A stretch of 64,000 bases of DNA. Origin: Candidatus Brocadia sp. Its GTDB lineage: Bacteria; Planctomycetota; Brocadiia; Brocadiales; Brocadiaceae. The notes under the pieces were generated by a model, which made no database searches, was not told the origin of the DNA, and was given only the letters and a program-made list of their open reading frames with translations. How positions within the stretch are numbered: the stretch's first letter is position 1; every line of letters starts with the position of its first letter. The position numbers and the translations under genes were made by a program. The stretch is from positions 1-64,000 of the forward strand of contig JABWAQ010000005.1 of the NCBI GenBank assembly GCA_013360945.1, given 5' to 3'. This document shows positions 1 through 64,000 of the stretch, piece after piece.

Positions 1-90
1 TAATAATAATATATTAGTGACCACATATTTATCGATAAAATAACACTAACATGCCATGCATTCTATACTTATGTATTTTGACTGGGGTGA

Positions 91-339
91 ACATCCGTTT
101 TAATCCTTTCACCGTTCGAACTGAAACATCGCCGGATTACCATGGGGCATGGAGAAAAACGGAATGAGTTTGTAGCTGCGATTGCCGATAGAATATTCGT
201 TGTTTATGCAACTCCTGGCGGAAAGACAGAGCAATTTTGTCAGAAGGTAATTTCACGGGGCAAACCCCTTTTGACATTTAATTGCACAGAGAATACTAAT
301 TTAATAAATATGGGAGCAATTCCACTTCCGCCAGAGTAG
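91..339 (+). pseudogene. DprA-like (SLOG/Rossmann) C-terminal remnant
   Basis: The frame is open from just after a TGA at 88-90 to the TAG at 337-339; the first ATG is at 142. Its peptide has the order ILSPFE, then KRNEFVAAIADR, then ATPGGKTEQF, which resembles the C-terminal half of the nucleotide-binding fold of DprA/Smf-like SLOG proteins (an R-N-x-hydrophobic-AA-hydrophobic-AD helix followed by a GGKT turn). The N-terminal part expected for that fold is missing: the 90 bases upstream are AT-rich and show no coding continuation. I read it as a truncated remnant. A short intact protein from the ATG at 142 is possible but would lack half the fold. Confidence 0.5.
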
Positions 340-500
340 GGATGGAGTATTTGAAAGTTTCACGAGAAGTCAAATACCATTCAGGATTTCAAATCCTTCG
401 CCCCATGTACGTAGGAAAGCAGGAGAATATGCAAGGGCATGTGTTTGTGGTAATGCTTGCGTACCTTCCGAATTGCAAAAGTCGGGCTAACAAATTAACA

Positions 501-537
501 AAAAAGGCTTACTCCAAAAAACGGAGTAAGCCTTTTT
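501..537. terminator. Strong bidirectional rho-independent terminator
   Basis: A perfect 15-bp stem (501-515 with 523-537) with a 7-base loop is flanked by A/T tracts on both sides. It can therefore stop the remnant on the plus strand and the HAO-like gene on the minus strand, whose stop codon lies 34 bases away at 571. Confidence 0.9.
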
Positions 538-570
538 GTTGTTTTTCTCAAAAGCTGCTCTTTTGAAAAT

Positions 571-2208
571 TTATTCAACCAGACAATTCTCACCCTCATG
601 ATTACACGCTGACTTATCCACATCACCTGGTTTTCTTCTCCAACCGAGGAGTAAATCCGTATACTCACCATGTTTCCAGAAATCGTATGCCTTATGTTGT
701 ATACCTACCTGATCCTCCAGCGCCTTGAGTCTCCTTAGTCTGCTGGCCTCAGCCTTAATCTCAACAAGCCAGCGATCCTGCAAGAAGGCGCCTTTCCCGT
801 AAGTCGCGCCGTACATAGCCCCGTGTGCCATGGCCTTGTATACGGCATTGGTTATATAGACCAGCATTTCAAAGGCGGTGCGTTCCACATCAGAAACGTT
901 ATACATCCTGCCCTCACCACCTAACAGACTAAAAGTATAGTGCCCTGCATAGTCAGGAGCCAGGTCGCTCGGCATGGGATCCAGCATGCCGTCGTTGTAA
1001 AGATCGATCACGATTTTCATAGCCTCACGCCATTTGGTAAAGCTGACTTTTACGGCCTCATCCATCGCCTCTAGTTGATCTGTTGCCCATCTTGGTGAAT
1101 GACAACCCTTGCAGGTATTAATCCAATTCTGCCTGGCCTCCTTAAATTTCGGCGCTCCACGGTCTACAAGCGCCGTGCCCATGTGGCTGTTAATCGTAGA
1201 GGCTTTCTGTGCGTTGTGTTCGCCGTCCTTCATGTGACAATATGCACAGGTGGGAGTTTTGTAATTAGCCGGTTTCATGGGCTTTGTCCAATCCCAGGTA
1301 TGCTGCTCCGATTCATAAATCATTCCATGATATGATTCCTTGTACATCTCATATTCATAGTGGTCAAGACCTGTATGGCAGATGCCGCAGTTATTAGGTT
1401 TTCTCGCCTCAGCCAGGGAAAAGTCGTGTCTTGTGTGGCAACCATCACAACGATTCTCGGCTATACCATGACAGGTGGCACATCCAGTAACCTCGGCAGC
1501 AGGCTTTGCTATCTGCCACGGGGTTTCTAATACGCTTACATGGAATGCGTGTGTGTGAGAACCGAGCTTGCCAGCGCGGTGACCATTTCTTTGTTCCGGA
1601 TGACACTCACCACAATGCTTCCAGGAGGGCATGTATAACTGCTGGTGATTATTCCCATGGCATTTGTCACAACCTACAACGCCCTTTTCTGTAGTGGCAT
1701 GTTTGCTTTTTTTCCACTGCGCAACGATGCCAGGTGTTTGTACCGTGTGACACATAATGCACTCTTCCTGCTTAAACTCTCCTGATACATTCATATTTGG
1801 TGTGTAATAATGATCGGGGTCATACCATCGGATAATAGGTAAAAACCCAAACAGTTTCCCAAATTTCCCCTCACCCGGTAACAGTTCTTCTGGCTCTGTG
1901 TACGTTGCCGTTAAACCACCGTGGTACAAATCACCTGTATTGTCAGCACCGATCTTTTCTCCCGTTGCCGCAGAGATAATTTGTTGAATTGTCCTCTTGT
2001 CTTTGGGACGGGACGCCGTCTCTTCTTTCTTTACCGGACTGGGAGCCTTTACCTCTTCTATTGGTTTGGCAGGAACTTCCTTCTCTTCTCCCTGTTTGAC
2101 AGTAACAACTTCAGCCTTTTTCACAGACGCCTGTTCGCAACCAAACTGGATACAACCAAACAGGGCAAATATACCCATCGTGATCGTAAGTTTTATGCCC
2201 TTGCCCAT
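571..2208 (-). CDS. Octaheme hydroxylamine oxidoreductase-like cytochrome c (HAO family), probable lipoprotein
   Basis: Of 545 residues, eight are CxxCH heme sites starting at residues 150, 180, 199, 243, 254, 274, 321 and 366, the number and bunching expected of the HAO / hydrazine dehydrogenase family. This family oxidises or reduces hydroxylamine, hydrazine, NO or nitrite outside the cytoplasm. Residues 1-24 form a leader with cysteines at 19 and 24 that fit a loose lipobox (LFGC, QFGC). A charged Lys/Glu/Pro linker (about 25-75) precedes the heme domain, and a helical region follows the last heme. No C-terminal membrane helix is seen. The catalytic P460 heme needs a crosslinking tyrosine in the C-terminal helices; Y466 and Y470 lie in a suitable stretch (about 459-475), but I cannot align them, so oxidative or reductive use is undecided. 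It is last in the minus-strand train and ends at a strong terminator. Confidence 0.93.
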   Translation of the reverse strand: MGKGIKLTITMGIFALFGCIQFGCEQASVKKAEVVTVKQGEEKEVPAKPIEEVKAPSPVKKEETASRPKDKRTIQQIISAATGEKIGADNTGDLYHGGLTATYTEPEELLPGEGKFGKLFGFLPIIRWYDPDHYYTPNMNVSGEFKQEECIMCHTVQTPGIVAQWKKSKHATTEKGVVGCDKCHGNNHQQLYMPSWKHCGECHPEQRNGHRAGKLGSHTHAFHVSVLETPWQIAKPAAEVTGCATCHGIAENRCDGCHTRHDFSLAEARKPNNCGICHTGLDHYEYEMYKESYHGMIYESEQHTWDWTKPMKPANYKTPTCAYCHMKDGEHNAQKASTINSHMGTALVDRGAPKFKEARQNWINTCKGCHSPRWATDQLEAMDEAVKVSFTKWREAMKIVIDLYNDGMLDPMPSDLAPDYAGHYTFSLLGGEGRMYNVSDVERTAFEMLVYITNAVYKAMAHGAMYGATYGKGAFLQDRWLVEIKAEASRLRRLKALEDQVGIQHKAYDFWKHGEYTDLLLGWRRKPGDVDKSACNHEGENCLVE

Positions 2209-2320
2209 ATCCTTTTCTTCCTCCTTTCCAAATTATGTTTATTAACAAACATGGATATTAAAAACTGCATGAACGTAAGCAGTGCTATAGTATTATTGTG
2301 TAAAGACTTCTTTATGTAAG

Positions 2321-2390
2321 TTTTTTTACAACCCCCTTGACCCATCTTTGTTAAGGGGGACTTGGTTGCGGCTCAGCTGCGTTATGTACC
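2321..2390 (-). repeat. Dispersed repeat, copy A
   Basis: Read on the minus strand, this segment matches segments at 26631-26694 and 33371-33432 (plus strand). Shared blocks are ATAACGC(A/G)GC, CCGCA-CCAA-TCCC and TTA(A/G)CAAAG. Its inner part folds as a CCCCCTT/AAGGGGG hairpin. It fills most of the gap between the HAO-like and DUF2249 genes. No coding content is seen. Confidence 0.7.
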
Positions 2391-2627
2391 TTATTTTTTT
2401 GTTATTTCAACCTTCCAAATCTCCGGTCCTTGTTCAATGTATTTCCAGTCCATTTGCCCTGTTCGTTCTGCATCAAGTTGGTACTTTAATGGCTTAGGGT
2501 CGTGATCATTGATAATTATCATCATCTCTCCCTTTTTTAGACTATCAAAGGTATTAAATATCTTTGGATGTCTTTCCCGTGGCACAATATTTCTGACATC
2601 CAGGATAACAGGCGTTGTCTTATTCAT
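2391..2627 (-). CDS. DUF2249 domain protein
   Basis: This 78-residue protein is essentially one DUF2249 domain: an LDVRN-like first strand, a PRERHP turn, a KKGE turn, an NDHDPKPL motif and a closing W-K-Y...W-K-V-E-I. The start is the internal ATG at 2627, because the five codons before it contain its GGAGTAAG ribosome-binding site; a start at 2642 is less likely. Members of the family recur next to genes of nitrite, NO and respiratory metabolism; the biochemical role is unknown. It lies just upstream of the HAO-like gene on the same strand, with only a repeat between them. Confidence 0.85.
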   Translation of the reverse strand: MNKTTPVILDVRNIVPRERHPKIFNTFDSLKKGEMMIIINDHDPKPLKYQLDAERTGQMDWKYIEQGPEIWKVEITKK

Positions 2628-2660
2628 GCTTACTCCTTCCATTCAAAATTTTCAATATCT

Positions 2661-2740
2661 AACGACAAAGGCCGCAGAGAAATTATAGATTTTTAAGCGG
2701 GCAGAAAACTTTTAAATATTTCTCTGCGGACTTTGTCGTT
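2661..2740. repeat. Long imperfect hairpin (23-bp arms)
   Basis: Arms 2661-2683 and 2718-2740 are reverse complements with a single mismatch, around a 34-base loop. It occupies the gap between the cupin and DUF2249 genes of the minus-strand train. There is no long T-run directly after either arm, so it may be an RNA-processing or attenuation hairpin, or a small inverted-repeat element, rather than a plain terminator. Confidence 0.75.
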
Positions 2741-2756
2741 TATCTTTCCTGTTCAT

Positions 2757-3059
2757 TTATCCCACGCTAATGGCCAAAACAACCATTCTTTCGACACATC
2801 TCATCCCTCTGGAAGAACCCTCCGGGGCAACGATTATGGTGTCTTTTTCCATTTCAACCTCCTGATTATCGAGGGTAAAAATTCCCTTTCCTTCTTTGAC
2901 ATAAAATATACCAATACTCTGCCCGCCGTGGGGAGGGATTTCCTGCCCAGGTTCCATACAAATAAGGGGCATCTTCACCTTTGGCGAAGCGTAAAGAATG
3001 TTTGGAATAAAGTGCTCTTTATTGAATTTCATCTTTTCTTTTAGACGTATCGGTTCCAA
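2757..3059 (-). CDS. Small cupin-domain protein
   Basis: A single-domain cupin of 100 residues from a TTG start at 3059, or 91 residues from the ATG at 3032. It shows the PGQEIPPHGG segment of cupin motif 1 with a histidine ligand, a G-x-G turn (EGKGIFTL) and a PEGSSRGMR segment that replaces the usual second histidine motif. Metal binding may therefore be incomplete. It is cytoplasmic, with no signal peptide. The TTG start sits two bases after the stop of the redox-disulfide gene, so the two are probably co-translated. A sensor or small-molecule-binding role is possible but not shown. Confidence 0.8.
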   Translation of the reverse strand: MEPIRLKEKMKFNKEHFIPNILYASPKVKMPLICMEPGQEIPPHGGQSIGIFYVKEGKGIFTLDNQEVEMEKDTIIVAPEGSSRGMRCVERMVVLAISVG

Positions 3060-3061
3060 AT

Positions 3062-3289
3062 TTATTTTTTAACCTCCTCTTGTTTTGCTGCTTCGTTTAA
3101 TTCTTTCACGAATTTATCAACATCGGTGCTATGCATCATACAAGCAAGGTTTATATCCTCTGTGCCAAAGGAAGGACAATCGAAACACCCTTTGCCGAAA
3201 TATTTTGTAAAAACTGCTTTTGTCGCGGGGTACTTTTTCGTTACTTCTCCGGTGCTCATTTTCTTTGTGATGAGAATTTCACTGCCCAT
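3062..3289 (-). CDS. DUF1858-type redox-disulfide protein (hybrid-cluster-protein-associated type)
   Basis: From the ATG at 3289, preceded by an AGGAGG ribosome-binding site, this is a 75-residue protein. It opens with an ITKKMSTGEVTKKYPATKAVF segment, followed by FGKGCFDCPSFGTED and a third cysteine in NLACMMH. The CxxC in a small all-helical protein is typical of the DUF1858 family that often accompanies hybrid cluster proteins and NO or nitrite enzymes. An upstream extension to 3415 is open but has no ribosome-binding site. It is probably a cytoplasmic thiol-redox or metal-binding accessory of the downstream train. Confidence 0.82.
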   Translation of the reverse strand: MGSEILITKKMSTGEVTKKYPATKAVFTKYFGKGCFDCPSFGTEDINLACMMHSTDVDKFVKELNEAAKQEEVKK

Positions 3290-3418
3290 ATTTTTCCTCC
3301 TATTTAAGACAGAAAGAACGATGAAATAATAAACTATCTCACGAATACTATTTCCCCTGTTATGGTTAGCGGAATTAAGCCTTTCTAATGCTGCTTTATA
3401 TATTCGCCAACCCAAAAA

Positions 3419-4660
3419 CTAGCTTACCCCTGCAAGGGTAGTTTCATGTTCTGCCAGTTCAACCGGTGCAATATCTTCTATTTTCACCGGCAGTCGCACG
3501 TTTTTCGGGAGTGGATCAATGTATTTTTTCCTGTACGCCTTACTCTGCATTCGGCACGTGGGGTATCTCTTACTAAAATCGGGATGAGTTACCATCTTCT
3601 TCCAAATTTCCTGAATGGACATATCGCGCACATTCCCGAAGTTGATCGGATTAAAATCACAAGGATTAATGTCACCGTATGCGGTCATATAAAATTGCGA
3701 CTGTGCCCCATAACAACCCACACCCCTTGGTGAATTAATAATCGACATACAGTTTATCCCCATAGGATGATTCATCTCGTGATACTTCTTTGTGAGGGCA
3801 ATCAATTGTTTCCGGTCTTCAGCGGTCAATATTTTTGAGGTATCTTTCAAGAATCGACCCGATGGTATGCAATCGAAGATAGTGACCTCTGAAAATCCTT
3901 GTTCTTGCGCAATCTTTAAGAGTTTTTCAACCTTTCCTGTCTTGATACTCTCGCTGGTTGCGTATGTGGAAATTCCTGTTAAGATGCCGGCCTTTCGACA
4001 ACGCTCAGCTCCTTCAAACGCCTTTTGATAACAACCTGGCACCGCCCTGAACTCGTTGTGCAATTCAGGTTCACTGCTATCTATAGAGATATTTAAGGAA
4101 AACAACCCTGCCTGAGCGAGTTTCTGAACGTTTTCGTCCGTCAGAAGCAACCCATTGGTAAATATCATGGGGATCGCCTTGGTTTTATCTATATGGCGAA
4201 TAAGCTCATAAAGTTCTTCCCGAAGCAGGGGTTCTCCACCGACGTAGATTATAAGGCTTGCGCCAAGATCTAATGCCCCATCCACCACGGTTTTTATTTC
4301 CTCTACGGTAAGCTCTTTTTTGGTAGAGTCTATAAATGGATCTGCGCTGCAATGGATGCATTGACACTGGCATTTATGCGTGATGGCCAGGTTGGCCGTG
4401 ACGGGAAATGCCATCTTATACAGCATCATCCTCAACTTTCTCTCAAGAAATCTCATGCCAGCCTGGCTGGGAAAAGGAGGATTATAAAGGTTATAAACAT
4501 TCATTCCGTTGACCTTCGCAATCACCTTCAGGGAATTAATCTTTTCAAAAAACTGGTCAACATACGATTGCAACATCTTGCCCAACATCCCTTCTGCCTT
4601 TCCTACAACCCTACCTCCAATGATCTCCGCTTCGATATGTAAAAAATCAAATGATGTCAT
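3419..4660 (-). CDS. Radical SAM protein with SPASM-like C-terminal cysteines
   Basis: 413 residues. The radical SAM cluster motif CxxxCxxC is at C97, C101 and C104 (CQCQCIHC), after an unusual N-terminal extension of about 90 residues. A YVGGEPLL motif (the GGE SAM-binding strand) follows, and the C-terminal third carries further cysteines (GINC, GVGCYG, NPCDF, TCRM) like those binding auxiliary Fe-S clusters in SPASM/twitch proteins. The family includes peptide, heme and cofactor maturases. Its start overlaps the end of the oxidoreductase gene upstream by 4 bases and a GGAGG lies in front of it. Its place next to an octaheme protein suggests a maturation role, but the substrate is unknown. 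Confidence 0.87.
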   Translation of the reverse strand: MTSFDFLHIEAEIIGGRVVGKAEGMLGKMLQSYVDQFFEKINSLKVIAKVNGMNVYNLYNPPFPSQAGMRFLERKLRMMLYKMAFPVTANLAITHKCQCQCIHCSADPFIDSTKKELTVEEIKTVVDGALDLGASLIIYVGGEPLLREELYELIRHIDKTKAIPMIFTNGLLLTDENVQKLAQAGLFSLNISIDSSEPELHNEFRAVPGCYQKAFEGAERCRKAGILTGISTYATSESIKTGKVEKLLKIAQEQGFSEVTIFDCIPSGRFLKDTSKILTAEDRKQLIALTKKYHEMNHPMGINCMSIINSPRGVGCYGAQSQFYMTAYGDINPCDFNPINFGNVRDMSIQEIWKKMVTHPDFSKRYPTCRMQSKAYRKKYIDPLPKNVRLPVKIEDIAPVELAEHETTLAGVS

Positions 4661-5691
4661 ATTTTATCCTCCATAACCGTATTGTGAGCCAGTTTGAGAT
4701 TTTTTTCTATCTCGCACAAAATATCGTTTGCGACCTGGATAGCCTTTAAGCCATCCTCACCCGAAACAACAGGCTCTTTGTGCTCTAAAATACAATCAAC
4801 AAAAGATTCTAGTTCCTTCTTGAGTGGCTCACAATCGTCCATCTTTATATGCTCTATTTTTAATAAGTCGCCAAAGACATAACTTTTCAAATCCGCAATG
4901 GTAGAAACATCCATTTCGGAGATATTTAATGCCTTTAATGTCAGTTTGGGTGATTTTTTATATATTAATGCATCCTTTTTCTGATAATCAATAGAAATAT
5001 AGGAATCCTCGGAAAACAACCTCATCTTACGCATAGACGTAAGTGATACCCGGCTTGCGGTTATATTTGCCACACATCCGTTCTGAAATTGGATACGGAC
5101 ATTAGCGATATCCTCTTTGTCTGAAATCACATTTACCCCTACGGCGTCAAATTTTTTTACCTGAGAACCCGTTATGTGCAAAATAATATCAATATCATGG
5201 ATCATCAAATCCAGCACCACACCAATATCGGCAGATCGAAAAGTAAACGGGCTTAACCGATGACACTCTATGAATCTGGGTTTAATTGAAAGTTTTTTAA
5301 TTGCAGCAATTGCAGGATTAAATCGTTCAATATATCCTACCTGCAGTACGACCCCCCTTGCCTTACTGATACCGATTAATTCTCTCGCTTCCGACACCGT
5401 TCCTGTCATAGGTTTTTCGAGCATGACGTGGACTCCGTGCTGAAGGAAATCCTTTGCTATGGCATAATGCGATTTTGTGGGCACTGCAATACTTACAGCT
5501 GCAACTTTGCCGATTATATCCTTATAATTTGAGAAACACTGCGTATTGTACTGTTGGGCAATTTTTTCTGCCTGTTTACGTTGTATATCAACCACCCCAA
5601 CCAATTCTACTTCGGGCAACTCTGTGTAAACCCGCGCATGCTCTTTCCCCAGATGTCCAACACCAATTACTGCAACCTTTAATCTATGCAT
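4657..5691 (-). CDS. Gfo/Idh/MocA-family NAD(P)-dependent oxidoreductase, GnnA-like
   Basis: 344 residues. The N-terminal Rossmann motif is VIGVGHLGKEH, the family EKP motif is LEKPMTG, and a MIHDIDIILH segment supplies the active-site histidine region. It lies three bases after lpxA on the same strand. In Acidithiobacillus and Leptospira the Gfo/Idh enzyme GnnA, beside lpxA, oxidises UDP-GlcNAc at C3 so that the aminotransferase GnnB can make a 2,3-diamino sugar for amide-linked lipid A. That makes a lipid A role likely here. No gnnB-type aminotransferase lies in the window, so the pathway is inferred only from position and family. Confidence 0.85.
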   Translation of the reverse strand: MHRLKVAVIGVGHLGKEHARVYTELPEVELVGVVDIQRKQAEKIAQQYNTQCFSNYKDIIGKVAAVSIAVPTKSHYAIAKDFLQHGVHVMLEKPMTGTVSEARELIGISKARGVVLQVGYIERFNPAIAAIKKLSIKPRFIECHRLSPFTFRSADIGVVLDLMIHDIDIILHITGSQVKKFDAVGVNVISDKEDIANVRIQFQNGCVANITASRVSLTSMRKMRLFSEDSYISIDYQKKDALIYKKSPKLTLKALNISEMDVSTIADLKSYVFGDLLKIEHIKMDDCEPLKKELESFVDCILEHKEPVVSGEDGLKAIQVANDILCEIEKNLKLAHNTVMEDKI

Positions 5692-5693
5692 GG

Positions 5694-6515
5694 TTAAGTT
5701 GTCGCCACCGCTGAGTATCGAAAAAACTCCCGATACCTTCCGAACTTACCTTTGTCAATATTTCTCAAAAAGGCAACAAGATACGTGACTTCCGGAGAAA
5801 TGTCTTTTTTTCTTTCCAATTCTTCCAATATCTTGCTTTTATTCAATTCGTTCGAACGAAATACCGTCCGAAAGGCTTCCTTTATTTCGTCAATCTGTTC
5901 CTTTGAAAACCCCTCTCGTTCCAATCCAATGATATTCACCTGACGTATCTTTGCAGGATGACCCTCGATAATCATATATGGCGGTACATCTTGAACAATC
6001 CTGGTATGACCTCCCACATAAGCATATCGCCCAATGGTCACAAAAGGTTGTATGCCAACAAGTCCCATAAGTTTGGCGCTTCTTTCCACAACAACGTGCC
6101 CACCCAGTAAAACCCCGTTTGCCAGAAGGACGTTATCTTCTATAATACAATCATGGGCAATGTGTGCGCATGCCATGAAGAAATTGTTATCACCTATAAC
6201 TGTTTTTTCTCCGCCACAAGCCGTACCAATATTAATGGTTACCCCCTCCCTGACCACATTGTTGTCTCCTAACACGAGGGAGGTGCGCTCACCACGATAT
6301 TTAAGGTCTTGCGGTTCTGCACCTAAAACGGCATTGGGATGTATAATATTGTCTTTCCCAATCGTTGTATTTCCAACCACAGTAACATGGTTCTTTATGA
6401 CGGTTCTGTCTCCAATGGTAACGTCCGCGCCAATTATAGAAAAAGGGCCTATCTCAACTTCTTTACCTAAAACGGCATTGGGATGTACAATAGCCGATTT
6501 ATGAATTCTCATCAC
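5694..6515 (-). CDS. lpxA: Acyl-[ACP]-UDP-N-acetylglucosamine O-acyltransferase
   Basis: 273 residues, close to the usual 260-270. The N-terminal two thirds are hexapeptide repeats forming a left-handed beta-helix. The catalytic histidine motif is seen as AHIAHDC (H121, with H118). A C-terminal helical domain ends in the usual way. It transfers a 3-hydroxyacyl group to UDP-GlcNAc or its 3-amino form, the first step of lipid A synthesis in the cytoplasm. It starts with two ATGs in a row, so a 272-residue start is equally possible. It lies between lpxC and the gnnA-like gene. Confidence 0.95.
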   Translation of the reverse strand: MMRIHKSAIVHPNAVLGKEVEIGPFSIIGADVTIGDRTVIKNHVTVVGNTTIGKDNIIHPNAVLGAEPQDLKYRGERTSLVLGDNNVVREGVTINIGTACGGEKTVIGDNNFFMACAHIAHDCIIEDNVLLANGVLLGGHVVVERSAKLMGLVGIQPFVTIGRYAYVGGHTRIVQDVPPYMIIEGHPAKIRQVNIIGLEREGFSKEQIDEIKEAFRTVFRSNELNKSKILEELERKKDISPEVTYLVAFLRNIDKGKFGRYREFFRYSAVATT

Positions 6516-6583
6516 ACTTTCACTTTCCTTTGCGTATTCCCAATCTTTTTAAAGACGTCATCATTTACACCATGTTACTTAAA

Positions 6584-7438
6584 TCATGCAACCCTTGCAA
6601 TCTTTTCTGCCAGCTGAACGTTCAGCGCATGACCAGACCTGTTTGCAACAATACGTCCCTGAATTACTACATTGGCTAAGTAAAGGTCTCCTATCAGATC
6701 CAAAATTTTGTGCCTTACAAACTCATTGGGGAATCTCAATTCAGCCGGTGTCATAGAAATCGGTTTTGTCATCTTTCCGTCTTCATGCACAATGATGCTA
6801 TTATCATCCGTAACCCCTTTGCCTAAGCCAAGACCCCTGAACTCTTCAACGTAGGTGCTTAATCCAAATGTCCTTGCCGGCGCAATCTCTTTGCAGAAGT
6901 TCTCTTCGGTGAACTCGATATCATAACTCTGTCGCTGTATAAAAGACCCGTCAAAATCCAGCGTATACGAAAATTGTAATCCTTTTTCATAGGGCACCGC
7001 CATAACGCTGGCGTTTCCGCTATTTACCATAATAGGAGCTTTTACCGTAAAAACCTTTTTTTTACCTCCCAACTCAATAATACCAGCCTTTTTGAGAGTT
7101 TCAACAAAGAGCTGAGCGCTCCCATCTCCGGCAGGAATCTCCTGACCATGTACTTCAATCTCAATATTATCTATCCCTAGCCCCGCCAAAGCCGCCATAA
7201 GATGCTCTACGCTCTCAACCTCGGCTTGTTTGTTCTTCAAGAATACGCGTTTATAATTGCTAGATAAGGCGTGAACATGGGCGGTTACCCTTGGCCGATC
7301 AGGCAAATCCACACGAACAAAACATATACCAGCGTTTAGAGGTGCTGGTTTAAAATGGAGCTTTGTAATTCCACCCCTAAACATCCCTATGCCAGAGCAC
7401 CCCGTTTCTTGCCCAATTGTCTTTTGTACGGTGTCCAC
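6584..7438 (-). CDS. lpxC: UDP-3-O-acyl-N-acetylglucosamine deacetylase
   Basis: 284 residues, the first committed enzyme of lipid A synthesis. Zinc-ligand and catalytic motifs are visible: VEHLMAAL (H79), RHKILDLIGDL with His and Asp, and the C-terminal SGHALN histidine. It begins with GTG three bases after the skp/ompH stop. It is a stand-alone LpxC and not fused to FabZ, unlike the fusions found in Bacteroidetes. A 68-base gap separates it from lpxA. Confidence 0.95.
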   Translation of the reverse strand: MDTVQKTIGQETGCSGIGMFRGGITKLHFKPAPLNAGICFVRVDLPDRPRVTAHVHALSSNYKRVFLKNKQAEVESVEHLMAALAGLGIDNIEIEVHGQEIPAGDGSAQLFVETLKKAGIIELGGKKKVFTVKAPIMVNSGNASVMAVPYEKGLQFSYTLDFDGSFIQRQSYDIEFTEENFCKEIAPARTFGLSTYVEEFRGLGLGKGVTDDNSIIVHEDGKMTKPISMTPAELRFPNEFVRHKILDLIGDLYLANVVIQGRIVANRSGHALNVQLAEKIARVA

Positions 7439-7441
7439 GGA

Positions 7442-8095
7442 CTACTTTCCCTTGGTCGTTGCTGAATATTTTTTGTTTAAGTTATCAATTACCTGAGCGG
7501 TGATGTTGACTGAGTCGGAATTGTACAAAACTGTTTTTATTCCGACTTTAAACTGCAATTCAGAAATTCCACCGGTTTGTAACTCCGGCTCGTCTTTTTT
7601 GATAATCAGATCATATTGTTCGCGCCTGCCGATATCTTCTACTTCTTTACAGACTTCCGTATAGAGGTTTTGGAAGTAATCCTTATATTTTTTCATGAGA
7701 CTCTTTTCTGCAAATTTCGCGTAGGATTCCAATTCCATATTTTTTTTCTCAAAGGTCTCTTCATCCTTCTTTCTCGCCTCACTCCCTAAATCCAACAATT
7801 GTATCTTCTCACTTAGGCTCACCAGTTCTTTCTTTTTATCATTAACAATTTTTTGGTACTGTTTTTCCTGCTCCTTGAGTTGCACATCAAATGCCTTCCT
7901 TTTTTCATACTTCTCAAATACATTATTGAGATCAACGACTCCCACCTTTAAACCTTTTGAGGGCGCACTTGCTGCCCCGGATTCTTTTGCCTGGATACTA
8001 TTCAATGAAAGCAGGCACAAACTTGCAAAACTTGCCACAACAAAAACAATGTTTATCTTTCTGCTAGTCTTTTTAACCGGTTTTTCTGATTTCAT
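7442..8095 (-). CDS. OmpH/Skp-family periplasmic chaperone
   Basis: 217 residues with a signal/anchor near residues 15-37 after a basic start, a short VGVVDLNNVFEKYEK segment typical of OmpH/Skp, and a long coiled coil (about 60-150) that forms the tentacles of the trimeric chaperone. The family holds unfolded outer-membrane proteins in the periplasm. It lies immediately downstream of bamA (2-base gap) and upstream of lpxC, the classic bamA-skp-lpx arrangement. Confidence 0.9.
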   Translation of the reverse strand: MKSEKPVKKTSRKINIVFVVASFASLCLLSLNSIQAKESGAASAPSKGLKVGVVDLNNVFEKYEKRKAFDVQLKEQEKQYQKIVNDKKKELVSLSEKIQLLDLGSEARKKDEETFEKKNMELESYAKFAEKSLMKKYKDYFQNLYTEVCKEVEDIGRREQYDLIIKKDEPELQTGGISELQFKVGIKTVLYNSDSVNITAQVIDNLNKKYSATTKGK

Positions 8096-8097
8096 AA

Positions 8098-10476
8098 TTA
8101 AAAACTGCCACCTCCTCCAAAATTAAATGAAAACGCCTGAGTTTCATCCTCGTCTTCTTTTACCACAGGAATACCATAATCAATTGATATAGTAGAACGG
8201 CCGAGAAAAGGAACATTCAGTCTTAATCCAACACCTGTGGATAATCTGAAGTTGTCAAAATTAATGTCACTGGCTGATTCATCAGCCTTTCCACTGTCAA
8301 CAAAAACCGCCATCCGGATAATATCCTTATAGATGGGCACAAGGTATTCTGCATTCATAATCATCAATATGTTACCGCCAATTTGATCACCCGTTTTGCT
8401 GTCAACAGGCGATATACCTCTATACTCAAAACCTCTAATAGAGCCATAACCACCGGCAAAAAATCTTTCAAATATAGGAACTTCTTTCCCAGAGGTTGAT
8501 TCCACAATGCCAAAGGTGCCCCCATAAGCAAGGACATGTTTTCCCCATTTAGGAACTTCAAAGAGGGTATTATATTTTGTTGTTTTAATTTTATATTTTG
8601 TTATATCCACATCCAACCCGGCAAATTCCACCGATGATTCTCCATCGTACCCTTTTGACGGCATATATATATTGTCGGTTCTGGTTATATTTGCAGACAA
8701 CGTAACACCCGCTTTCAAATGGCTACCTTCCACATCGAGCACATCTTGCGGGGTGTCTTCCTTATCATCCCGTCTTTCAATGTCTATAATATCAAACTCC
8801 GGACTCAACCTCACAACAAAATCCCTCTGAATTTCTCTTCCTACAGCAATTCTTGAACCCAGGTCTTGTTGCTGATACTCGCGGTACCATCTCAGGTAAT
8901 TAAAAAAGCTTACTCCCGCACTATAGGGAGAGTCGAATACGGAGGGATTGGTTAGAGATACCAGAATTTCTGTCCTCTCAAACCCTGGGCTAAACCGCAA
9001 TGTTAAAATCTCACCAGCGCCACGAAAGGCGTTACCCTGTAAAAAATCTTCCCAACTTTTTGGCAGATCAGTAATGTCGAAGTTTCTATCTGTATACGAA
9101 ATATCGCCAAAAGCCCCGATGTTTGCTCCATAACCTCCACCAAACCGCAGCATTCCCGTTCTTCCTTCTTTTACCTCTATCAGAATATTTTGCTTCCCAT
9201 GCTCTGAACCTTGCTCGAAATTAATACCAGCTGGCATGCCTGACTCCATGTCAAAATACCCGGTATTGGTTAAACGCCTCTGGCTATCGCGTATCTTTTC
9301 TGTGTCCAGCTTTTCGCCTGGATAAAACGTCAGCTGTCGGCGGATAACGTTATCGCGCGTTTTATCGTTTCCCGTTATTTTGATCTTTTCGATATAATGC
9401 CTATCTTTTTCTTCTATCGCAAAAGAAATATCCACCTTTGTGCCTTCAGCACGAAAGGTATGTTTCTCTTTAACAATGGCTGCAATATAACCTTGCTCTC
9501 CATACGCTAAACGGATCTGGTAAGTATCCTTCTCGACTGCATCTAAAAAGAAAGGACCACCCTCTTTCAATTTCAATTTTTCCTTTAATTCTTCCTCTGT
9601 GAACAGATTTGCTCCGTTTATCTGTAAACTTTCCACGTAATATCTCTCGCCTTCTTTTACATGGATAGTAATATACATCTTCCTGTTGTCATCGCTGTAT
9701 GTTATTTCCCAGCCTGCCTCGACATCCAGCCATCCATTATTCATATAAAATTCTTTTACCTTTTCAATGTCGGACTCAAATTTATTTTTGTCAAACCGGC
9801 CTGGAAAGATAAAGGTGGGAAAATGCTTCTGCCGGGTTTCCATCTGTTTTAGGAGCTTTCTGCGCTTGAAATTTGTATTACCCTTAAACTCTATTTCGGC
9901 GATGCGAATCTTAGGTCCCTCGTCGATGTTGAAAATCACAACCGTTTTCCCGTCTGCTACTTTACTTTCTGCATGTACCTGTATGCGATTAAAGCACTTT
10001 TTTATATAAAATTCTTTGATTTTGTCTTCATCCAGTTTCAAGAGATAAGGTTTTAAATAATCCCCCTGTTTTATCACGATCTGTTTATTCAAGTGCTTGG
10101 CCTTGATCTTCTTATTGCCCTGAAACTGTATCTCGTCAATTACTACCCGTTCAGTTACAACAAATATCAGCTTCAACCCATCTGGCATATCTTCAAACTC
10201 TACCCCGATATTATCAAAGAACCCTAACGACCAGATCGTATCCACATCTTGACTAATTACATGGGGATCATAAAGGTCGCCCTCCTTTGCCCGTATACTG
10301 TTCCTTATGGCAGCTGTACTAATGCGCTGATTTCCTCGGATTTCAATCTTTTTAATGATCCGCGATGCCTTTCCCTGAATTTCGGCACCATGAACCCTTC
10401 CATACCCAAAATACAAGGTTATAACAAGCACTACGAACAAACTCGTTGCCTGCAATAAAACCTTGCGCAATTTCAT
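8098..10476 (-). CDS. bamA: Outer membrane protein assembly factor BamA
   Basis: 792 residues. A signal peptide (about 1-30) is followed by five POTRA repeats (about 40-420; recurrent KIEIRGN, IQFQGNKKI, IEFKGNTNF, LQINGANLF, IKITGNDKT starts) and a C-terminal 16-strand beta-barrel. The barrel carries an FAGGYGSIRGFEYRG segment, matching the conserved G-x-x-S-IRGF turn of BamA/Omp85. It inserts beta-barrel proteins in the outer membrane. It overlaps the dnaB stop by 4 bases. Confidence 0.95.
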   Translation of the reverse strand: MKLRKVLLQATSLFVVLVITLYFGYGRVHGAEIQGKASRIIKKIEIRGNQRISTAAIRNSIRAKEGDLYDPHVISQDVDTIWSLGFFDNIGVEFEDMPDGLKLIFVVTERVVIDEIQFQGNKKIKAKHLNKQIVIKQGDYLKPYLLKLDEDKIKEFYIKKCFNRIQVHAESKVADGKTVVIFNIDEGPKIRIAEIEFKGNTNFKRRKLLKQMETRQKHFPTFIFPGRFDKNKFESDIEKVKEFYMNNGWLDVEAGWEITYSDDNRKMYITIHVKEGERYYVESLQINGANLFTEEELKEKLKLKEGGPFFLDAVEKDTYQIRLAYGEQGYIAAIVKEKHTFRAEGTKVDISFAIEEKDRHYIEKIKITGNDKTRDNVIRRQLTFYPGEKLDTEKIRDSQRRLTNTGYFDMESGMPAGINFEQGSEHGKQNILIEVKEGRTGMLRFGGGYGANIGAFGDISYTDRNFDITDLPKSWEDFLQGNAFRGAGEILTLRFSPGFERTEILVSLTNPSVFDSPYSAGVSFFNYLRWYREYQQQDLGSRIAVGREIQRDFVVRLSPEFDIIDIERRDDKEDTPQDVLDVEGSHLKAGVTLSANITRTDNIYMPSKGYDGESSVEFAGLDVDITKYKIKTTKYNTLFEVPKWGKHVLAYGGTFGIVESTSGKEVPIFERFFAGGYGSIRGFEYRGISPVDSKTGDQIGGNILMIMNAEYLVPIYKDIIRMAVFVDSGKADESASDINFDNFRLSTGVGLRLNVPFLGRSTISIDYGIPVVKEDEDETQAFSFNFGGGGSF

Positions 10477-11807
10477 TTGTTACTCACAGAGGCTAAGCTT
10501 TCAAAACGCATAAACTGTGAAAGAAATGTCAATTTCACTACTCCGGTGGGCCCGTTTCTCTGTTTGGCAATAATAAGCTCCGCAGTATTGTCTTTTTCCA
10601 GGTCGTAATAATTATCCCTGTGCAAGAGGATAATAACATCCGCATCTTGCTCAATTGATCCGGATTCACGCAAGTCTGACATCCTGGGCTTATGTCCCTC
10701 CCTTGTCTCCACAGACCTGTTTAACTGGGATACGGCAATTACCGGTATCGACAGTTCTCTGGCAAGTGATTTTAAACCACGGGAGATTACGGAAATTTCC
10801 TGCTGACGGCTCTCCGAACGCGGGGATTCCATGAGCTGTAAATAGTCTACCGCAACTAACTGAATATCGTACTGGGCTTTCAATCTACGCGCCTTTGCTC
10901 GTAATTCTAATACGGTAAGACCAGGTGTATCGTCTATAAAGATCGGGGCCTCTCCAAGATTGCCCAACCCGGAGGAAAGCTTACTCCACTCTTTATCATC
11001 TAAAAAACCCATCCGTACTTTGTGTGCATCCACCCGCGCATGGGAACAGAGCATATTCTGGGCCACCTGCTGAGCTGACATTTCCAAAGAAAAGATTACA
11101 GACGGTTTCTTATCAACCGTTCCCACGTGCTCTATTATATTGAGTGCAAGACTCGTTTTACCCATGCTTGGCCTTGCTGCGATAATAATGAGCTCAGATG
11201 CCTGTAATCCACAGGTACGGTCATCCAAATCATAAAAGCCGGTTGATAATCCTGTCAGCCTGCTTTGTCTATCATGAAAATTTTCAATACGCTTAAATGT
11301 ATCTTTGAGAAGTTCGTTTAACTTTGTAGATGCGGTATTGAACTTCTTTTGGGTGATATCAAAGATGGCCCTTTCTGAATTATCGAGGAGATACCCGGTA
11401 TCACTGGACACATCAAAGGCTTGTTTTTGTATCGTTGCTGCAACTTCGATCAGATTCCTTTTTATGGCTTTTTCACGTACTATATTCGCATAAAATTCTA
11501 CATTTCCTATTGTGGGGACGGCCTCCTCCAGCTCTATTAAGTATTCGACGCCGCCAACCTTTTCCAGTAATGAACGTCTTTTCAGCTCCTCCCTGAGAAC
11601 TACCAAATCAACCGTTTGCCCCTTATCATAGACTTCTGCTATTGTCTGATATAAATCCTGGTGCGCTGTTTTGTAAAAGCTATTCTTACTCAGTATGGGT
11701 ACAACCAGGCTAATAACCTCGTTATCGAGAAGCATAGCGCCCAAGACACTCATTTCGGCCTCGATGCTGTGAGGTAATGTGCGCTCAAGTATAGACTCAA
11801 CAACCAT
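10473..11807 (-). CDS. dnaB: Replicative DNA helicase DnaB
   Basis: 444 residues. An N-terminal primase-binding helical domain (PHSIEAEMSVLGAMLL) precedes a RecA-like helicase domain with Walker A ARPSMGKTS (about residue 210), a VDYLQLM Walker B segment, SQLNRSVE and an arginine-finger region SGSIEQDADV. It unwinds DNA at the replication fork. It follows rplI by 21 bases, an arrangement (rpsF-ssb-rpsR-rplI-dnaB) common in bacteria. No intein is seen. Confidence 0.97.
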   Translation of the reverse strand: MVVESILERTLPHSIEAEMSVLGAMLLDNEVISLVVPILSKNSFYKTAHQDLYQTIAEVYDKGQTVDLVVLREELKRRSLLEKVGGVEYLIELEEAVPTIGNVEFYANIVREKAIKRNLIEVAATIQKQAFDVSSDTGYLLDNSERAIFDITQKKFNTASTKLNELLKDTFKRIENFHDRQSRLTGLSTGFYDLDDRTCGLQASELIIIAARPSMGKTSLALNIIEHVGTVDKKPSVIFSLEMSAQQVAQNMLCSHARVDAHKVRMGFLDDKEWSKLSSGLGNLGEAPIFIDDTPGLTVLELRAKARRLKAQYDIQLVAVDYLQLMESPRSESRQQEISVISRGLKSLARELSIPVIAVSQLNRSVETREGHKPRMSDLRESGSIEQDADVIILLHRDNYYDLEKDNTAELIIAKQRNGPTGVVKLTFLSQFMRFESLASVSNK

Positions 11808-11828
11808 TATTACTTCCCCAACAGGAAA

Positions 11829-12263
11829 CTAGGCCTTTTCTGGTTGATCCATTTCCTCTTTTATAACCACTACTTTGCACTTCGTTTGCAGTTCCAGATT
11901 CAGCGCAATCGTGACATCAAACTCGCCACAGACTTTTATTGGGCTATCCAGTATTACCGTCTCTTTGTCTACCGGGTATCCTTCTTTTGCCAATGCATCT
12001 GCAATATGAACAGCCGTAACAGAGCCAAAGAGCCTGCCTTCTTCATTTGCCTTTGCACGAATTGTACACGAAGCTGCGGAGATTTTTTCCAATACCCCCT
12101 GCAACCGCTCCATTTCTTCCTTTAACTGCAACTCCATCCGTATCTTTTCTTTTTCTATCAGTTTTAAATTGGCGGGAGAAACGGTCGTTGCCAACCCCTT
12201 CGGCAACAAATAATTTCTTGCGTATCCTTCCCTATCCACGTTTTTCTTCAGCAACAATTCCAT
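11829..12263 (-). CDS. rplI: Ribosomal protein bL9, shortened N-terminal domain
   Basis: 144 residues. The conserved GYARNYLLPKGLA helix-strand starts at residue 13-14, whereas it usually begins near 23-26. The first strand (MELLLKKNV) is joined directly to it, so the LGxxGDxVxVKxG hairpin that normally lies between appears deleted by roughly 10-13 residues. The central helix and the C-terminal domain look complete. An AGGAGG ribosome-binding site supports the ATG at 12263, and no upstream extension resembles the lost hairpin. It binds 23S rRNA near the L1 stalk. Confidence 0.92.
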   Translation of the reverse strand: MELLLKKNVDREGYARNYLLPKGLATTVSPANLKLIEKEKIRMELQLKEEMERLQGVLEKISAASCTIRAKANEEGRLFGSVTAVHIADALAKEGYPVDKETVILDSPIKVCGEFDVTIALNLELQTKCKVVVIKEEMDQPEKA

Positions 12264-12275
12264 GAGTGTTTCCTC

Positions 12276-12497
12276 CTAAAGCACATAGGGAAGCAATGCC
12301 ATAAATCGTGCCCTTTTAATGGAAATCTTCACCGAATGCTGATGGCGTGCACAATTTCCGGAACGCTTTCTCGAAAAAAGTTTTCCCTGTGTTGTTGTAA
12401 GTTTTTGTAAATTTTGCGTGTCTTTGTAATCTACCTCGTCGATTCCCATCCTGCAAAACCGGCATTTACTCGTTTTATTAAACCTTCTTTTGGTCAT
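12276..12497 (-). CDS. rpsR: Ribosomal protein bS18 (zinc-binding type)
   Basis: 73 residues from the ATG at 12497 (MTKRRFNK); an upstream ATG at 12530 would add 11 atypical residues. The KCRFCRMG pair and a later GNCARHQ segment supply Cys/His ligands of the C+ form of bS18. The RxxGNCARHQHSV and IKRARFMALLPY blocks are diagnostic. It lies 12 bases upstream of rplI. Confidence 0.95.
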   Translation of the reverse strand: MTKRRFNKTSKCRFCRMGIDEVDYKDTQNLQKLTTTQGKLFSRKRSGNCARHQHSVKISIKRARFMALLPYVL

Positions 12498-12532
12498 AGC
12501 TCTTATCCTGTCTAAAATTTTACAAAACAATT

Positions 12533-12973
12533 CTAAAATGGTATTTCTTCATTGTTAATATCGAGATTAAGGTCCTCTGGCATTCCCTCCGGCGGTTTAC
12601 CTTCTTTGGATAATGTGCCTGCCCCTTCCGCCGGACGCTTAGCCGTTCCTCCGATGAACTGGAAATTGTCCGCCACAACACGAAGGGTGCTTCGCTTTTG
12701 TCCGTCTTTCGTTTCCCATTGATTGAGCTGCAGACGGCCCTCAATAAAAATTGGGTTTCCCTTGCTGAAATACTCGCCGACAACCTCCGCCCTGCGCCCG
12801 AAGATACTGACATCAACATAACATACATCTTCTTTTTGCTCTCCAGTTTTGGCAGTCCACACCCGATTGATTGCGATTCCAAAACTTGCGACCGCCAACC
12901 CCGCCGGGGTGTATCTCAGCTCAGGGTCTCGAGTGAGATTCCCCATAAGAAACACTTTATTAAGACTCGCCAT
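12533..12973 (-). CDS. ssb: Single-stranded DNA-binding protein
   Basis: 146 residues with one OB fold (MASLNKVFLMGNLTRDPELR start, about residues 1-105) and an acidic tail ending NNEEIPF, the docking tip for partner proteins. Between rpsF and rpsR, the usual bacterial setting. The tail is short and lacks the long Gly-rich linker. Confidence 0.96.
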   Translation of the reverse strand: MASLNKVFLMGNLTRDPELRYTPAGLAVASFGIAINRVWTAKTGEQKEDVCYVDVSIFGRRAEVVGEYFSKGNPIFIEGRLQLNQWETKDGQKRSTLRVVADNFQFIGGTAKRPAEGAGTLSKEGKPPEGMPEDLNLDINNEEIPF

Positions 12974-13067
12974 ACCTTACTCCTATTGAAAAACTTTTGT
13001 AAATATTTTTTATAAGTTGCAGTTTTGGTTTTGCGAACTCATTAATACGGGCAGTGTTTCTGAAATT

Positions 13068-13484
13068 TTATGCCTGATCTGCAATCTTAACAGACACATT
13101 GTTTTCTTCGGTCAACCCCGTACCGGCTACTTCAGGTATTTTGCCGGTGTCCTTTTCCATGGTCCCTTCTACAGCGCCCATCTGAGACAATTCTTCAATC
13201 TTTTCGTCTTTTACAATCAAAGAGCGGACAATATAGTCGGAAAGCTGAAAATCCCTTTTGATCATTGCAATTGCTGTATTTTTAGCGTTGAAATGAATCA
13301 GCAGATACGTTCCACGTTTATGCCCCTTGATCTTATACGCCAATTTTTTTTCACCCCATTTTTCAGTTTTTAGGATTTCAACCCCGTATTTTTGCAGGAT
13401 ATCATGGATGTGTTTGACCACATTATCCCACTCCATGCTGGCATGTGCATTATCAATTAAAAATAACCCTTCATACATCCTCAA
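13068..13484 (-). CDS. rpsF: Ribosomal protein bS6
   Basis: 138 residues. The start RMYEGLFLIDN, the KTEKWGEKKLAYKIKGHKRG strand and the FNAKNTAI and RDFQLSDYIVRSLIVK segments define bS6, which pairs with bS18 on the 30S platform. The C-terminus is extended by about 35 residues, acidic and poorly structured. It is the first gene after the terminator behind pth. Confidence 0.95.
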   Translation of the reverse strand: MRMYEGLFLIDNAHASMEWDNVVKHIHDILQKYGVEILKTEKWGEKKLAYKIKGHKRGTYLLIHFNAKNTAIAMIKRDFQLSDYIVRSLIVKDEKIEELSQMGAVEGTMEKDTGKIPEVAGTGLTEENNVSVKIADQA

Positions 13485-13512
13485 ATTTTTTCCTCCTACC
13501 TTTATTGTTTTA

Positions 13513-13563
13513 CCATAAAAACAAAAACCTTTTATACCTTTTACCGGTACAGGACAAAAGGTT
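13513..13563 (-). terminator. Rho-independent terminator between pth and rpsF
   Basis: On the minus strand an AACCTTTT...AAAAGGTT hairpin (arms 13556-13563 and 13526-13533, with more pairing inside) is followed by a T-rich tract (TTTTTGTTTTT). It lies just behind the pth stop and would divide prs-rplY-pth from the rpsF operon. Confidence 0.75.
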
Positions 13564-13566
13564 CTT

Positions 13567-14121
13567 TTAATTAAACTTATTCATACATGCCTCGATCCCT
13601 TCAAAAATCCAGGCTTTCAAGGCCTGACAGGCTTTTTCGATGGCTTCCAAAACCAGGACATCTTCTTCTTTTGAGAACGCGGAAAGGACATGATCACGTG
13701 GACCTCCTATTGCCGGGCGTCCTATCCCACCACGCAATCGGGAAAAAGCGGTAGAACCCAAACATGCTGCAATGGATTCTAAACCTCGATGTCCGCCACA
13801 TCCACCGCTGCGCCGAATACGTATTTTCCCCACCGGCAGATCCAGATCGTCACATACAATCATGAGATTTTGGAGCGCACATTTATACATATCAACAGCT
13901 TCCCTTACAGCAACCCCGCTCAAATTCATAAATGTTTGCGGTTTTAACAGGATAATTTCTTCCTGTTCCATGGTCTTTTTGCAGAAGAAAGACTGAAATT
14001 TATTTTTGCTACATTCCATTCCGAGTTGTTGTGCAAGACGGTCAATTACCATAAAACCAAAATTATGCCTTGTATTCAAATACTTTTCTCCAGGATTGCC
14101 CATACCAACAATGATCTTCAT
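13567..14121 (-). CDS. pth: Peptidyl-tRNA hydrolase
   Basis: 184 residues. MGNPGEKYLNTRHNFGF holds Asn10 and the catalytic His20, and CDDLDLPVG supplies the catalytic Asp, followed by GGHRGLESI. It frees peptides from peptidyl-tRNA in the cytoplasm. It follows rplY by 14 bases, the prs-ctc-pth order also known from Bacillus. Confidence 0.97.
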   Translation of the reverse strand: MKIIVGMGNPGEKYLNTRHNFGFMVIDRLAQQLGMECSKNKFQSFFCKKTMEQEEIILLKPQTFMNLSGVAVREAVDMYKCALQNLMIVCDDLDLPVGKIRIRRSGGCGGHRGLESIAACLGSTAFSRLRGGIGRPAIGGPRDHVLSAFSKEEDVLVLEAIEKACQALKAWIFEGIEACMNKFN

Positions 14122-14135
14122 CCATGCATACCATA

Positions 14136-14783
14136 TTAACTCTTTTTCTCCGACTCCGCTTCTTCTCCCTCCTTTGGTTTCTTGGCAATAACTTCGGGCT
14201 CGGCCAGCAGTTCCTCTTCAGGCACGGCTTTCTTTTCCACAATCTGGTGTACAGACGCAACAACTGCTTCAGCATCCGATGTATACTGAATACCCTCCAG
14301 CACAGGTAATTCTTTAACGTGAAATGACGTGCCTACGCCTAATTCCGATATATTTACTTTTATCTTTTCCGGTATCGTAGTTGGAAGACATTCTATTTCT
14401 ACATCCTTCATGACATGGGTTAATACGCCGCCTTCCTTTACTCCGATGGATTCCCCAATTAACTCAACCGGCACGCGCAGCTTTACCCTTTCGTCCAAAT
14501 CAATGCGTGAGAAATCCACATGGAGCACACGGTCTGCAAGATTATCATATTGCACTTCCTTTATGAGTGCCGACTCTTTCTTATTATTGTCGAACGTTAA
14601 GCGTATCATCCTTGTCCCGGTATGCAATATACGGATAAATTCATCTTCCTTCAAGCTAAGCATAACATTGTCCTGTTTATGACCGTATAACACAGCTGGT
14701 ATTTTCCCAACCATTCTTAGCTTTTTAACGCCCTTACTGCCCTTCGTTGTTCTTTTTTCCGTTTTTAAATCCAGGATATTCAT
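14136..14783 (-). CDS. rplY: Ribosomal protein bL25, long (Ctc) form
   Basis: 215 residues, a two-domain bL25 (TL5/Ctc type). The N-terminal 5S-rRNA-binding domain includes IPAVLYGH, and the C-terminal beta domain (LRVPVELIGESIGVKEGG) is followed by an acidic, Lys/Glu-rich tail. Cytoplasmic, on the central protuberance of the 50S subunit. Confidence 0.95.
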   Translation of the reverse strand: MNILDLKTEKRTTKGSKGVKKLRMVGKIPAVLYGHKQDNVMLSLKEDEFIRILHTGTRMIRLTFDNNKKESALIKEVQYDNLADRVLHVDFSRIDLDERVKLRVPVELIGESIGVKEGGVLTHVMKDVEIECLPTTIPEKIKVNISELGVGTSFHVKELPVLEGIQYTSDAEAVVASVHQIVEKKAVPEEELLAEPEVIAKKPKEGEEAESEKKS

Positions 14784-14807
14784 CTATCATACTCCAAAAA
14801 TATAAAA

Positions 14808-15779
14808 TCAATAAACAAAGAGAGAACTCACCGACTCGTGGCGGTGAATTCTTATAATCGCATCTCCTAAAAGTCCAGAAATAGACAATACTTTTATTTT
14901 GCTGTTTAAGCCTTTTGCCTTTTCATTAAGAGGTATCGTGTCTGTTACTACAATTTCTTTAATCGGTGCAGCAGATAACTTTTCCATTGCCGCCCCACAG
15001 AATACCGGATGGGTCGCGCCTACATAAATATCTTTTGCACCCTTCTCCTTCAACACTCTTGCGGCCTGAGCAATCGACCCCCCCGTGGCAATCAAGTCAT
15101 CGATCATCACAACGTTTTTATTCGCTACGTCGCCTATCACAAATCCAACCTCGGTCTCATCCGGTCCTACCCTTCGCTTGTCAACAATTGCCATCTTGAC
15201 TTCTAATTTCTTGGAATAATTTCTGGCCAGTTTTATACCTCCGACATCGGGCGTCACCACCACCAAATCTTCCGGCTTTAACCCTTCGAAATATTTTGAA
15301 AGTACCGGGAAAGCCAGTAAATGATCAACCGGAATATCGAAGAATCCCTGAATTTGAGCTGCATGTAAATCGACCGTTAGCACACGGTCGGCACCTGCCT
15401 CGGTGATAAGATTTGCTACTAATTTTGCCGTTATGGGTACGCGACCCTCATCCTTTCTGTCTTTTCTTGCATATCCGTAATATGGCAATACCGCCGTAAT
15501 ACGCGCAGCCGATGCCCTCTTAAGGCAATCGATAAATATCAGGAGTTCCGTCAAATTCTCATTGACAGGAGGACATGTCGGCTGTATCAAAAACACATCG
15601 GCGCCGCGAACATCTTCATTTACTTTCAGGTCAATTTCTCCATCGGGGAAACGACCCACATAAGCATTTCCAAGCTGCATCGACAGGTGTTCGCAAATCT
15701 TCTTTGCCAGAGCAGAATTTGCATTTCCTGAAAAAATCTTTAAATGGTTCATTTCTTCCAGTTTTCTTTTTTTATCCAT
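14808..15779 (-). CDS. prs: Ribose-phosphate pyrophosphokinase
   Basis: 323 residues from the ATG at 15779, or 314 from the ATG at 15752, where the usual KIFSGNANS start falls; the upstream ATG has a better-spaced AAGG. Motifs: CPPVNENLTELLIFIDCLKR, YYGYARKDRK (ATP flexible loop), TVDLHAAQIQGFFDIPVDHL and the PRPP loop VVMIDDLIATGGS. It makes PRPP for nucleotides, His, Trp and NAD. Confidence 0.97.
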   Translation of the reverse strand: MDKKRKLEEMNHLKIFSGNANSALAKKICEHLSMQLGNAYVGRFPDGEIDLKVNEDVRGADVFLIQPTCPPVNENLTELLIFIDCLKRASAARITAVLPYYGYARKDRKDEGRVPITAKLVANLITEAGADRVLTVDLHAAQIQGFFDIPVDHLLAFPVLSKYFEGLKPEDLVVVTPDVGGIKLARNYSKKLEVKMAIVDKRRVGPDETEVGFVIGDVANKNVVMIDDLIATGGSIAQAARVLKEKGAKDIYVGATHPVFCGAAMEKLSAAPIKEIVVTDTIPLNEKAKGLNSKIKVLSISGLLGDAIIRIHRHESVSSLFVY

Positions 15780-16116
15780 GTTGCCTTGTTATCTCTCACA
15801 GAAAAAAGCCCGCCTTTCTCCAACATAAATATGATTCTGGATACCTGTGACATCTCCTGCCTTTATCCCAGACCCAAAATATGCAAAAGGCCCGATACGG
15901 CACCGATGATGAACGATTTTTTCTTTTGGGTCACCAGGGCATCCAAATCTTCCGGAAGGGTTGTTTCCTATACTTTGCGCAGATTTTCGGGATCAGAAAT
16001 CACCTACGGATTTGCTTTTCGGTTGCAAAAATAATTACCGTGGACATTTCCCCTTTTTGTATCATTCAGAAAATACGCATACCGCACGGAACTTCATACC
16101 TTCCCATAAAACACAA
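15780..16116. other. Gap between tRNA-Gln and prs
   Basis: No intact gene is seen. On the minus strand one frame (about 15923 down to the stop at 15789) reads IGPFAYFGSG and NHIYVGE, which faintly recalls a turn of a GlmU-type beta-helix. A plus-strand open frame running through here reads across the tRNA and antisense to ilvD and is not a gene. Confidence 0.4.
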
Positions 16117-16190
16117 TGGCTACCCGGGGAGGACTCGAACCTCCAATGAGAGAACCAAAATCTCTAGTGTTACCATTACACCACCGGGTA
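16117..16190 (-). tRNA. tRNA-Gln (anticodon UUG)
   Basis: On the minus strand a 74-nt cloverleaf is complete: acceptor TACCCGG/CCGGGTA with discriminator G and encoded CCA, D stem GTGT/ACAC, anticodon stem AGAGA/TCTCT around TTTTGGT (anticodon TTG), and T stem GGAGG/CCTCC around TTCGAGT. The U1-A72 pair and G73 suit a bacterial tRNA-Gln. Confidence 0.95.
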
Positions 16191-16242
16191 GCATCCATCA
16201 CAGGAGATTTTATCTGCACGAAAACCCCCTGCATGATTTTTT

Positions 16243-17907
16243 CTATTCCACCGTTAACACCGCCCCTTTATCAGCAGAGCTTACACATTTTGCATATCGG
16301 GCCAGTAAGCCCTGCATTACCTTCGGTTTGGGCGGTGTCCATCTTGCCTTACGCTTTGCGAGTACTTCTTGTGTAATATTTAGGTCTAATCTTCGATTGG
16401 GAATATCGATAATTATTTCATCACCATCCTCTGCCAATGAGATTGGACCGCCAACCATGGCCTCTGGGGACACGTGTCCAATACAAGGTCCTTGAGTACC
16501 ACCGGAAAAACGCCCGTCAGTGATTAGCGCCACAGATTCCTCTAAACCCATACCAACAAGGGCGGCGGTAGGAGACAGCATCTCTCGCATTCCCGGACCA
16601 CCCCGTGGTCCTTCGTATCGTATCACCACGACGGTTCCACCTTTAATCTGGGAACCCATAATCGCCGCCATCGCAGCTTCCTCACCGTCAAACACCTTCG
16701 CCACACCCCGAAACTGCATCATCTTTTCGGATACAGCACTCTGTTTAACTACGGCACCGTCAGGCGACAAACTTCCATACAAAACAGCAATTCCGCCCTC
16801 TTTATGATATGCCATTTCTTTTGCCCGAATAACGTCTTCATCGTGAATTTCAGCCGCCTGTGCAATTTCCTTTATCCTTAAACCGCTAACCGTGGCACAA
16901 TCATTCAAGTCATCGGATAAGCGCTTCATAACCGCAGGAATACCGCCTGCATAGTATAAGTCCTCTAATAAATACTCACCCCCTGGCTGCAAGCTTGTTA
17001 TGTGCGGCGTCCTCGCGCTAATCGTATCGCACAATTTTAAATCGGCTTCCACCCCCGCCTCTTTAGCGATGGCAGGGATATGTAAACACGAATTGGTAGA
17101 GCCGCCGAGCGCCATATCAACGGTAATGGCATTCTCAAACGCCTTTCGTGTCATGATCTTCCTGGCGGTAACGCCTTTTTTCACCAATCCAACTACCTGC
17201 TGCCCGCTCTTATAAGCGATCCGTTCCTTTTCAGAAGAAATCGCCAACGAAGCAGCACACCCCGGCAACGACATTCCTAACGATTCGGTTACGCAGGCCA
17301 TGGTATTTGCAGTATAAAGTCCCTGACATGATCCAGGCCCAGGGCATGCCTCCATTTCAAGGCAAGACAACTCTTTTTCTCCGATCTCCCCTTTGCGCCT
17401 CCTTCCCACTGCCTCAAAGGTATCTTTTACTAAGGAGAGCTTTTGTTTCCCGGAACGACCAGAAACCATTGGGCCTGCCGTCACGACAATCCCTGGAATA
17501 TCCAGTCTTGCAGCCCCCATTAACATGCCCGGAGTGATCTTATCGCAATTTGTCAGCATTACCAACCCATCCAAACAGTGGGCGCTTATCACACACTCGA
17601 TGATATCGGCGATAAGGTCTCTCGATGCAAGGGAATAACGCATACCCGCATGTCCCATCGCAATCCCGTCACAAATGCCTGGAACGCCAAAGATAAAGCT
17701 AACACCACCGCCAGCGTGAATTCCTTTTTCGATGGCCCTTTCAAGCGACCGCATGTGGATATGGCCAGGGATGAGATCGGTAAAGCTGCTCGCAATTCCA
17801 ATGAATGGCTTGCCAAAATCATCTCTGCTTAAGCCCGTTGCATATAAAAGCGCCCGGGCCGGGACTCGTTCAAGTCCTTTAGTAATTGTATCACTACGCA
17901 AATACAT
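16243..17907 (-). CDS. ilvD: Dihydroxy-acid dehydratase
   Basis: 554 residues, the standard length. Fe-S cluster cysteines are in [11 protein letters not shown] and [15 protein letters not shown], and the C-terminal TDGRFSGGT loop is present. It dehydrates dihydroxy acids in valine, leucine and isoleucine synthesis. It is preceded by a clear promoter and lies 52 bases before tRNA-Gln on the same strand. Confidence 0.97.
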
Positions 17908-17962
17908 GTTTGCTTTCTAACAAAATGTAACCTACGATTAACATATAATTTTAAGCCTTTCT

Positions 17963-17990
17963 ATTATAGCGAAAAGCTTTGTATTGTCAA
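17963..17990 (-). promoter_or_regulatory. Sigma-70-type promoter of ilvD
   Basis: On the minus strand a consensus TTGACA (17985-17990) and a consensus TATAAT (17963-17968) are separated by 16 bases. The predicted transcript start is about 50 bases before the ilvD ATG. Confidence 0.8.
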
Positions 17991-18151
17991 ATCAAAACTC
18001 TTTTACCCAGGTTCGGATTTCGCTTGACTTCCACCTGATATTATGTTGAAAATTTAGTGACTGGAGATGGGATTCGTGATATGATGTTTTTTGAAAATAT
18101 CGAACTATATTACTATGTTCTGTAAATTTTTAAACCAATTAGGGAGTGTTT

Positions 18152-18781
18152 ATGAATCATGCTGAGCAAATAGAATTAACTCAAGCCAAAAAAGCAGGGC
18201 TGCACAGAAGGCTTTATGATTGGACATTGCACTGGGCTCATACACCTTATGGGTCTATCGCCCTTTTTGTATTAGCTTTTTGCGAATCTTCATTCTTCCC
18301 CATACCTCCAGACGTGCTCCTGATGGCGCTTGCATTCTCAATTCCAAAAAAATCTTTCAAATATGCTACAATCTGCTCAGTGGGTTCCGTTTTAGGCGGC
18401 TGCTTTGGCTATTTTATCGGGTATCAATTTTTTGAATTCGTAGGGTTGCCAATCCTTAGTTTTTACGGCATAATGGACAAATTTAACTTTGTTAAAGAGA
18501 AGTATAATGCCAACGCCTTTGCTGCCGTATCCGTTGCCGGATTTACACCAATTCCTTACAAACTTTTTACCATTGCAGCAGGAGTATGTAAGATTAATAT
18601 ATGGACGTTCATCATTGCCTCGGCAATCAGCCGTTCGGGTCGTTTTTTTATTGTTGCTGGTCTTGTCTATCTTTTTGGATCAAAAATTAAGGTTTTTATC
18701 GATAAGTATTTTAATATCATCTCTGTTGCTTTTGTCGTATTACTGATTGCCGGTTTTTTTGTTGTCAAATTATTCAAATAA
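18152..18781 (+). CDS. YqaA/DedA-like VTT-domain membrane protein
   Basis: 209 residues from the ATG at 18152, preceded by AGGGAG; an upstream GTG at 18146 overlaps that ribosome-binding site. Several hydrophobic segments and the SSFFPIPPDVLLMA and GFTPIPYKL half-helices with proline are typical of the VTT (SNARE-associated/DedA) superfamily, YqaA branch. It is an inner-membrane protein, probably a lipid scramblase- or transporter-like protein. It lies 12 bases before the Memo-AMMECR1 gene and so is probably cotranscribed with it. Confidence 0.85.
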   Translation: MNHAEQIELTQAKKAGLHRRLYDWTLHWAHTPYGSIALFVLAFCESSFFPIPPDVLLMALAFSIPKKSFKYATICSVGSVLGGCFGYFIGYQFFEFVGLPILSFYGIMDKFNFVKEKYNANAFAAVSVAGFTPIPYKLFTIAAGVCKINIWTFIIASAISRSGRFFIVAGLVYLFGSKIKVFIDKYFNIISVAFVVLLIAGFFVVKLFK

Positions 18782-18793
18782 GGGAATATACCT

Positions 18794-20383
18794 ATGAAAA
18801 CATTACCCTGTTTTGCCATTCTCTTAAGCACCCTATTAACCTCTTCTGCATTGTTTGCCCAAACGGAATCAAAACAGGTATGGGTACCGCAAGTGGCAGG
18901 GCGCTTTTATCCAGGTAACGAAATTGCATTAAAAGATCAGATTAATACCTTTTTTACAAACATCCCCCGGCAAAAATTAAAGGGGAAACCCATCGCACTT
19001 ATTTCACCACATGCTGGGTATCAATACTCTGGTCAAGTGGCAGCTTACGGATATCATGCTATTAAGGACTATGGATTTACAAGGGTCATTATCCTTTCTC
19101 CCAGCCATTTCATGGGAGGCAAGCGGTTCCGTGGCGCCTCTGTTCTTCGTGTAAAAGGCTTTAAAACACCTTTAGGGATTATTCCAATAGATCTGGATGC
19201 CTGTAATCAACTGCTTGATACCTCCGAGGATTTATCACCTGATGTTTCTCGCAAGAAACTAGCGCTTTTTGGATCTTATGAAGGCGCTTACCAGGGAGAA
19301 CATTCACTGGAAACACAATTACCCTTCTTACAAATGGCCCTCAACACCTTTCAATTGGTTCCCATCATGGTAGGCATATTAATAAATGATGATTTCGATC
19401 GGGTTGCAAATGCCATACGACCACTCATCGATGAGAAAACACTTGTGGTGGTAAGTTCCGATTTCACCCATTATGGTGAGAGTTATGATTACGTTCCTTT
19501 CAAGAAAGATATCGAAAAAAACATTCGCGCCCTGGATTATGGTGCATTTGAAAGGATTCGGAACAAAGATTTTGAAGGGCTTAAAAAATATAGAAGAGAT
19601 ACAGGAATAAACGCTTGCGGCATCATGCCCATTGAACTCCTCTTAAAATTATTGCCGGGTGAAGCGCAAAGCGAGATACTGAATTACGACACGTCCGGGC
19701 GTCAAACGAAAGACTTTTCTTTCTCGGTAAGTTATGCCTCCATTCTATTCACAAAACCTTCAGAAACCAAGTCGGGGTTATATGTTCCAAGCAGAGAGAC
19801 GATTGGCAGCCAGCAATCTTTTTTAACCAATGATGAAAAGGGACTCCTTCTGTCCCTGGCCAGGAACACCCTGGAGACCTACGTAAAAACAGGTGTTCCT
19901 CCAAATTTAGGCCGCGTAAACGATAAATTAACCATGAGATTGAAAGAAAAATACGGGGTTTTTGTAACCTTAAAAAAATACGGCGAACTGCGCGGTTGTA
20001 TTGGACATATAACACCCAGGACTTCCCTTGTTCAGGGTGTGATTGAAAATACGATAAACTCCTCTTCGAATGACTGGCGATTTAGCCCTGTGGACACAAA
20101 AGAAGTCACTGACATCACCATTGAGATTTCGGTTTTGAGTCACCCAAAAAAGATCCATGGACCAGATGAATTTATGGTTGGCAAGGAAGGAATTATCATA
20201 CGCAAAGGATCTGCCAGCGCCGTGTTTCTCCCACAAGTTGCTGTGGAACAAGGATGGGATAGGACAGAGACATTGTGTCATCTTTGCCAAAAGGCGGGAT
20301 TATCAACTGATGCATGGAGAGATAGCGGCATGGAATTTTACGTTTTTACCGCAGACGTGTTTCACGAGGGCGAAAAATCCTGA
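18794..20383 (+). CDS. Exported Memo (AmmeMemoRadiSam B) - AMMECR1 (A) fusion protein
   Basis: 529 residues. Residues 1-23 are a signal peptide ending ALFAQ. Residues 28-320 form a Memo domain with candidate metal-site residues H73 (ISPHAGY), H105 (SPSHFMG) and C275 (INACGI). Residues 350-529 form an AMMECR1 domain with ELRGCIGH at about 398-405. These families occur with a radical SAM protein in the AmmeMemoRadiSam system, whose reaction is unsettled. Here the two parts are fused and have a leader, which is unusual because both are normally cytoplasmic. No radical SAM partner is adjacent. A second AMMECR1 gene follows. Confidence 0.88.
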   Translation: MKTLPCFAILLSTLLTSSALFAQTESKQVWVPQVAGRFYPGNEIALKDQINTFFTNIPRQKLKGKPIALISPHAGYQYSGQVAAYGYHAIKDYGFTRVIILSPSHFMGGKRFRGASVLRVKGFKTPLGIIPIDLDACNQLLDTSEDLSPDVSRKKLALFGSYEGAYQGEHSLETQLPFLQMALNTFQLVPIMVGILINDDFDRVANAIRPLIDEKTLVVVSSDFTHYGESYDYVPFKKDIEKNIRALDYGAFERIRNKDFEGLKKYRRDTGINACGIMPIELLLKLLPGEAQSEILNYDTSGRQTKDFSFSVSYASILFTKPSETKSGLYVPSRETIGSQQSFLTNDEKGLLLSLARNTLETYVKTGVPPNLGRVNDKLTMRLKEKYGVFVTLKKYGELRGCIGHITPRTSLVQGVIENTINSSSNDWRFSPVDTKEVTDITIEISVLSHPKKIHGPDEFMVGKEGIIIRKGSASAVFLPQVAVEQGWDRTETLCHLCQKAGLSTDAWRDSGMEFYVFTADVFHEGEKS

Positions 20384-20452
20384 ACCGCATCTCTCTGAAA
20401 AAGTTGATTTTTTGTTTTTCATCAAGTCTCAATTTCCAAAATATTTATATCC

Positions 20453-21004
20453 TTGGATGAAAGAGCAAAAGAAATTATTTTAGACATCGCCCGAAAGAGT
20501 ATCTGGGCTGCTGTAAAACAGGAAGCCATGCCGGTTTTTTCCTGCAATCATCCAGACCTTCAAGGTGAACAGGGTGTTTTCGTCACCTTAAAAACCCACG
20601 GACAGCTTCGTGGCTGTATCGGTCGTTTTGTCTCTGACAAACCCCTCTGTCAATTGGTTTCTGAGATGGCGGTTTCCTCGGCAACGGATGACCCGCGATT
20701 CGAATTTAACCGGATCAAACCATCGGAATTAACCCAACTGGAAATCGAGATCTCTGTGTTATCTCCACTAACGCCGCTGAAAAATCCACTTGATTTTGAA
20801 CTAGGAAGGCACGGCATATTTATAAGAAAAGGATTCCATGTAGGATGTTTCCTGCCGCAGGTTGCAACAGAAGCCGGCTGGGGCAAGGAAGAATTTCTCT
20901 CACATTGTTGCTCGAGTAAGGCCGGTTTACCCGCTAACGCATGGAAGCACAAAGATGTGGAGATTTATACTTTCACGACGGAGATAATTGAAGGGGAAAT
21001 GTAA
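20453..21004 (+). CDS. Stand-alone AMMECR1 domain protein
   Basis: 183 residues from a TTG start at 20453; no good ribosome-binding site is visible and no ATG lies close by. The domain holds the family hallmark QLRGCIGR, then DPRFEFNRI, IEISVLSPL and the GCFLPQVATEAGW segment. It is a paralogue of the C-terminal part of the preceding gene (same order of LRGCIG, EISVLS, LPQVA, GW). No signal peptide, so presumably cytoplasmic. The reaction is unknown. Confidence 0.88.
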   Translation: MDERAKEIILDIARKSIWAAVKQEAMPVFSCNHPDLQGEQGVFVTLKTHGQLRGCIGRFVSDKPLCQLVSEMAVSSATDDPRFEFNRIKPSELTQLEIEISVLSPLTPLKNPLDFELGRHGIFIRKGFHVGCFLPQVATEAGWGKEEFLSHCCSSKAGLPANAWKHKDVEIYTFTTEIIEGEM

Positions 21005-21092
21005 TCAATCGGTTTTTTGTATTCATGTGCCACAAATAAAATACGGTGCAGCAACTCAAGAATCAAGGGGAAAACCCCTCCTGCGCAAAAAT

Positions 21093-21254
21093 TCACTTAC
21101 CTCTTTTTTCAACAATGCGTCCCACATAAAAAATAACACCACCTACAAACAAAAGGAGGACTTCCATCTTCATTGAGTCTTTTGCAATGCCAAAATAGAG
21201 GGCATCGAGTACCACAATAATTCCTATGATCTGTAAAATCTTAGCCAGGCTCAT
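21093..21254 (-). CDS. Small two-helix membrane protein downstream of trpE
   Basis: This 53-residue frame begins MSLAKILQIIGIIVVL and has two hydrophobic stretches (about 4-22 and 30-46) separated by a charged loop (AKDSMKM), ending in a basic tail VEKRGK. It starts 18 bases after the trpE stop on the same strand, with AGAGATATTGAG in front. The clean helix pattern and the position favour a real small membrane protein. No family is recognised. Confidence 0.6.
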   Translation of the reverse strand: MSLAKILQIIGIIVVLDALYFGIAKDSMKMEVLLLFVGGVIFYVGRIVEKRGK

Positions 21255-21272
21255 CTCAATATCTCTTGAAGA

Positions 21273-22766
21273 TTAATTTTGCATCTTTTCGGCAATCTCT
21301 ATCGCCTTTAACAATCCCTTAGCCTTGTTCACGGTTTCTTCATATTCACGTTCCGGTATGGAATCCGCCACAATGCCGGCGCCCGCCTGGATATATGCCT
21401 CATTACCCTTTAATAAAATTGTTCGAATAGTAATACAGGTATTCATATTTCCAAAGAAATCGAAATATCCGATCGCTCCTCCATAAGGGCCTCGCTTGGT
21501 AGGTTCAATTTCATCAATAATCTGCATCGCCCTTATTTTAGGTGCCCCAGATAGGGTGCCCGCCGGTAAACATGCTTTTAATGAATCAAACGCGCCTTTC
21601 CCATTTTCCAATTCTCCACAGACGCTGGAAGTTATGTGCATCACATGTGAATACTTTTCAATCACCATCTTTTCATCAATATGCACACTGCCAAAACGAG
21701 ACACCCTGCCGACGTCATTCCTTCCCAAGTCCAAAAGCATAATGTGCTCTGCCCGTTCTTTGGGGTCGGCAATCAATTCCTCTGAAAATTGTGTGTCCTC
21801 CGTATCATCCTTTCCTCTTTTCCTCGTGCCGGCAATCGGTCTTACAACAATCTTCTTTCCTTCGACCTTTACCATAACTTCGGGAGACGATCCAATAAGC
21901 TTCACACTATTCATTTTAAGATAAAACATATAGGGAGACGGGTTGATTGCCCGCAAGACACGATAAATGCTGAATGGATCGGCATGCGTCAGCGTCTTGA
22001 ATCGCTGGGAGATCACTACCTGAAATACATCTCCTGCACGGATATATTCCTTGCACCGGTCTACCGCCTTAAGAAAATTAGTCTTTTCAAAGTTTGAAGA
22101 AAATGGGATATTGACTTCTTTCTCCGTAGTGATGTCGTCACTTAAAGACATTACAGGTGTTCGTAATTTTTCAATAACACGGTCAATTTTATCGATTGCC
22201 AACGCGTATGCATTTTCCAAAAGGCACCCATCTGTTTTTGCAGTACAAACAACCTTCATGGTTTTTGCCAAATGGTCGAATATGATTACAGAGTCATAAA
22301 ACATAATCTGGATGTCCGGGAATGACATATCGTCCCTTGGAGTATTGGGCAGTGACTCGTAATAGCGTACGGCGTCATATCCAATATATCCTACTCCACA
22401 GCAAAAAAAATTAGGTAAATCGTCCACTTGTACCGGACTAAATGACTTCATCTCTCTATTCAGAACTTCCAGGGGGTCTTGTGCATGTATTACCTCTATT
22501 CCTTTATCCCCACGTTTTATTTCTGTGCGATGACCGAAAGAGGTAAATTCAAGAAACGGATTGGCGCCAAGGAAGGAATAACGGGAAATCTTTTCTCCAC
22601 CCGCAGCGCTTTCGAGTAAAAAGGCATACGCAGCATCTGAAATCTTTTGAAACGCAGAGACGGGTGTAAGGGTATCTGCAAACATCTGCCGGTAGACAGG
22701 TATAATATTGCCCCTTGATGCCAATTGTTTAAACACTTCAAAGGAAGGGTAATATCGATGTGTCAT
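21273..22766 (-). CDS. trpE: Anthranilate synthase component I
   Basis: 497 residues. The N-terminal domain carries the PVSAFQKI and LLESAAGGEKISRYSFLG feedback-inhibitor region; the chorismate-binding domain carries FQVVISQRF, NPSPYMFYL, IAGTRKRG, ELIADPKERAEHIMLLDLGRND, LPAGTLSGAPK and GGAIGYF. It makes anthranilate from chorismate with a glutamine amidotransferase subunit that is not in this window. PabB is a less likely reading. Confidence 0.94.
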   Translation of the reverse strand: MTHRYYPSFEVFKQLASRGNIIPVYRQMFADTLTPVSAFQKISDAAYAFLLESAAGGEKISRYSFLGANPFLEFTSFGHRTEIKRGDKGIEVIHAQDPLEVLNREMKSFSPVQVDDLPNFFCCGVGYIGYDAVRYYESLPNTPRDDMSFPDIQIMFYDSVIIFDHLAKTMKVVCTAKTDGCLLENAYALAIDKIDRVIEKLRTPVMSLSDDITTEKEVNIPFSSNFEKTNFLKAVDRCKEYIRAGDVFQVVISQRFKTLTHADPFSIYRVLRAINPSPYMFYLKMNSVKLIGSSPEVMVKVEGKKIVVRPIAGTRKRGKDDTEDTQFSEELIADPKERAEHIMLLDLGRNDVGRVSRFGSVHIDEKMVIEKYSHVMHITSSVCGELENGKGAFDSLKACLPAGTLSGAPKIRAMQIIDEIEPTKRGPYGGAIGYFDFFGNMNTCITIRTILLKGNEAYIQAGAGIVADSIPEREYEETVNKAKGLLKAIEIAEKMQN

Positions 22767-22867
22767 TTTGTTTTATAAGCTATCCAGATTAAAACATAAC
22801 ATACGTCGTGTCTAAAAACATCTCATCCGGAGGTACATCCTAATAGACATGTATGAGTAGATTCAAA

Positions 22868-22901
22868 AAAAATGGGTGTTGCCAAAGCAACACCCATTTT
22901 T
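22868..22901. terminator. Bidirectional terminator
   Basis: A perfect 15-bp stem (22868-22882 with 22887-22901) with a CAAA loop is flanked by A and T tracts. It would end the porin transcript on the minus strand, whose gene stops at 22973. Confidence 0.9.
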
Positions 22902-22972
22902 CATTATAACAAAAGGACTACAACTTTAAACAACTTTTGCCGACCGAAATCAAGCAATAATCTTTCACGATT

Positions 22973-24622
22973 TTAGAACGTGACTGTAGTCTGCAAGTAT
23001 CCCCAACTCGTATCAATGTCATCTATGTTATCCTTAATCCAGTCGTCAGCCTTGAAGAAGGAATAACCGGCAAGGACACCTACATTTTTATACAATTGAT
23101 AACTGACCGTTAGATCAATTTCTTGAGCCAAATCATTGCTATCATCATCATAGCCAGTGCCAGGGCGAGGAGTGGCCAAAGCTCCATTAGCAAGATACCA
23201 CCCATCTTCCTCTTGAGCAAGCAAGTACCAGTGGTAATCAACCTGTACCGTCAATTTGTTCGTAGGCACTACCTTTACATTCCACCTAATGTCGTGCATA
23301 TTCTGCCATGACAGCAAATCGACAAACCCATAATTACCCTGCCAGTGGTTTGTTGGATAGAGGTTATCAAAGGTTTCGTGGTCGTTGTCATCCTGATCAT
23401 CATCACCGGATGCATAATCATATTCAAAACCGAAACGTGGCTTCCATGCCAAGTCCTTAAATGTATAACCCGCCCTTCCAGCAAACGCCCATGCCTTTTG
23501 ATTCTGATCACCATATTTACCAAACTGACCATGCGCCTCAACCGTATAATCTATGGCATCGAGATTGGGAATCTTTCCATCAATTCTTGCGCCGATATCA
23601 TGAATTTCAATAGGTCCGTCGCCTGGGACTGCATAACCGCTTGCCGTGGCAACGTTTGCTAAAGTATCCTGATCGTTCTTGTGAATGTACATCAACTCCA
23701 ATAGCGCGCCAGGAACCAGCTTTTTAAGTCCCAGCTGGGCTGCATATGCAGTTTCGTCCGAACTATCGCTACCGTCCGTAGCGAAATACCCATCTTCATC
23801 CACTTTTACAGCAAATGCTTCTGCGTGAATAGTATCGGTATCCCACATGAACCTGCCACCATCGAATACACGGCCTACATTTGACCAAACAAAATTACCA
23901 ATAACCCTGTGGTCTCCCCATATGATTTCCTGACGGCCCACCCTTACAGTTAATGGCAAATCAAAAAGCTTTCTCAAATCAAAATAGCCCTGATGAACAT
24001 CAAAAATGCTATTTTCAAACCCAGGATTGGCAAATCCAACAGTTGTTCCCTCTGCACCAAAAACCCTTGCATCCTGAAGTTGGATAAACACCCTCAAGTG
24101 CTCGTTCACGTCGGCATCAGCCCAAAGCCTGGTCTGATTCATGACGTAATCGTCGTCGGTTGCTTTTCCACGCCCGGCAATTCCCGTTGCACCACCCAAC
24201 GTAGCATTACTGGTTGGTGTCTGATAAAAGCCGTTGGCATATTCCGCCCTCGTTCTCATCTGCCCGCCCAGTTTTACCTTCCTGGCAAATTCTGAATATA
24301 CATTACCTGCAATATCCTCTGCCTTAAGCGTTTGCTCGGCCTGCGCGGCAGTTCTCATCTCTTCTTTTAGCGTATGCACCTCGTTCTTTAATGCCTCAAC
24401 ATCATCTTTCGTGTCGGAAGATGCCGCAGCAACTGTCTTTTCCTGCTTAACAGTATCTATCTGTTCCGTTAAAGAAGAAATAGATGCCTTTAAAGCATTC
24501 AACTCCTTTTCCATATCTTCCAGCGACTTGGTTTCTGCCCCAAAAGACGGAACACAAGTCAAAGCGCAGAAGACGGCAGTAGCAACACCACCCATACATG
24601 TCTTCCACAATGCATAACTCAT
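22973..24622 (-). CDS. Outer-membrane porin with N-terminal coiled coil
   Basis: 549 residues from the ATG at 24622, which has GGGAGG in front; the open frame upstream to 24718 is probably untranslated. A signal peptide ends near SFGAE, followed by a coiled coil (EDMEKELNALKASISSL, about 35-110) and a long barrel domain of alternating strands rich in Asp, Gly and Tyr, with VRVGRQEIIWGDHR and a C-terminal aromatic strand ending TTVTF. The RQEI.WGDHR and GARIDGK-type segments recall alginate-export-like or phosphate-selective porins. An abundant porin is plausible given its strong promoter and terminator. Confidence 0.82.
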   Translation of the reverse strand: MSYALWKTCMGGVATAVFCALTCVPSFGAETKSLEDMEKELNALKASISSLTEQIDTVKQEKTVAAASSDTKDDVEALKNEVHTLKEEMRTAAQAEQTLKAEDIAGNVYSEFARKVKLGGQMRTRAEYANGFYQTPTSNATLGGATGIAGRGKATDDDYVMNQTRLWADADVNEHLRVFIQLQDARVFGAEGTTVGFANPGFENSIFDVHQGYFDLRKLFDLPLTVRVGRQEIIWGDHRVIGNFVWSNVGRVFDGGRFMWDTDTIHAEAFAVKVDEDGYFATDGSDSSDETAYAAQLGLKKLVPGALLELMYIHKNDQDTLANVATASGYAVPGDGPIEIHDIGARIDGKIPNLDAIDYTVEAHGQFGKYGDQNQKAWAFAGRAGYTFKDLAWKPRFGFEYDYASGDDDQDDNDHETFDNLYPTNHWQGNYGFVDLLSWQNMHDIRWNVKVVPTNKLTVQVDYHWYLLAQEEDGWYLANGALATPRPGTGYDDDSNDLAQEIDLTVSYQLYKNVGVLAGYSFFKADDWIKDNIDDIDTSWGYLQTTVTF

Positions 24623-24799
24623 AATTTTATACCTCCCATTAATTAAGGACAATTGAACCCCCACTAACAAAATACGGATTAACCAGCAAAACCATCCAAT
24701 TACTGCTATTATGGTCAACTAAAGCAATATGGCCTCCTTTCCCCTCCTGTCCTGGTTTTTAACTAAAACCTACATGTTGTTAAAACGCTTGAATTTGGC

Positions 24800-24828
24800 A
24801 TTGTAAGAATAAAATAAAAAAAAGTCAA
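24800..24828 (-). promoter_or_regulatory. Sigma-70-type promoter of the porin gene
   Basis: On the minus strand TTGACT (24823-24828) and TACAAT (24800-24805) are 17 bases apart. A leader of about 170 bases would precede the porin ATG. Confidence 0.65.
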
Positions 24829-24894
24829 GCAAAATTATTTTTTTGATTTATCCACAAGATTAAAACTTTCAGCCGCCTGGTATCTTCAGAGGAC

Positions 24895-25086
24895 TCAGCG
24901 GTAATCAGCCAGGGGGCGAGGCAGATATTTACAAAAAACATCACAAATATTATTCCCAAAGTACTTGTTGCTCAAAAAACAACCGTAGCCTTTTAGTGAT
25001 AAACACTTAGAGCAAAGTATTTGCACTATATACCACCAATCGGGCGTGCAGGTGCCTTTTAATGGACGCGTTAATATTTCAAACAT
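24895..25086 (-). CDS. Candidate small cysteine-rich protein
   Basis: 63 residues with six cysteines (13, 25, 28, 36, 48, 52), including CSKC and CDVFC, and an aromatic DWWYIVQ segment. The spacing would suit a zinc or Fe-S site. It lies upstream of the porin promoter on the same strand. The ribosome-binding site is weak and no family is recognised, so chance cannot be excluded in this AT-rich gap (24623-25347), which otherwise holds only the two promoters. Confidence 0.4.
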   Translation of the reverse strand: MFEILTRPLKGTCTPDWWYIVQILCSKCLSLKGYGCFLSNKYFGNNICDVFCKYLPRPLADYR

Positions 25087-25244
25087 GAAATCCGTTTTAC
25101 AATTTGCATCATTTTTTAACTATTCCGTATCTATATTAATGTATAAATAATATCACAAATAAAAAACATGACAACTAATAAAAATTTATTATAATTAAAT
25201 TCATAAAAACTAAAGCCAGAAGTCGTCCTTTTTTTAATTTTTTA

Positions 25245-25273
25245 TTGACGTCACGAGGATATGCTTTTATAAT
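25245..25273 (+). promoter_or_regulatory. Sigma-70-type promoter of the first SPFH gene
   Basis: TTGACG (25245-25250) and TATAAT (25268-25273) are spaced by 17 bases, giving a leader of about 65-70 bases before the ATG at 25348. Confidence 0.8.
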
Positions 25274-25347
25274 GTCAAGCTAATTTTTGTTAAGCACAAG
25301 GTTTATAATGCTTCGTTGGTAAACATCTTAAGCTGAAAAGGGTACGT

Positions 25348-26532
25348 ATGGATAAGGGTTTCAAGCCAAAAATCAAGCATCACCAAATTTACAGAAAAGC
25401 AATCACAGCAGTAATCATTATAGGGATAATAGTTGGTGGTATATATGGTGGCAAAGAATTAAGTTGGAAAGAAATTAAGGCTGACGAAGTAGCGGTAATC
25501 GTGAACAATCTCACGGGTGGTATAAAATTAATAAACAGGGCAGGTGCGGTTCTTTATTATCCTTTCATTCAGGATATATATGTGTTGGATAAACGTGAAC
25601 AGGTTTTAAAAATGACATCAGCGGAGATAGATGAAAAGCATCCGCAGGGGAATCCACTGTTAGTAAAATCAATAGATGGTGGTGATGTAGTCTTGGATTT
25701 GCAAATACAATATATGTTAAACCCGGACTATGCCATGCATGTTGTACAGAATACCGGTATTGGAGACGTCTTTAAACAAAAATGGTTATATGATTATGCG
25801 CGTACCATTTGTTATTACTGTTATGGGGAATTAACGTTGGATGAATTTCCCATTGCTTCCAAACGTGATGTTAAGGCACAAAAGGCACGAGACGAGATCA
25901 ACAGGATGTTGGAGCCACATGGTTTTTTTGTCACATCTATAAACCTGTCGGACTACCGTTATTACAGAGAATACGCCGAAAAGATACAAGAACGAAGATT
26001 GGCAGACAAAGAGGTAGAAGAGCAAAAAACCAGGGCCTCCGCTGCAAGAGAAAATCAGCGAAAAGTTGTTGTCGAGGAGACGAAAAAGTTAGAGGTTGAA
26101 GTAGCAAGGTTTCGTGGTGAATGTGATAAACGCATTATGGACGCAAGAGGTAGCGCAGAAGCGAAAAAGCAAGATGCCGATGCATATCTTATTCGGGCAA
26201 AGTTTGAAGCCGATGCGGAATATGAAAGACTTGCTAAAAATGCAGAGGCTACTCTTGCAACACTAAAGACAGAGGCTGAAGGTGTGCGGTTATTACGTAA
26301 CGCATTAGAGGGGGACGGAGGACGTAATTTGGTCAGGCTTGAATATGCCAAGCGCCTAAAACAGGCCATTGTTCGAAGCACACCCATTGTTAGACAAGGC
26401 ATTGAGACTCCCCAGAGCATACAAAGATTTAAATACATTGAAGATGCCCCCAAGATTGATTATATGTTCCCTGAACCGCCAGATGCAGCGCTGGTGAGCC
26501 CGCTGAAACCAGGACCTGATAAATCGCCATAA
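25348..26532 (+). CDS. SPFH/band-7 (prohibitin-like) membrane protein
   Basis: 394 residues. A basic start and one membrane helix (about 17-35) precede an SPFH domain (about 45-220) and a long alanine/glutamate-rich coiled coil (about 220-330) as in flotillins and prohibitins. Such proteins assemble into large rings on membranes and often guard proteases. AAAAGGG precedes the ATG. The second SPFH gene follows 270 bases on, and the two are related in plan but not close copies. Confidence 0.85.
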   Translation: MDKGFKPKIKHHQIYRKAITAVIIIGIIVGGIYGGKELSWKEIKADEVAVIVNNLTGGIKLINRAGAVLYYPFIQDIYVLDKREQVLKMTSAEIDEKHPQGNPLLVKSIDGGDVVLDLQIQYMLNPDYAMHVVQNTGIGDVFKQKWLYDYARTICYYCYGELTLDEFPIASKRDVKAQKARDEINRMLEPHGFFVTSINLSDYRYYREYAEKIQERRLADKEVEEQKTRASAARENQRKVVVEETKKLEVEVARFRGECDKRIMDARGSAEAKKQDADAYLIRAKFEADAEYERLAKNAEATLATLKTEAEGVRLLRNALEGDGGRNLVRLEYAKRLKQAIVRSTPIVRQGIETPQSIQRFKYIEDAPKIDYMFPEPPDAALVSPLKPGPDKSP

Positions 26533-26630
26533 GAGCTTTTCGCAAAGACACTCGGGGATGATGTATAAGATTTAAGTATATAAAGCAGTAAATTGATCTC
26601 TTGAAAGCATGGCAAGATGTATCGATCATT

Positions 26631-26694
26631 CATAGCGCAGCAAAACCGCAACCAAGTCCCTCTTAACAAAGGGAGTGAAGGGGTTGTAAAAAAA
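26631..26694 (+). repeat. Dispersed repeat, copy B
   Basis: It shares with copy A (2321-2390, minus) the blocks CCGCAACCAAGTCCC, CTTAACAAAG and GGGGTTGTAAAAAAA, and with copy C (33371-33432) the start ATA(A/G)CGC. It lies between the two SPFH genes, where nothing else is seen. Confidence 0.75.
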
Positions 26695-26801
26695 GGAAGA
26701 TTTCACCCTGTAATACTATAAATTGATCATGGAGCGCTCATGCTTGTAAATTCTCTGTAAATTTTTAACATCACGTTTGCTGATGAGGCAAAGGGGTAAA
26801 C

Positions 26802-27971
26802 ATGCATATCGGAAAACTTACAACCAAATATATAATTCCTATTGGGATTTTTCTCTTTATTGGTTTATTCGTTATTGGGGTTAAGTTTTTTGTCATAAAA
26901 GTTGGTGTTGATCAGGTGGGTGTAAGGACTCGCATATGGGGTGTAACCAGGGGTATTGTGCGCAAGGATTATGGTCCTGGTTGGCATCGGGCAATTAGCG
27001 GTATCGATCAATGGGATCTTTATGATATCACCGTACAGACTCTGGAACTTGCCAAAGAGCCATCTCGATTGGGTCACGACGAGCGGAAGGAGGCTGCAAT
27101 CAGAACGGCGGATGACTACGATGTCTCGGCAGACCTGATTATTAAATATCAAATTAAAAGGGGAAAAACATGGGAATTGCGCCAGGATATTGGGGTTGGT
27201 GAACGGTACAAAATAATTGTAGAAAACGAGACACGTGACATCGCCAGAAGCGTGCTTGGTAAGATGGTAGAAAGAGATTTATATAATCCGGAAGAAAAAC
27301 GAAAGAGGGCTGCCGAATTCAAGATTCAACTTACGGAGAGACTTGTCTCTCGCCATGTCGATATCATTGAAGTGCTCATTTTAGATTTGAGATTTGACCC
27401 CCAGCTCGAAAGGAAGATTAAGAATATCAAACTGGCAGAACTTGATAACGTTCTCAATATATCAAAGGCGCTTGCCGCTGAACAACGTGGTATTACACAA
27501 ACCATTGATGCAGACACAGAGGCCATTGCGCAGAAAATTGTCGGCGATAAAGAAAGATCTATCACGGTACTCGATGCTGAAACCACAAAAAAAACGATTG
27601 AACTTCTCGCAGAGGCCGATAAATACTTAGTAGAAAAAAAGGCAGAAGGCGACCTTTACAAAGAACAACGTAAGGCAGATGGCACTCTTTTAATTAAACA
27701 AGCACAGGCAGAAGGAGAAAGGTTGCGGAGAGAGGCAATTTCAGGTATGGGTGGCGATATTATCGTTGCTATGGAGGCCGCGCGCAACATGAACCTTGCA
27801 GATTTAAATATTTCAAGCATGGACATAAATCTCCTTGATGTTGACGACATGGCTACACGTTTTGGTGTTTCTGATACCATGGGAAAACTTCGGGTCGATC
27901 CAAAGACATTTAAGCAAATCCAGGAAATGCTAAGCCAACCTAAAGGTACGGACACCGCGAAATTAAAATAA
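26802..27971 (+). CDS. SPFH/band-7 (prohibitin-like) membrane protein, second copy
   Basis: 389 residues. One membrane helix (about 11-32) is followed by the SPFH domain (VGVDQVGVRTRIWG start; YGPGWH; ERYKIIVENETRDIARSV) and a coiled coil (about 215-320) with repeated QAEGERLRREA-type heptads. It is probably a hetero-oligomer partner of the preceding SPFH protein. Neither NfeD nor an FtsH-type protease lies nearby. Confidence 0.85.
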   Translation: MHIGKLTTKYIIPIGIFLFIGLFVIGVKFFVIKVGVDQVGVRTRIWGVTRGIVRKDYGPGWHRAISGIDQWDLYDITVQTLELAKEPSRLGHDERKEAAIRTADDYDVSADLIIKYQIKRGKTWELRQDIGVGERYKIIVENETRDIARSVLGKMVERDLYNPEEKRKRAAEFKIQLTERLVSRHVDIIEVLILDLRFDPQLERKIKNIKLAELDNVLNISKALAAEQRGITQTIDADTEAIAQKIVGDKERSITVLDAETTKKTIELLAEADKYLVEKKAEGDLYKEQRKADGTLLIKQAQAEGERLRREAISGMGGDIIVAMEAARNMNLADLNISSMDINLLDVDDMATRFGVSDTMGKLRVDPKTFKQIQEMLSQPKGTDTAKLK

Positions 27972-28204
27972 TCATCGCTCGCTTATTATTTCCGCATCCC
28001 AAAATGGTTTAAATGCACCGTTTTTCCTCACGCAATACGGTTTACAAAAACGCTTAGTTAGGCCATCTTATTGTAAATCAGGCACTTAAATATAACTACC
28101 TGTTGTGGAATTGTTTTTGCTAGTCATTCTTTAGTCTCACTAAATTAGTTAATTTTATTTACATCACATTCAATTTTAACCAAACTTTCAACGGAAGATG
28201 TATT

Positions 28205-28798
28205 ATGCAAAATAACAAAAGGGTATTCAAAAAACGCCCAATAACTTGTACATTGCTATTATTTGTATTTATCGTCAGTGTCGCCACGATGAACACCGCT
28301 TTGGCTGCTGATGAACCGAATGATAAACCACAGCCGGAAAAACGTCAAAAGTATTCAAAATTCTTTGACAAAAAAGCCCACTGGTGCGACGCATTGGTAA
28401 TTACCTGCAATGATTTTCGATTTACTACAGCCACTCAGGAGTTTATAAACGACAGATTGGGATTAAAAGGGAATTATGATTACATATCTATTCCCGGTTC
28501 TATCAGAAACTTAATGGATTCAAAAACGAGAGATCTTGTTTTAAATGAGTTTGGGGTATCGGTTCGTCTCCATCGTGTAAATCGTGTTATTATCTTTGCA
28601 CATCAAGATTGCACTGGTTATGGTGGCGCTAAAAATTTTAGCGAAACTGCTGAAGAATTTGCCACCATCGCCAAAGATTTAAGAAAGGCACGAAGGCTTA
28701 TGGGGATAAAATTTCCTCATTTAAAAGTATATTTATATTACGAAACCATTTTCTACGATGACCATAAACGGATTTACAATTTTAAACAAATTTTGTAA
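28205..28798 (+). CDS. Exported beta-carbonic-anhydrase-like protein 1
   Basis: 197 residues. A leader (hydrophobic about 14-35, cleavage near ALAAD) precedes a compact domain with C68-N-D70-F-R72 and H133-Q-D-C136-T-G-Y-G-G, the CxDxR and HxxC zinc motifs of beta-carbonic anhydrases. The domain (about 135 residues) is shorter than the classic enzyme and some active-site surroundings may be lost. It would act outside the cytoplasm in CO2/bicarbonate exchange, if active. A paralogue follows 185 bases downstream. Confidence 0.8.
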   Translation: MQNNKRVFKKRPITCTLLLFVFIVSVATMNTALAADEPNDKPQPEKRQKYSKFFDKKAHWCDALVITCNDFRFTTATQEFINDRLGLKGNYDYISIPGSIRNLMDSKTRDLVLNEFGVSVRLHRVNRVIIFAHQDCTGYGGAKNFSETAEEFATIAKDLRKARRLMGIKFPHLKVYLYYETIFYDDHKRIYNFKQIL

Positions 28799-28983
28799 TT
28801 GGAAACATCATTTTTAAATTTTCTGATGCAGTTGTTTGATTTTTTTACAAGAATTTGCAATAAACTGGAAAATAATCGTGAATCAGGAATTCCGTATATT
28901 TTCAAAGAGAAAACAATCGAAAAAATCTCTTTGTTGCAGCGTGTAAATTGTAAAAACACTATGGGAGGAATGTATAATTAATA

Positions 28984-29565
28984 ATGAACAGCGCGAAAAT
29001 CCAATATAAAGGTTTATTCTTTTGTTCCATTCTTGGCGTGTTTCTTTCCATTCATCAGGGCTGTGCTTACAAAAAAACAAATGCACCAGATTTATTATTA
29101 GATAACCAGCAAATAGTTACAGAGGTAAATCAAGAAGCGAAAAGATATGATTGCGATATCTTGGTTATTACCTGTATTGACTATCGATTTGCGGTTGCGA
29201 ATCAGGAATTCATAAACGAAACTTTAGGTTTGAGAGACAATTATGATCACATTTCCATACCTGGCAGTATTCTTAACCTTGTAAATCCGGAAACCAGCGA
29301 GTTGGTTTTTAGCAAATTTGCCTTATCAGTAAGACTTCATCTCATAAAGCGGGTAGTCGTTATTAGCCATAAAGATTGCGGTGGGTATGGTGGTTCTGTT
29401 TCTTTTGGATCAGAACTTGCGGAACATGAAACTCTCTGTGCGGATTTAAGAAAAGCCCGATCATTGCTATTGGAAAAATACCCGACTTTGGAAGTAGACT
29501 TGTTTCTAGAATCATTAATACCCGAAGGTGACCAAGCGAAGGTCTATTTTGAAAAGATACAATAA
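28984..29565 (+). CDS. Exported beta-carbonic-anhydrase-like protein 2
   Basis: 193 residues. The leader has a cysteine at 27 (HQGC), a weak lipobox, so it may be a lipoprotein. C64-I-D66-Y-R68 and H129-K-D-C132-G-G-Y-G-G give the complete CxDxR/HxxC set. Shared blocks with protein 1 are NQEFIN-LGL-NYD-ISIPGSI-NL and LRKAR, so the pair arose by tandem duplication followed by divergence. Confidence 0.8.
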   Translation: MNSAKIQYKGLFFCSILGVFLSIHQGCAYKKTNAPDLLLDNQQIVTEVNQEAKRYDCDILVITCIDYRFAVANQEFINETLGLRDNYDHISIPGSILNLVNPETSELVFSKFALSVRLHLIKRVVVISHKDCGGYGGSVSFGSELAEHETLCADLRKARSLLLEKYPTLEVDLFLESLIPEGDQAKVYFEKIQ

Positions 29566-29647
29566 TATTTATAAGGAAAATGAGATTTTTTGCTTCGTAC
29601 AAGAGATGTGGCGGTTTTTACCTTATCGATCTGGCAAAGCAAATAGA

Positions 29648-30448
29648 CTATTTCTCAACTGATTTTGCGCAGCGAAATCCGATTTGCGGGCTTTGGGCAT
29701 ACCAAGGCACCCGATAGCGCGCAGCACAACGGGCATAGTGCCCAAAGTAAAGGAAACCGCCTCCACGAATAACCCTTTGAAAACCATTGACGGGACCTGT
29801 TGGATTTGTTGCCGGGGACATATAATAATAATTTTGATCATAATAATCGGCGCACCATTCCCAGGCATTTCCCGCCATGTCATAACATCCATAAGGACTT
29901 TTGCCGGTTTCATATGTTCCCACGGGTTTTGTCTCTCTCTGTCCGGCCTCACTAGACTCCCACACATTACATTTGGTTTTGTCAAATTTATTTCCCCACG
30001 GCCACAACCTTCTGTCCGTGCCGCGTGACGCTTTCTCCCATTCTGCTTCGGTTGGCAATCGCTTTCCGGCCCATTTTGCGTATGCAACAGCATCTTCCCA
30101 TGTGACGCCTACTACAGGCTGATTGGAGCGATTAAACCTGGCATCATTCCAGCATCTTGGCACACGACGTTCTGTTTCTTCAATGAATTTTTTATACTGC
30201 TCATTGGTTACTTCATACTTATCGATGTAAAAGGCGTCCAGATAGACTTTATGTTCAGGTCCATCATAAATAGTATACGCCAACATAAAAGTCCAATTGT
30301 AGTGCGTATTATCGCCCATCGTAAATTCACCAGCAGGTACCAACACCATATCAGGATATTTTTCTTCTGTGGCAGATAATCCTTTCGTCAACTGAAGACT
30401 TACAAAACATATCGCGAGTAAGACCATAAACCCATTTCGAACAAACAA
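29648..30448 (-). CDS. Exported SUMF1/formylglycine-generating-enzyme-domain protein
   Basis: 266 residues with a signal peptide (about 1-26). The domain starts VLVPAGEFTMGD and continues with DKYEVTNEQYKKF, RLPTEAEWEKA, NAWEWCADYY and IRGGGF, ending IGFRCA. This is the FGE-sulfatase fold. The ARCAARYRVP cysteine matches one of the two copper-binding active-site cysteines of true FGE, but the partner position reads FLYFG, so formylglycine-generating activity is doubtful. It starts two bases after the stop of the coiled-coil gene. Confidence 0.85.
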   Translation of the reverse strand: MFVRNGFMVLLAICFVSLQLTKGLSATEEKYPDMVLVPAGEFTMGDNTHYNWTFMLAYTIYDGPEHKVYLDAFYIDKYEVTNEQYKKFIEETERRVPRCWNDARFNRSNQPVVGVTWEDAVAYAKWAGKRLPTEAEWEKASRGTDRRLWPWGNKFDKTKCNVWESSEAGQRETKPVGTYETGKSPYGCYDMAGNAWEWCADYYDQNYYYMSPATNPTGPVNGFQRVIRGGGFLYFGHYARCAARYRVPWYAQSPQIGFRCAKSVEK

Positions 30449-30450
30449 TT

Positions 30451-31527
30451 TTAGTATCTCCTCTTTGTAATAATTTCGTACCTGGCAATCTCCACTGGCG
30501 TATATCCAGAGATAATTTCATTAAAAGTTCTATTCTCACCCTTCTTGAAAGTCTTGACGGAAAAATCCTGCGTAAATAAGAGCATATCGGCAGCATTGAA
30601 AATCCTAATTGAAAACGCAGCAATACTCCAATCCCTGTCCGATAAATTCTTTATCTCGCCTTTAATCTGTGAAGAGGAGCCAAAGAGAAAGACATCCACA
30701 TTTCGTATATAAAACCCATCGCCTATTGCCTTAAAACCTTCTTCTTCGGGTGTAGAAACATGTTCCTTTACTGCTTCCACGGTTTTAGTGCCCTCTGCGA
30801 CTTTTACGGTTACAGTTCCTACAGGAGCTTGCGCGGCTGGCGGGACTTCGGTAGTCGCTGTTCCGGTAACGGCGCTTCCTCCCTTTTCCAATTTTTTCAT
30901 CCGCATGTCCAAATCCGAAATGGTTTTCATTTGCCCTTCAAAGTTTTTTAATGAGGACTCAAAGGCAACCACCCGGGTCTTAATATGTTCTTCAGCTATA
31001 GCGATCCTCTTCTCCTGTTCCCCCAGTTTATCTGTCATCAGCTTATTCAATTCATCAATGGCCTTTTTTATAGGTTCCAAAGGCCTTTGCGCCTCCTGGT
31101 ATCTCTTTTCTAGCACGGCCGATTTTATTTCCTGATCCTCAACACGTTTTGTTAGGTCTGATAATAGCTTTTTTAAGACATCAAAAGTCTTTCCGAAGGA
31201 ATCCAACATTTCTTTGACGCCGGCCGCCGATGAGGCTTTCTCTAAAGCTTCCAATCTTGAAGCAATAGAATTCAACTTGTCTTCATTTCCTTTTATCGTC
31301 TTATCGAGACCTTTTAAAGGGAGCATACCGTCATCCACACTTTTTTGAAGTGTAGTAAATTGTGACCCCAGGTTATCCAGGGTCTTCATCCAATTTGAAA
31401 GTGACTTTCCAAAATCATCCAATTCCTTCATGACTTCCTGAGCCCCGCCTTGTTCGTCAGGGCTCTTTGCCCCTAAAAGTGCGAAGAGCAGACATACGCT
31501 TAGTATAACGGAAAGTATACCTCTCAT
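30451..31527 (-). CDS. Exported coiled-coil protein with C-terminal FxLYD-like beta domain
   Basis: 358 residues. A signal peptide (about 1-22) precedes long coiled coils (about 30-215) and a Thr/Ala/Val-rich linker. The C-terminal domain (about 255-358; IKGEIKNLSDRDWSIAAFSIRIFN) reads like the beta-sandwich modules that modify cell-surface proteins. No function is recognised. It is the first gene of a two-gene unit with the SUMF1-domain protein, which suggests a shared envelope role. Confidence 0.7.
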   Translation of the reverse strand: MRGILSVILSVCLLFALLGAKSPDEQGGAQEVMKELDDFGKSLSNWMKTLDNLGSQFTTLQKSVDDGMLPLKGLDKTIKGNEDKLNSIASRLEALEKASSAAGVKEMLDSFGKTFDVLKKLLSDLTKRVEDQEIKSAVLEKRYQEAQRPLEPIKKAIDELNKLMTDKLGEQEKRIAIAEEHIKTRVVAFESSLKNFEGQMKTISDLDMRMKKLEKGGSAVTGTATTEVPPAAQAPVGTVTVKVAEGTKTVEAVKEHVSTPEEEGFKAIGDGFYIRNVDVFLFGSSSQIKGEIKNLSDRDWSIAAFSIRIFNAADMLLFTQDFSVKTFKKGENRTFNEIISGYTPVEIARYEIITKRRY

Positions 31528-31784
31528 GTATAGAACTCCCTTTTAAAAATGTGTTGTTCTGATATCGATGGGAAGTAGTTTAGCAAAAAATCCCATACAT
31601 CGCAAATATTTATCTGATACTGAATGCTACACAGTTTGAATTTGATTTTATATATAAAATTGTTATTATATATCTTTTTAAATAATAGCTTGATTTCACC
31701 TGTCCCTGCGCAATGTACAGGCATAGGCAGGAACACATTGTAATAATTAATTTTCGAAGATAGTTGTTTTCGAGAAAGGACGCC

Positions 31785-33365
31785 ATGCAGGTTTTAATTG
31801 CAGATGAACTTCCCCCGATATGCATTGAAATACTTGAAAAAGCCGGACTCAAGGTATTAAATAAACCCGGCATAAAGGCAGAGGAATTAAAGACCGTAAT
31901 CACTGCCTGTGATGGAATTATACTCCGCAGCGGGACAAAAATTACTGCCGCATTGCTGGAAAAGGCTGACAAACTAAAGGCCATCTGCCGGGCCGGTGTG
32001 GGGGTTGATAACGTAGATGTCCAGGCAGCCACAAAAAAGGGCATTGTGGTCATGAACACGCCGGAGGGAAACATTACCTCAACTGCCGAACATACCATCG
32101 CCCTGCTCTTTTCCCTTTCGCGTTTTGTTCCCCATGCCTGCGCATCGGTAAAGGCTGGTAAATGGGAAAGGAAGAAGTTTACCGGTATCCAAATTGCCGG
32201 AAAGACGCTTGGCATTATAGGATTAGGGCGGGTAGGAAGACAGGTTGCAAAACGCGCCGCGGCCTTGGAGATGAAAATAATCGGATACGATCCGTTCATC
32301 TCTCCTGAAATTACCTCTCAGTACAGTATACAGATCGCAAAAAATCTCAAGGAATTATTCTCGCAAGCCGATTATATCACGATTCATGTCCCTTTTAACA
32401 GCGAGACAAAAAATCTTATAACGCATAAGGAATTCTCGATCATGAAACCCGGCGCCCGTATTATTAATTGTGCGCGGGGCGGGATTATCTCCGAAGAAGA
32501 CCTCTGCAATGCCATCACGAGTGGCCAGGTTGCAGGGGCTGCCATCGATGTATTTGATGCAGAACCACCCATAGGGAACAAACTCCTTGAATTAGAGCAA
32601 GTCGTTGTAACGCCTCACCTGGGGGCATCGACAGAGGAAGCCCAATTTGCGGTTGCCGTAGAAGCGGCGGAACAAATGGCGGACGCGCTGACGGGAAAAG
32701 GCTTCCGAAATGCAGTAAACCTTCCCCCTTACAATATTGAGGAATACAACATTTTAAAACCTTATATAACATTGGCAGAAAAGATGGGGTCGCTTCTCAT
32801 CCAGCTTGCCACCGGAGGTATCCAGGCAGTAGACATTATTTATACGGGAGAAATCACGAAGAGAAATATCAGTCTTGTTACTGACAGCTTTATGGTTGGA
32901 CTGCTCAAACCGGCTCTCGAAGACGGTGTTAATCTGGTTAGCGCTCCACATCTCATCGCAGAACGCGGCATCAAGACCAATATTACCACCACGAGTGGCA
33001 CGAGTGATTTCACAAGTCTCATCACCGCAAAAATAAATACCCAAAATGGTGAAATCGAAATATCGGGAACGGTCTTCGGCAAAAATGAACCGAGGATTGT
33101 GGATATCAATGGATATGGTGTAGAAGCCATACTCAACGAATACATGATCATCCTCTTTGGGAAAGACAAGCCGGGTTTAATTGGGAACATAGGTCGTCTC
33201 CTCGGTAATAAAAATATCAATATTGCCCATATGGCGTTTGGCAGAAAGGAGAGCGGCGGCAATGCTATCACGATTATCAATGTCGATGCGGCAATACCAC
33301 CCGAGTGCCTACAGGAGTTCGAACAAATTGACCATATAGATGCGGCTTATTTAATTCATCTGTAA
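31785..33365 (+). CDS. serA: D-3-phosphoglycerate dehydrogenase
   Basis: 526 residues from the ATG at 31785, preceded by AGAAAGGA; an upstream ATG at 31764 adds seven residues. Substrate- and NAD-binding domains (GLGRVGRQVAKRA; INCARGGIISEEDL; the H in TPHLGASTEEAQ) are followed by an intervening domain (about 320-450) and a C-terminal ACT domain (IILFGKDKPGLIGNIGRLLG). It starts serine synthesis. It is the long, ACT-containing type with an allosteric substrate-binding domain. Confidence 0.96.
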   Translation: MQVLIADELPPICIEILEKAGLKVLNKPGIKAEELKTVITACDGIILRSGTKITAALLEKADKLKAICRAGVGVDNVDVQAATKKGIVVMNTPEGNITSTAEHTIALLFSLSRFVPHACASVKAGKWERKKFTGIQIAGKTLGIIGLGRVGRQVAKRAAALEMKIIGYDPFISPEITSQYSIQIAKNLKELFSQADYITIHVPFNSETKNLITHKEFSIMKPGARIINCARGGIISEEDLCNAITSGQVAGAAIDVFDAEPPIGNKLLELEQVVVTPHLGASTEEAQFAVAVEAAEQMADALTGKGFRNAVNLPPYNIEEYNILKPYITLAEKMGSLLIQLATGGIQAVDIIYTGEITKRNISLVTDSFMVGLLKPALEDGVNLVSAPHLIAERGIKTNITTTSGTSDFTSLITAKINTQNGEIEISGTVFGKNEPRIVDINGYGVEAILNEYMIILFGKDKPGLIGNIGRLLGNKNINIAHMAFGRKESGGNAITIINVDAAIPPECLQEFEQIDHIDAAYLIHL

Positions 33366-33370
33366 CGAGT

Positions 33371-33432
33371 ACCACATAACGCGGCAAGGCCGCATCCAAA
33401 TTCCCGTTAGCAAAGGGGATGCGGATAAAAAT
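33371..33432 (+). repeat. Dispersed repeat, copy C
   Basis: It shares ACATAACGC(A/G)GC and GCCGCA-CCAA-TCCC with copies A and B, and ends in GTTAGCAAAGGGGATGCGG. It lies between the convergent serA and phosphoesterase genes. Confidence 0.65.
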
Positions 33433-33443
33433 CCAATAGGCGC

Positions 33444-34163
33444 TTATCCCATTAAGCGTAAAGCATTTATCCCTGGCAATCCGGCCTTATATATCTTATC
33501 CACGGCGTTACGGATATTGTATTTTACACGTTTAATCTGCACAAGCTTTCTGTTGGTATCATAAATAGCGTAAGAAGCCCTGATATCCCAGTCGCGCGGT
33601 TGCCCGACACTTCCCACGTTTACAAGCACTCTGTCGACGTTTTGCAAATCAAAAACCCCCCCCTTGTCCACATGGATGTTTCCTTTGTCGTAAAAAATGG
33701 CAAGCGGCACATGGCTATGGCCATAAAAACAAATCTGTGTCTTTAAGATGTCAAAGTTCAATTGTGCCTCGACCCCGCTCGTAATATAATCAAAAAATTC
33801 AGGATGGTTCAAAGATGCATGTACAAGGGTAATGCCGTCCAATTCCACGACCAGAGGTAAAGTTTTTAAAAACTCTGTATATCCAGGCGTGAGCTGCTTT
33901 GCTGTCCATATAATTGCATTCCTTGCATCGGCATGGAAATATCCTGCTGGAAATTTCCCTACTGCGGCGTAATCATGATTGCCAGCCACAACGACACAGT
34001 CTAATTCACGTATTAAATCGATACACTGTATTGGTTCGGCAGCATAACCGATAATATCTCCCGTACACAATATCCTGTCAACGCGTTCTCCTTGCAATTC
34101 GTTGACGACTGCCGTCAAGGCTTCAAAATTACTGTGTACATCCCCAATTACTCCATATATCAA
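33444..34163 (-). CDS. Calcineurin-like metallophosphoesterase (YfcE/MJ0936-like)
   Basis: 239 residues with the di-metal motifs GDVHSNFEAL, CTGDIIGYA, GNHDYA, VHASL and YGHSHVPL. It is a soluble phosphodiesterase or nucleotidase-type enzyme whose substrate is unknown. It is convergent with serA and followed at 36 bases upstream by the permease gene on the same strand. Confidence 0.9.
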   Translation of the reverse strand: MIYGVIGDVHSNFEALTAVVNELQGERVDRILCTGDIIGYAAEPIQCIDLIRELDCVVVAGNHDYAAVGKFPAGYFHADARNAIIWTAKQLTPGYTEFLKTLPLVVELDGITLVHASLNHPEFFDYITSGVEAQLNFDILKTQICFYGHSHVPLAIFYDKGNIHVDKGGVFDLQNVDRVLVNVGSVGQPRDWDIRASYAIYDTNRKLVQIKRVKYNIRNAVDKIYKAGLPGINALRLMG

Positions 34164-34198
34164 AAATAAGTCCTTTCAATCATTAGAGATACGACAAC

Positions 34199-35002
34199 TT
34201 AACGACACTCTTTTTTGCCGAAAATTTCGCAAGTTACTCCGATAATAAACGTAATATATACCATAGTGTATATTGTAACCTGTGCCATATATTTTAAACT
34301 TAATGACTCAGGTGTATCCCCCGCATCAAAGGTGTTGAACTGCTCAAAATTTGGGAAAAGGGTAAAAAAAGGCATTAGGTACCATGGTGTCATGTCTCCG
34401 TTCATTTGAAACATGCCCTGAAAAAAATTTATCAAATTCCCCGTGACGTAGATAGCTATGCAGCAACTCAGATTGGCTAGCAGGGGCAAACATACAGAGC
34501 CTGCAACCGTTATAGCACACAAAATGGCAACCTGTAAGAATGAAAGGAGCAGTTGAAAAACGGTCGAATAACCCACACGCTCAAACGATGATAAAAAGTC
34601 TATGTCGTAGTCCAGTGACTCCTTTACGCATAAGGAGATAGTCAAAAGAATACCCATCATGACGAATACCGAGGAGACGGCCGCCAGTATTCCAAAAAAC
34701 TTGCCTAAGAGAATCGAATTTTTATCGACCGGCTTGGACAGCAGTGTCATGATGGTGCCCTTCTCCATCTCTTTTGATATCGTATCCGCTGCACTCAGCG
34801 AAGCGAGACACAGGCAGCAAATCGTAATCGTCGAGACCCCCATCTCCCGTATCATCCTTGTCTCTTCGCCAAAGGCAAACAGGGTGAAAGAAAAAGAGAG
34901 GCATATGAGAAATGCCCCACCGCATAAGATCAAATAAAATAATGGTTGTCGCGCAACCTCCCTTGCGGTGCTTCCGGCGATGGTAAATCCGCATTTATTC
35001 AT
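34199..35002 (-). CDS. ABC-2-type transporter permease without adjacent ATPase
   Basis: 267 residues with about six membrane helices. The KEMEKGTIMTLLSKPVDKNSILLGKFFG segment after helix 2 is the coupling region typical of ABC-2 permeases of the NatB/gliding type. No ATPase gene is adjacent, so the partner must be encoded elsewhere. Confidence 0.8.
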   Translation of the reverse strand: MNKCGFTIAGSTAREVARQPLFYLILCGGAFLICLSFSFTLFAFGEETRMIREMGVSTITICCLCLASLSAADTISKEMEKGTIMTLLSKPVDKNSILLGKFFGILAAVSSVFVMMGILLTISLCVKESLDYDIDFLSSFERVGYSTVFQLLLSFLQVAILCAITVAGSVCLPLLANLSCCIAIYVTGNLINFFQGMFQMNGDMTPWYLMPFFTLFPNFEQFNTFDAGDTPESLSLKYMAQVTIYTMVYITFIIGVTCEIFGKKECR

Positions 35003-35047
35003 AAAAACCCTTGCAAATTTTAAAAAATCGCATACACTACTCTACTA

Positions 35048-35063
35048 TGTTCCACGTGAAACA
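35048..35063 (+). promoter_or_regulatory. parS centromere site 1
   Basis: The 16-base TGTTCCACGTGAAACA is an exact match to the classical parS sequence recognised by ParB. It lies about 90 bases before parB, between it and the divergent permease gene. Confidence 0.95.
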
Positions 35064-35149
35064 TATTTTTACCCTTGCGCGTATGCTAAATACTAGCATT
35101 GCCAACACGAAAATGCAATTGAAAATCCACCACAAAAGGAGTCGTAGCT

Positions 35150-36016
35150 ATGTCTAAAAAGGAAAAACTCAGCCGTAGTTTGCAATCGTTGCTCGGGGGG
35201 GTTATTGGAATAGAGGCTGACGTGGGACAGGACGTCATCGTGAGGCTAAACCCGGAAGATATCAAACCTAACGACCTCCAGCCGCGTGATTTCTTCGATG
35301 AGGAAGAGATGCAGGGGCTCGTGGAATCCATAAAAAAATATGGTGTTTTACAGCCCGTTATTGTAATGCCCCTTTCGCACGGATACATGCTCATTGCAGG
35401 GGAACGGCGCTGGCGGGCGGCAAAACAGCTTGGACTGAAGGAGATACCTGCAATCGTCCGGCATGCCGATGGGGCGAATGTCCTGGAAATCGCCTTAACA
35501 GAAAATATTCAGAGGGAGGACCTCAACCCCATCGAAAAGGCCAGGGGATTCGAGGAGCTGATCGCCAAGTTCGGACTCACTCAGGAACAGGTTGCAAAGG
35601 CCATGGGGAAAGATCGCAGTTCGGTAGCCAACTATCTCCGGCTGCTGGATCTGCCCCAGGAAATCCAGGATACCGTTTCACGTGGAACACTATCTATGGG
35701 ACATGCGCGGGCAATCCTGTCCATTCAGGACGAGGAGGCGCAAATACGGCTTTGTGAACGTATTGTTAAGGAAGGCTTATCCGTGCGGGCGGTGGAGGAG
35801 ATTGTTTCGCAAGGGAAAAGACAAGGCAAGTCTCATAAGGCAATACCTGCAAAGGCATCCACCCCTCACATCGAAGACCTGGAAGACCGTTTCCGCAGGT
35901 TCTTTGGGACGAAGGTTACCATCAGGGAAAAGAATGGCAAGGGGAAGATATTGATTGCATTCCACTCAGGCGAGGAATTCGGCCGGATTGCGAGCGTCCT
36001 GGGAATTCGCCTGTAA
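35150..36016 (+). CDS. parB: Chromosome-partitioning protein ParB
   Basis: 288 residues. The N-terminal CTP-binding domain holds GERRWRAAK and TENIQREDLNPIEKA, the helix-turn-helix domain holds TQEQVAKAMGKDRSSVANYLRLL, and a C-terminal dimer domain follows. It loads as a CTP-dependent sliding clamp at parS. Two parS sites accompany it, one inside the gene. No parA lies beside it, though the window shows both flanks. Confidence 0.95.
   Translation: MSKKEKLSRSLQSLLGGVIGIEADVGQDVIVRLNPEDIKPNDLQPRDFFDEEEMQGLVESIKKYGVLQPVIVMPLSHGYMLIAGERRWRAAKQLGLKEIPAIVRHADGANVLEIALTENIQREDLNPIEKARGFEELIAKFGLTQEQVAKAMGKDRSSVANYLRLLDLPQEIQDTVSRGTLSMGHARAILSIQDEEAQIRLCERIVKEGLSVRAVEEIVSQGKRQGKSHKAIPAKASTPHIEDLEDRFRRFFGTKVTIREKNGKGKILIAFHSGEEFGRIASVLGIRL
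35674..35689 (-). promoter_or_regulatory. parS centromere site 2, inside parB
   Basis: On the minus strand the sequence TGTTCCACGTGAAACG matches parS at 15 of 16 bases, the last base differing. It encodes V-S-R-G-T in parB. A parS inside the parB (spo0J) gene is also known in Bacillus subtilis. Confidence 0.9.
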
Positions 36017-36086
36017 TCATTTTTAAGATGTCCGCAGGGTTCAGGGAAGATTTGACAACTGGCAACCAATCCCCGCAAGCGCGCAT

Positions 36087-37682
36087 TCAATATGCCAAAG
36101 ACGCCTTGATAAAACTCTTGAACAATGGATGCGGGTTTGTGGGCTTCGACTTAAATTCCGGGTGAAACTGCACACAAACAAACCACGGGTGATCTTTCAA
36201 TTCCATGATTTCCACCAATTGCTCATTCGGTGTATGCCCACTAAAGATCATACCACGGGCTTCAAATATCTCCGTATATCTGTTGTTAAATTCATACCGG
36301 TGCCGGTGTCGTTCCGATATCTCCCGGCTTCCATATGCCGCAAACGCCTTTGTGTCTGCCTGTAGGATGCAAGGCTGTGCACCAAGCCTCATCGTCCCGC
36401 CCTTACAAGACACCGTGCGCTGTTCTTCTAAGAGAAAGATTACCGGATGAGGGGTGTCGATGTCAAATTCAGTGCTGTTTGCACCTTTAAGATTGCACAC
36501 ATTTCTCGCAAATTCGATTGCCGCACACTGCATTCCAAGACAAATACCGAAGAAAGGAATCTTCTGTTCCCTTGCATACCGTATCGCCTCGATCTTGCCC
36601 TCGACACCGCGTACTCCAAATCCACCCGGCACCAGGATACCCCTCACCCCTTCAAGATGTTCCCTGGCCCCGCTTTTTTCGATGGCCTCAGATTCTACCC
36701 GGCGCACCCTCACCCGCGCATTGTTTCCTATGCCACCGTGGATAAGGGATTCATAAATGGACTCATAGGCCGACTGATGCGCTATATATTTTCCCACAAT
36801 CGCGATCTCTGTTGTCTGGCCTGGATTTTTTAATATCTCTAGTATTGACAACCACTTATCGATATTGTTGCCGTTTGTTTTTAGTCCTAATCTCTGGACA
36901 ATAAACGTATCCAAACCCTGATCAACAAGGATCAACGGTATCTCATAGAGATAAGGCTTTACGTCCCGCTCTTCAATAATTGCATTTTTGTCCACATTAC
37001 AAAAAAGGGATAACTTTTCCTTTACCTCTGCACTGAGATGTTTTTCGGTCCTGCATATGATAACGTCAGGCTGAATACCGGCCTGTCGCAACATGCCAAC
37101 GCTATGCTGGGTGGGTTTCGTCTTTATCTCTTCTGCTGCGCTTAGGTAAGGGACAAGCGTTAGGTGAATATAGAGCACATTTTCCCTGCCAACTTTTTGG
37201 CCAAACTGCCTGATGGCTTCAAGGAACGGCTGGTTCTCTATATCTCCCACAATACCCCCGATTTCAGATATAACCACATCTGTATCGGGACTATCCAGTT
37301 TCTGAATGCATTCAATAATTTCATTAGTAATATGCGGGATTACCTGGACGGTCTTTCCTAAATACTCCCCCTTGCGCTCTTTCGTAATAACGGAATTATA
37401 AATGGAACCGGTCGTGAAATTGCAGTACCTGTTCGTCCGGCTATTGGTAAATCGCTCATAATGCCCCAGATCCAGGTCTGTCTCAGCGCCATCATCCGTT
37501 ACATACACCTCCCCATGTTCATAGGGACTCATCGTCCCCGGATCGATATTTACATAGGGATCAACCTTTTGGAGTTTTACTTTAAGCCCCCTGCTTTCCA
37601 GCAACATCCCGATAGAGGCAGAATTGAGCCCCTTACCGAGAGAAGAAACCACGCCACCCGTAACAAATATGTGTTTAGTCAT
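36087..37682 (-). CDS. pyrG: CTP synthase
   Basis: 531 residues. The synthase domain ([21 protein letters not shown]-loop, [22 protein letters not shown]) is followed by a class-I glutamine amidotransferase domain with GICLGMQ nucleophile Cys and the CVQFHPEF catalytic His/Glu. It makes CTP from UTP, feeding CMP-Kdo synthesis by the neighbouring kdsB. The first codons overlap kdsB by 8 bases. Confidence 0.97.
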
Positions 37683-38439
37683 GTTTATATTTTTCCAAAA
37701 ATGTCATCAAATCATCCCGCGTATCAATCCCTCTGGATTTGTACGGTGTAATTGCCACCTTTATTTTGTATCCATTGGAAAGCGCCCTGAGTTGCTCCAG
37801 CTTTTCGCCGTGTTCCAAAGACGAGACTGGAAATTTTGAGTATTGTAACAAAAAATCCCTCTGATATGCATAAATACCCAGATGCCGTAAAAATGTAATT
37901 CCGGGTTCGTTGATGGGATCTTTACTGTCCCGCACGTACGGAATCTGCGAACGGGAGAAATAGAGCGCATACCCACAATTATCCAGCACCACCTTTACCA
38001 CATTCGGATTGTTCAATTCGGCGGCGTCTTTTATTTCATGTGCAAGGGTCGCCATCGCTGCGGCTTTGTCATCCACTAAAGTATCTACAACATGATCGAC
38101 CATGGCCGCGTTCATCTCGGGTTCGTCTCCCTGCACATTCACGATGACGTCTGCATCCAGCCGCCCTGCCACCTCTGCAATGCGGTCTGTCCCAGATGCA
38201 TGCGACCCTGAAGTCATTTCCACCTCGCCACCAAACCCTTTCACAATATCGTAGATGTGCTGGCTATCCGTGGCAACAATTACTTTATGAATTCGTCGTG
38301 CCTGCTTTACGTTTTGATAGACGTGTTCTATGATATATCTTCCTGTGATGGACTTGACTTCCGGCAGGATTAGTTTCTTTGGTAGCCTGGTCGATGCATA
38401 CCTTGCGGGGATTACAACAACTGCCTTCATACGATACAT
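37675..38439 (-). CDS. kdsB: 3-deoxy-manno-octulosonate cytidylyltransferase
   Basis: 254 residues, or 251 from the ATG at 38430 where the usual [19 protein letters not shown] start falls. The [10 protein letters not shown] motif of the nucleotide-binding site is present. It activates Kdo with CTP to make CMP-Kdo for the inner LPS core. It lies directly before pyrG. Confidence 0.95.
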
Positions 38440-38656
38440 TCAGCCATGGAATTGCCCAGCCTATAAGTTTTTAACGAACTGACCCGAACTAAATCAGATA
38501 AAGAAAGATATCTTATTGTAGGGAGCGTTGATTTGTTGAAAGATGATAAAAGCTCATGGTGTTGATAATCTTTTCCAACTCGTTCGGGTTAGGGATTAAT
38601 TCTATTGGACAACGCTTTCGTATTCAAACAATTTTTGAAATAATTTATACAAACTT

Positions 38657-39568
38657 TTACCGGGATATTTCCAGGGAAATGTCCAGCGCCTTTGCCGAAT
38701 GGGTAATGGCGCCAACAGAAATTCTATCCACACCTGTTTGTGCCACCAGATGTATATTTTCCATGGTAATATTCCCCGACGCCTCGGTAAGGGGCTGACG
38801 TATGCCCTCGCCATATTTCCACCCTTTGACCAGTGTTACAGCATCTTTTAATCGCTGGATATCCATGTTATCAAACAGGACGATATCCACCCCTGACTTA
38901 AGAGCATCCGCAACCTCTTCCAGTGTCCGCGTCTCTACCTCGATTAAAACCCCCTTTTTTATCTTTTGTTTCAATACAGACACGGCACTTTCAATAATGC
39001 TATCATGGGGAGAAACGTCATGGAATAATTTATTCTTTATAATATCCAGGTGGTTGTCTTTTATGAGCACTTGATCATAGAGTCCCATCCTATGGTTAAC
39101 CCCTCCGCCTACTACGACAGCATATTTTTCCAAATAGCGCCATCCGGGGATAGTCTTTCTTGTATCCGTGAGTAAAGTTTTTAAGGGCTTGATACGCTCA
39201 ACAAACTGCGCCGTTAACGTTGCAATCCCGGAAAGCCTCTGAAGGAAGTTTAAGGCAATCCTTTCGCCAGAGAGTAAGACCTTTGCACTGCCATGTATGG
39301 CGGCAATAGGCTCTCCTTTATGAACAAAACCCCCATCGTTAACCCATCGTTTAAAAAAAATATTTTTGTCTAATTTTGAAAAAAAATACTCTGCAACGGA
39401 CAACCCGGCAACGATCCCGCTCTCTTTCGCAGTAAAAATACCTTCCACCACCAGATTGCCCGGGATGAGATTTTCTGTCGTGATATCCCCCGTAAAAATA
39501 TCTTCCTGTATGGCTAGCTGGAGGAGGGCATCTATCTTCACCGTTTCGAAATTGATTTTTGTGTTCAT
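38657..39568 (-). CDS. nadC: Nicotinate-nucleotide pyrophosphorylase (carboxylating)
   Basis: 303 residues. The N-terminal beta domain (EDIFTGDITTENLIPG) and the C-terminal barrel with TRKTIPGWR, GGGVNHRMGLYD, LIKDNHL, EVETRTLEE and DRISVGAITHS are all present. It converts quinolinate and PRPP to nicotinate mononucleotide in NAD synthesis. Confidence 0.96.
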   Translation of the reverse strand: MNTKINFETVKIDALLQLAIQEDIFTGDITTENLIPGNLVVEGIFTAKESGIVAGLSVAEYFFSKLDKNIFFKRWVNDGGFVHKGEPIAAIHGSAKVLLSGERIALNFLQRLSGIATLTAQFVERIKPLKTLLTDTRKTIPGWRYLEKYAVVVGGGVNHRMGLYDQVLIKDNHLDIIKNKLFHDVSPHDSIIESAVSVLKQKIKKGVLIEVETRTLEEVADALKSGVDIVLFDNMDIQRLKDAVTLVKGWKYGEGIRQPLTEASGNITMENIHLVAQTGVDRISVGAITHSAKALDISLEISR

Positions 39569-39733
39569 TATGAAAAGTAATTCCTGTCTTTAGTCTTTCA
39601 ACACCTCATTGACCCATATTTAATCGTCATTATATAGCGTTTTCGGAAGAACGCAACAGCATTTAATTTTTTTCTTGACAATTAACGATACGGTGTATTT
39701 TGACTAATAGTCGACAATGGTAGTTTTGACAAA

Positions 39734-39982
39734 ATGACAAAAATAATCAAAACATATATAGCCTCTATCTTGGAAAATAAAGGGCATAAGGTGGAAATAA
39801 TTCCTTTCAATTCGGAGCTTGACATAGTAGAAGCTGTAAGACGGATGATTGCTTTTCATCGAGGAATCGAAGGGATTGCTATCACCGTCAAAGCATGGCC
39901 TGATAGCATTACCTATGGCTCGTTCCCGGGGTGCAGGACGACCCGGATTTATCCTGAAGCTATCCAACTACCAGGGGTATAG
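39734..39982 (+). CDS. Hypothetical 82-residue protein or gene fragment
   Basis: The protein has a plausible alpha/beta pattern: a helix with KTYIASILENKGHKVEIIPF, then a helix DIVEAVRRMIAFHRG, then strand IEGIAITVKAW. It ends abruptly after GCRTTRIYPEAIQLPGV. It may be a truncated alpha/beta protein. A TTGACA lies about 60 bases upstream. No family is recognised. The antisense open frame (39704-39967) looks like a shadow. Confidence 0.35.
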   Translation: MTKIIKTYIASILENKGHKVEIIPFNSELDIVEAVRRMIAFHRGIEGIAITVKAWPDSITYGSFPGCRTTRIYPEAIQLPGV

Positions 39983-40326
39983 CTACAAACTCCTTGAAGA
40001 TTCTTAAAGATAAATCTTGAATTATTGCCGGTAGAATGATTGTCTTAAAAACTAGTGCTATTGGTATAATCAGGAACATCTTCATAGAGTGAAAATCTAA
40101 ATAAATGGATTTTTGGTCTAAAATTCTTGATAAAGATATCGGACAATTCACACCTTCCCGGATATCTGACCTTTTGTAACTACTGGCTTTAATTATAACT
40201 AGGACATATTTGTTTCCTATTGTTAAAGGATGTCGTTTTGGTACAAAAATTGAGTAACCGTAAATCAGGGATTATTAAAAAGAAAGATCCTTAGTGTCCT
40301 CACGCGAAAATTAAGGAAAATACGTA
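39983..40326. other. Gap with no recognised gene
   Basis: AT-rich sequence with scattered stops. I see no tRNA, hairpin terminator or consensus promoter; a minus-strand frame at 39960-40151 is hydrophobic but has no ribosome-binding site. It is likely the leader and promoter region of the ferritin-like cluster. Confidence 0.4.
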
Positions 40327-40509
40327 ATGGACAAAGATATAGAAAATCTGAAATTAGCAATACAAAATAAAGCGCTCGGCATTGAACGATACGGAGATCA
40401 GATTAAGGTGTTGAGTGATCCCAAAATCAATGCCTTACTCGAAGGTGTCTTGCATAATGAGATACGTCACAAGGGAGAATTAGAAGACCATTTGGAGAGA
40501 TTATCTTAA
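40327..40509 (+). CDS. Half-size ferritin-like protein
   Basis: 60 residues that cover just one two-helix half of a ferritin/rubrerythrin bundle: helix 1 with GIERYGDQ and helix 2 with EVL-like HNEIRHKGELEDH, giving one ExxH metal-ligand pair and one lone Glu. A full di-iron centre would need two copies, as in encapsulated ferritins, which also use a two-helix subunit. It is followed 15 bases on by another ferritin-like gene. Confidence 0.7.
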   Translation: MDKDIENLKLAIQNKALGIERYGDQIKVLSDPKINALLEGVLHNEIRHKGELEDHLERLS

Positions 40510-40524
40510 ACAAGGGAGAAAAAT

Positions 40525-40881
40525 ATGAGGGAGGGCTATAAGTCTGTCTTGGAATTCTTAGAGGCGGATTTTGAGATAGAAGAGGAGCAGGAGCACTTGT
40601 ATAACCAATTGGCTACCGTTTCAAAGGACATCAAGGTAAAAGAGACCTTTCAACATCTGGCGAGAGCGGCCAAAGGGCACAAGGACGCACTCGGAAGACT
40701 TATTCATGATATTGAATCGGATAATCATGATGTGAGTTTTTATTGCCTTATGTGCGGGTGGGAGATCGATTTCGGAAAAATGCCCTCTGTGGGAAACGAA
40801 GAACGCTGCTCTCTGTGTTGTCAAAAATTTGCCCTTGTAGACGTTGATAACGATTATGCGATTAAATTTCTTCCGCAATAA
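40525..40881 (+). CDS. Ferritin-like helical pair with Cys4 zinc-ribbon/rubredoxin-like tail
   Basis: 118 residues. An N-terminal two-helix segment (about 1-65; EEEQEHLYNQLA and LARAAKGHKDAL) resembles rubrerythrin, but the ExxH glutamate of the second helix is Ala. The C-terminal part (about 70-118) has CLMCGW and CSLCCQK, a four-cysteine metal-binding module. The di-iron site is probably incomplete. It starts with ATG after GGGAGAAAA. Confidence 0.72.
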   Translation: MREGYKSVLEFLEADFEIEEEQEHLYNQLATVSKDIKVKETFQHLARAAKGHKDALGRLIHDIESDNHDVSFYCLMCGWEIDFGKMPSVGNEERCSLCCQKFALVDVDNDYAIKFLPQ

Positions 40882-40969
40882 GTGTTTTTAAAATTAACCT
40901 ATTTCAGGTTTATACCATCAGTCAGTTGAATTATCGTAAAGAAGTGAGAAAGGAACCGTAGAAATAAAA

Positions 40970-41509
40970 ATGAGTGAGGCTTTAAAAGATATAAAATCCA
41001 TTGCACTTCAGATGGAGATGGATGGTATAAAATTTTACAACGATTTGGCAAGTAAAACCCTTCATCCTATGGGAAAGGCCATGTTCAGGTCCTTTGTAGA
41101 AGACGAAAAATCACACGCCAAGAGGCTTCGGGCGTTATTATCAGCACGTGAGGAAAAAAAAATAAAGGAAAAGGGTGCGATGCATCCAAAGGAAAGATTA
41201 ATTACCATCTTTCAGACGATGGGTGAAGAAATGAAAAAGAAGGTCGACCTTAATACAAACGACATAGAGGCTGTAAAGCTTGCCATGGGACTCGAAGAAA
41301 AAGGGATCGAGTTTTACGAACAGGCCGCAAAAGAAACAGGTGACACAAAAGATAGTGAGACGTACCGTTTTCTTGCCGGAGAGGAAAGGGCGCATTTGAG
41401 CATATTAAAAAATACCCTTGAATTTTTAGAAAAAACAGAACAGTGGGAGGCAGAGAGCGAAGGTCGCATCTATGATATGTGGATGCGTGTGGTGCATGAA
41501 AAACTATAA
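40970..41509 (+). CDS. Rubrerythrin/ferritin-family di-iron protein
   Basis: 179 residues forming a full four-helix bundle: QMEMDGIKFYNDLA, EDEKSHAKRL, GLEEKGIEFYEQAA and GEERAHLSIL supply two lone Glu and two ExxH motifs. There is no rubredoxin domain. Members reduce peroxide or handle iron. Confidence 0.85.
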   Translation: MSEALKDIKSIALQMEMDGIKFYNDLASKTLHPMGKAMFRSFVEDEKSHAKRLRALLSAREEKKIKEKGAMHPKERLITIFQTMGEEMKKKVDLNTNDIEAVKLAMGLEEKGIEFYEQAAKETGDTKDSETYRFLAGEERAHLSILKNTLEFLEKTEQWEAESEGRIYDMWMRVVHEKL

Positions 41510-41576
41510 AATGGATTGTGACCATGATGATGTTCGCCGGTAGATTATAACAAAGGATGAAAGATGGAGAAAGAAA

Positions 41577-41819
41577 ATGGCTGAAGAAAAGGTGTTTACA
41601 GTTCTGGAATTGTCTAAATACGATGGTAAAGAGGGTCGGCCGGCTTATATTGCGTACGGCGGGAAAGTTTATGATATTACGAGTAGTGAGCAGTGGACAG
41701 ATGGTGAACATTATGCCATGCATGCGTCTGGTAATGATTTGACCGATGCCTTGGCGGGGGCGCCACATGGGGAAGAAGTGTTTGAAGGATTTAATGTTGT
41801 GGGGGTGTTAAAGTCATAG
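41577..41819 (+). CDS. Cytochrome b5-like heme-binding domain protein
   Basis: 80 residues with the b5-fold pattern FTVLELSKYDG, PAYIAYGGKVYDIT, a W, and HYAMHASGNDLTDALAGAPHGEEVFEGF, typical of small bacterial steroid/heme-binding b5-like proteins with histidine ligands. GAAAGAAA precedes the ATG. It is soluble, with no leader. Confidence 0.85.
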   Translation: MAEEKVFTVLELSKYDGKEGRPAYIAYGGKVYDITSSEQWTDGEHYAMHASGNDLTDALAGAPHGEEVFEGFNVVGVLKS

Positions 41820-41888
41820 ATTTCTGTTATAAGTTTTAATGGCTACTTGTTGAGTCTTAATAGTTCGATAGATATGGTATGTGATGTA

Positions 41889-43307
41889 ATGAATAAAAAT
41901 ATAGATACATTTCGCATAGAGAAAGATTATCTGGGCGAGATGAAAGTTCCTGCAGCGGCTTACTATGGAGTCCAAACTGCCAGGGCAATCGAGAACTTTC
42001 CCATTAGTGGTCAAACAGTGCTGCCTATATTTACCATGGCCATGGTTTCCATAAAAAAGGCGGCTGCTATGGTTAATGTAGAACTTGGGTGTATCGATAG
42101 CAAAATTGGCAATATGATTATTCTGGCATGCGACCGCATATTGAATGGTGAGTTTCAGGATCAATTTTTAGTGGATGTGTACCAGGCTGGCGCTGGGACT
42201 TCCCATCATATGAATGTAAATGAAATTATCGCGAATATTACGATTGAAACGCTTGGCGGAGTAAAAGGGGATTATTCAAAAGTACATCCGAACGATCATG
42301 TTAATTATGGGCAGTCCACAAATGACGTCTATCCTACTGCTATGCGTATTGCAGCGCTGCAGCTCTCTAAAAAACTTGTGAAAAATTTATTTGCCTTAAC
42401 GGAGACGTTTAAAAAAAAATCAAAATCTTTAGACTCGATTGTAAAATCAGGACGCACGCATCTTCATGATGCTGCACCTATTCGTGTTGGTCAGGAATTC
42501 TCAGGCTATGCAGATTCTTTATTTAAGTCAACCAGGGGGGTTGAAAAAGCAAGTGAATCGTTAAAAGAATTGGGCATCGGCGGAAGCGCCGTAGGCACGG
42601 GAATCAATACCTATCCGGAATATACCGGTCGGATTGTTGAAAAACTGAGGAAGATCGTAAACCTGGACGTTAAGGAATCAAAGAATCGATTTGAAGCCAT
42701 GCAAAGTAGCGCTCCTTTTGTTGAACTTTCAGGAGCTATCCGCACAGTAGCTGTGGAACTTATTCGTATTGCCAATGACATAAGACTGATGAATTCAGGG
42801 CCAAATACAGGATTGGCAGAGATTGACCTCCCGGCAGTGCAGCCTGGGTCTTCTATCATGCCCGGCAAAGTAAATCCTGTCATTCCTGAAATGATGAATA
42901 TGGTTTGTTTTTCGGTCATGGGCAATGATCTGTCAATTGCACTGGCGGCCCAGGCCGGGCAGTTTGAGCTTAACGTCATGATGCCTTTGATTCAATATAA
43001 ACTGCTCGATTCTATCATTATACTTACCAATGCTACGAAAATATTTGACGAAAAATGTATTTATGGCATAACCGTAAATGAAGCAAGGTGCCGGGATTAC
43101 GCAATGCGAAGCCTTGGGATTGTCACTGTTTTGAATCCCATTATAGGCTATTCAAAGGCATCAGAGGTTGTCGTGGAATCCATGAAGACGGGTAAATCGG
43201 TGAGAGATGTCCTTTTAGAGCAAGATTTACTCTCTCAGGAACAATTAGATCAGGCATTGTCCCCACAGTCTATGACTGAGCCTGGCATAAGGAAAATTGG
43301 AGTATGA
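41889..43307 (+). CDS. Aspartate ammonia-lyase (aspartase/fumarase superfamily)
   Basis: 472 residues from the ATG at 41889, or longer from a TTG at 41847; the ribosome-binding site is unclear. The FRIEKDYLGEMKVP and AYYGVQTARAIENF start favours aspartase, while the superfamily signature GSSIMPGKVNP and the SGRTHLHDA loop are present. Fumarase is an alternative. It makes fumarate and ammonia from aspartate in the cytoplasm. Confidence 0.85.
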   Translation: MNKNIDTFRIEKDYLGEMKVPAAAYYGVQTARAIENFPISGQTVLPIFTMAMVSIKKAAAMVNVELGCIDSKIGNMIILACDRILNGEFQDQFLVDVYQAGAGTSHHMNVNEIIANITIETLGGVKGDYSKVHPNDHVNYGQSTNDVYPTAMRIAALQLSKKLVKNLFALTETFKKKSKSLDSIVKSGRTHLHDAAPIRVGQEFSGYADSLFKSTRGVEKASESLKELGIGGSAVGTGINTYPEYTGRIVEKLRKIVNLDVKESKNRFEAMQSSAPFVELSGAIRTVAVELIRIANDIRLMNSGPNTGLAEIDLPAVQPGSSIMPGKVNPVIPEMMNMVCFSVMGNDLSIALAAQAGQFELNVMMPLIQYKLLDSIIILTNATKIFDEKCIYGITVNEARCRDYAMRSLGIVTVLNPIIGYSKASEVVVESMKTGKSVRDVLLEQDLLSQEQLDQALSPQSMTEPGIRKIGV

Positions 43308-43427
43308 AGGGTTCCGTTTTCGTAGTTTTACTTTTCAAGTAATAGCGTGAGAAAGGAGGTAATGCAGAAAGAAATAGTTTATAATTTTTTATGTTTTATG
43401 TTTTATATTTCAAGGAAGGAGTAATAT

Positions 43428-43940
43428 ATGAGAAATACACTGTTTTTAAGCTTTATCATATCGGGAATAGTGGTATCAACCGGAGTTGTTCATTCTCCTG
43501 TAACCTTAGCAGGAGAAAGACAGAGCGTTGCACATGAACACGATAAAGTCACATTACCTACGAAGAGGTTAATGATTGCGATGGAAGAACGCGTGTATAA
43601 TATACTCGAAGGGATATTGGTAGGTAATTTCGAATGCGCTAAGCAAGAAGCCAATGCGGTTTTAGCCGAAGCGAACCGGATAAACGAGAATTTCTTCCCG
43701 CGAAACCCAGAGATAGACGCATGGTATATGAGGTCGAAAGATTTGGATCCAAAGAATATAGAGGCAATTACAAAATTAAAGGAAGAATTTAATGGGTACA
43801 CAAGAAGAATAGCAGCAGCGGTGCAGGAAATTCAAAAGGCTGCGGATGCAAAAGATCAGGAAGGAACACTTGCCGCTTTTACCGATTTGATAAAAAACTC
43901 ATGTTTCGAATGTCATAGACGGATCCGTGATACTAAATAA
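43428..43940 (+). CDS. Class II (c'-type) monoheme cytochrome c, copy 1
   Basis: 170 residues with a signal peptide (about 1-30). The single CFECH lies near the C-terminus followed by RRIRD, as in cytochromes c'/c-556, with a helical body carrying AVQEIQKAADA and TLAAFTDLIKNS. Such periplasmic cytochromes bind NO or CO at a five-coordinate heme or shuttle electrons. A strong terminator follows. Copy 2 is next. Confidence 0.85.
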   Translation: MRNTLFLSFIISGIVVSTGVVHSPVTLAGERQSVAHEHDKVTLPTKRLMIAMEERVYNILEGILVGNFECAKQEANAVLAEANRINENFFPRNPEIDAWYMRSKDLDPKNIEAITKLKEEFNGYTRRIAAAVQEIQKAADAKDQEGTLAAFTDLIKNSCFECHRRIRDTK

Positions 43941-43998
43941 ATATCTGTCTGGGAGTTGATAAACAAGGATGTGATTTTGCACAACGGATATTAAATAA

Positions 43999-44039
43999 AA
44001 AAGAAAGTGCAAATAGTTAAGTTATTTGCACTTTCTTTT
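43999..44039 (+). terminator. Strong terminator after cytochrome c' copy 1
   Basis: A perfect 17-bp stem (43999-44015 with 44023-44039), a 7-base loop and a following T-run. Confidence 0.92.
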
Positions 44040-44088
44040 GTTTTTTGTAATTTATTTTTTGCAATAATTTTGAGGGAAGAGGTGCAAC

Positions 44089-44616
44089 GTGAAAATGACC
44101 ATGTTTTTGATTGCTAATGTGGTTGGTATAAGTATGATGGGATTAACAAATAACTTTTATGCGTGTACGGCAATTGCAGCTGAGGAAAAGGTAATCCCCC
44201 ATGAAAATGTTACAGAACCTACCCAGGTATTAATGAATGATATTGCGGATCAAATGGATGATATCCTTGATGGAATATTGGCAGGCAGTTTTAAGTATGT
44301 TGCACAAGAGGCTGGCGCCATTGTAGACAAAAGTTATACGATAAGTAAGACATTCTTTCCTGTTGAAGCAAAAGAAAACGTATGGTTTAAACGGGCCAAA
44401 ATAGACCCAAATGATAAAGAGAGAATTGCTAAATTGAGAGAAGAATTTGATGGCTACCTCAAAGAAATAGTATCATCGGCATTGGAAATTCAAAAAGCTG
44501 CAAAGACAAACAATCAGAAAGCAACTTTCAAAGCCTTTACTGACATGATCGAAAAAACGTGTTTCGAATGCCATGAAAAAATCCGTGACAAAATGATCCC
44601 TATTGAAAACCGGTAA
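44089..44616 (+). CDS. Class II (c'-type) monoheme cytochrome c, copy 2
   Basis: 175 residues from a GTG start at 44089, preceded by GAGG. A leader (about 1-32), then the same helical plan as copy 1 (LEIQKAAK, AFTDMIEKTCFECHEKIRD) with heme site CFECH. It has its own terminator behind it. It lies 149 bases after copy 1 and is clearly a tandem paralogue. Confidence 0.85.
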   Translation: MKMTMFLIANVVGISMMGLTNNFYACTAIAAEEKVIPHENVTEPTQVLMNDIADQMDDILDGILAGSFKYVAQEAGAIVDKSYTISKTFFPVEAKENVWFKRAKIDPNDKERIAKLREEFDGYLKEIVSSALEIQKAAKTNNQKATFKAFTDMIEKTCFECHEKIRDKMIPIENR

Positions 44617-44930
44617 ATTCAGCTACCCTTGGTATATTGAAGAAAAAGTGCAGGATGTTTAGGTGTCCTGCACTTTCTTTTTTATTTTAGAGATTGATTA
44701 CATCATGTAAAGTAGTGTAAAATATTTGCTCCTATTTTTGCAAAAACAAAAAAAGAGGGAAACAGGGTATAGTTTATACGGCGATTTTAAGCGCCCTTTT
44801 TGTCATAAAAAATAAAAGGTATTGGCCTGAATACCCATACAATTGACGTTAAAGGACGTGTTACGTGTGTCGGAAATGTTTAATACAACAGAATTAATGG
44901 TCTATTAATTAAACTCTTGGGAGGCGCGAT
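44617..44930. other. Gap with terminator and small hairpin before rubredoxin
   Basis: It holds the terminator at 44645-44676 and a small GGTATT/AATACC hairpin near 44819-44836. A TTGACG near 44845 could be a -35 of the rubredoxin promoter, but no good -10 follows at 17 bases. Confidence 0.5.
44645..44676 (+). terminator. Terminator after cytochrome c' copy 2
   Basis: An AAAGTGCAGGA/TCCTGCACTTT stem (44645-44655 with 44666-44676), a 10-base loop and then a T-rich run. Its AAAGTGCA arm resembles that of the first terminator. Confidence 0.88.
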
Positions 44931-45092
44931 ATGTCTAAATGGGAATGTCGGGTATGTGGTTACGTTTACGATCCGGAAAAGGGTGACCCGGATAACGGTG
45001 TAAAACCTGGAACGCCCTTTGAAAATTTACCAGAAGATTGGGTTTGTCCATCCTGTGGTGCAAGTCAAGACCAATTCGACAAGCTTGATTAG
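44931..45092 (+). CDS. Rubredoxin
   Basis: 53 residues with [18 protein letters not shown] and VCPSCGAS, the two Cys-x2-Cys pairs that bind one iron, and the typical DWVCP. GGGAGG precedes the ATG. It is a cytoplasmic electron carrier, likely to serve the nearby rubrerythrins. Confidence 0.97.
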
Positions 45093-45144
45093 TGAAGTCT
45101 GTAGTTTTACATACCTTCTTGTTAAGGAATTTCAAGGTTGCTGT

Positions 45145-45173
45145 TGTAGAGCGAAGGGTGTCTTCGCTCTACA
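45145..45173. repeat. Perfect 12-bp hairpin downstream of rubredoxin
   Basis: TGTAGAGCGAAG (45145-45156) pairs with CTTCGCTCTACA (45162-45173) around a 5-base loop. No T-run follows, so it is not a standard terminator. It lies between rubredoxin and the tetraheme cytochrome gene and may be a REP-like element or an mRNA-stability hairpin. Confidence 0.8.
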
Positions 45174-45218
45174 TTGCGAAAGTTAACAAAGTCCTAATTA
45201 ACTAAGGAAAAAATATTT

Positions 45219-45815
45219 GTGTTAGAATTGTTAAAAAATCGGTGTCCAAATCGTTGGATATTTATAGTATGCTTCGGGATGTTTTTTTGCTTTGGAAATA
45301 TTGCTTTGTCAAATGCAGAACAAACGGAAAAGATTGCACCGAGTGTTACATATTCAAATCCTTATTTTAAAGGCACCAAGGAAGATAGAGAGGCTCAGAT
45401 TAAGAAGATGACGTCCCTTTTCGGGGTTGATTGTGAGTTTTGTCATAATGAAGATTTAACGACTTTTACGGAAGAGGGGGAAAAATCAAAGGGGATGATG
45501 AAGGCCTCTGTTGCCCTGGGGGTCGAATGTGATCACTGCCATATCGATCGGAAGCGTTATAAAGAAAACGAACAACAGGCTAGAAAGATGTTCGAACTTT
45601 GTGAAATTATGGGAACTGAATGTAATTTTTGTCATGCCGGAAAGAATAAACTTACTCAGAAAGGGGAAAGGTCTAAGACCGCCTTTGTAACTCGTGCATG
45701 GGCTACTGAAGGAACCAAGCAATGTCTCGAATGCCACACCGAGAAAAAGCAGTTTGCCTTGAATTTTTATGGATGGCAAGTTCTGAATGCTATGAAAGGA
45801 TTAAAGGGGATGTGA
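45219..45815 (+). CDS. Exported tetraheme cytochrome c
   Basis: 198 residues from a GTG start, with AAGGAA 11 bases before it. A signal peptide (about 1-34) precedes four CxxCH sites starting at residues 72, 104, 135 and 169, in a helical protein with EEGEKSKGMMKASVALGVEC and QKGERSKTAF stretches, partly repeating. The spacing is reminiscent of the reaction-centre cytochrome family, but I cannot confirm this. Its stop overlaps the start of the thioredoxin reductase gene. Confidence 0.85.
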   Translation: MLELLKNRCPNRWIFIVCFGMFFCFGNIALSNAEQTEKIAPSVTYSNPYFKGTKEDREAQIKKMTSLFGVDCEFCHNEDLTTFTEEGEKSKGMMKASVALGVECDHCHIDRKRYKENEQQARKMFELCEIMGTECNFCHAGKNKLTQKGERSKTAFVTRAWATEGTKQCLECHTEKKQFALNFYGWQVLNAMKGLKGM

Positions 45816-46753
45816 ATAAAGATTACGATGTGATTATTGTTGGCGGAGGGCCGGCTGCCCTTGCTACTGCTGTCTATACCTGTCGTGCTTTACTAAAGAC
45901 CGTCATCTTTGAAAAACAATATTTAGGTGGACAGTTAGTCGGTACCGATTTGATTGAGAATTATCCAGGATTTCCTGAAGTTATTAGTGGCGTTGATTTG
46001 ACGCAACGAATGGAGGCTCAGGCCAAGCGGTTCGGTGTAGAGATTCGGTACGAAGAGGTCCTGAAGTTAAGGGTAGAAAACGGCTTAAAAGTTGTGACAA
46101 CCGATACCGATACCTATGCAAGTCAAGTGGTTATTCTCGCCGCAGGTGCAGATCCTAAAAAGTTGGGGGTGCCTGGTGAAAAGGAGTTTTATGGAAAAGG
46201 CGTTAGTTACTGTGCGACCTGTGATGGCGCTTTTTATAAAGATAAAGATGTGGTAGTCGTTGGAGGAGGTGATTCTGCCATAACCGAGGGTATTTTTCTG
46301 ACCAAATATGCAAAAACCGTACAGATTATACACAGAAGGGATGAGTTTAGGGCCACAAAGATTTATCTGAAAGAAGCTTTTTCAAATCCAAAGATAAAGG
46401 TGGTGCTCAATACAGTAATCAAAAGTGTTCACGGACAGGAAATGGTTAATGGCGTTGTTACTCAAAACGTTTTGACAAAGAAAGAGAATGATGTTCCCTG
46501 TCAGGGTGTTTTCATATTTATTGGGAGCGTGCCTAATACGGGTTTTTTGGGCAATTTGTTATGTGTGGATACCGGGTGTCATATTGAGACAAACATCCAT
46601 ATGGAAACTGCTATCGAAGGGTTGTATGCCGTTGGAGATATTCGAAAAAATTCATACCGGCAAATTGCGACTGCGATTGGAGAAGGAGTTACAGCGGCTA
46701 TTGCGGCAGAACACAAACTAGCAGAATTGAAGGCCTTAGGTAAAGCAAAATAG
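45812..46753 (+). CDS. trxB: Thioredoxin reductase (TrxB family)
   Basis: 313 residues from a GTG at 45812 that overlaps the tetraheme stop by four bases (GTGA); upstream in-frame ATGs overlap the cytochrome gene further and add atypical residues. FAD motif IIVGGGPAALAT, redox-active CATCDG, NAD(P)-motif VVVGGGDSAITEG and VGDIRKN are present. It passes NADPH electrons to thioredoxin or a similar disulfide. Confidence 0.92.
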   Translation: MNKDYDVIIVGGGPAALATAVYTCRALLKTVIFEKQYLGGQLVGTDLIENYPGFPEVISGVDLTQRMEAQAKRFGVEIRYEEVLKLRVENGLKVVTTDTDTYASQVVILAAGADPKKLGVPGEKEFYGKGVSYCATCDGAFYKDKDVVVVGGGDSAITEGIFLTKYAKTVQIIHRRDEFRATKIYLKEAFSNPKIKVVLNTVIKSVHGQEMVNGVVTQNVLTKKENDVPCQGVFIFIGSVPNTGFLGNLLCVDTGCHIETNIHMETAIEGLYAVGDIRKNSYRQIATAIGEGVTAAIAAEHKLAELKALGKAK

Positions 46754-46854
46754 TGATTCTTGTGCACCGAAAAGTGAAAATATACCAAAATGATTCCTTT
46801 GTATTCTCTTTAGTCAAGCTTTGATAATATTTTAAATATTAGAAGGAGGGGATA

Positions 46855-47307
46855 ATGGCAACAATGGATGTAAAAGAAATTATTAAGCAAGCCGCACAAC
46901 AGGAGGACAAGGCATATAAATTTTATATGGATGCATTAAAGTTTGTTAAAGATCCAGCGGCACAATTATGGTTAAAAGAACTTGCCGACGAAGAATTAAA
47001 ACATAAGGAGTTGTTGCAAAATTTTGATGCCTCTAAAATCAAGAAGTTCAAACCTGAAAAAATTCAAGACCTCCATATTACAGAGTATCTGGTCGATAAA
47101 GATGTTTCAGAAATCAAAGATTTCCAGGATGTACTGATTGTAGCCATGAAGAAGGAACAAAAGTCCTATAATTTTTATGTGAGCATGGCCAAATCTGCTG
47201 ATAATCCTGATATGAAAAAGTTATGCAAAATTTTAGCCCAGGAGGAACTAAAACACAAACACAAGCTTGAACTGTATTACGATGACAACGTGTATCAATG
47301 GGATTAA
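46855..47307 (+). CDS. Rubrerythrin-like di-iron protein without rubredoxin domain
   Basis: 150 residues with a full set of di-iron ligands: QEDKAYKF, DEELKHKEL, KKEQKSYNF and QEELKHKHK. It is the ferritin-like domain only. A GGAGGGG lies before the ATG. Electrons may come from the separate rubredoxin in the same island. Confidence 0.87.
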   Translation: MATMDVKEIIKQAAQQEDKAYKFYMDALKFVKDPAAQLWLKELADEELKHKELLQNFDASKIKKFKPEKIQDLHITEYLVDKDVSEIKDFQDVLIVAMKKEQKSYNFYVSMAKSADNPDMKKLCKILAQEELKHKHKLELYYDDNVYQWD

Positions 47308-47610
47308 CGATTGTTTAAATAGTCCTGAAAACTATTTAGCCAATTTTTTCTTTTAATAACCCATTAAAGAGATTGTGGAGATTGCTACTTTGGAGGAAAA
47401 AGGAAAAATAGAGAATTAATGGTTTATAAGGTTAAATGTAATATGTCAATTTCTGATCCCTCAGCGCGTACGATGGATAAGAGGATTAAAAGTGGACGAA
47501 TTCCTGCCTGCTGAGAGAAAAGATACGCTGCTCGTACGAAGGGAAAGTTGCCATGTGCAAAGGAGGCGTTAGCAGATTTTAGGCGGGAGTACATCTACGT
47601 TTTTACTTAA
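47308..47610. other. Gap with no gene seen
   Basis: Intervening region between the rubrerythrin (plus) and a minus-strand gene. A 31-codon frame at 47419 and several CGTACG palindromes (for example near 47466 and 47534) are seen, with no support for a gene. Confidence 0.4.
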
Positions 47611-47901
47611 TTACGGTAGGATAAACACCTTCAATAACTTATAAAGTACGTACGTGATAATGCCAAAAAAGAAAAAAAAGGTAATAACCTCTGCAAAGAC
47701 CATCTTGTCCCTTTTCTTTAGTATTTTCTGGACTTTTTCTATATCGTGAGGACTGATCCATACTCCTTCCCAGGGATATTTGCCTTGACTCTTACATTTT
47801 TCATATTCCTTTAACAGCTCATCTTTTATCTTTTCTCTTGCTTGCTTTTTCAACTCTCTGATCTTTAGAGAAAAAGGATCATCTTTCATTTTCTTGACCA
47901 T
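47611..47901 (-). CDS. Small membrane-anchored hypothetical protein
   Basis: 96 residues: a charged amphipathic start (MVKKMKDDPFSLKIREL, about 1-40), a middle with PWEGVWISPHDIEKVQK, and one C-terminal membrane helix (about 68-93, rich in Phe). No family is recognised. It ends the minus-strand glycan locus and may be an accessory of it. Confidence 0.55.
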   Translation of the reverse strand: MVKKMKDDPFSLKIRELKKQAREKIKDELLKEYEKCKSQGKYPWEGVWISPHDIEKVQKILKKRDKMVFAEVITFFFFFGIITYVLYKLLKVFILP

Positions 47902-48030
47902 GGTGCAATGTAGTAAACAAAGTGCGTACGAAAAGTAGTTTTAAATATACGATGAAATTTAAGTTGATAATTTTTTAATGCCTTATGTCAGGATTTGCCG
48001 TACATAAATTTAAATAAACAAACCCTCCGT

Positions 48031-48273
48031 TTAAAACTGCACGTGCAAAAGGAAAACAAAAAGTATAAAAATAAAAAGCAATGTAGAGACTCCTAAGAAT
48101 ATACCTAAGAGGATACCTCCTGCATATTGCAAGGGATAAGCCATATTCCGGAAAAAAAGAAAGGGCATGGAAGGTACATGCCCTTCTTGTTCAGACCTTG
48201 ACTGTAACTGACTAAGAAATCTCCTTTTTTCTTTTTTTTCAAGGATAGTTAATATCTCATCATCGGTAATCAT
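48031..48273 (-). CDS. Small membrane protein overlapping the Wzz-type gene
   Basis: 80 residues; a soluble start (MITDDEILTILEKKEKRRFLSQL) and two C-terminal hydrophobic segments (about 38-56 and 58-80). It overlaps the chain-length gene by four bases (ATGA), which supports translation. Function unknown; likely an inner-membrane partner in polysaccharide export. Confidence 0.6.
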   Translation of the reverse strand: MITDDEILTILEKKEKRRFLSQLQSRSEQEGHVPSMPFLFFRNMAYPLQYAGGILLGIFLGVSTLLFIFILFVFLLHVQF

Positions 48274-49649
48274 GTCTCGTCCTTTGTGGATTCCACAGCC
48301 TTCACCAATCGATACACCATTCCCACGCGGGCACCTTGCAGATAATCGAGGAAGAAACTATAAAATATACCGCCCACAAAACCTACCATAGCAGCTATTA
48401 TCATATTCAACCACCAGATAGGAAAGGAAGGCCTTGAAGGTGGGGTAGCCTCTTCTATCTGGACAGCCACCTCAGGCGGCCTTTTAGTCTGAGATTTAAC
48501 CTCTTCCAGATTTACTACAAGTGTGTCAACAAGTTTTTTATACCGATCGACCTCGATAACAAGAATATCGAGTTGTCTTTTTAGCTCAGGTATTTCCTGT
48601 ATTCTGTCTTCTAATGCTTTTAGCGCTTTTTTGGTTCCGTTTATATCAGCCGCTATCCTCTCTTTTTCAACGTAAAGATTAATCACCTGTCTTCGCAAAT
48701 TCTCGTAAAAAGTATCTGGAGTTTTTATCTTGCTTTTTATTATGCTCTCAATTTCTTTATCGATATTCCTCTTTATCTCTTCATAATTTTTCTTTAAGAT
48801 TTTATATTCAGGATGTGGCTCTTTTATCTCTACGCTCAGGGCAGCCATCTTGGAATCTAAATCAGACAATTGTGCTTTTAGCTTCTCTAACATCGGGCTG
48901 GTAATTACAAGATCAGAGATGTTGAAGGCACGGTTTTCATCTTTCAATTTTCTTTTCGTTGCCAAAATTTTATTTTTGTTTTCAGCATACTCAACCTGAT
49001 GCGTTTTTAATTGAGATTCAAAATTTGACTTCATGGAAATGAGTTGTTTTATTTCTTCCTCCAGGTTTGCAGTTCCATGTTCTTTCTGAAAATCACTCAA
49101 TTTTTCCCTGGCCTCTGAAAGGCTCTTTTGATTCCTTGCTATTTCATCTTCCATGGTTGTCTGTCTCCTTAATTGAGACTTAAGGGAATAATCATCCATG
49201 AGCTGCCTGAAATACTTTACATAGGCATTGGCAATACTAGCGGCAAAAAAGGGGTTTTTGTCCCGTACATATATCTCTATCATATACTCGTCAGTCAGGG
49301 TAAAATCCACGTCTGTTACAGCAAGATCCATGTTTGTTTTGTGGGGGAATTCCTTTTGTATCAGGTTTGTCATGGCCTTACTCTTCAGGATGCCAATATA
49401 TGGCGCATTCGGGTCTTCGCTGGCGTTAGGCGCAAGGGGAGATCTGCCTGTTGTTACCCCAGGCGGGGTAAAGAAGGTCGTGATATCAGGGTCTTTCGGT
49501 ACAAAAAATACAGCCTTTCCCTCGTAGACGGGCTGGAGTGTCTTTGAAAGTATTAAGGCTGTTAGCATGGCTGAAATGGTTACAATGAATATTGCTACCT
49601 TTCTCCTATACAATACAAGCCAATAATCTAATAAGGTCTTTTCTGTCAT
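48270..49649 (-). CDS. Wzz/GumC-type polysaccharide chain-length determinant
   Basis: 459 residues. Membrane helices near both ends (about 17-35 and 410-430) flank a large periplasmic region with Wzz-like start YWLVLYRRKVAIFIVTISAM and long coiled coils (about 150-380), including a PPEVAVQIEEATPPSRPSFP segment before the second helix. It sets polymer length or couples export. No tyrosine-kinase domain is fused. Confidence 0.88.
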   Translation of the reverse strand: MTEKTLLDYWLVLYRRKVAIFIVTISAMLTALILSKTLQPVYEGKAVFFVPKDPDITTFFTPPGVTTGRSPLAPNASEDPNAPYIGILKSKAMTNLIQKEFPHKTNMDLAVTDVDFTLTDEYMIEIYVRDKNPFFAASIANAYVKYFRQLMDDYSLKSQLRRQTTMEDEIARNQKSLSEAREKLSDFQKEHGTANLEEEIKQLISMKSNFESQLKTHQVEYAENKNKILATKRKLKDENRAFNISDLVITSPMLEKLKAQLSDLDSKMAALSVEIKEPHPEYKILKKNYEEIKRNIDKEIESIIKSKIKTPDTFYENLRRQVINLYVEKERIAADINGTKKALKALEDRIQEIPELKRQLDILVIEVDRYKKLVDTLVVNLEEVKSQTKRPPEVAVQIEEATPPSRPSFPIWWLNMIIAAMVGFVGGIFYSFFLDYLQGARVGMVYRLVKAVESTKDET

Positions 49650-49671
49650 TAATCTCCGGTTAATCAGTTGT

Positions 49672-51381
49672 TCAACTGGGTTGTTTTATGAGAAGGTTAT
49701 TTAAAACAAGATAATCTACTTTTGTTTTTAGGAAGCACTTTATAGCATCTTCCGGTGTGCATACAATTGGCTCCTGTACGTTAAAAGAGGTATTTAAGAG
49801 TACAGGAACGCCGGTAAGTTTTTCAAACTCTTTTATAAGGTTCCAGTATTGGGGGTTGGTGTCTTTGCTTACTGTCTGAGGCCGTGCAGTTCCATCAACG
49901 TGAGTTACCGCAGGAATTTCCTTCAGTTTATCAGGGTTTACTTTAAAAGCAAATAACATAAAAGGAGATGGAATAGGATTTCCAAAATAGCTGAAGCTCT
50001 TTTCTTCTAAGACAGAGGGGGCAAAAGGTCTGAATGACTCTCGTTGTTTTACCTTACAGTTTATCATGTCCTTCATTTCTGCCCTTCGGGGATCTGCCAA
50101 AAGACTCCGGTTCCCTAATGCCCTTGGTCCCCATTCCATACGCCCCTGAAACCAGCAAACCAGCTTGCCATTGGATAATGCGGCGGCTATTTTACTGCAT
50201 AACTTCTCATTTGTCAAATCATCACAACAAGAAAGGCCAAAACCCTTCAATGCATTAACACAAATTTGATTTGAATAGGATGGTCCCAAATACGCATCCT
50301 TCATTTGATAATATCGTGGCTTCCGGGTATACCGATGGTACACATAAAGGGCGGCGCCGATGGATGTTCCTGCATCCCCCGCTGCTGGTTGTATAAATAT
50401 CTGACGAAATGGGGTGTTGTCAAAGAGCTTCCCGTTTGCAACGCAGTTTAATGCAACCCCTCCGGCCAAACAAAGATTATCTACCCTTGTTTCCGTGTAC
50501 AGATGATTTACCATGTGAAAGAGGACTTCTTCAAGAACTATCTGAGCGCTTTTGGCAATATCCATATGCCGGAGGGTAATCTCCTCGTCCGGTAGTCGGT
50601 TCTTTCCCAACGTCCTGATGGTTTCCTCCAAAAAAATTCCGTCTCGGGCAAGATGATAATCAATGAAGCCGGTGTTCAGTTTAAATGTTCCATCCTGAAA
50701 AATATGAAATACCTTCTTTCTTAATAAATCGGCAAATGCAGGTTCACCATACGATGCCATCCCCATTACCTTATATTCATCAGACTGTGCCTTAAAGCCC
50801 AGAAACCCTGTAATAGCCGCATAAAACTGTCCGAGAGAATGGGGAAGTTTTATTGACTTTAGCTGTTTTATCGTATTCCCCTCGCCAATCCAGAAGACAG
50901 AGGTATTCGATTCCCCTGCCCCATCCACGGTCAAAATGGCTGCCCTTTCGTACGGAGAAACATAGTAGGCGCTCGCCGCATGGCTCAGGTGATGATCGAC
51001 ATAGTGGAGCTTAAATTTCCCTTTACCGAAATGCCTTTCAAGGAGCCGCCTCATCGTAAAGAGTTGATACCATTCATTCCCCATTTGTCCGAATCCTCGA
51101 TGCGCTTTCGCCTTAAAAGCACTTTTTGAGAAAGAAACGGAATTCAGGGCGTTGAAGATTCTTGTCCCCAGCGCCCATGGTCTCCATGACACTGCAACCG
51201 CATCCACATCTTTAATGGTTATACCTGCTTCACACAAGCAATACGTAATGGCATTTGCAGGAAAGCCAATATGATGTTTCCGCCTGGTAAACCTCTCCTC
51301 TTCCGCAGCAGCTACCACCCTGCCATCAACCACGATGGCTGCTGAAGCATCGTGCATGTTGTTTATGCCAAGCGTGATCAC
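49672..51381 (-). CDS. NodU/CmcH-family carbamoyltransferase
   Basis: 569 residues. The N-terminal ASKHA-type kinase fold (GINNMHDASAAIVVDG, EEERFTRRKH) and the C-terminal domain (GRMEWGPRALGNRSLLADPR, NTSFNVQEPIVCTPEDA) are complete. It transfers carbamoyl from carbamoyl phosphate to a sugar or other hydroxyl via an adenylate intermediate. It sits between the EF-hand gene (4-base overlap) and the Wzz-type gene, so the acceptor is likely a glycan. Confidence 0.93.
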   Translation of the reverse strand: MITLGINNMHDASAAIVVDGRVVAAAEEERFTRRKHHIGFPANAITYCLCEAGITIKDVDAVAVSWRPWALGTRIFNALNSVSFSKSAFKAKAHRGFGQMGNEWYQLFTMRRLLERHFGKGKFKLHYVDHHLSHAASAYYVSPYERAAILTVDGAGESNTSVFWIGEGNTIKQLKSIKLPHSLGQFYAAITGFLGFKAQSDEYKVMGMASYGEPAFADLLRKKVFHIFQDGTFKLNTGFIDYHLARDGIFLEETIRTLGKNRLPDEEITLRHMDIAKSAQIVLEEVLFHMVNHLYTETRVDNLCLAGGVALNCVANGKLFDNTPFRQIFIQPAAGDAGTSIGAALYVYHRYTRKPRYYQMKDAYLGPSYSNQICVNALKGFGLSCCDDLTNEKLCSKIAAALSNGKLVCWFQGRMEWGPRALGNRSLLADPRRAEMKDMINCKVKQRESFRPFAPSVLEEKSFSYFGNPIPSPFMLFAFKVNPDKLKEIPAVTHVDGTARPQTVSKDTNPQYWNLIKEFEKLTGVPVLLNTSFNVQEPIVCTPEDAIKCFLKTKVDYLVLNNLLIKQPS

Positions 51382-51896
51382 AACAAAGGATCCTCTTCCG
51401 TTCCGGCATCTTCCGCGTTCTCCGTTTTTTTCGTTTCCTTCTCTCCCTTTGTTTGCTTTTGTTTCTGCTTCTGTTTAAATTGTTTTACCTCATCTACAGT
51501 TACAAATCCATCCTTGTCTGCATCCACGAGCTGGAATCGTTTTGCTGCCTTTTCCGCAGCTTTTTTTTCAGTAAAGGCAACCACCTCGTCTTTGGACAAC
51601 TTGCCATCCGCGTTGGTATCGGCATCGGCAAATCCCATCTTTTGCAAATTTTTCCCCTTTAGCTCGTCCTTGGTTAAGAACCCATCACCATTAACATCCA
51701 TCTTCTGCAATAACTCCTCAGCCTTCTTGTCTGCCCTCTTGTTAACACAGACATCAACCTCATCCTTGGACAATTTCCCATCCTTGTTAGCATCAGCGGC
51801 AACAAACTTGGGTGGTAATTCTTCGGCGTGAATAACTGTCATGCCGGCAAAAAAAAATAAAAATCCTGTCGAAGTTATGAGTCTCTTAATCTTCAA
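51378..51896 (-). CDS. Exported four-EF-hand calcium-binding protein
   Basis: 172 residues with a signal peptide (about 1-24) and four EF-hand loops at about 35-46, 67-78, 93-104 and 125-136 (for example DANKDGKLSKDE), then a Lys/Glu-rich tail. Its 3' end overlaps the carbamoyltransferase start by four bases, so the two are translated together. It would bind calcium in the periplasm or at the surface. Confidence 0.88.
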   Translation of the reverse strand: MKIKRLITSTGFLFFFAGMTVIHAEELPPKFVAADANKDGKLSKDEVDVCVNKRADKKAEELLQKMDVNGDGFLTKDELKGKNLQKMGFADADTNADGKLSKDEVVAFTEKKAAEKAAKRFQLVDADKDGFVTVDEVKQFKQKQKQKQTKGEKETKKTENAEDAGTEEDPLL

Positions 51897-52374
51897 AATA
51901 TTTCTCCTTATTAAAAATTTGTGAACACGGTTATTTGGATATCCAAAACAGATCTGGCATTTTTAAACGAATTCCTCAAGATGTAACACAGCAAAAACCA
52001 AAGGGCTAATTCTCCTCTGTTTTGTGCTCAGCCCTTCCGGATCAAAGCGAGTCGCATCCCTTATAAAATTATAATCAAGAATATCACCTCCTTAAAAGTT
52101 ATTCAACATTTACGTAAGAAGATCATGCGGGCCGAGTTTGTTCTTCAACAGATTTGAGGAAAGCCAACAGGGCATTCTCGCAAGAGTTAAAATGACTTTG
52201 CCGCCTTTTTGTTTTGTCGGACTCCATCCTCTTTCAACTTTCTTGAATATACTCTTCCAGGCTAGTTGAAGATGACATACATTGTTCTGCACGCAACAGA
52301 ACAGTGACGGCACTATTGATGACGGCCGGAAAAACAATCGGTGTTATATAAACCAGTTTTTTGAGATCCACAAA
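51897..52374. other. Non-coding gap with a terminator-like hairpin
   Basis: No gene is supported; a 75-codon minus-strand frame near 52110-52337 has no ribosome-binding site or recognisable motif. On the minus strand a hairpin AAGGGCTGA/TTAGCCCTT (52036-52028 with 52009-52001) is followed by TGGTTTTTG, a weak terminator for the upstream O-antigen ligase transcript or an attenuator for the EF-hand gene. Confidence 0.5.
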
Positions 52375-53886
52375 TCACCGTACACTAAAATCATTATCAA
52401 TCATAATGTTCCCCGTTCGATGAAAAGGGACCTGTTTATTAGCAAGGATAAGCGCAGTGCTTTCAGTTAATGCAAATAGCACCCACAAAAAAGGTTCTAC
52501 ATAAGCAGCAATAAACTGTGCACCTATAAAATAAATAATAATTCCACACAAAAGCCCTTTCACTACAGGAAGATAAACCGGATCCTTTACCACTAAATTA
52601 AGACAGATAAGGCGGAATAGCGCCCAAATATACATACTGAGATAAATAATAAACCCAAATATACCGGCTTCATCAAGGATTAGGATAAAGGCATTATGGG
52701 CAGGCCAACCAAGAAAATTATCCGTATATTTACCCCCCTTCCCACGGCCTGATAATTTATAATCACTCCACAAAAATCCTTGAATACCGTCTCTGTTGAG
52801 TTGTATCCTTTCCCTCTCAATTTTCGGTATGTCTCGTACAATATACGAAATAGTATCCCCTTTACCTGGGAGATAAGCAAGCAGCGTGAGCATAATGATA
52901 ATCAGCAAAAGAATAACTACTGCAGAATGAAAAATATAGCGTCGTTTCCTCATTATCAGCAAAAGCATAAGCGCCACAAAGAACCCCAATAAAACATCTT
53001 TTGCCATTGTCAATAACAATGCAGCAAACATTGCAAAGGAAGCGACGTATAAAAACAACCTCTTTTTGATTCCTGTTACCAGAGGGTTGGGAAAAACTAA
53101 GAAACTAATGGTAATGATCAAAGTTGACGAAAGAAGAATCGCCAGCATCCTGTATGACAGCATGAAGGCCGGCACCCTGAAAAGACCACTTTCAAACATT
53201 CGTTTAAGCTCTGATTTCGGAATCATACCAATAACTAAAGTTCCCGTTGTTATCCACATGAATTCTTGAAATATAGCAAATACCGCACTGCAACTGGTAA
53301 TTATGATAAGCCATTTTACCCCTTTTATTACAAGTTTTTTTGAATATAAACAATTTGTCATGAGAAAAAACATCAAGATTACCTTCGTATAGACAAATTG
53401 GGTTCTTGAGGGTAATCTTAAGTTTACGAGAGGAAGTAAAATAAATACAAGAAGCAATAGGTTCAAGAGATTTATCGGGGTATTAATAAAATTTTTTTTC
53501 TCTTTCACGAACGCATCTATTAAAACCACCAGTAAAAACACTCCAAGCGCGAGATCACTTGCATCGACGATTCCTAATTGAAGCGCCGATGTTTGATATC
53601 CAGCTATGTAGAAAATTACAAAAAGTAATTCTTTGTTCTCTAGAATTTTGGCAATATTTTTACCAAGATATTTTACCAGAAAAAATAGCGCTACTACTAT
53701 AGCAAAGATCAGGAGTGAAAATGTAAAAGGCAACAATTTGATGCCTGCCAGATGGTTTAGGCAGGTAGTACCGTACGGATCAAAAATAATTAAACAACCG
53801 ATCGCCAAACCTGCAATCAGATGTAAAAAAATCAGTGCATACCCATGCAATGGACTGGTTCTTTGTTGATTATCAGTTACTAGCAT
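52375..53886 (-). CDS. O-antigen ligase/polymerase-like membrane protein (Wzy_C family)
   Basis: 503 residues with about 11-12 membrane helices and a large external loop (about 340-400) ending GRGKGGKYTDNFLGWPAHNAFI, where the WPAHN histidine matches the conserved loop motif of O-antigen ligases. It links or polymerises lipid-carried glycan at the periplasmic face. The short C-terminal end is cytoplasmic. Confidence 0.82.
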   Translation of the reverse strand: MLVTDNQQRTSPLHGYALIFLHLIAGLAIGCLIIFDPYGTTCLNHLAGIKLLPFTFSLLIFAIVVALFFLVKYLGKNIAKILENKELLFVIFYIAGYQTSALQLGIVDASDLALGVFLLVVLIDAFVKEKKNFINTPINLLNLLLLVFILLPLVNLRLPSRTQFVYTKVILMFFLMTNCLYSKKLVIKGVKWLIIITSCSAVFAIFQEFMWITTGTLVIGMIPKSELKRMFESGLFRVPAFMLSYRMLAILLSSTLIITISFLVFPNPLVTGIKKRLFLYVASFAMFAALLLTMAKDVLLGFFVALMLLLIMRKRRYIFHSAVVILLLIIIMLTLLAYLPGKGDTISYIVRDIPKIERERIQLNRDGIQGFLWSDYKLSGRGKGGKYTDNFLGWPAHNAFILILDEAGIFGFIIYLSMYIWALFRLICLNLVVKDPVYLPVVKGLLCGIIIYFIGAQFIAAYVEPFLWVLFALTESTALILANKQVPFHRTGNIMIDNDFSVR

Positions 53887-53924
53887 ACATGCCTTTTTGT
53901 CTATAGTAATTTCGCGGCTATCGG

Positions 53925-55832
53925 TCAGGACGCTGATAGTACTATTAAAGCTACTGCATAGGGTTCCAGGCTCACGCCTTTTCTGAAACTGCGTGACGGC
54001 TGTATTATATCTTCCTCAACCTTCTGTAATTTAACCGCCGGCCATTCATTAATATCATCTATCTTCCTATAGAAATAATCCCGGTCTACTTTCTGGGCTT
54101 CCAACAGATCCTTTTTCTTTTTCTCGGTTACTTTCTTAAATAACTCTCTCAGGGCGACTTTCCTCTCCCTCATGCTTTGCAGCGCATCAATCTCTTCTTT
54201 GCTCCATATTTTTGATAGGTATTTTATTCCCTCCTGCCAGGCATCATTTCTTGTACGCTTAACTGCTCCATCGACTTTCTCTTTTATTGCGTAGCAATTA
54301 CTATGATTGACATCAATAAGGTACTGTGAATACTTGAGGTTTCCCTCAAAAGGCATGTTCTTAAATTGTATTTCCATATCTACAGGAATTTTTTGCCTTT
54401 CTTTCGCCTTTTGCGCATAGTTAACAACTTGCCGGATATCATCTTTTACTCGTTCAGGAATTTGTATATCCTCAAGTGGCCTTCTTTTATTCAGGAGTTC
54501 TTCCAGGAAAGTTCTGTCGAGTCCATAACGTTTAAGATCGGTCTTACGATAACCTTTTACATTCAAAGTAACACTTACTGACCTCTTAAGCATCTCGTCC
54601 GGTGGAATAAAATTAGAAATAAGGAGATACATGTTTTGTTCATCCATTGAAATCACAGCGGATAAGAATGGATCGGCAAGCTTTACATCAAGCCTTTTTC
54701 CTTTCAACATCCCCATCGCTTTAAATGCATTATAGGCAGGTTTTACCACGTAACTTCTGGTTATTAAACCTTGCTCTCCTATAAACTCAGTCTTTTTATC
54801 CGTCTTTATCCAGTCCTCAAAGAGATTAAAAAAGATGTGCCGCTGAATGCCTGCTTTATCCATTGCTAAGATTGATGACACGATATAGGCAGCCAGGAAC
54901 TCATTGTCCCTTCCCGATAATCCTACAGATGGATAATTTTTCAAAGCATTCCAGGAACCGATGTTCATTTCCATATTTGCATCATATCCAAATTCTGTTA
55001 GCCATTTCTTTACCTTGCCAACTTCCAAATCATAACGACCGGGAGATATGGGAACAGCATCGAAAACATGCCAGACAATAAAATCAATTGGCAATCTGCT
55101 CATGCCCAATTCAGGCAAGCCTGTCCTGCTGCAATACGCAATAAAATTATACATCAGGGGCATTATAGATGCACCTTTATTAATCTTCCCTTCAAAGCCA
55201 CTTGTGGCAGGTCCGCCTATCTTGGCCTGTTTATTTGCTTTTTTTACTCCAAGAACGGAATGCTTATACAGCTCCAGATAATCTCGCTCCGTACCATGCC
55301 AAAAGCCATCCGGTTCATCCCAGACTACGTATTTTGCATCGATATGAAGTTGATTATTGAAATAGTTAACAATTCCTTCAACAAATTTAGCCCATCCGTC
55401 ATAATCCAGGGGAGGATTTCTGAATCCGTCATCCTTGCCCCATAACCACTTTGGTACTGGCATTAATCTGATCAGACACTCTCCGCCTAAATCATTGGTG
55501 CGTTTTACCCATTGTGAAAGATTGGATGAAGGCAATTTATTGATAAACTCCTTTAACGAATTGCATTGGAGAAGTTCAGGATAAAAATCCCAGGAAAATT
55601 CCATCTGGCCTGGCCTTTGATCTCTAAAAAACTTTTCCAAAGGGTAATCAACAGGCAAAGAATTGAGAAATACCCCAGCCCGGAACAAATAAGGGATTCC
55701 ACCTTTGCTTGTGGATGCGTCTACTTCCAGGGTTACCGTATCAGAAAAACTTTTACTGGAAATAATTGCACAAAACACAATAAAAACCCATACTGAAATA
55801 ATCGGTTTCCAGAGTATGCAATTTCTCTTCAT
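53925..55832 (-). CDS. Exported GH39-like glycoside hydrolase
   Basis: 635 residues. A signal peptide (about 1-31) precedes a TIM-barrel-like region with GGECLIRLMP and YVVWDEPDGFWHG; the WDEPD matches the WNEP acid/base motif of GH39-type enzymes such as PslG, which cut nascent exopolysaccharide during export. The C-terminal third (about 440-600) is a charged helical extension. The nucleophile cannot be placed by eye. It is embedded in the glycan locus. Confidence 0.7.
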   Translation of the reverse strand: MKRNCILWKPIISVWVFIVFCAIISSKSFSDTVTLEVDASTSKGGIPYLFRAGVFLNSLPVDYPLEKFFRDQRPGQMEFSWDFYPELLQCNSLKEFINKLPSSNLSQWVKRTNDLGGECLIRLMPVPKWLWGKDDGFRNPPLDYDGWAKFVEGIVNYFNNQLHIDAKYVVWDEPDGFWHGTERDYLELYKHSVLGVKKANKQAKIGGPATSGFEGKINKGASIMPLMYNFIAYCSRTGLPELGMSRLPIDFIVWHVFDAVPISPGRYDLEVGKVKKWLTEFGYDANMEMNIGSWNALKNYPSVGLSGRDNEFLAAYIVSSILAMDKAGIQRHIFFNLFEDWIKTDKKTEFIGEQGLITRSYVVKPAYNAFKAMGMLKGKRLDVKLADPFLSAVISMDEQNMYLLISNFIPPDEMLKRSVSVTLNVKGYRKTDLKRYGLDRTFLEELLNKRRPLEDIQIPERVKDDIRQVVNYAQKAKERQKIPVDMEIQFKNMPFEGNLKYSQYLIDVNHSNCYAIKEKVDGAVKRTRNDAWQEGIKYLSKIWSKEEIDALQSMRERKVALRELFKKVTEKKKKDLLEAQKVDRDYFYRKIDDINEWPAVKLQKVEEDIIQPSRSFRKGVSLEPYAVALIVLSAS

Positions 55833-55835
55833 GTT

Positions 55836-56978
55836 TTATTTCTTTTTGAGCAAATCAAGGTAGAGTTTTTCATAATGTGTGATCATTTGTTCAACAGAAA
55901 AAAGTTGTTGCACCCTTCGTTTCCCGGCTTCGCCCATTTCTTTGGCTATTCGTTTGTTTTCTATCAAAGTGATTATTGCATTCGCCATGACCTCTGGCCT
56001 GGAAGGAGGTACCAGGATACCTGTTTTGCCATCATCCACCACCTCTGGAATACCCCCCACATGTGTTGCTACAACAGGCTTCTTCGTATACATGGCTTCT
56101 AAAAGTAAAAAAGGAAGCGCTTCCCATAAGGACGGTATACATACGACATCAATGATATCCATGTATTCCTTTACATTTTTTTTCCAACCGGTAAATAGCA
56201 CAACGTCTTTAATTCCCAATTGCATTGACAACTTTTCCATATCATTTCTGAGTGGTCCGTCACCAACAACAAGGAAATTAACATTCGGAATAGCATCTTT
56301 GATAATTCTGGCTGCCCTGAGAAAGTCGTCTACGGCCTTTTGTGGCTCGATTCGGCCGATGTTCCCCACAAGGGGAATGTTTTCCCCGATGCCTAGTTCT
56401 TTCCTGAGATTGTTGTGATGAACCCGAATCTCGTTTTCATCTGTCTCTATACCATGATAAATGACACTTACTTTTTCGGAGATTGTAACACGAGCTTGAA
56501 TTCCTACCTCTAACATATTTCTCGAGACAGCCACATAATGGTCTGTAAATCGATCAAGAAACTTTTCTATGGTTTTAAAAAATCTTCTCTGAACAAATGT
56601 GCTATGAGAGTAATTAAAAGCCCATCCATGTATCGTCCAAATGACACAGGGTATTCCCACACTTTTGGCAGCAATTCTTCCCAGAAACCCACCAACGGAA
56701 GTATGGGTATGTACGATATCAAACATTCCTTTCTGTAAAATTTTCCTCAGTTGCCGGAATCCCCTGATATTACAATAATGAAAAGGCTGCCTGGATATCG
56801 TCAGCGGATATACCTGGACTTGTGTTTTAACGATATCACAGTAAAAGGGTCCATCTGGTGGCATGGCTATAGAAATATCAAATACCTTCCGATCCAAGTA
56901 TTTGAGCAATAACAAGAGGGAAAAAGCGCTCCCGCCCGTAGTAGTAGAGGTCACGTGCAATATCTTTACTTTTCCCAC
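55836..56978 (-). CDS. GT4-family glycosyltransferase
   Basis: 380 residues, GT-B fold. The N-terminal TSTTTGGSAFSL acceptor-side loop and the C-terminal FTGWKKNVKEYMDIIDV, PSLWEALPFLLLEAMYTKKPV and GGIPEVVDDGKTG donor motifs (EX7E) define GT4. It adds a nucleotide-activated sugar to the growing glycan at the cytoplasmic face. It starts four bases after the stop of the unknown gene upstream and ends four bases before the GH39-like gene. Confidence 0.9.
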   Translation of the reverse strand: MGKVKILHVTSTTTGGSAFSLLLLLKYLDRKVFDISIAMPPDGPFYCDIVKTQVQVYPLTISRQPFHYCNIRGFRQLRKILQKGMFDIVHTHTSVGGFLGRIAAKSVGIPCVIWTIHGWAFNYSHSTFVQRRFFKTIEKFLDRFTDHYVAVSRNMLEVGIQARVTISEKVSVIYHGIETDENEIRVHHNNLRKELGIGENIPLVGNIGRIEPQKAVDDFLRAARIIKDAIPNVNFLVVGDGPLRNDMEKLSMQLGIKDVVLFTGWKKNVKEYMDIIDVVCIPSLWEALPFLLLEAMYTKKPVVATHVGGIPEVVDDGKTGILVPPSRPEVMANAIITLIENKRIAKEMGEAGKRRVQQLFSVEQMITHYEKLYLDLLKKK

Positions 56979-56982
56979 CTGT

Positions 56983-57453
56983 TTATTCCTTTATCCTTCT
57001 TCCGTGTAGTCTAAGAATTTCCAAACTTCGTTTCTCAAGAGTAAGAACCATTGCATCATTATCAGGTCTTTGCTTCGGGAAATCAAAGTATATTGCAATA
57101 TTCTCATGGATTTTAAACATTACAGGATTGTTCCTTGAATAACCAGGGGCCTTATTGATTGGGACAAGATCGTAGATGCCTTTTTTCTGATAACTATCTG
57201 TGTAAGTCGTGCCGGGACAGGATTTGTCTCTTGAATTCTGCAGGATTTTCTCTATTTCAGTAACGTTCAAATAATGGTTACATAAATGAGTGGCAATGAA
57301 AACCAGAATACCGTTCTTCTCAGCGTGGTAGTATAATAATTTTGCTCGTGTATTAAAATAAAAATCTTTTTCAGTGTGTCCAGATTGGAAAAAATTCTCC
57401 AGTGAACGCCAAGAGAGAATCATTGTTGAGATAACATGAATCCAAAGTATCAA
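56983..57453 (-). CDS. Hypothetical protein of the glycan locus
   Basis: 156 residues, perhaps starting at an internal ATG ten codons in. It overlaps the epimerase gene by four bases. No signal peptide or membrane helix is certain. Features include THLCNHYLNVTEIEKIL and PVMFKIHENIAIYFDFPKQRP. I do not recognise a family. The close spacing on both sides supports expression as part of the operon. Confidence 0.6.
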   Translation of the reverse strand: MILWIHVISTMILSWRSLENFFQSGHTEKDFYFNTRAKLLYYHAEKNGILVFIATHLCNHYLNVTEIEKILQNSRDKSCPGTTYTDSYQKKGIYDLVPINKAPGYSRNNPVMFKIHENIAIYFDFPKQRPDNDAMVLTLEKRSLEILRLHGRRIKE

Positions 57454-58490
57454 TCAGGGAGAATTGCTTTGTTTTGCCGGCATGGGCTCGTGTGTGACAA
57501 GGCATTTGTAACATTTGTTGTGTCGTTCTTTTCACGCATCTGAAGATACCACATCACCGTATTCTCAAGTCCTTCATCAAGCAAGACAGGCTGTTTAAAA
57601 CCGCATTGCCTGATTTTATCGGATTTATAGTAAGTTTGAGCGCAAAATTTTCTTATTCTAACCCTCCTCATGGGAAGATCAACCCCTGTTAGATTGGAAG
57701 CGATATCCATTGCCATACCTCCTAGCTGTGATATAAATAATGGGATCTTCCGGCGGGGAATTGGCACATGTGCATAGGTAGCTATTTTTTCAACAATCTG
57801 TCTTGTGGTCATATACGGTTCATCAGAATAATTGAACACATCAAAACCGGGCTTCATCCTGTTCAGTAAAAAGAGATTCATAGCCACAAGATTTTCCACA
57901 TAGGCCAAGGATTTGATATTGCTGCCATCACCTATCCAGATGAACTTTCTCTTAACGACAGCGTCCATCAAACGATAAACATTGGCATAGTTATGAGCGC
58001 CGAAAACAACCGTTGGCCTGATGGCCAATGCCATTCTGGAATTGTCTTCGTCAGCCCATGCTTTGATTGTTTTTTCCGAAGCCAGCTTAGTGCGTCCATA
58101 GTCATCAATAGGTAACAGTTTTCCACTTTCGGCGGCCTCACCAGGACCATAAACGGCCACTGAACTGTAAAAAATAAACCTTTTTACGTCTGATTCAGAA
58201 GCAACATCCAGTATGTTTTTTGTTCCTCCTTCATTTATTGCAAAAAATTCCTTCCGCGGTATGCCAAAGTCCTCAAGTTTTGCCGCCAAATGGATTATCA
58301 GATTGACTCCTTTCATTGCATGCCTCAGTGTGCTTTTGTCACGTATATCACCCATAATAAAGTTGCATACGGAAGCCTGCTGTTCATTGGAACATATATC
58401 CAGACCGGTAATGGTATGTCCTTCATTCATAAGCGCCTTACTCAAATATCCGCCAATAAAACCAGCACTGCCAGTTATAAGTATATGCAT
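57450..58490 (-). CDS. NAD-dependent nucleotide-sugar epimerase/dehydratase
   Basis: 346 residues. Extended SDR fold: GSAGFIGGYLSKAL NAD motif, catalytic YSSVAVYGPG region, and a D-Y-G-R-T-K-L segment with Tyr and Lys (YGRTK) in place of the usual YxxxK. The C-terminal substrate domain is complete. The sugar made is unknown. Confidence 0.88.
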   Translation of the reverse strand: MHILITGSAGFIGGYLSKALMNEGHTITGLDICSNEQQASVCNFIMGDIRDKSTLRHAMKGVNLIIHLAAKLEDFGIPRKEFFAINEGGTKNILDVASESDVKRFIFYSSVAVYGPGEAAESGKLLPIDDYGRTKLASEKTIKAWADEDNSRMALAIRPTVVFGAHNYANVYRLMDAVVKRKFIWIGDGSNIKSLAYVENLVAMNLFLLNRMKPGFDVFNYSDEPYMTTRQIVEKIATYAHVPIPRRKIPLFISQLGGMAMDIASNLTGVDLPMRRVRIRKFCAQTYYKSDKIRQCGFKQPVLLDEGLENTVMWYLQMREKNDTTNVTNALSHTSPCRQNKAILPD

Positions 58491-58604
58491 AATCTATTAC
58501 TCTCTTAAAGAAGTTTAAAAAATAGTTACCTGTGTTTTGGAAATTCTCCAAACAGCATAGTTCGTTTACATCGGTACTTACAATAAGTCTCGCATGAATT
58601 CTTT

Positions 58605-59717
58605 TTACCTTACATCACAATAGAGCTGCATCGTTTCCCTGGCCGTTTTTTCCCATGAAAATGACTTTGCCCGTTCAAGCCCTTTTTCAACAAGCATCTT
58701 CCGTAACTGAGGGTTTGAAAGCACGTCGTATACAGCACCTGACATTCCCTTTACATTTAAGGGGTCTGTCAGAATAGCCGCGTCGGTTGCTATTTCCGGG
58801 ATTGATGCCTGATTCGAGGCAACCACGGGTGCCCCACATGCCATTGCTTCAATGATTGGAAGGCCAAAACCCTCGTAAATAGATGGAAATACAAAGACGG
58901 TGGCGCCGCTATAAAAAACCGGCAAATCCTCCTCGCGGACATGATTTATGCATATTACAGTTGATTCTATTCCCAGTTGTTTGATTAATGCAGGAACTTC
59001 TGGATAACGTGTGCTTTGCTTTCCAACAATGACAAGATAATAACTATGCCTCATATGATGTGGCAATTGTGCGTATGCCTTTACCAGTGTTGGAAGGTTC
59101 TTGTTTTCTTTATATGTTCCCACATACAGAATATAATCTTTCGTAATCCCGTATTTTTTCTTGACATTCTCTAAAACTTCTTTATCTTTGATTACCTGAA
59201 ACTCTGCACTTACGCCATTGTGAATTGTGGTAATTTTATGGCGGCTCTTTGGGTATAAAGCACTTAGTTCTTTCGAAGTAAAATCTGATATTGTAATAAT
59301 TTTATCAGCAAATTTGATAGCCCACCAGTTAGTGATTTGAAAGTACACCCACGATAATTTCGAAGGAAGAAATTCAGGATGAATTTTTAAAAGCAAATCA
59401 TGTAAGGTGATAACATGCCGGCATGTTCGTAATAATGGAATAGCCAAGGAAGTGGTTGAATGAAAGAGATCTAGTTTGTCTTTGTATAGGAAATACGGCA
59501 AGTATAGCTGTTCCTTTACGGTATAAATTTGATACGGTACCAGAACGCATTGGAAATTTGGGTTATCAATTTTGTTCTCATCCATATGTTCAACCGTGGG
59601 AAAATATATAATATATTGATTCCTCGTATCCACTCTTGCAAGATGTCGTATCAGTTCACGGATGTAACGGCCAATTCCTTGTAAATGAATTGCACGTGCA
59701 TCAATACCTATTCTCAT
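58605..59717 (-). CDS. GT4-family glycosyltransferase
   Basis: 370 residues from the ATG at 59717 (MRIGIDARAIHLQGIGRY), with TGAGG in front; upstream ATGs add six residues. The donor half has YVGTYKENKNLPTLVKAY, FPSIYEGFGLPIIEAMACGAPV and ASNQASIPEIA, typical of mannosyl-type GT4 enzymes. It is convergent with nothing; a divergent GT9 gene starts 106 bases away. Confidence 0.9.
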   Translation of the reverse strand: MRIGIDARAIHLQGIGRYIRELIRHLARVDTRNQYIIYFPTVEHMDENKIDNPNFQCVLVPYQIYTVKEQLYLPYFLYKDKLDLFHSTTSLAIPLLRTCRHVITLHDLLLKIHPEFLPSKLSWVYFQITNWWAIKFADKIITISDFTSKELSALYPKSRHKITTIHNGVSAEFQVIKDKEVLENVKKKYGITKDYILYVGTYKENKNLPTLVKAYAQLPHHMRHSYYLVIVGKQSTRYPEVPALIKQLGIESTVICINHVREEDLPVFYSGATVFVFPSIYEGFGLPIIEAMACGAPVVASNQASIPEIATDAAILTDPLNVKGMSGAVYDVLSNPQLRKMLVEKGLERAKSFSWEKTARETMQLYCDVR

Positions 59718-59822
59718 TATAGACCTCATTCTCATATGATAAAAGCAACAGTATTAATCGAGTTTCTCAGCAATAGCATCCGTTTTATTTGTCGATCCGG
59801 TCAATATTTTTAACTTCTGACA

Positions 59823-60968
59823 ATGAAAGAGTTGATCAAGAAACCTCTTTTGCGAATAGTGTACCTTCTGGGAATACCTTGTAGACACTTATTCAAAAAA
59901 CAATTCCAAAAAGAAAAGATACAGCAGATACTCGTTTTTCAGCTGGGAGGCATTGGAGATGTCCTCCGCATATTTCCAGCGATTATAGCCTTAAGAAACA
60001 ACTTTCCCCACGCTACTATTTCCACACTCACCGAATTTGGAGATGAGCTATTTGATTTATTCCCTTATCCTCATGCCATCTCAGAAAAGTACTGTTATGA
60101 TCCAAGGGGAAAGCATAAGAGTATATTGAATAAATTCAGGTTTTCCAGGTCACTGAGCCGTAAGAACTTTGACCTCATTTATAACGCAAATCGTGGAAAT
60201 GTAATAATAGAAGCCTCAATCATGGCATTCATTGTTGGCGCCCCACACAGACTGGGATTTGAAAAAAATGGAGCAGGATTTTTGAATACCGTGAGAATTA
60301 CATTCAAATATGATCGATACATTTTAGAGCAGAATCTCGACCTCCTCAGTAAAATAGACGTTAAAACTGAAGATCAAGATATTCATATACAAATTCCCGA
60401 AAGAGGAAAGGTATTTTTAGATACATTTTTGAAAAAATATACTATCCCTGCAGAAAACTTCTTCATCACAGTTCATCCCGGCGCAAAACATGATGGGCAA
60501 TATAGAATGTGGCCGTTGGAAAAATATTCTCAGTTAATCCGGAAAATCATTACCCGCCACAAAGCCATCGTTATTCTGATTGGAAGCAAGGCTGAGACTG
60601 CTATTGCTTCAGTAATTTCATCAACTGTGCAGAGTCGTAATCTCATCAATACCGCAGGACAAACAACTATTCCTCAGATGGCAGCCTTGATAAGCAATTC
60701 AAATTTATTTATTGGTAACGATTCCGGGCCTCTCCATATTGCCATAGCACTAAAGGTGCCTTCTCTTGGGATCTTTAGCTTCACTGCGCCCGAACAAGTA
60801 ATTCCAGTCCACCAGGAACACGTTATTACAATAAAAGCCTGCAATAAGCCTGCTTATACCCACCAGCCTTTTTTAAAATTCAATCAACATGACAGAAAAG
60901 CCCTTGAGCAGATATCTGTTCAGGAGGTGTTAGAGGCGCTTGATAAATTCCTTCCCTTAAAAAGATAA
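59823..60968 (+). CDS. GT9-family heptosyltransferase-like protein
   Basis: 381 residues. QLGGIGDVLRIFPAI at the start, HPGAKHDGQYRMWP, and GNDSGPLHIAIALKVPSLGIF match the ADP-heptose:LPS heptosyltransferase family. It acts on LPS core or a similar glycan in the cytoplasm. It is the only plus-strand gene in the glycan locus. Confidence 0.9.
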   Translation: MKELIKKPLLRIVYLLGIPCRHLFKKQFQKEKIQQILVFQLGGIGDVLRIFPAIIALRNNFPHATISTLTEFGDELFDLFPYPHAISEKYCYDPRGKHKSILNKFRFSRSLSRKNFDLIYNANRGNVIIEASIMAFIVGAPHRLGFEKNGAGFLNTVRITFKYDRYILEQNLDLLSKIDVKTEDQDIHIQIPERGKVFLDTFLKKYTIPAENFFITVHPGAKHDGQYRMWPLEKYSQLIRKIITRHKAIVILIGSKAETAIASVISSTVQSRNLINTAGQTTIPQMAALISNSNLFIGNDSGPLHIAIALKVPSLGIFSFTAPEQVIPVHQEHVITIKACNKPAYTHQPFLKFNQHDRKALEQISVQEVLEALDKFLPLKR

Positions 60969-61005
60969 CGGCAGACAAGATTTGTCCATTATCAGAAAAA
61001 ATATT

Positions 61006-62220
61006 TTACGCCGGCGGACACCTTCGCTGCATTTGTTTCTGCTTGTTCTCCAGTGCCTGCTGAATCAACAACGATGTTCCCTCAACCCTTGCTTCCCAGG
61101 TATATGCTTTTGGAATTTCGATTCTTTTTTCAACAAAAGTGTGGTCTATTCCTTCCGCCAGGCATTCTGCCACCTTTGATATAAATTCTTCCGTACTTTT
61201 ACATAATTTCACCATGGGTTGATATTCTTTTAGCTCGGGAATGTCCGAAGCTACAACAGGTTTTCCAGCAGCAAGATATTCAAACGTCTTGGTTGGCTGG
61301 CAACTCTTGAGAAACGTTTCTCCCTGGTAAGGAATGATACAAACATCGAAGGCCTTTAAATACCCTGGAAGCTGTTCTATCCCTTTTTGCCCTAAAAAAT
61401 GGATGTTTTTTTGTTTTGAAATCTCATGAGGAGGTGGCTCAAAACAAGGACCTATAAAAACAATTGACCACTCAGGACGAGAAATAGACATGCACTTTAT
61501 CCATTCCCAATTTATTCTGTAATTTGTAATAGAACCAACAAAGCCGACAATCGGTTTGGCAAGATTTCTTACATCATCAGGAATCCTGCAAGAATGATCA
61601 AGCGCCTGATGAAAGTGCTCAAAGTCTACGCCCGAAGGAAAATAGTAGGTATTAGGATTTTTTTCCTTTTTTGCATGGTACAAATTTCTGGACGTAGTAA
61701 AGATTACATGTGCTTTTTTAACAAGTTCATCACCAGATACAAACAAATTTTGTTTTTTATGTTTGAGATTTGCAAAAGAACTGATATCGTCATTGCAATC
61801 ATAGCAAATCAGTTTTTCACTAAACTGCCCTTCTGGTTTAACAGCGTAGGGATCATACAGCCACAAGATTGGAGAACAAAAATTAAGTTTCTTCGCAATC
61901 CTGGCGATGAGATGACCAAGATAGAATTGATTGAGCCTGTCACTAATAGCCAGATGTCCATATTGCAGGAAAACAGGAGGTGGATAATACACATGGATGT
62001 TTTTGGTTACCCTTTCAACACCCTTGAACCAAAACCACATCCTTTCCAGAAGGGATCCCAAACTTCTTGGATGAAATAGAGATGTTGTGAGGGCAACAGA
62101 CGGGTCAACGTAGAGAATACGATTGTTTTCCGATAGCCTTTTCATCATGTGATGCATGATCACCGGCAAGTAATCCCATTTTATCCAGGAAATACAAATA
62201 ATATTTTCACCTTTAAGCAT
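61006..62220 (-). CDS. GT-B glycosyltransferase (GT1/GT4-like)
   Basis: 404 residues. The N-terminal half has CISWIKWDYLPVIMHHMM and VDPSVALTTSL, and the donor half has GFVGSITNYRINWEWI, CIIPYQGETFLKSCQPTKTFEYLAAGKPVVASD with the E that binds the donor nucleotide. No membrane helix. It is likely to add a sugar in the same pathway. Confidence 0.82.
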   Translation of the reverse strand: MLKGENIICISWIKWDYLPVIMHHMMKRLSENNRILYVDPSVALTTSLFHPRSLGSLLERMWFWFKGVERVTKNIHVYYPPPVFLQYGHLAISDRLNQFYLGHLIARIAKKLNFCSPILWLYDPYAVKPEGQFSEKLICYDCNDDISSFANLKHKKQNLFVSGDELVKKAHVIFTTSRNLYHAKKEKNPNTYYFPSGVDFEHFHQALDHSCRIPDDVRNLAKPIVGFVGSITNYRINWEWIKCMSISRPEWSIVFIGPCFEPPPHEISKQKNIHFLGQKGIEQLPGYLKAFDVCIIPYQGETFLKSCQPTKTFEYLAAGKPVVASDIPELKEYQPMVKLCKSTEEFISKVAECLAEGIDHTFVEKRIEIPKAYTWEARVEGTSLLIQQALENKQKQMQRRCPPA

Positions 62221-62244
62221 AAGAAAGCTCTGTCGATATATTGG

Positions 62245-63393
62245 TTAATGCATGTGCCAAAGGAGGCGGCGGTTCTGAAAAGGGAATAAAAAACAACTAA
62301 ACTCCAGATTGATATCTGCGCTACAGAAACAATTTTTACAGAACTTTAAAGGAATGGTTCCTTTTTTAAATACACCTTTAAATTCCATACCTTTGGAAAG
62401 AAGACCCTGCAGACCTTCTTCTTTTACATTGCCCAGGGCAGGAAGAAGAGGACACAGTTTAAAACTTCCGTCATAGTCTATAAAATTATTCGTAAAGACG
62501 CTTAAGCACCTGTGGTGCTTAAGCAGTGAATCCATAAAAAATTCTTTTCCATTCCCGGTTCCCAGGTAATTTTGGAAATAAGTCCTTGCATACAGTTTAA
62601 GAAATTTCAGATTCGTGTTTATCTGATGTTTCTTTGACCTCTCGATGCCTTCGAGGATATATCTATCCATCATGTCCAGTTCTTTTTCGTCTTTTGGTAA
62701 TAATTGCAGTTTGCCTTCTTTAGCTTTAGTATTCTCAAAAATCGTAGCAGGACTTATGAGTTGAAAATGCACAGATCTGATCCCCAATTCAGAGGCAAAC
62801 CTGATAAGGTCTGGAATCTGTTTCATGTTTCCTGAATAGATAACCGTGGTAATGTGCTGTTTAACCCTTGCATCAGCAAGGAGCTTTATTGATTGCATAA
62901 CCTTACTAAATGCACCCGGTATTCCTCTGATAAAGTCATACTGCTCTGTGTCTGTGGAGTCCAAAGAAAAACTAATTTCGTCTACACACCTTTTTATTAT
63001 TTCTATCTTTTCGCTGCTCAAAAGAGGTATAGTCAGGGAATTTGTAATTACCTGCACCCGGAGTCCTTTGGTCTTTATATATTTAAGAATTTTAAATATA
63101 TCCTTCCTGATAAAAACTTCTCCACCGACAAGGAGGAGAGAACGTATCCCTGTATTGGATATCTCGTCAATCAGAGAAAACACCCTGTCGGTCGAAATGT
63201 CCTTTTGATTGGACAATTGTTCATGTGCCTCACAGAAAATACACTTTGAATTACAAAGACCGGTTATCGCCCAGCTTATTTGCCGAGGGTGGTTTGAAAG
63301 ATAATAAAATCTTAGATTCCTCAAAAACCTGAGAGAAGGCAGCAGTCTGGTTTTTATTAACAAAGAGGTGAGGTTGTTTCGCACCGTAACCAT
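62245..63393 (-). CDS. Radical SAM/SPASM protein of the glycan locus
   Basis: 382 residues. The cluster motif is GLCNSKCIFCEAH (CxxxCxxC), followed by LLVGGEVFIR, the SAM-binding GGE motif. The C-terminal part has CLSVFTNNFIDYDGSFKLCPLLPALGN and CKNCFCSADINLEFSC, candidate ligands for auxiliary clusters. Such enzymes modify peptides, sugars or lipids; the substrate is unknown. It lies 31 bases before another radical SAM gene and is followed by a glycosyltransferase. Confidence 0.85.
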   Translation of the reverse strand: MVTVRNNLTSLLIKTRLLPSLRFLRNLRFYYLSNHPRQISWAITGLCNSKCIFCEAHEQLSNQKDISTDRVFSLIDEISNTGIRSLLLVGGEVFIRKDIFKILKYIKTKGLRVQVITNSLTIPLLSSEKIEIIKRCVDEISFSLDSTDTEQYDFIRGIPGAFSKVMQSIKLLADARVKQHITTVIYSGNMKQIPDLIRFASELGIRSVHFQLISPATIFENTKAKEGKLQLLPKDEKELDMMDRYILEGIERSKKHQINTNLKFLKLYARTYFQNYLGTGNGKEFFMDSLLKHHRCLSVFTNNFIDYDGSFKLCPLLPALGNVKEEGLQGLLSKGMEFKGVFKKGTIPLKFCKNCFCSADINLEFSCFLFPFQNRRLLWHMH

Positions 63394-63424
63394 TACTTTA
63401 TGTTTTACCTTTCAGTATCTAACG

Positions 63425-64000
63425 TCATTGTTTTAAAAACCTATGATAGAATCTCTTCCACAAGGGCTGCGTATCCCTATGCACCGTACAGCATTTTTGG
63501 CATATTGGGGGAAGATTCTTGCCAAGGAGCATCCTGATGCTTCTTGCACGTCTGTTATTCCATATTTTACGAAAGGCTGTTTCCCGCACATTACCCATTT
63601 TATAATCCGTAAACATGGCACAGGGCACCACATCTCCTAATGGAGTAATCATAGCAGACCGCCAGGGGATGTCACACCTCGAAACAGGGAATTTGCCTTC
63701 CAACAAAAGATCTTTGTTCCCGTTAAGCAATGCGGGGTCTAAATCACACGTCACTTCAAAGCCACATTTCTCCTTAATGTCACGCATGACAATCGCCAAT
63801 TGGTCAATTTGCTCATCCTGAAGCAAATAGGTTGGATCGATGTCCGAAAAAGTATGGAGACCGATGGTTTTTTCACCTATCGCGCGATTCGTTCTTTCTA
63901 CCGTGTTGTCGTCTACGATCGAAAGATAATTAAAATTTATCCTTCGGACACCTAGAGATTTCGCAAGCTCCACCACATCAGGTAAAGTAGAAAAATTCCT
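63425..64000 (-). CDS. Radical SAM/SPASM protein, C-terminal part (cut by window end)
   Basis: The frame is open to the window edge, so the N-terminal cluster motif lies outside; the GTG at 63976 is not a likely start. The visible 191 residues carry VTCDLDP, RCDIPWRSAMITPLGDVVPCAMF, MGNVRETAFRKIWN and CQKCCTVH, the SPASM auxiliary-cluster cysteines and the typical IWN helix. It ends 31 bases before the next radical SAM gene. Confidence 0.85.
   Translation of the reverse strand, partial: RNFSTLPDVVELAKSLGVRRINFNYLSIVDDNTVERTNRAIGEKTIGLHTFSDIDPTYLLQDEQIDQLAIVMRDIKEKCGFEVTCDLDPALLNGNKDLLLEGKFPVSRCDIPWRSAMITPLGDVVPCAMFTDYKMGNVRETAFRKIWNNRRARSIRMLLGKNLPPICQKCCTVHRDTQPLWKRFYHRFLKQ

Follow-up and report, generated by a model that had tools for sequence, protein, structure and literature searches.

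The locus lies at the start of a stretch of 64,000 nucleotides (hereafter the window) from a Candidatus Brocadia species. It holds, on the minus strand, a gene for an octaheme protein of the HAO family with DUF2249, cupin, DUF1858 and radical SAM/SPASM genes upstream, as the original prediction had described; its coordinates and strands were correct. The cluster extends further upstream than given there, through mocA-lpxA-lpxC-ompH-bamA-dnaB. The features are listed below.

501..537, minus: intrinsic terminator directly 3' of the octaheme gene (16-pair stem, then a T tract)
571..2208, minus: octaheme P460-type HAO paralogue (CxxCH count, Pfam/PDB matches, tree, synteny)
799..801, minus: Tyr470, predicted equivalent of the P460 crosslink Tyr467 of Nitrosomonas HAO (phmmer alignment to 4fas/4n4j)
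1360..1365, minus: predicted catalytic Asp282-His283, equivalent of Nitrosomonas HAO Asp267-His268 (phmmer alignment to 4fas)
1993..2136, minus: charged low-complexity linker, residues 25-72, specific to Brocadiaceae-type orthologues (alignment, linker counts)
2137..2208, minus: signal peptide, possibly of lipoprotein type (Cys19/Cys24), residues 1-24 (PS51257-like match)
2286..2385, minus: dispersed repeat of about 100 bp between DUF2249 and the octaheme gene (40 scored matches in its own genome)
2391..2642, minus: DUF2249 protein, TusA/SirA-like fold, no cysteine (Pfam 3.6e-29; AlphaFold model, pLDDT 91.8)
2757..3059, minus: small cupin with one conserved motif histidine, H44 (Pfam Cupin_2 3.3e-9, alignment)
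3062..3289, minus: DUF1858/TIGR03980 redox-disulfide protein, CFDCPSFG (Pfam 5.2e-11, NCBIfam 8.1e-14)
3419..4660, minus: radical SAM/SPASM protein of the Planctomycetota lipid A cluster, outside the octaheme unit (Radical_SAM 1.9e-22, SPASM 1.1e-8)
4657..10476, minus: upstream block, as follows
4657-5691, minus: mocA
5694-6515, minus: lpxA
6584-7438, minus: lpxC
7442-8095, minus: ompH
8098-10476, minus: bamA

The assignment of the octaheme protein to the HAO family was borne out. Its reading frame contains eight CxxCH motifs, where 3.6 matches to the nucleotide form of the motif are expected in the whole 64 kb, and it matches the Pfam families Multi-haem_cyto (5.9e-42) and Hao_C (9.8e-11). 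The nearest solved structures are 6t5e, an anammox HAO-like protein (E 3e-183), and Kuenenia HOX, 4n4j (5e-182), followed by HDH, 6hif (4e-122), and then by Nitrosomonas HAO (9e-49). All eight heme sites align with those of HOX. Two tyrosines, Tyr466 and Tyr470, had been proposed for the P460 crosslink; it is Tyr470 that pairs with Tyr467 of Nitrosomonas HAO, in a phmmer alignment backed by a second one of octaheme proteins and multiheme relatives, 54 in all, and Tyr466 was dropped. Tyr470 is kept in the orthologues, with the exception of a single genome, G033. Judged by the sequence criteria of hemes, crosslink tyrosine and Asp-His pair, the protein is a member of the P460-type (oxidative) HAO family.

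Anammox bacteria have about ten octaheme paralogues each, mostly without an assigned role. In a tree, the Brocadiaceae orthologues of the present protein form one clade (support 100/100) separate from HOX. This clade probably corresponds to HAO4 in the scheme of Okubo et al., and the Asp-His pair is kept in these HAO4 orthologues. With HOX (kustc1061; 4n4j) and 6t5e the protein shares the fold family, the eight CxxCH, the crosslink tyrosine and the Asp-His pair, but it is only about 55% identical to them, belongs to another clade, has a long charged linker that they lack and occupies another genomic place. Its position outside the HOX clade and the identity of about 55% rule out that it is a HOX orthologue. 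HDH (6hif; NCBIfam NF052343) is likewise an octaheme protein with the Tyr and Asp-His residues, and this identity was ruled out by a score of 443 bits against the 900-bit cut-off of the HDH equivalog.

The protein is instead the orthologue of Kuenenia kusta0043, a known, functionally uncharacterised member of the anammox octaheme family. One genome of the comparison set, G031, was identified as K. stuttgartiensis by its HOX, which matches 4n4j letter for letter. Its orthologue is an open frame of 592 residues about ten genes beyond bamA, which fits kusta0043: kusta0033 is BamA (PMC3422733), and kusta0043 is 591-592 aa long (PMC3482989, PMC4913261). The two proteins share the position relative to bamA-lpx-DUF2249, the linker type and the P460 and Asp-His residues, with 79% identity over the alignment. 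In Kuenenia, by contrast, the leader lacks a conserved Cys of the lipidation type and the cluster has no radical SAM gene.

A lipoprotein type of leader, as suggested in the original prediction, is at most possible from the sequence. Cys19 fits the PROSITE pattern PS51257, whereas the better conserved Cys24 does not; Cys24 is absent from Kuenenia-type orthologues, and the leader Cys is not kept in all orthologues. On Kuenenia HOX the same pattern also gives a match, but a false one: the chain in the crystal begins after an AxA site. The charged linker behind the leader is real, with 12 K/R and 9 D/E in 45 residues.

The radical SAM gene belongs with its upstream neighbours, an old outer-membrane/lipid A cluster. 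It follows lpxC-lpxA-mocA in all 10 of the f2, f3 and f4 family loci read, and lpxA-mocA in 3 of 5 loci from other Planctomycetota. The protein has the Radical_SAM plus SPASM architecture of AhbD, NirJ and PqqE, but its gene is linked to lpxA-mocA and not to heme genes, and it scores far under every NCBIfam equivalog cut-off (best 157 vs 500 bits). In Kuenenia, which has no radical SAM gene at this place, the octaheme enzyme is intact, with Tyr and Asp-His kept. Distribution and gene context thus rule it out as a P460 or heme maturase, and it is struck off the list of candidate octaheme maturases. Most likely, it modifies a lipid A/LPS-related product and not the octaheme enzyme.

The DUF1858, cupin and DUF2249 genes form a module of their own. 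The DUF1858 protein, related to 2k53, most likely starts at ATG 3289 rather than at TTG 3415 of the ORF call, to judge from where the aligned orthologues start. The TusA/SirA likeness of the DUF2249 model is weak: it comes from topology and TM-scores of 0.62-0.72 in weak Foldseek matches to SirA/TusA, and no Foldseek match of this model fell below E 0.001. The 182-bp gap 5' of the octaheme gene was discarded as a promoter region, being mostly dispersed repeat. At this junction the repeat is found in this genome only and is absent in relatives; the gap between DUF2249 and the octaheme gene is 69-85 bp in most Brocadiaceae-type (f1) loci. A promoter scan gave 20 promoter-like sites vs 16.5 expected, and was uninformative on co-transcription.

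The original prediction had DUF2249 and DUF1858-type proteins recurring near NO and nitrite enzymes; a neighbour survey and the literature (PMC6282519; PMC11218638) support that the two recur together near genes of NO and nitrate respiration. In the Thermus proteins DrpA (DUF2249) and DrpB (DUF1858-DUF2249-DUF2249) the same two domains are combined (PMC6282519). The anammox module differs in that the domains are encoded by separate genes, which one or two cupin genes keep apart, and that it adjoins octaheme or housekeeping genes and not nar. A scan of the genome collection with DUF2249 found no such cupin/DUF1858/HAO combination outside anammox bacteria, and some weakly similar cupins adjoining DUF2249 there.

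Gene order was compared across 62 related genomes. The run is conserved in 24 of the 25 Brocadiaceae-type genomes, over 11 genera, and splits in three outside the family. Loss of the order had been named as the observation that would speak against a common set; because the order is kept in Brocadiaceae, no such loss is seen there. The conserved block stops exactly at the octaheme gene, just ahead of the terminator, and genes beyond it vary even among Brocadia species. That it is so strictly kept in this last place across 11 genera hints at something beyond chance. Outside f1, the linkage of the octaheme gene to the run is broken. Scalindua-type genomes have the module and lack this octaheme enzyme, and in most of them housekeeping genes surround the module and no octaheme gene adjoins it; genomes of the f3 family have the enzyme, with Tyr and Asp-His, and lack cupin and DUF2249. 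An aspartate-aminotransferase-like gene lies beyond the octaheme gene in several f1 genomes, and directly beside DUF2249 in f4. In G033, the sole f1 genome with the octaheme gene out of the run, Tyr470 and the catalytic Asp are lost, and in G049 and G058 a sister P460-type gene ("EQ" type) independently adjoins the module; both observations would fit a real tie between the module and P460-type enzymes.

We consider it probable that three differently aged blocks meet at this locus, and that the module is not needed to make the octaheme enzyme. The first block would be the outer-membrane/lipid A cluster dnaB-bamA-ompH-lpxC-lpxA-mocA-radical SAM. The second would be the anammox module, DUF1858-cupin-(second cupin)-DUF2249, ancestrally facing the aminotransferase-like gene. 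The third, the octaheme gene, apparently arrived in the Brocadiaceae ancestor, where it came to separate DUF2249 from the aminotransferase (polarity by parsimony), and would have stayed last in the run ever since.

The module may nevertheless be a looser partner of the enzyme, with the radical SAM gene as a bystander: a cytosolic sensor or redox relay for NO, nitrite or hydroxylamine that adjusts expression of P460-type octaheme enzymes. This possibility, which we hold tentatively, is in line with the fusion of the two domains in DrpB of Thermus, a protein linked to control by nitrate (PMC6282519), with the induction of DUF2249 genes in haloarchaeal denitrification (PMC11218638), with DUF1858, COX1-family and Crp-type regulators as DUF2249 neighbours elsewhere, and with the arrival of two separate P460-type genes beside the module; the housekeeping surroundings in most Scalindua-type genomes argue against it. 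The octaheme gene could also, with some doubt, be a mere positional passenger at the end of a syntenic block, sharing no function with its neighbours. The dnaB-to-DUF2249 block is likewise conserved as a whole, the linkage fails outside f1, and the phyletic profiles of module and octaheme clade do not match, but synteny ends abruptly past the octaheme gene, close Brocadia species already differing there, and is hardly ever broken before it. A bolder version of the partnership seems unlikely, namely that DUF1858-cupin-cupin-DUF2249 is a split DrpB-like cytosolic sensor or relay, common among anammox bacteria, for NO, nitrite or hydroxylamine, controlling or protecting P460-type enzymes, that it captured the kusta0043 type (Brocadiaceae) and the "EQ" type (G049/G058) independently, and that the P460 tyrosine is lost when the link breaks (G033).

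The original idea of a dedicated maturation or accessory set, in which radical SAM, DUF1858, cupin and DUF2249 would for instance install or protect the P460 crosslink, is very improbable: conserved order, short gaps, the octaheme gene as block end and the residue loss in the unlinked G033 copy speak for it, but genome comparison shows that the neighbours derive from separate gene blocks and do not co-occur with the enzyme. Throughout the order, and in other Planctomycetota too, the radical SAM gene goes with the lpx cluster; the P460 residues are kept in Kuenenia, where radical SAM is missing, and in f3 genomes, where cupin and DUF2249 are; HOX and HDH have the same tyrosine; and the four neighbour proteins have, by eye, no signal peptide, while c-type cytochromes receive their heme after export.

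Returning to a junction of three blocks, we infer from the conserved residues and gene orders that the octaheme protein would be exported by its signal peptide, presumably to the anammoxosome, and would carry eight c-hemes in what may be a trimer, Tyr470 of one subunit being crosslinked to heme 4 of the neighbouring subunit to give the P460 heme, with Asp282-His283 as the putative catalytic pair. Its substrate would be a small nitrogen compound, most likely hydroxylamine, oxidised to NO, or hydrazine. The module is most likely a cytosolic redox- or N-oxide-responsive unit resembling a split DrpB, possibly co-transcribed with the octaheme gene in Brocadiaceae.

This analysis places the kusta0043-type paralogue as a P460-type enzyme, locked family-wide to the end of a module-bearing run. 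If it is true that the module senses NO or nitrite, it would offer a first handle on the regulation of octaheme enzymes in anammox bacteria.

The window, 64 kb at the start of contig C101, belongs to an anammox genome of 3.85 Mb, and the genes of the original prediction were all found where it had placed them, which confirms its observation. ORF 571-2208 on the reverse strand encodes 545 residues with eight CxxCH sites and matches the Multi-haem_cyto and Hao_C profiles. Upstream of this octaheme gene lie genes for DUF2249, Cupin_2, DUF1858/TIGR03980 and radical SAM/SPASM proteins and, farther upstream, mocA, lpxA, lpxC, ompH, bamA and dnaB. For the DUF1858 ORF, ATG 3289 is the most likely start, since orthologues can be aligned only from about that point onwards.

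The solved structures nearest to the octaheme protein were, in order, anammox HAO-like 6t5e and Kuenenia hydroxylamine dehydrogenase (HOX, 4n4j), hydrazine dehydrogenase (HDH, 6hif) and Nitrosomonas HAO (NeHAO). Either Y466 or Y470 had been proposed as the P460 crosslink tyrosine. In residue-level alignments, Y470 pairs with NeHAO Tyr467, the established crosslink residue, and D282-H283 with Asp267-His268, the established catalytic pair; Y466 has no such pairing and is ruled out. When 54 octaheme and related multiheme proteins were aligned, every orthologue but that of genome G033 kept the tyrosine and the Asp-His pair. A P460-type identity is thus established at the level of sequence. Assignment to HOX is rejected by the maximum-likelihood tree, where Brocadiaceae orthologues form one clade (support 100/100) apart from HOX, and assignment to HDH by an equivalog score far under the cut-off. 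In the orthologue of another genome (G023, L077:1259-2923), GAYCH replaces CAYCH at one heme site, leaving seven CxxCH, possibly through sequencing error or real loss. A sister octaheme paralogue (G000:C135:21982-23382; L132:6973-8742) and its orthologues keep the P460 tyrosine in 5/5 aligned sequences, with Glu-Gln where the catalytic Asp-His is expected; the DNA pattern of this EQ motif has exactly one match per genome in 38 of the 62 genomes of the order (families f1, f3, f4 and f5).

Genome G031 is identified as Kuenenia stuttgartiensis by a HOX sequence that shows no difference from 4n4j across 500 residues. Its orthologue of the octaheme gene is an open frame of 592 residues about ten genes past bamA; BamA is kusta0033 (PMC3422733) and kusta0043 is an HAO of 591-592 residues (PMC3482989, PMC4913261). 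The window protein is therefore the kusta0043 orthologue. We infer that it belongs to clade HAO4, reported missing from Scalindua (PMC12758564), which fits the absence of the octaheme clade from Scalindua-type genera g19 and g20. Brocadiaceae orthologues carry a charged linker of 45-115 residues, absent from HOX. As for the leader, most g1 members have a Cys19 that matches a PROSITE-type lipobox pattern; conservation is higher for Cys24, which usually does not match it and is lacking in Kuenenia-type orthologues. The same pattern flags Kuenenia HOX, whose crystallised chain starts past an AxA site, and lipidation of the octaheme protein appears doubtful.

DUF2249 immediately precedes the octaheme gene in 24 of the 25 Brocadiaceae-type (f1) genomes examined (11 genera), usually with a gap of 69-85 bp, a synteny that genome comparison establishes as family-wide. 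A terminator with a 16-pair stem directly follows the octaheme gene, and beyond it gene content varies even between Brocadia species, so that the conserved run stops at the octaheme gene. In the window, a dispersed repeat of about 100 bp (2286-2385; 40 scored matches in the genome, 72-100% identity), not present here in relatives, is inserted between the two genes. The only f1 orthologue outside the conserved run (G033, L091:9572-11254) keeps all eight CxxCH, has lost Tyr470, has Glu for the catalytic Asp, and starts with TTG.

The original prediction suggested that the upstream small genes and the radical SAM gene could be an accessory or maturation set for this one enzyme; the maturation reading is not supported. 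The same radical SAM protein, 72-83% identical, immediately follows lpxC-lpxA-mocA in ten loci of families f2, f3 and f4, none of which has DUF1858, cupin, DUF2249 or the octaheme gene beside it. Kuenenia lacks this radical SAM gene and has an octaheme gene in which every key residue is kept. Against curated radical SAM equivalogs, heme enzymes among them, every score was far under cut-off. The protein is best read as a member of the lipid A block. In other Planctomycetota, a radical SAM gene follows lpxA-mocA in 3/5 loci (L152, L155 and L156, all non-anammox), two of them with an intervening gene, putatively LpxB-like as read from sequence; this radical SAM/SPASM family is a candidate lipid A/LPS modification enzyme.

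The module DUF1858-cupin-(second cupin)-DUF2249 is present in f1, Scalindua-type f4 and f5. It occurs without the octaheme clade in Scalindua-type genomes; in f3 genomes, the octaheme clade is present and both cupin and DUF2249 are missing. In f4, it lies among housekeeping genes, opposite an aspartate-aminotransferase-like gene which, in several f1 genomes, is found just past the octaheme gene. In the simplest history, the octaheme gene would have entered between DUF2249 and the aminotransferase gene in the Brocadiaceae ancestor. In two related genomes (G049, G058), a sister P460-type gene has independently come to lie immediately before the module. Both module cupins are fused as one ORF in a Scalindua genome (G056, L116:8450-9061), and a contig labelled Spirochaetia (L191, JAOUOS010000020.1) encodes a DUF2249 protein 71% identical to the anammox one, reflecting either mis-binning or transfer.

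Modelled with a pLDDT of 91.8, the DUF2249 protein shows a topology like that of TusA/SirA; it has no cysteine, and its structural matches were weak (E > 0.01). Outside anammox bacteria, DUF2249 neighbours include TusA, DUF1858, COX1-family proteins and Crp-type regulators. Thermus DrpB, a DUF1858-DUF2249 fusion, is required for nitrate-dependent control (PMC6282519), and haloarchaeal denitrification induces DUF2249 genes (PMC11218638). A role of the module in octaheme protein assembly is not supported, and the two may share a looser regulatory tie; our best guess is that the module has a cytosolic, N-oxide-responsive or redox role.
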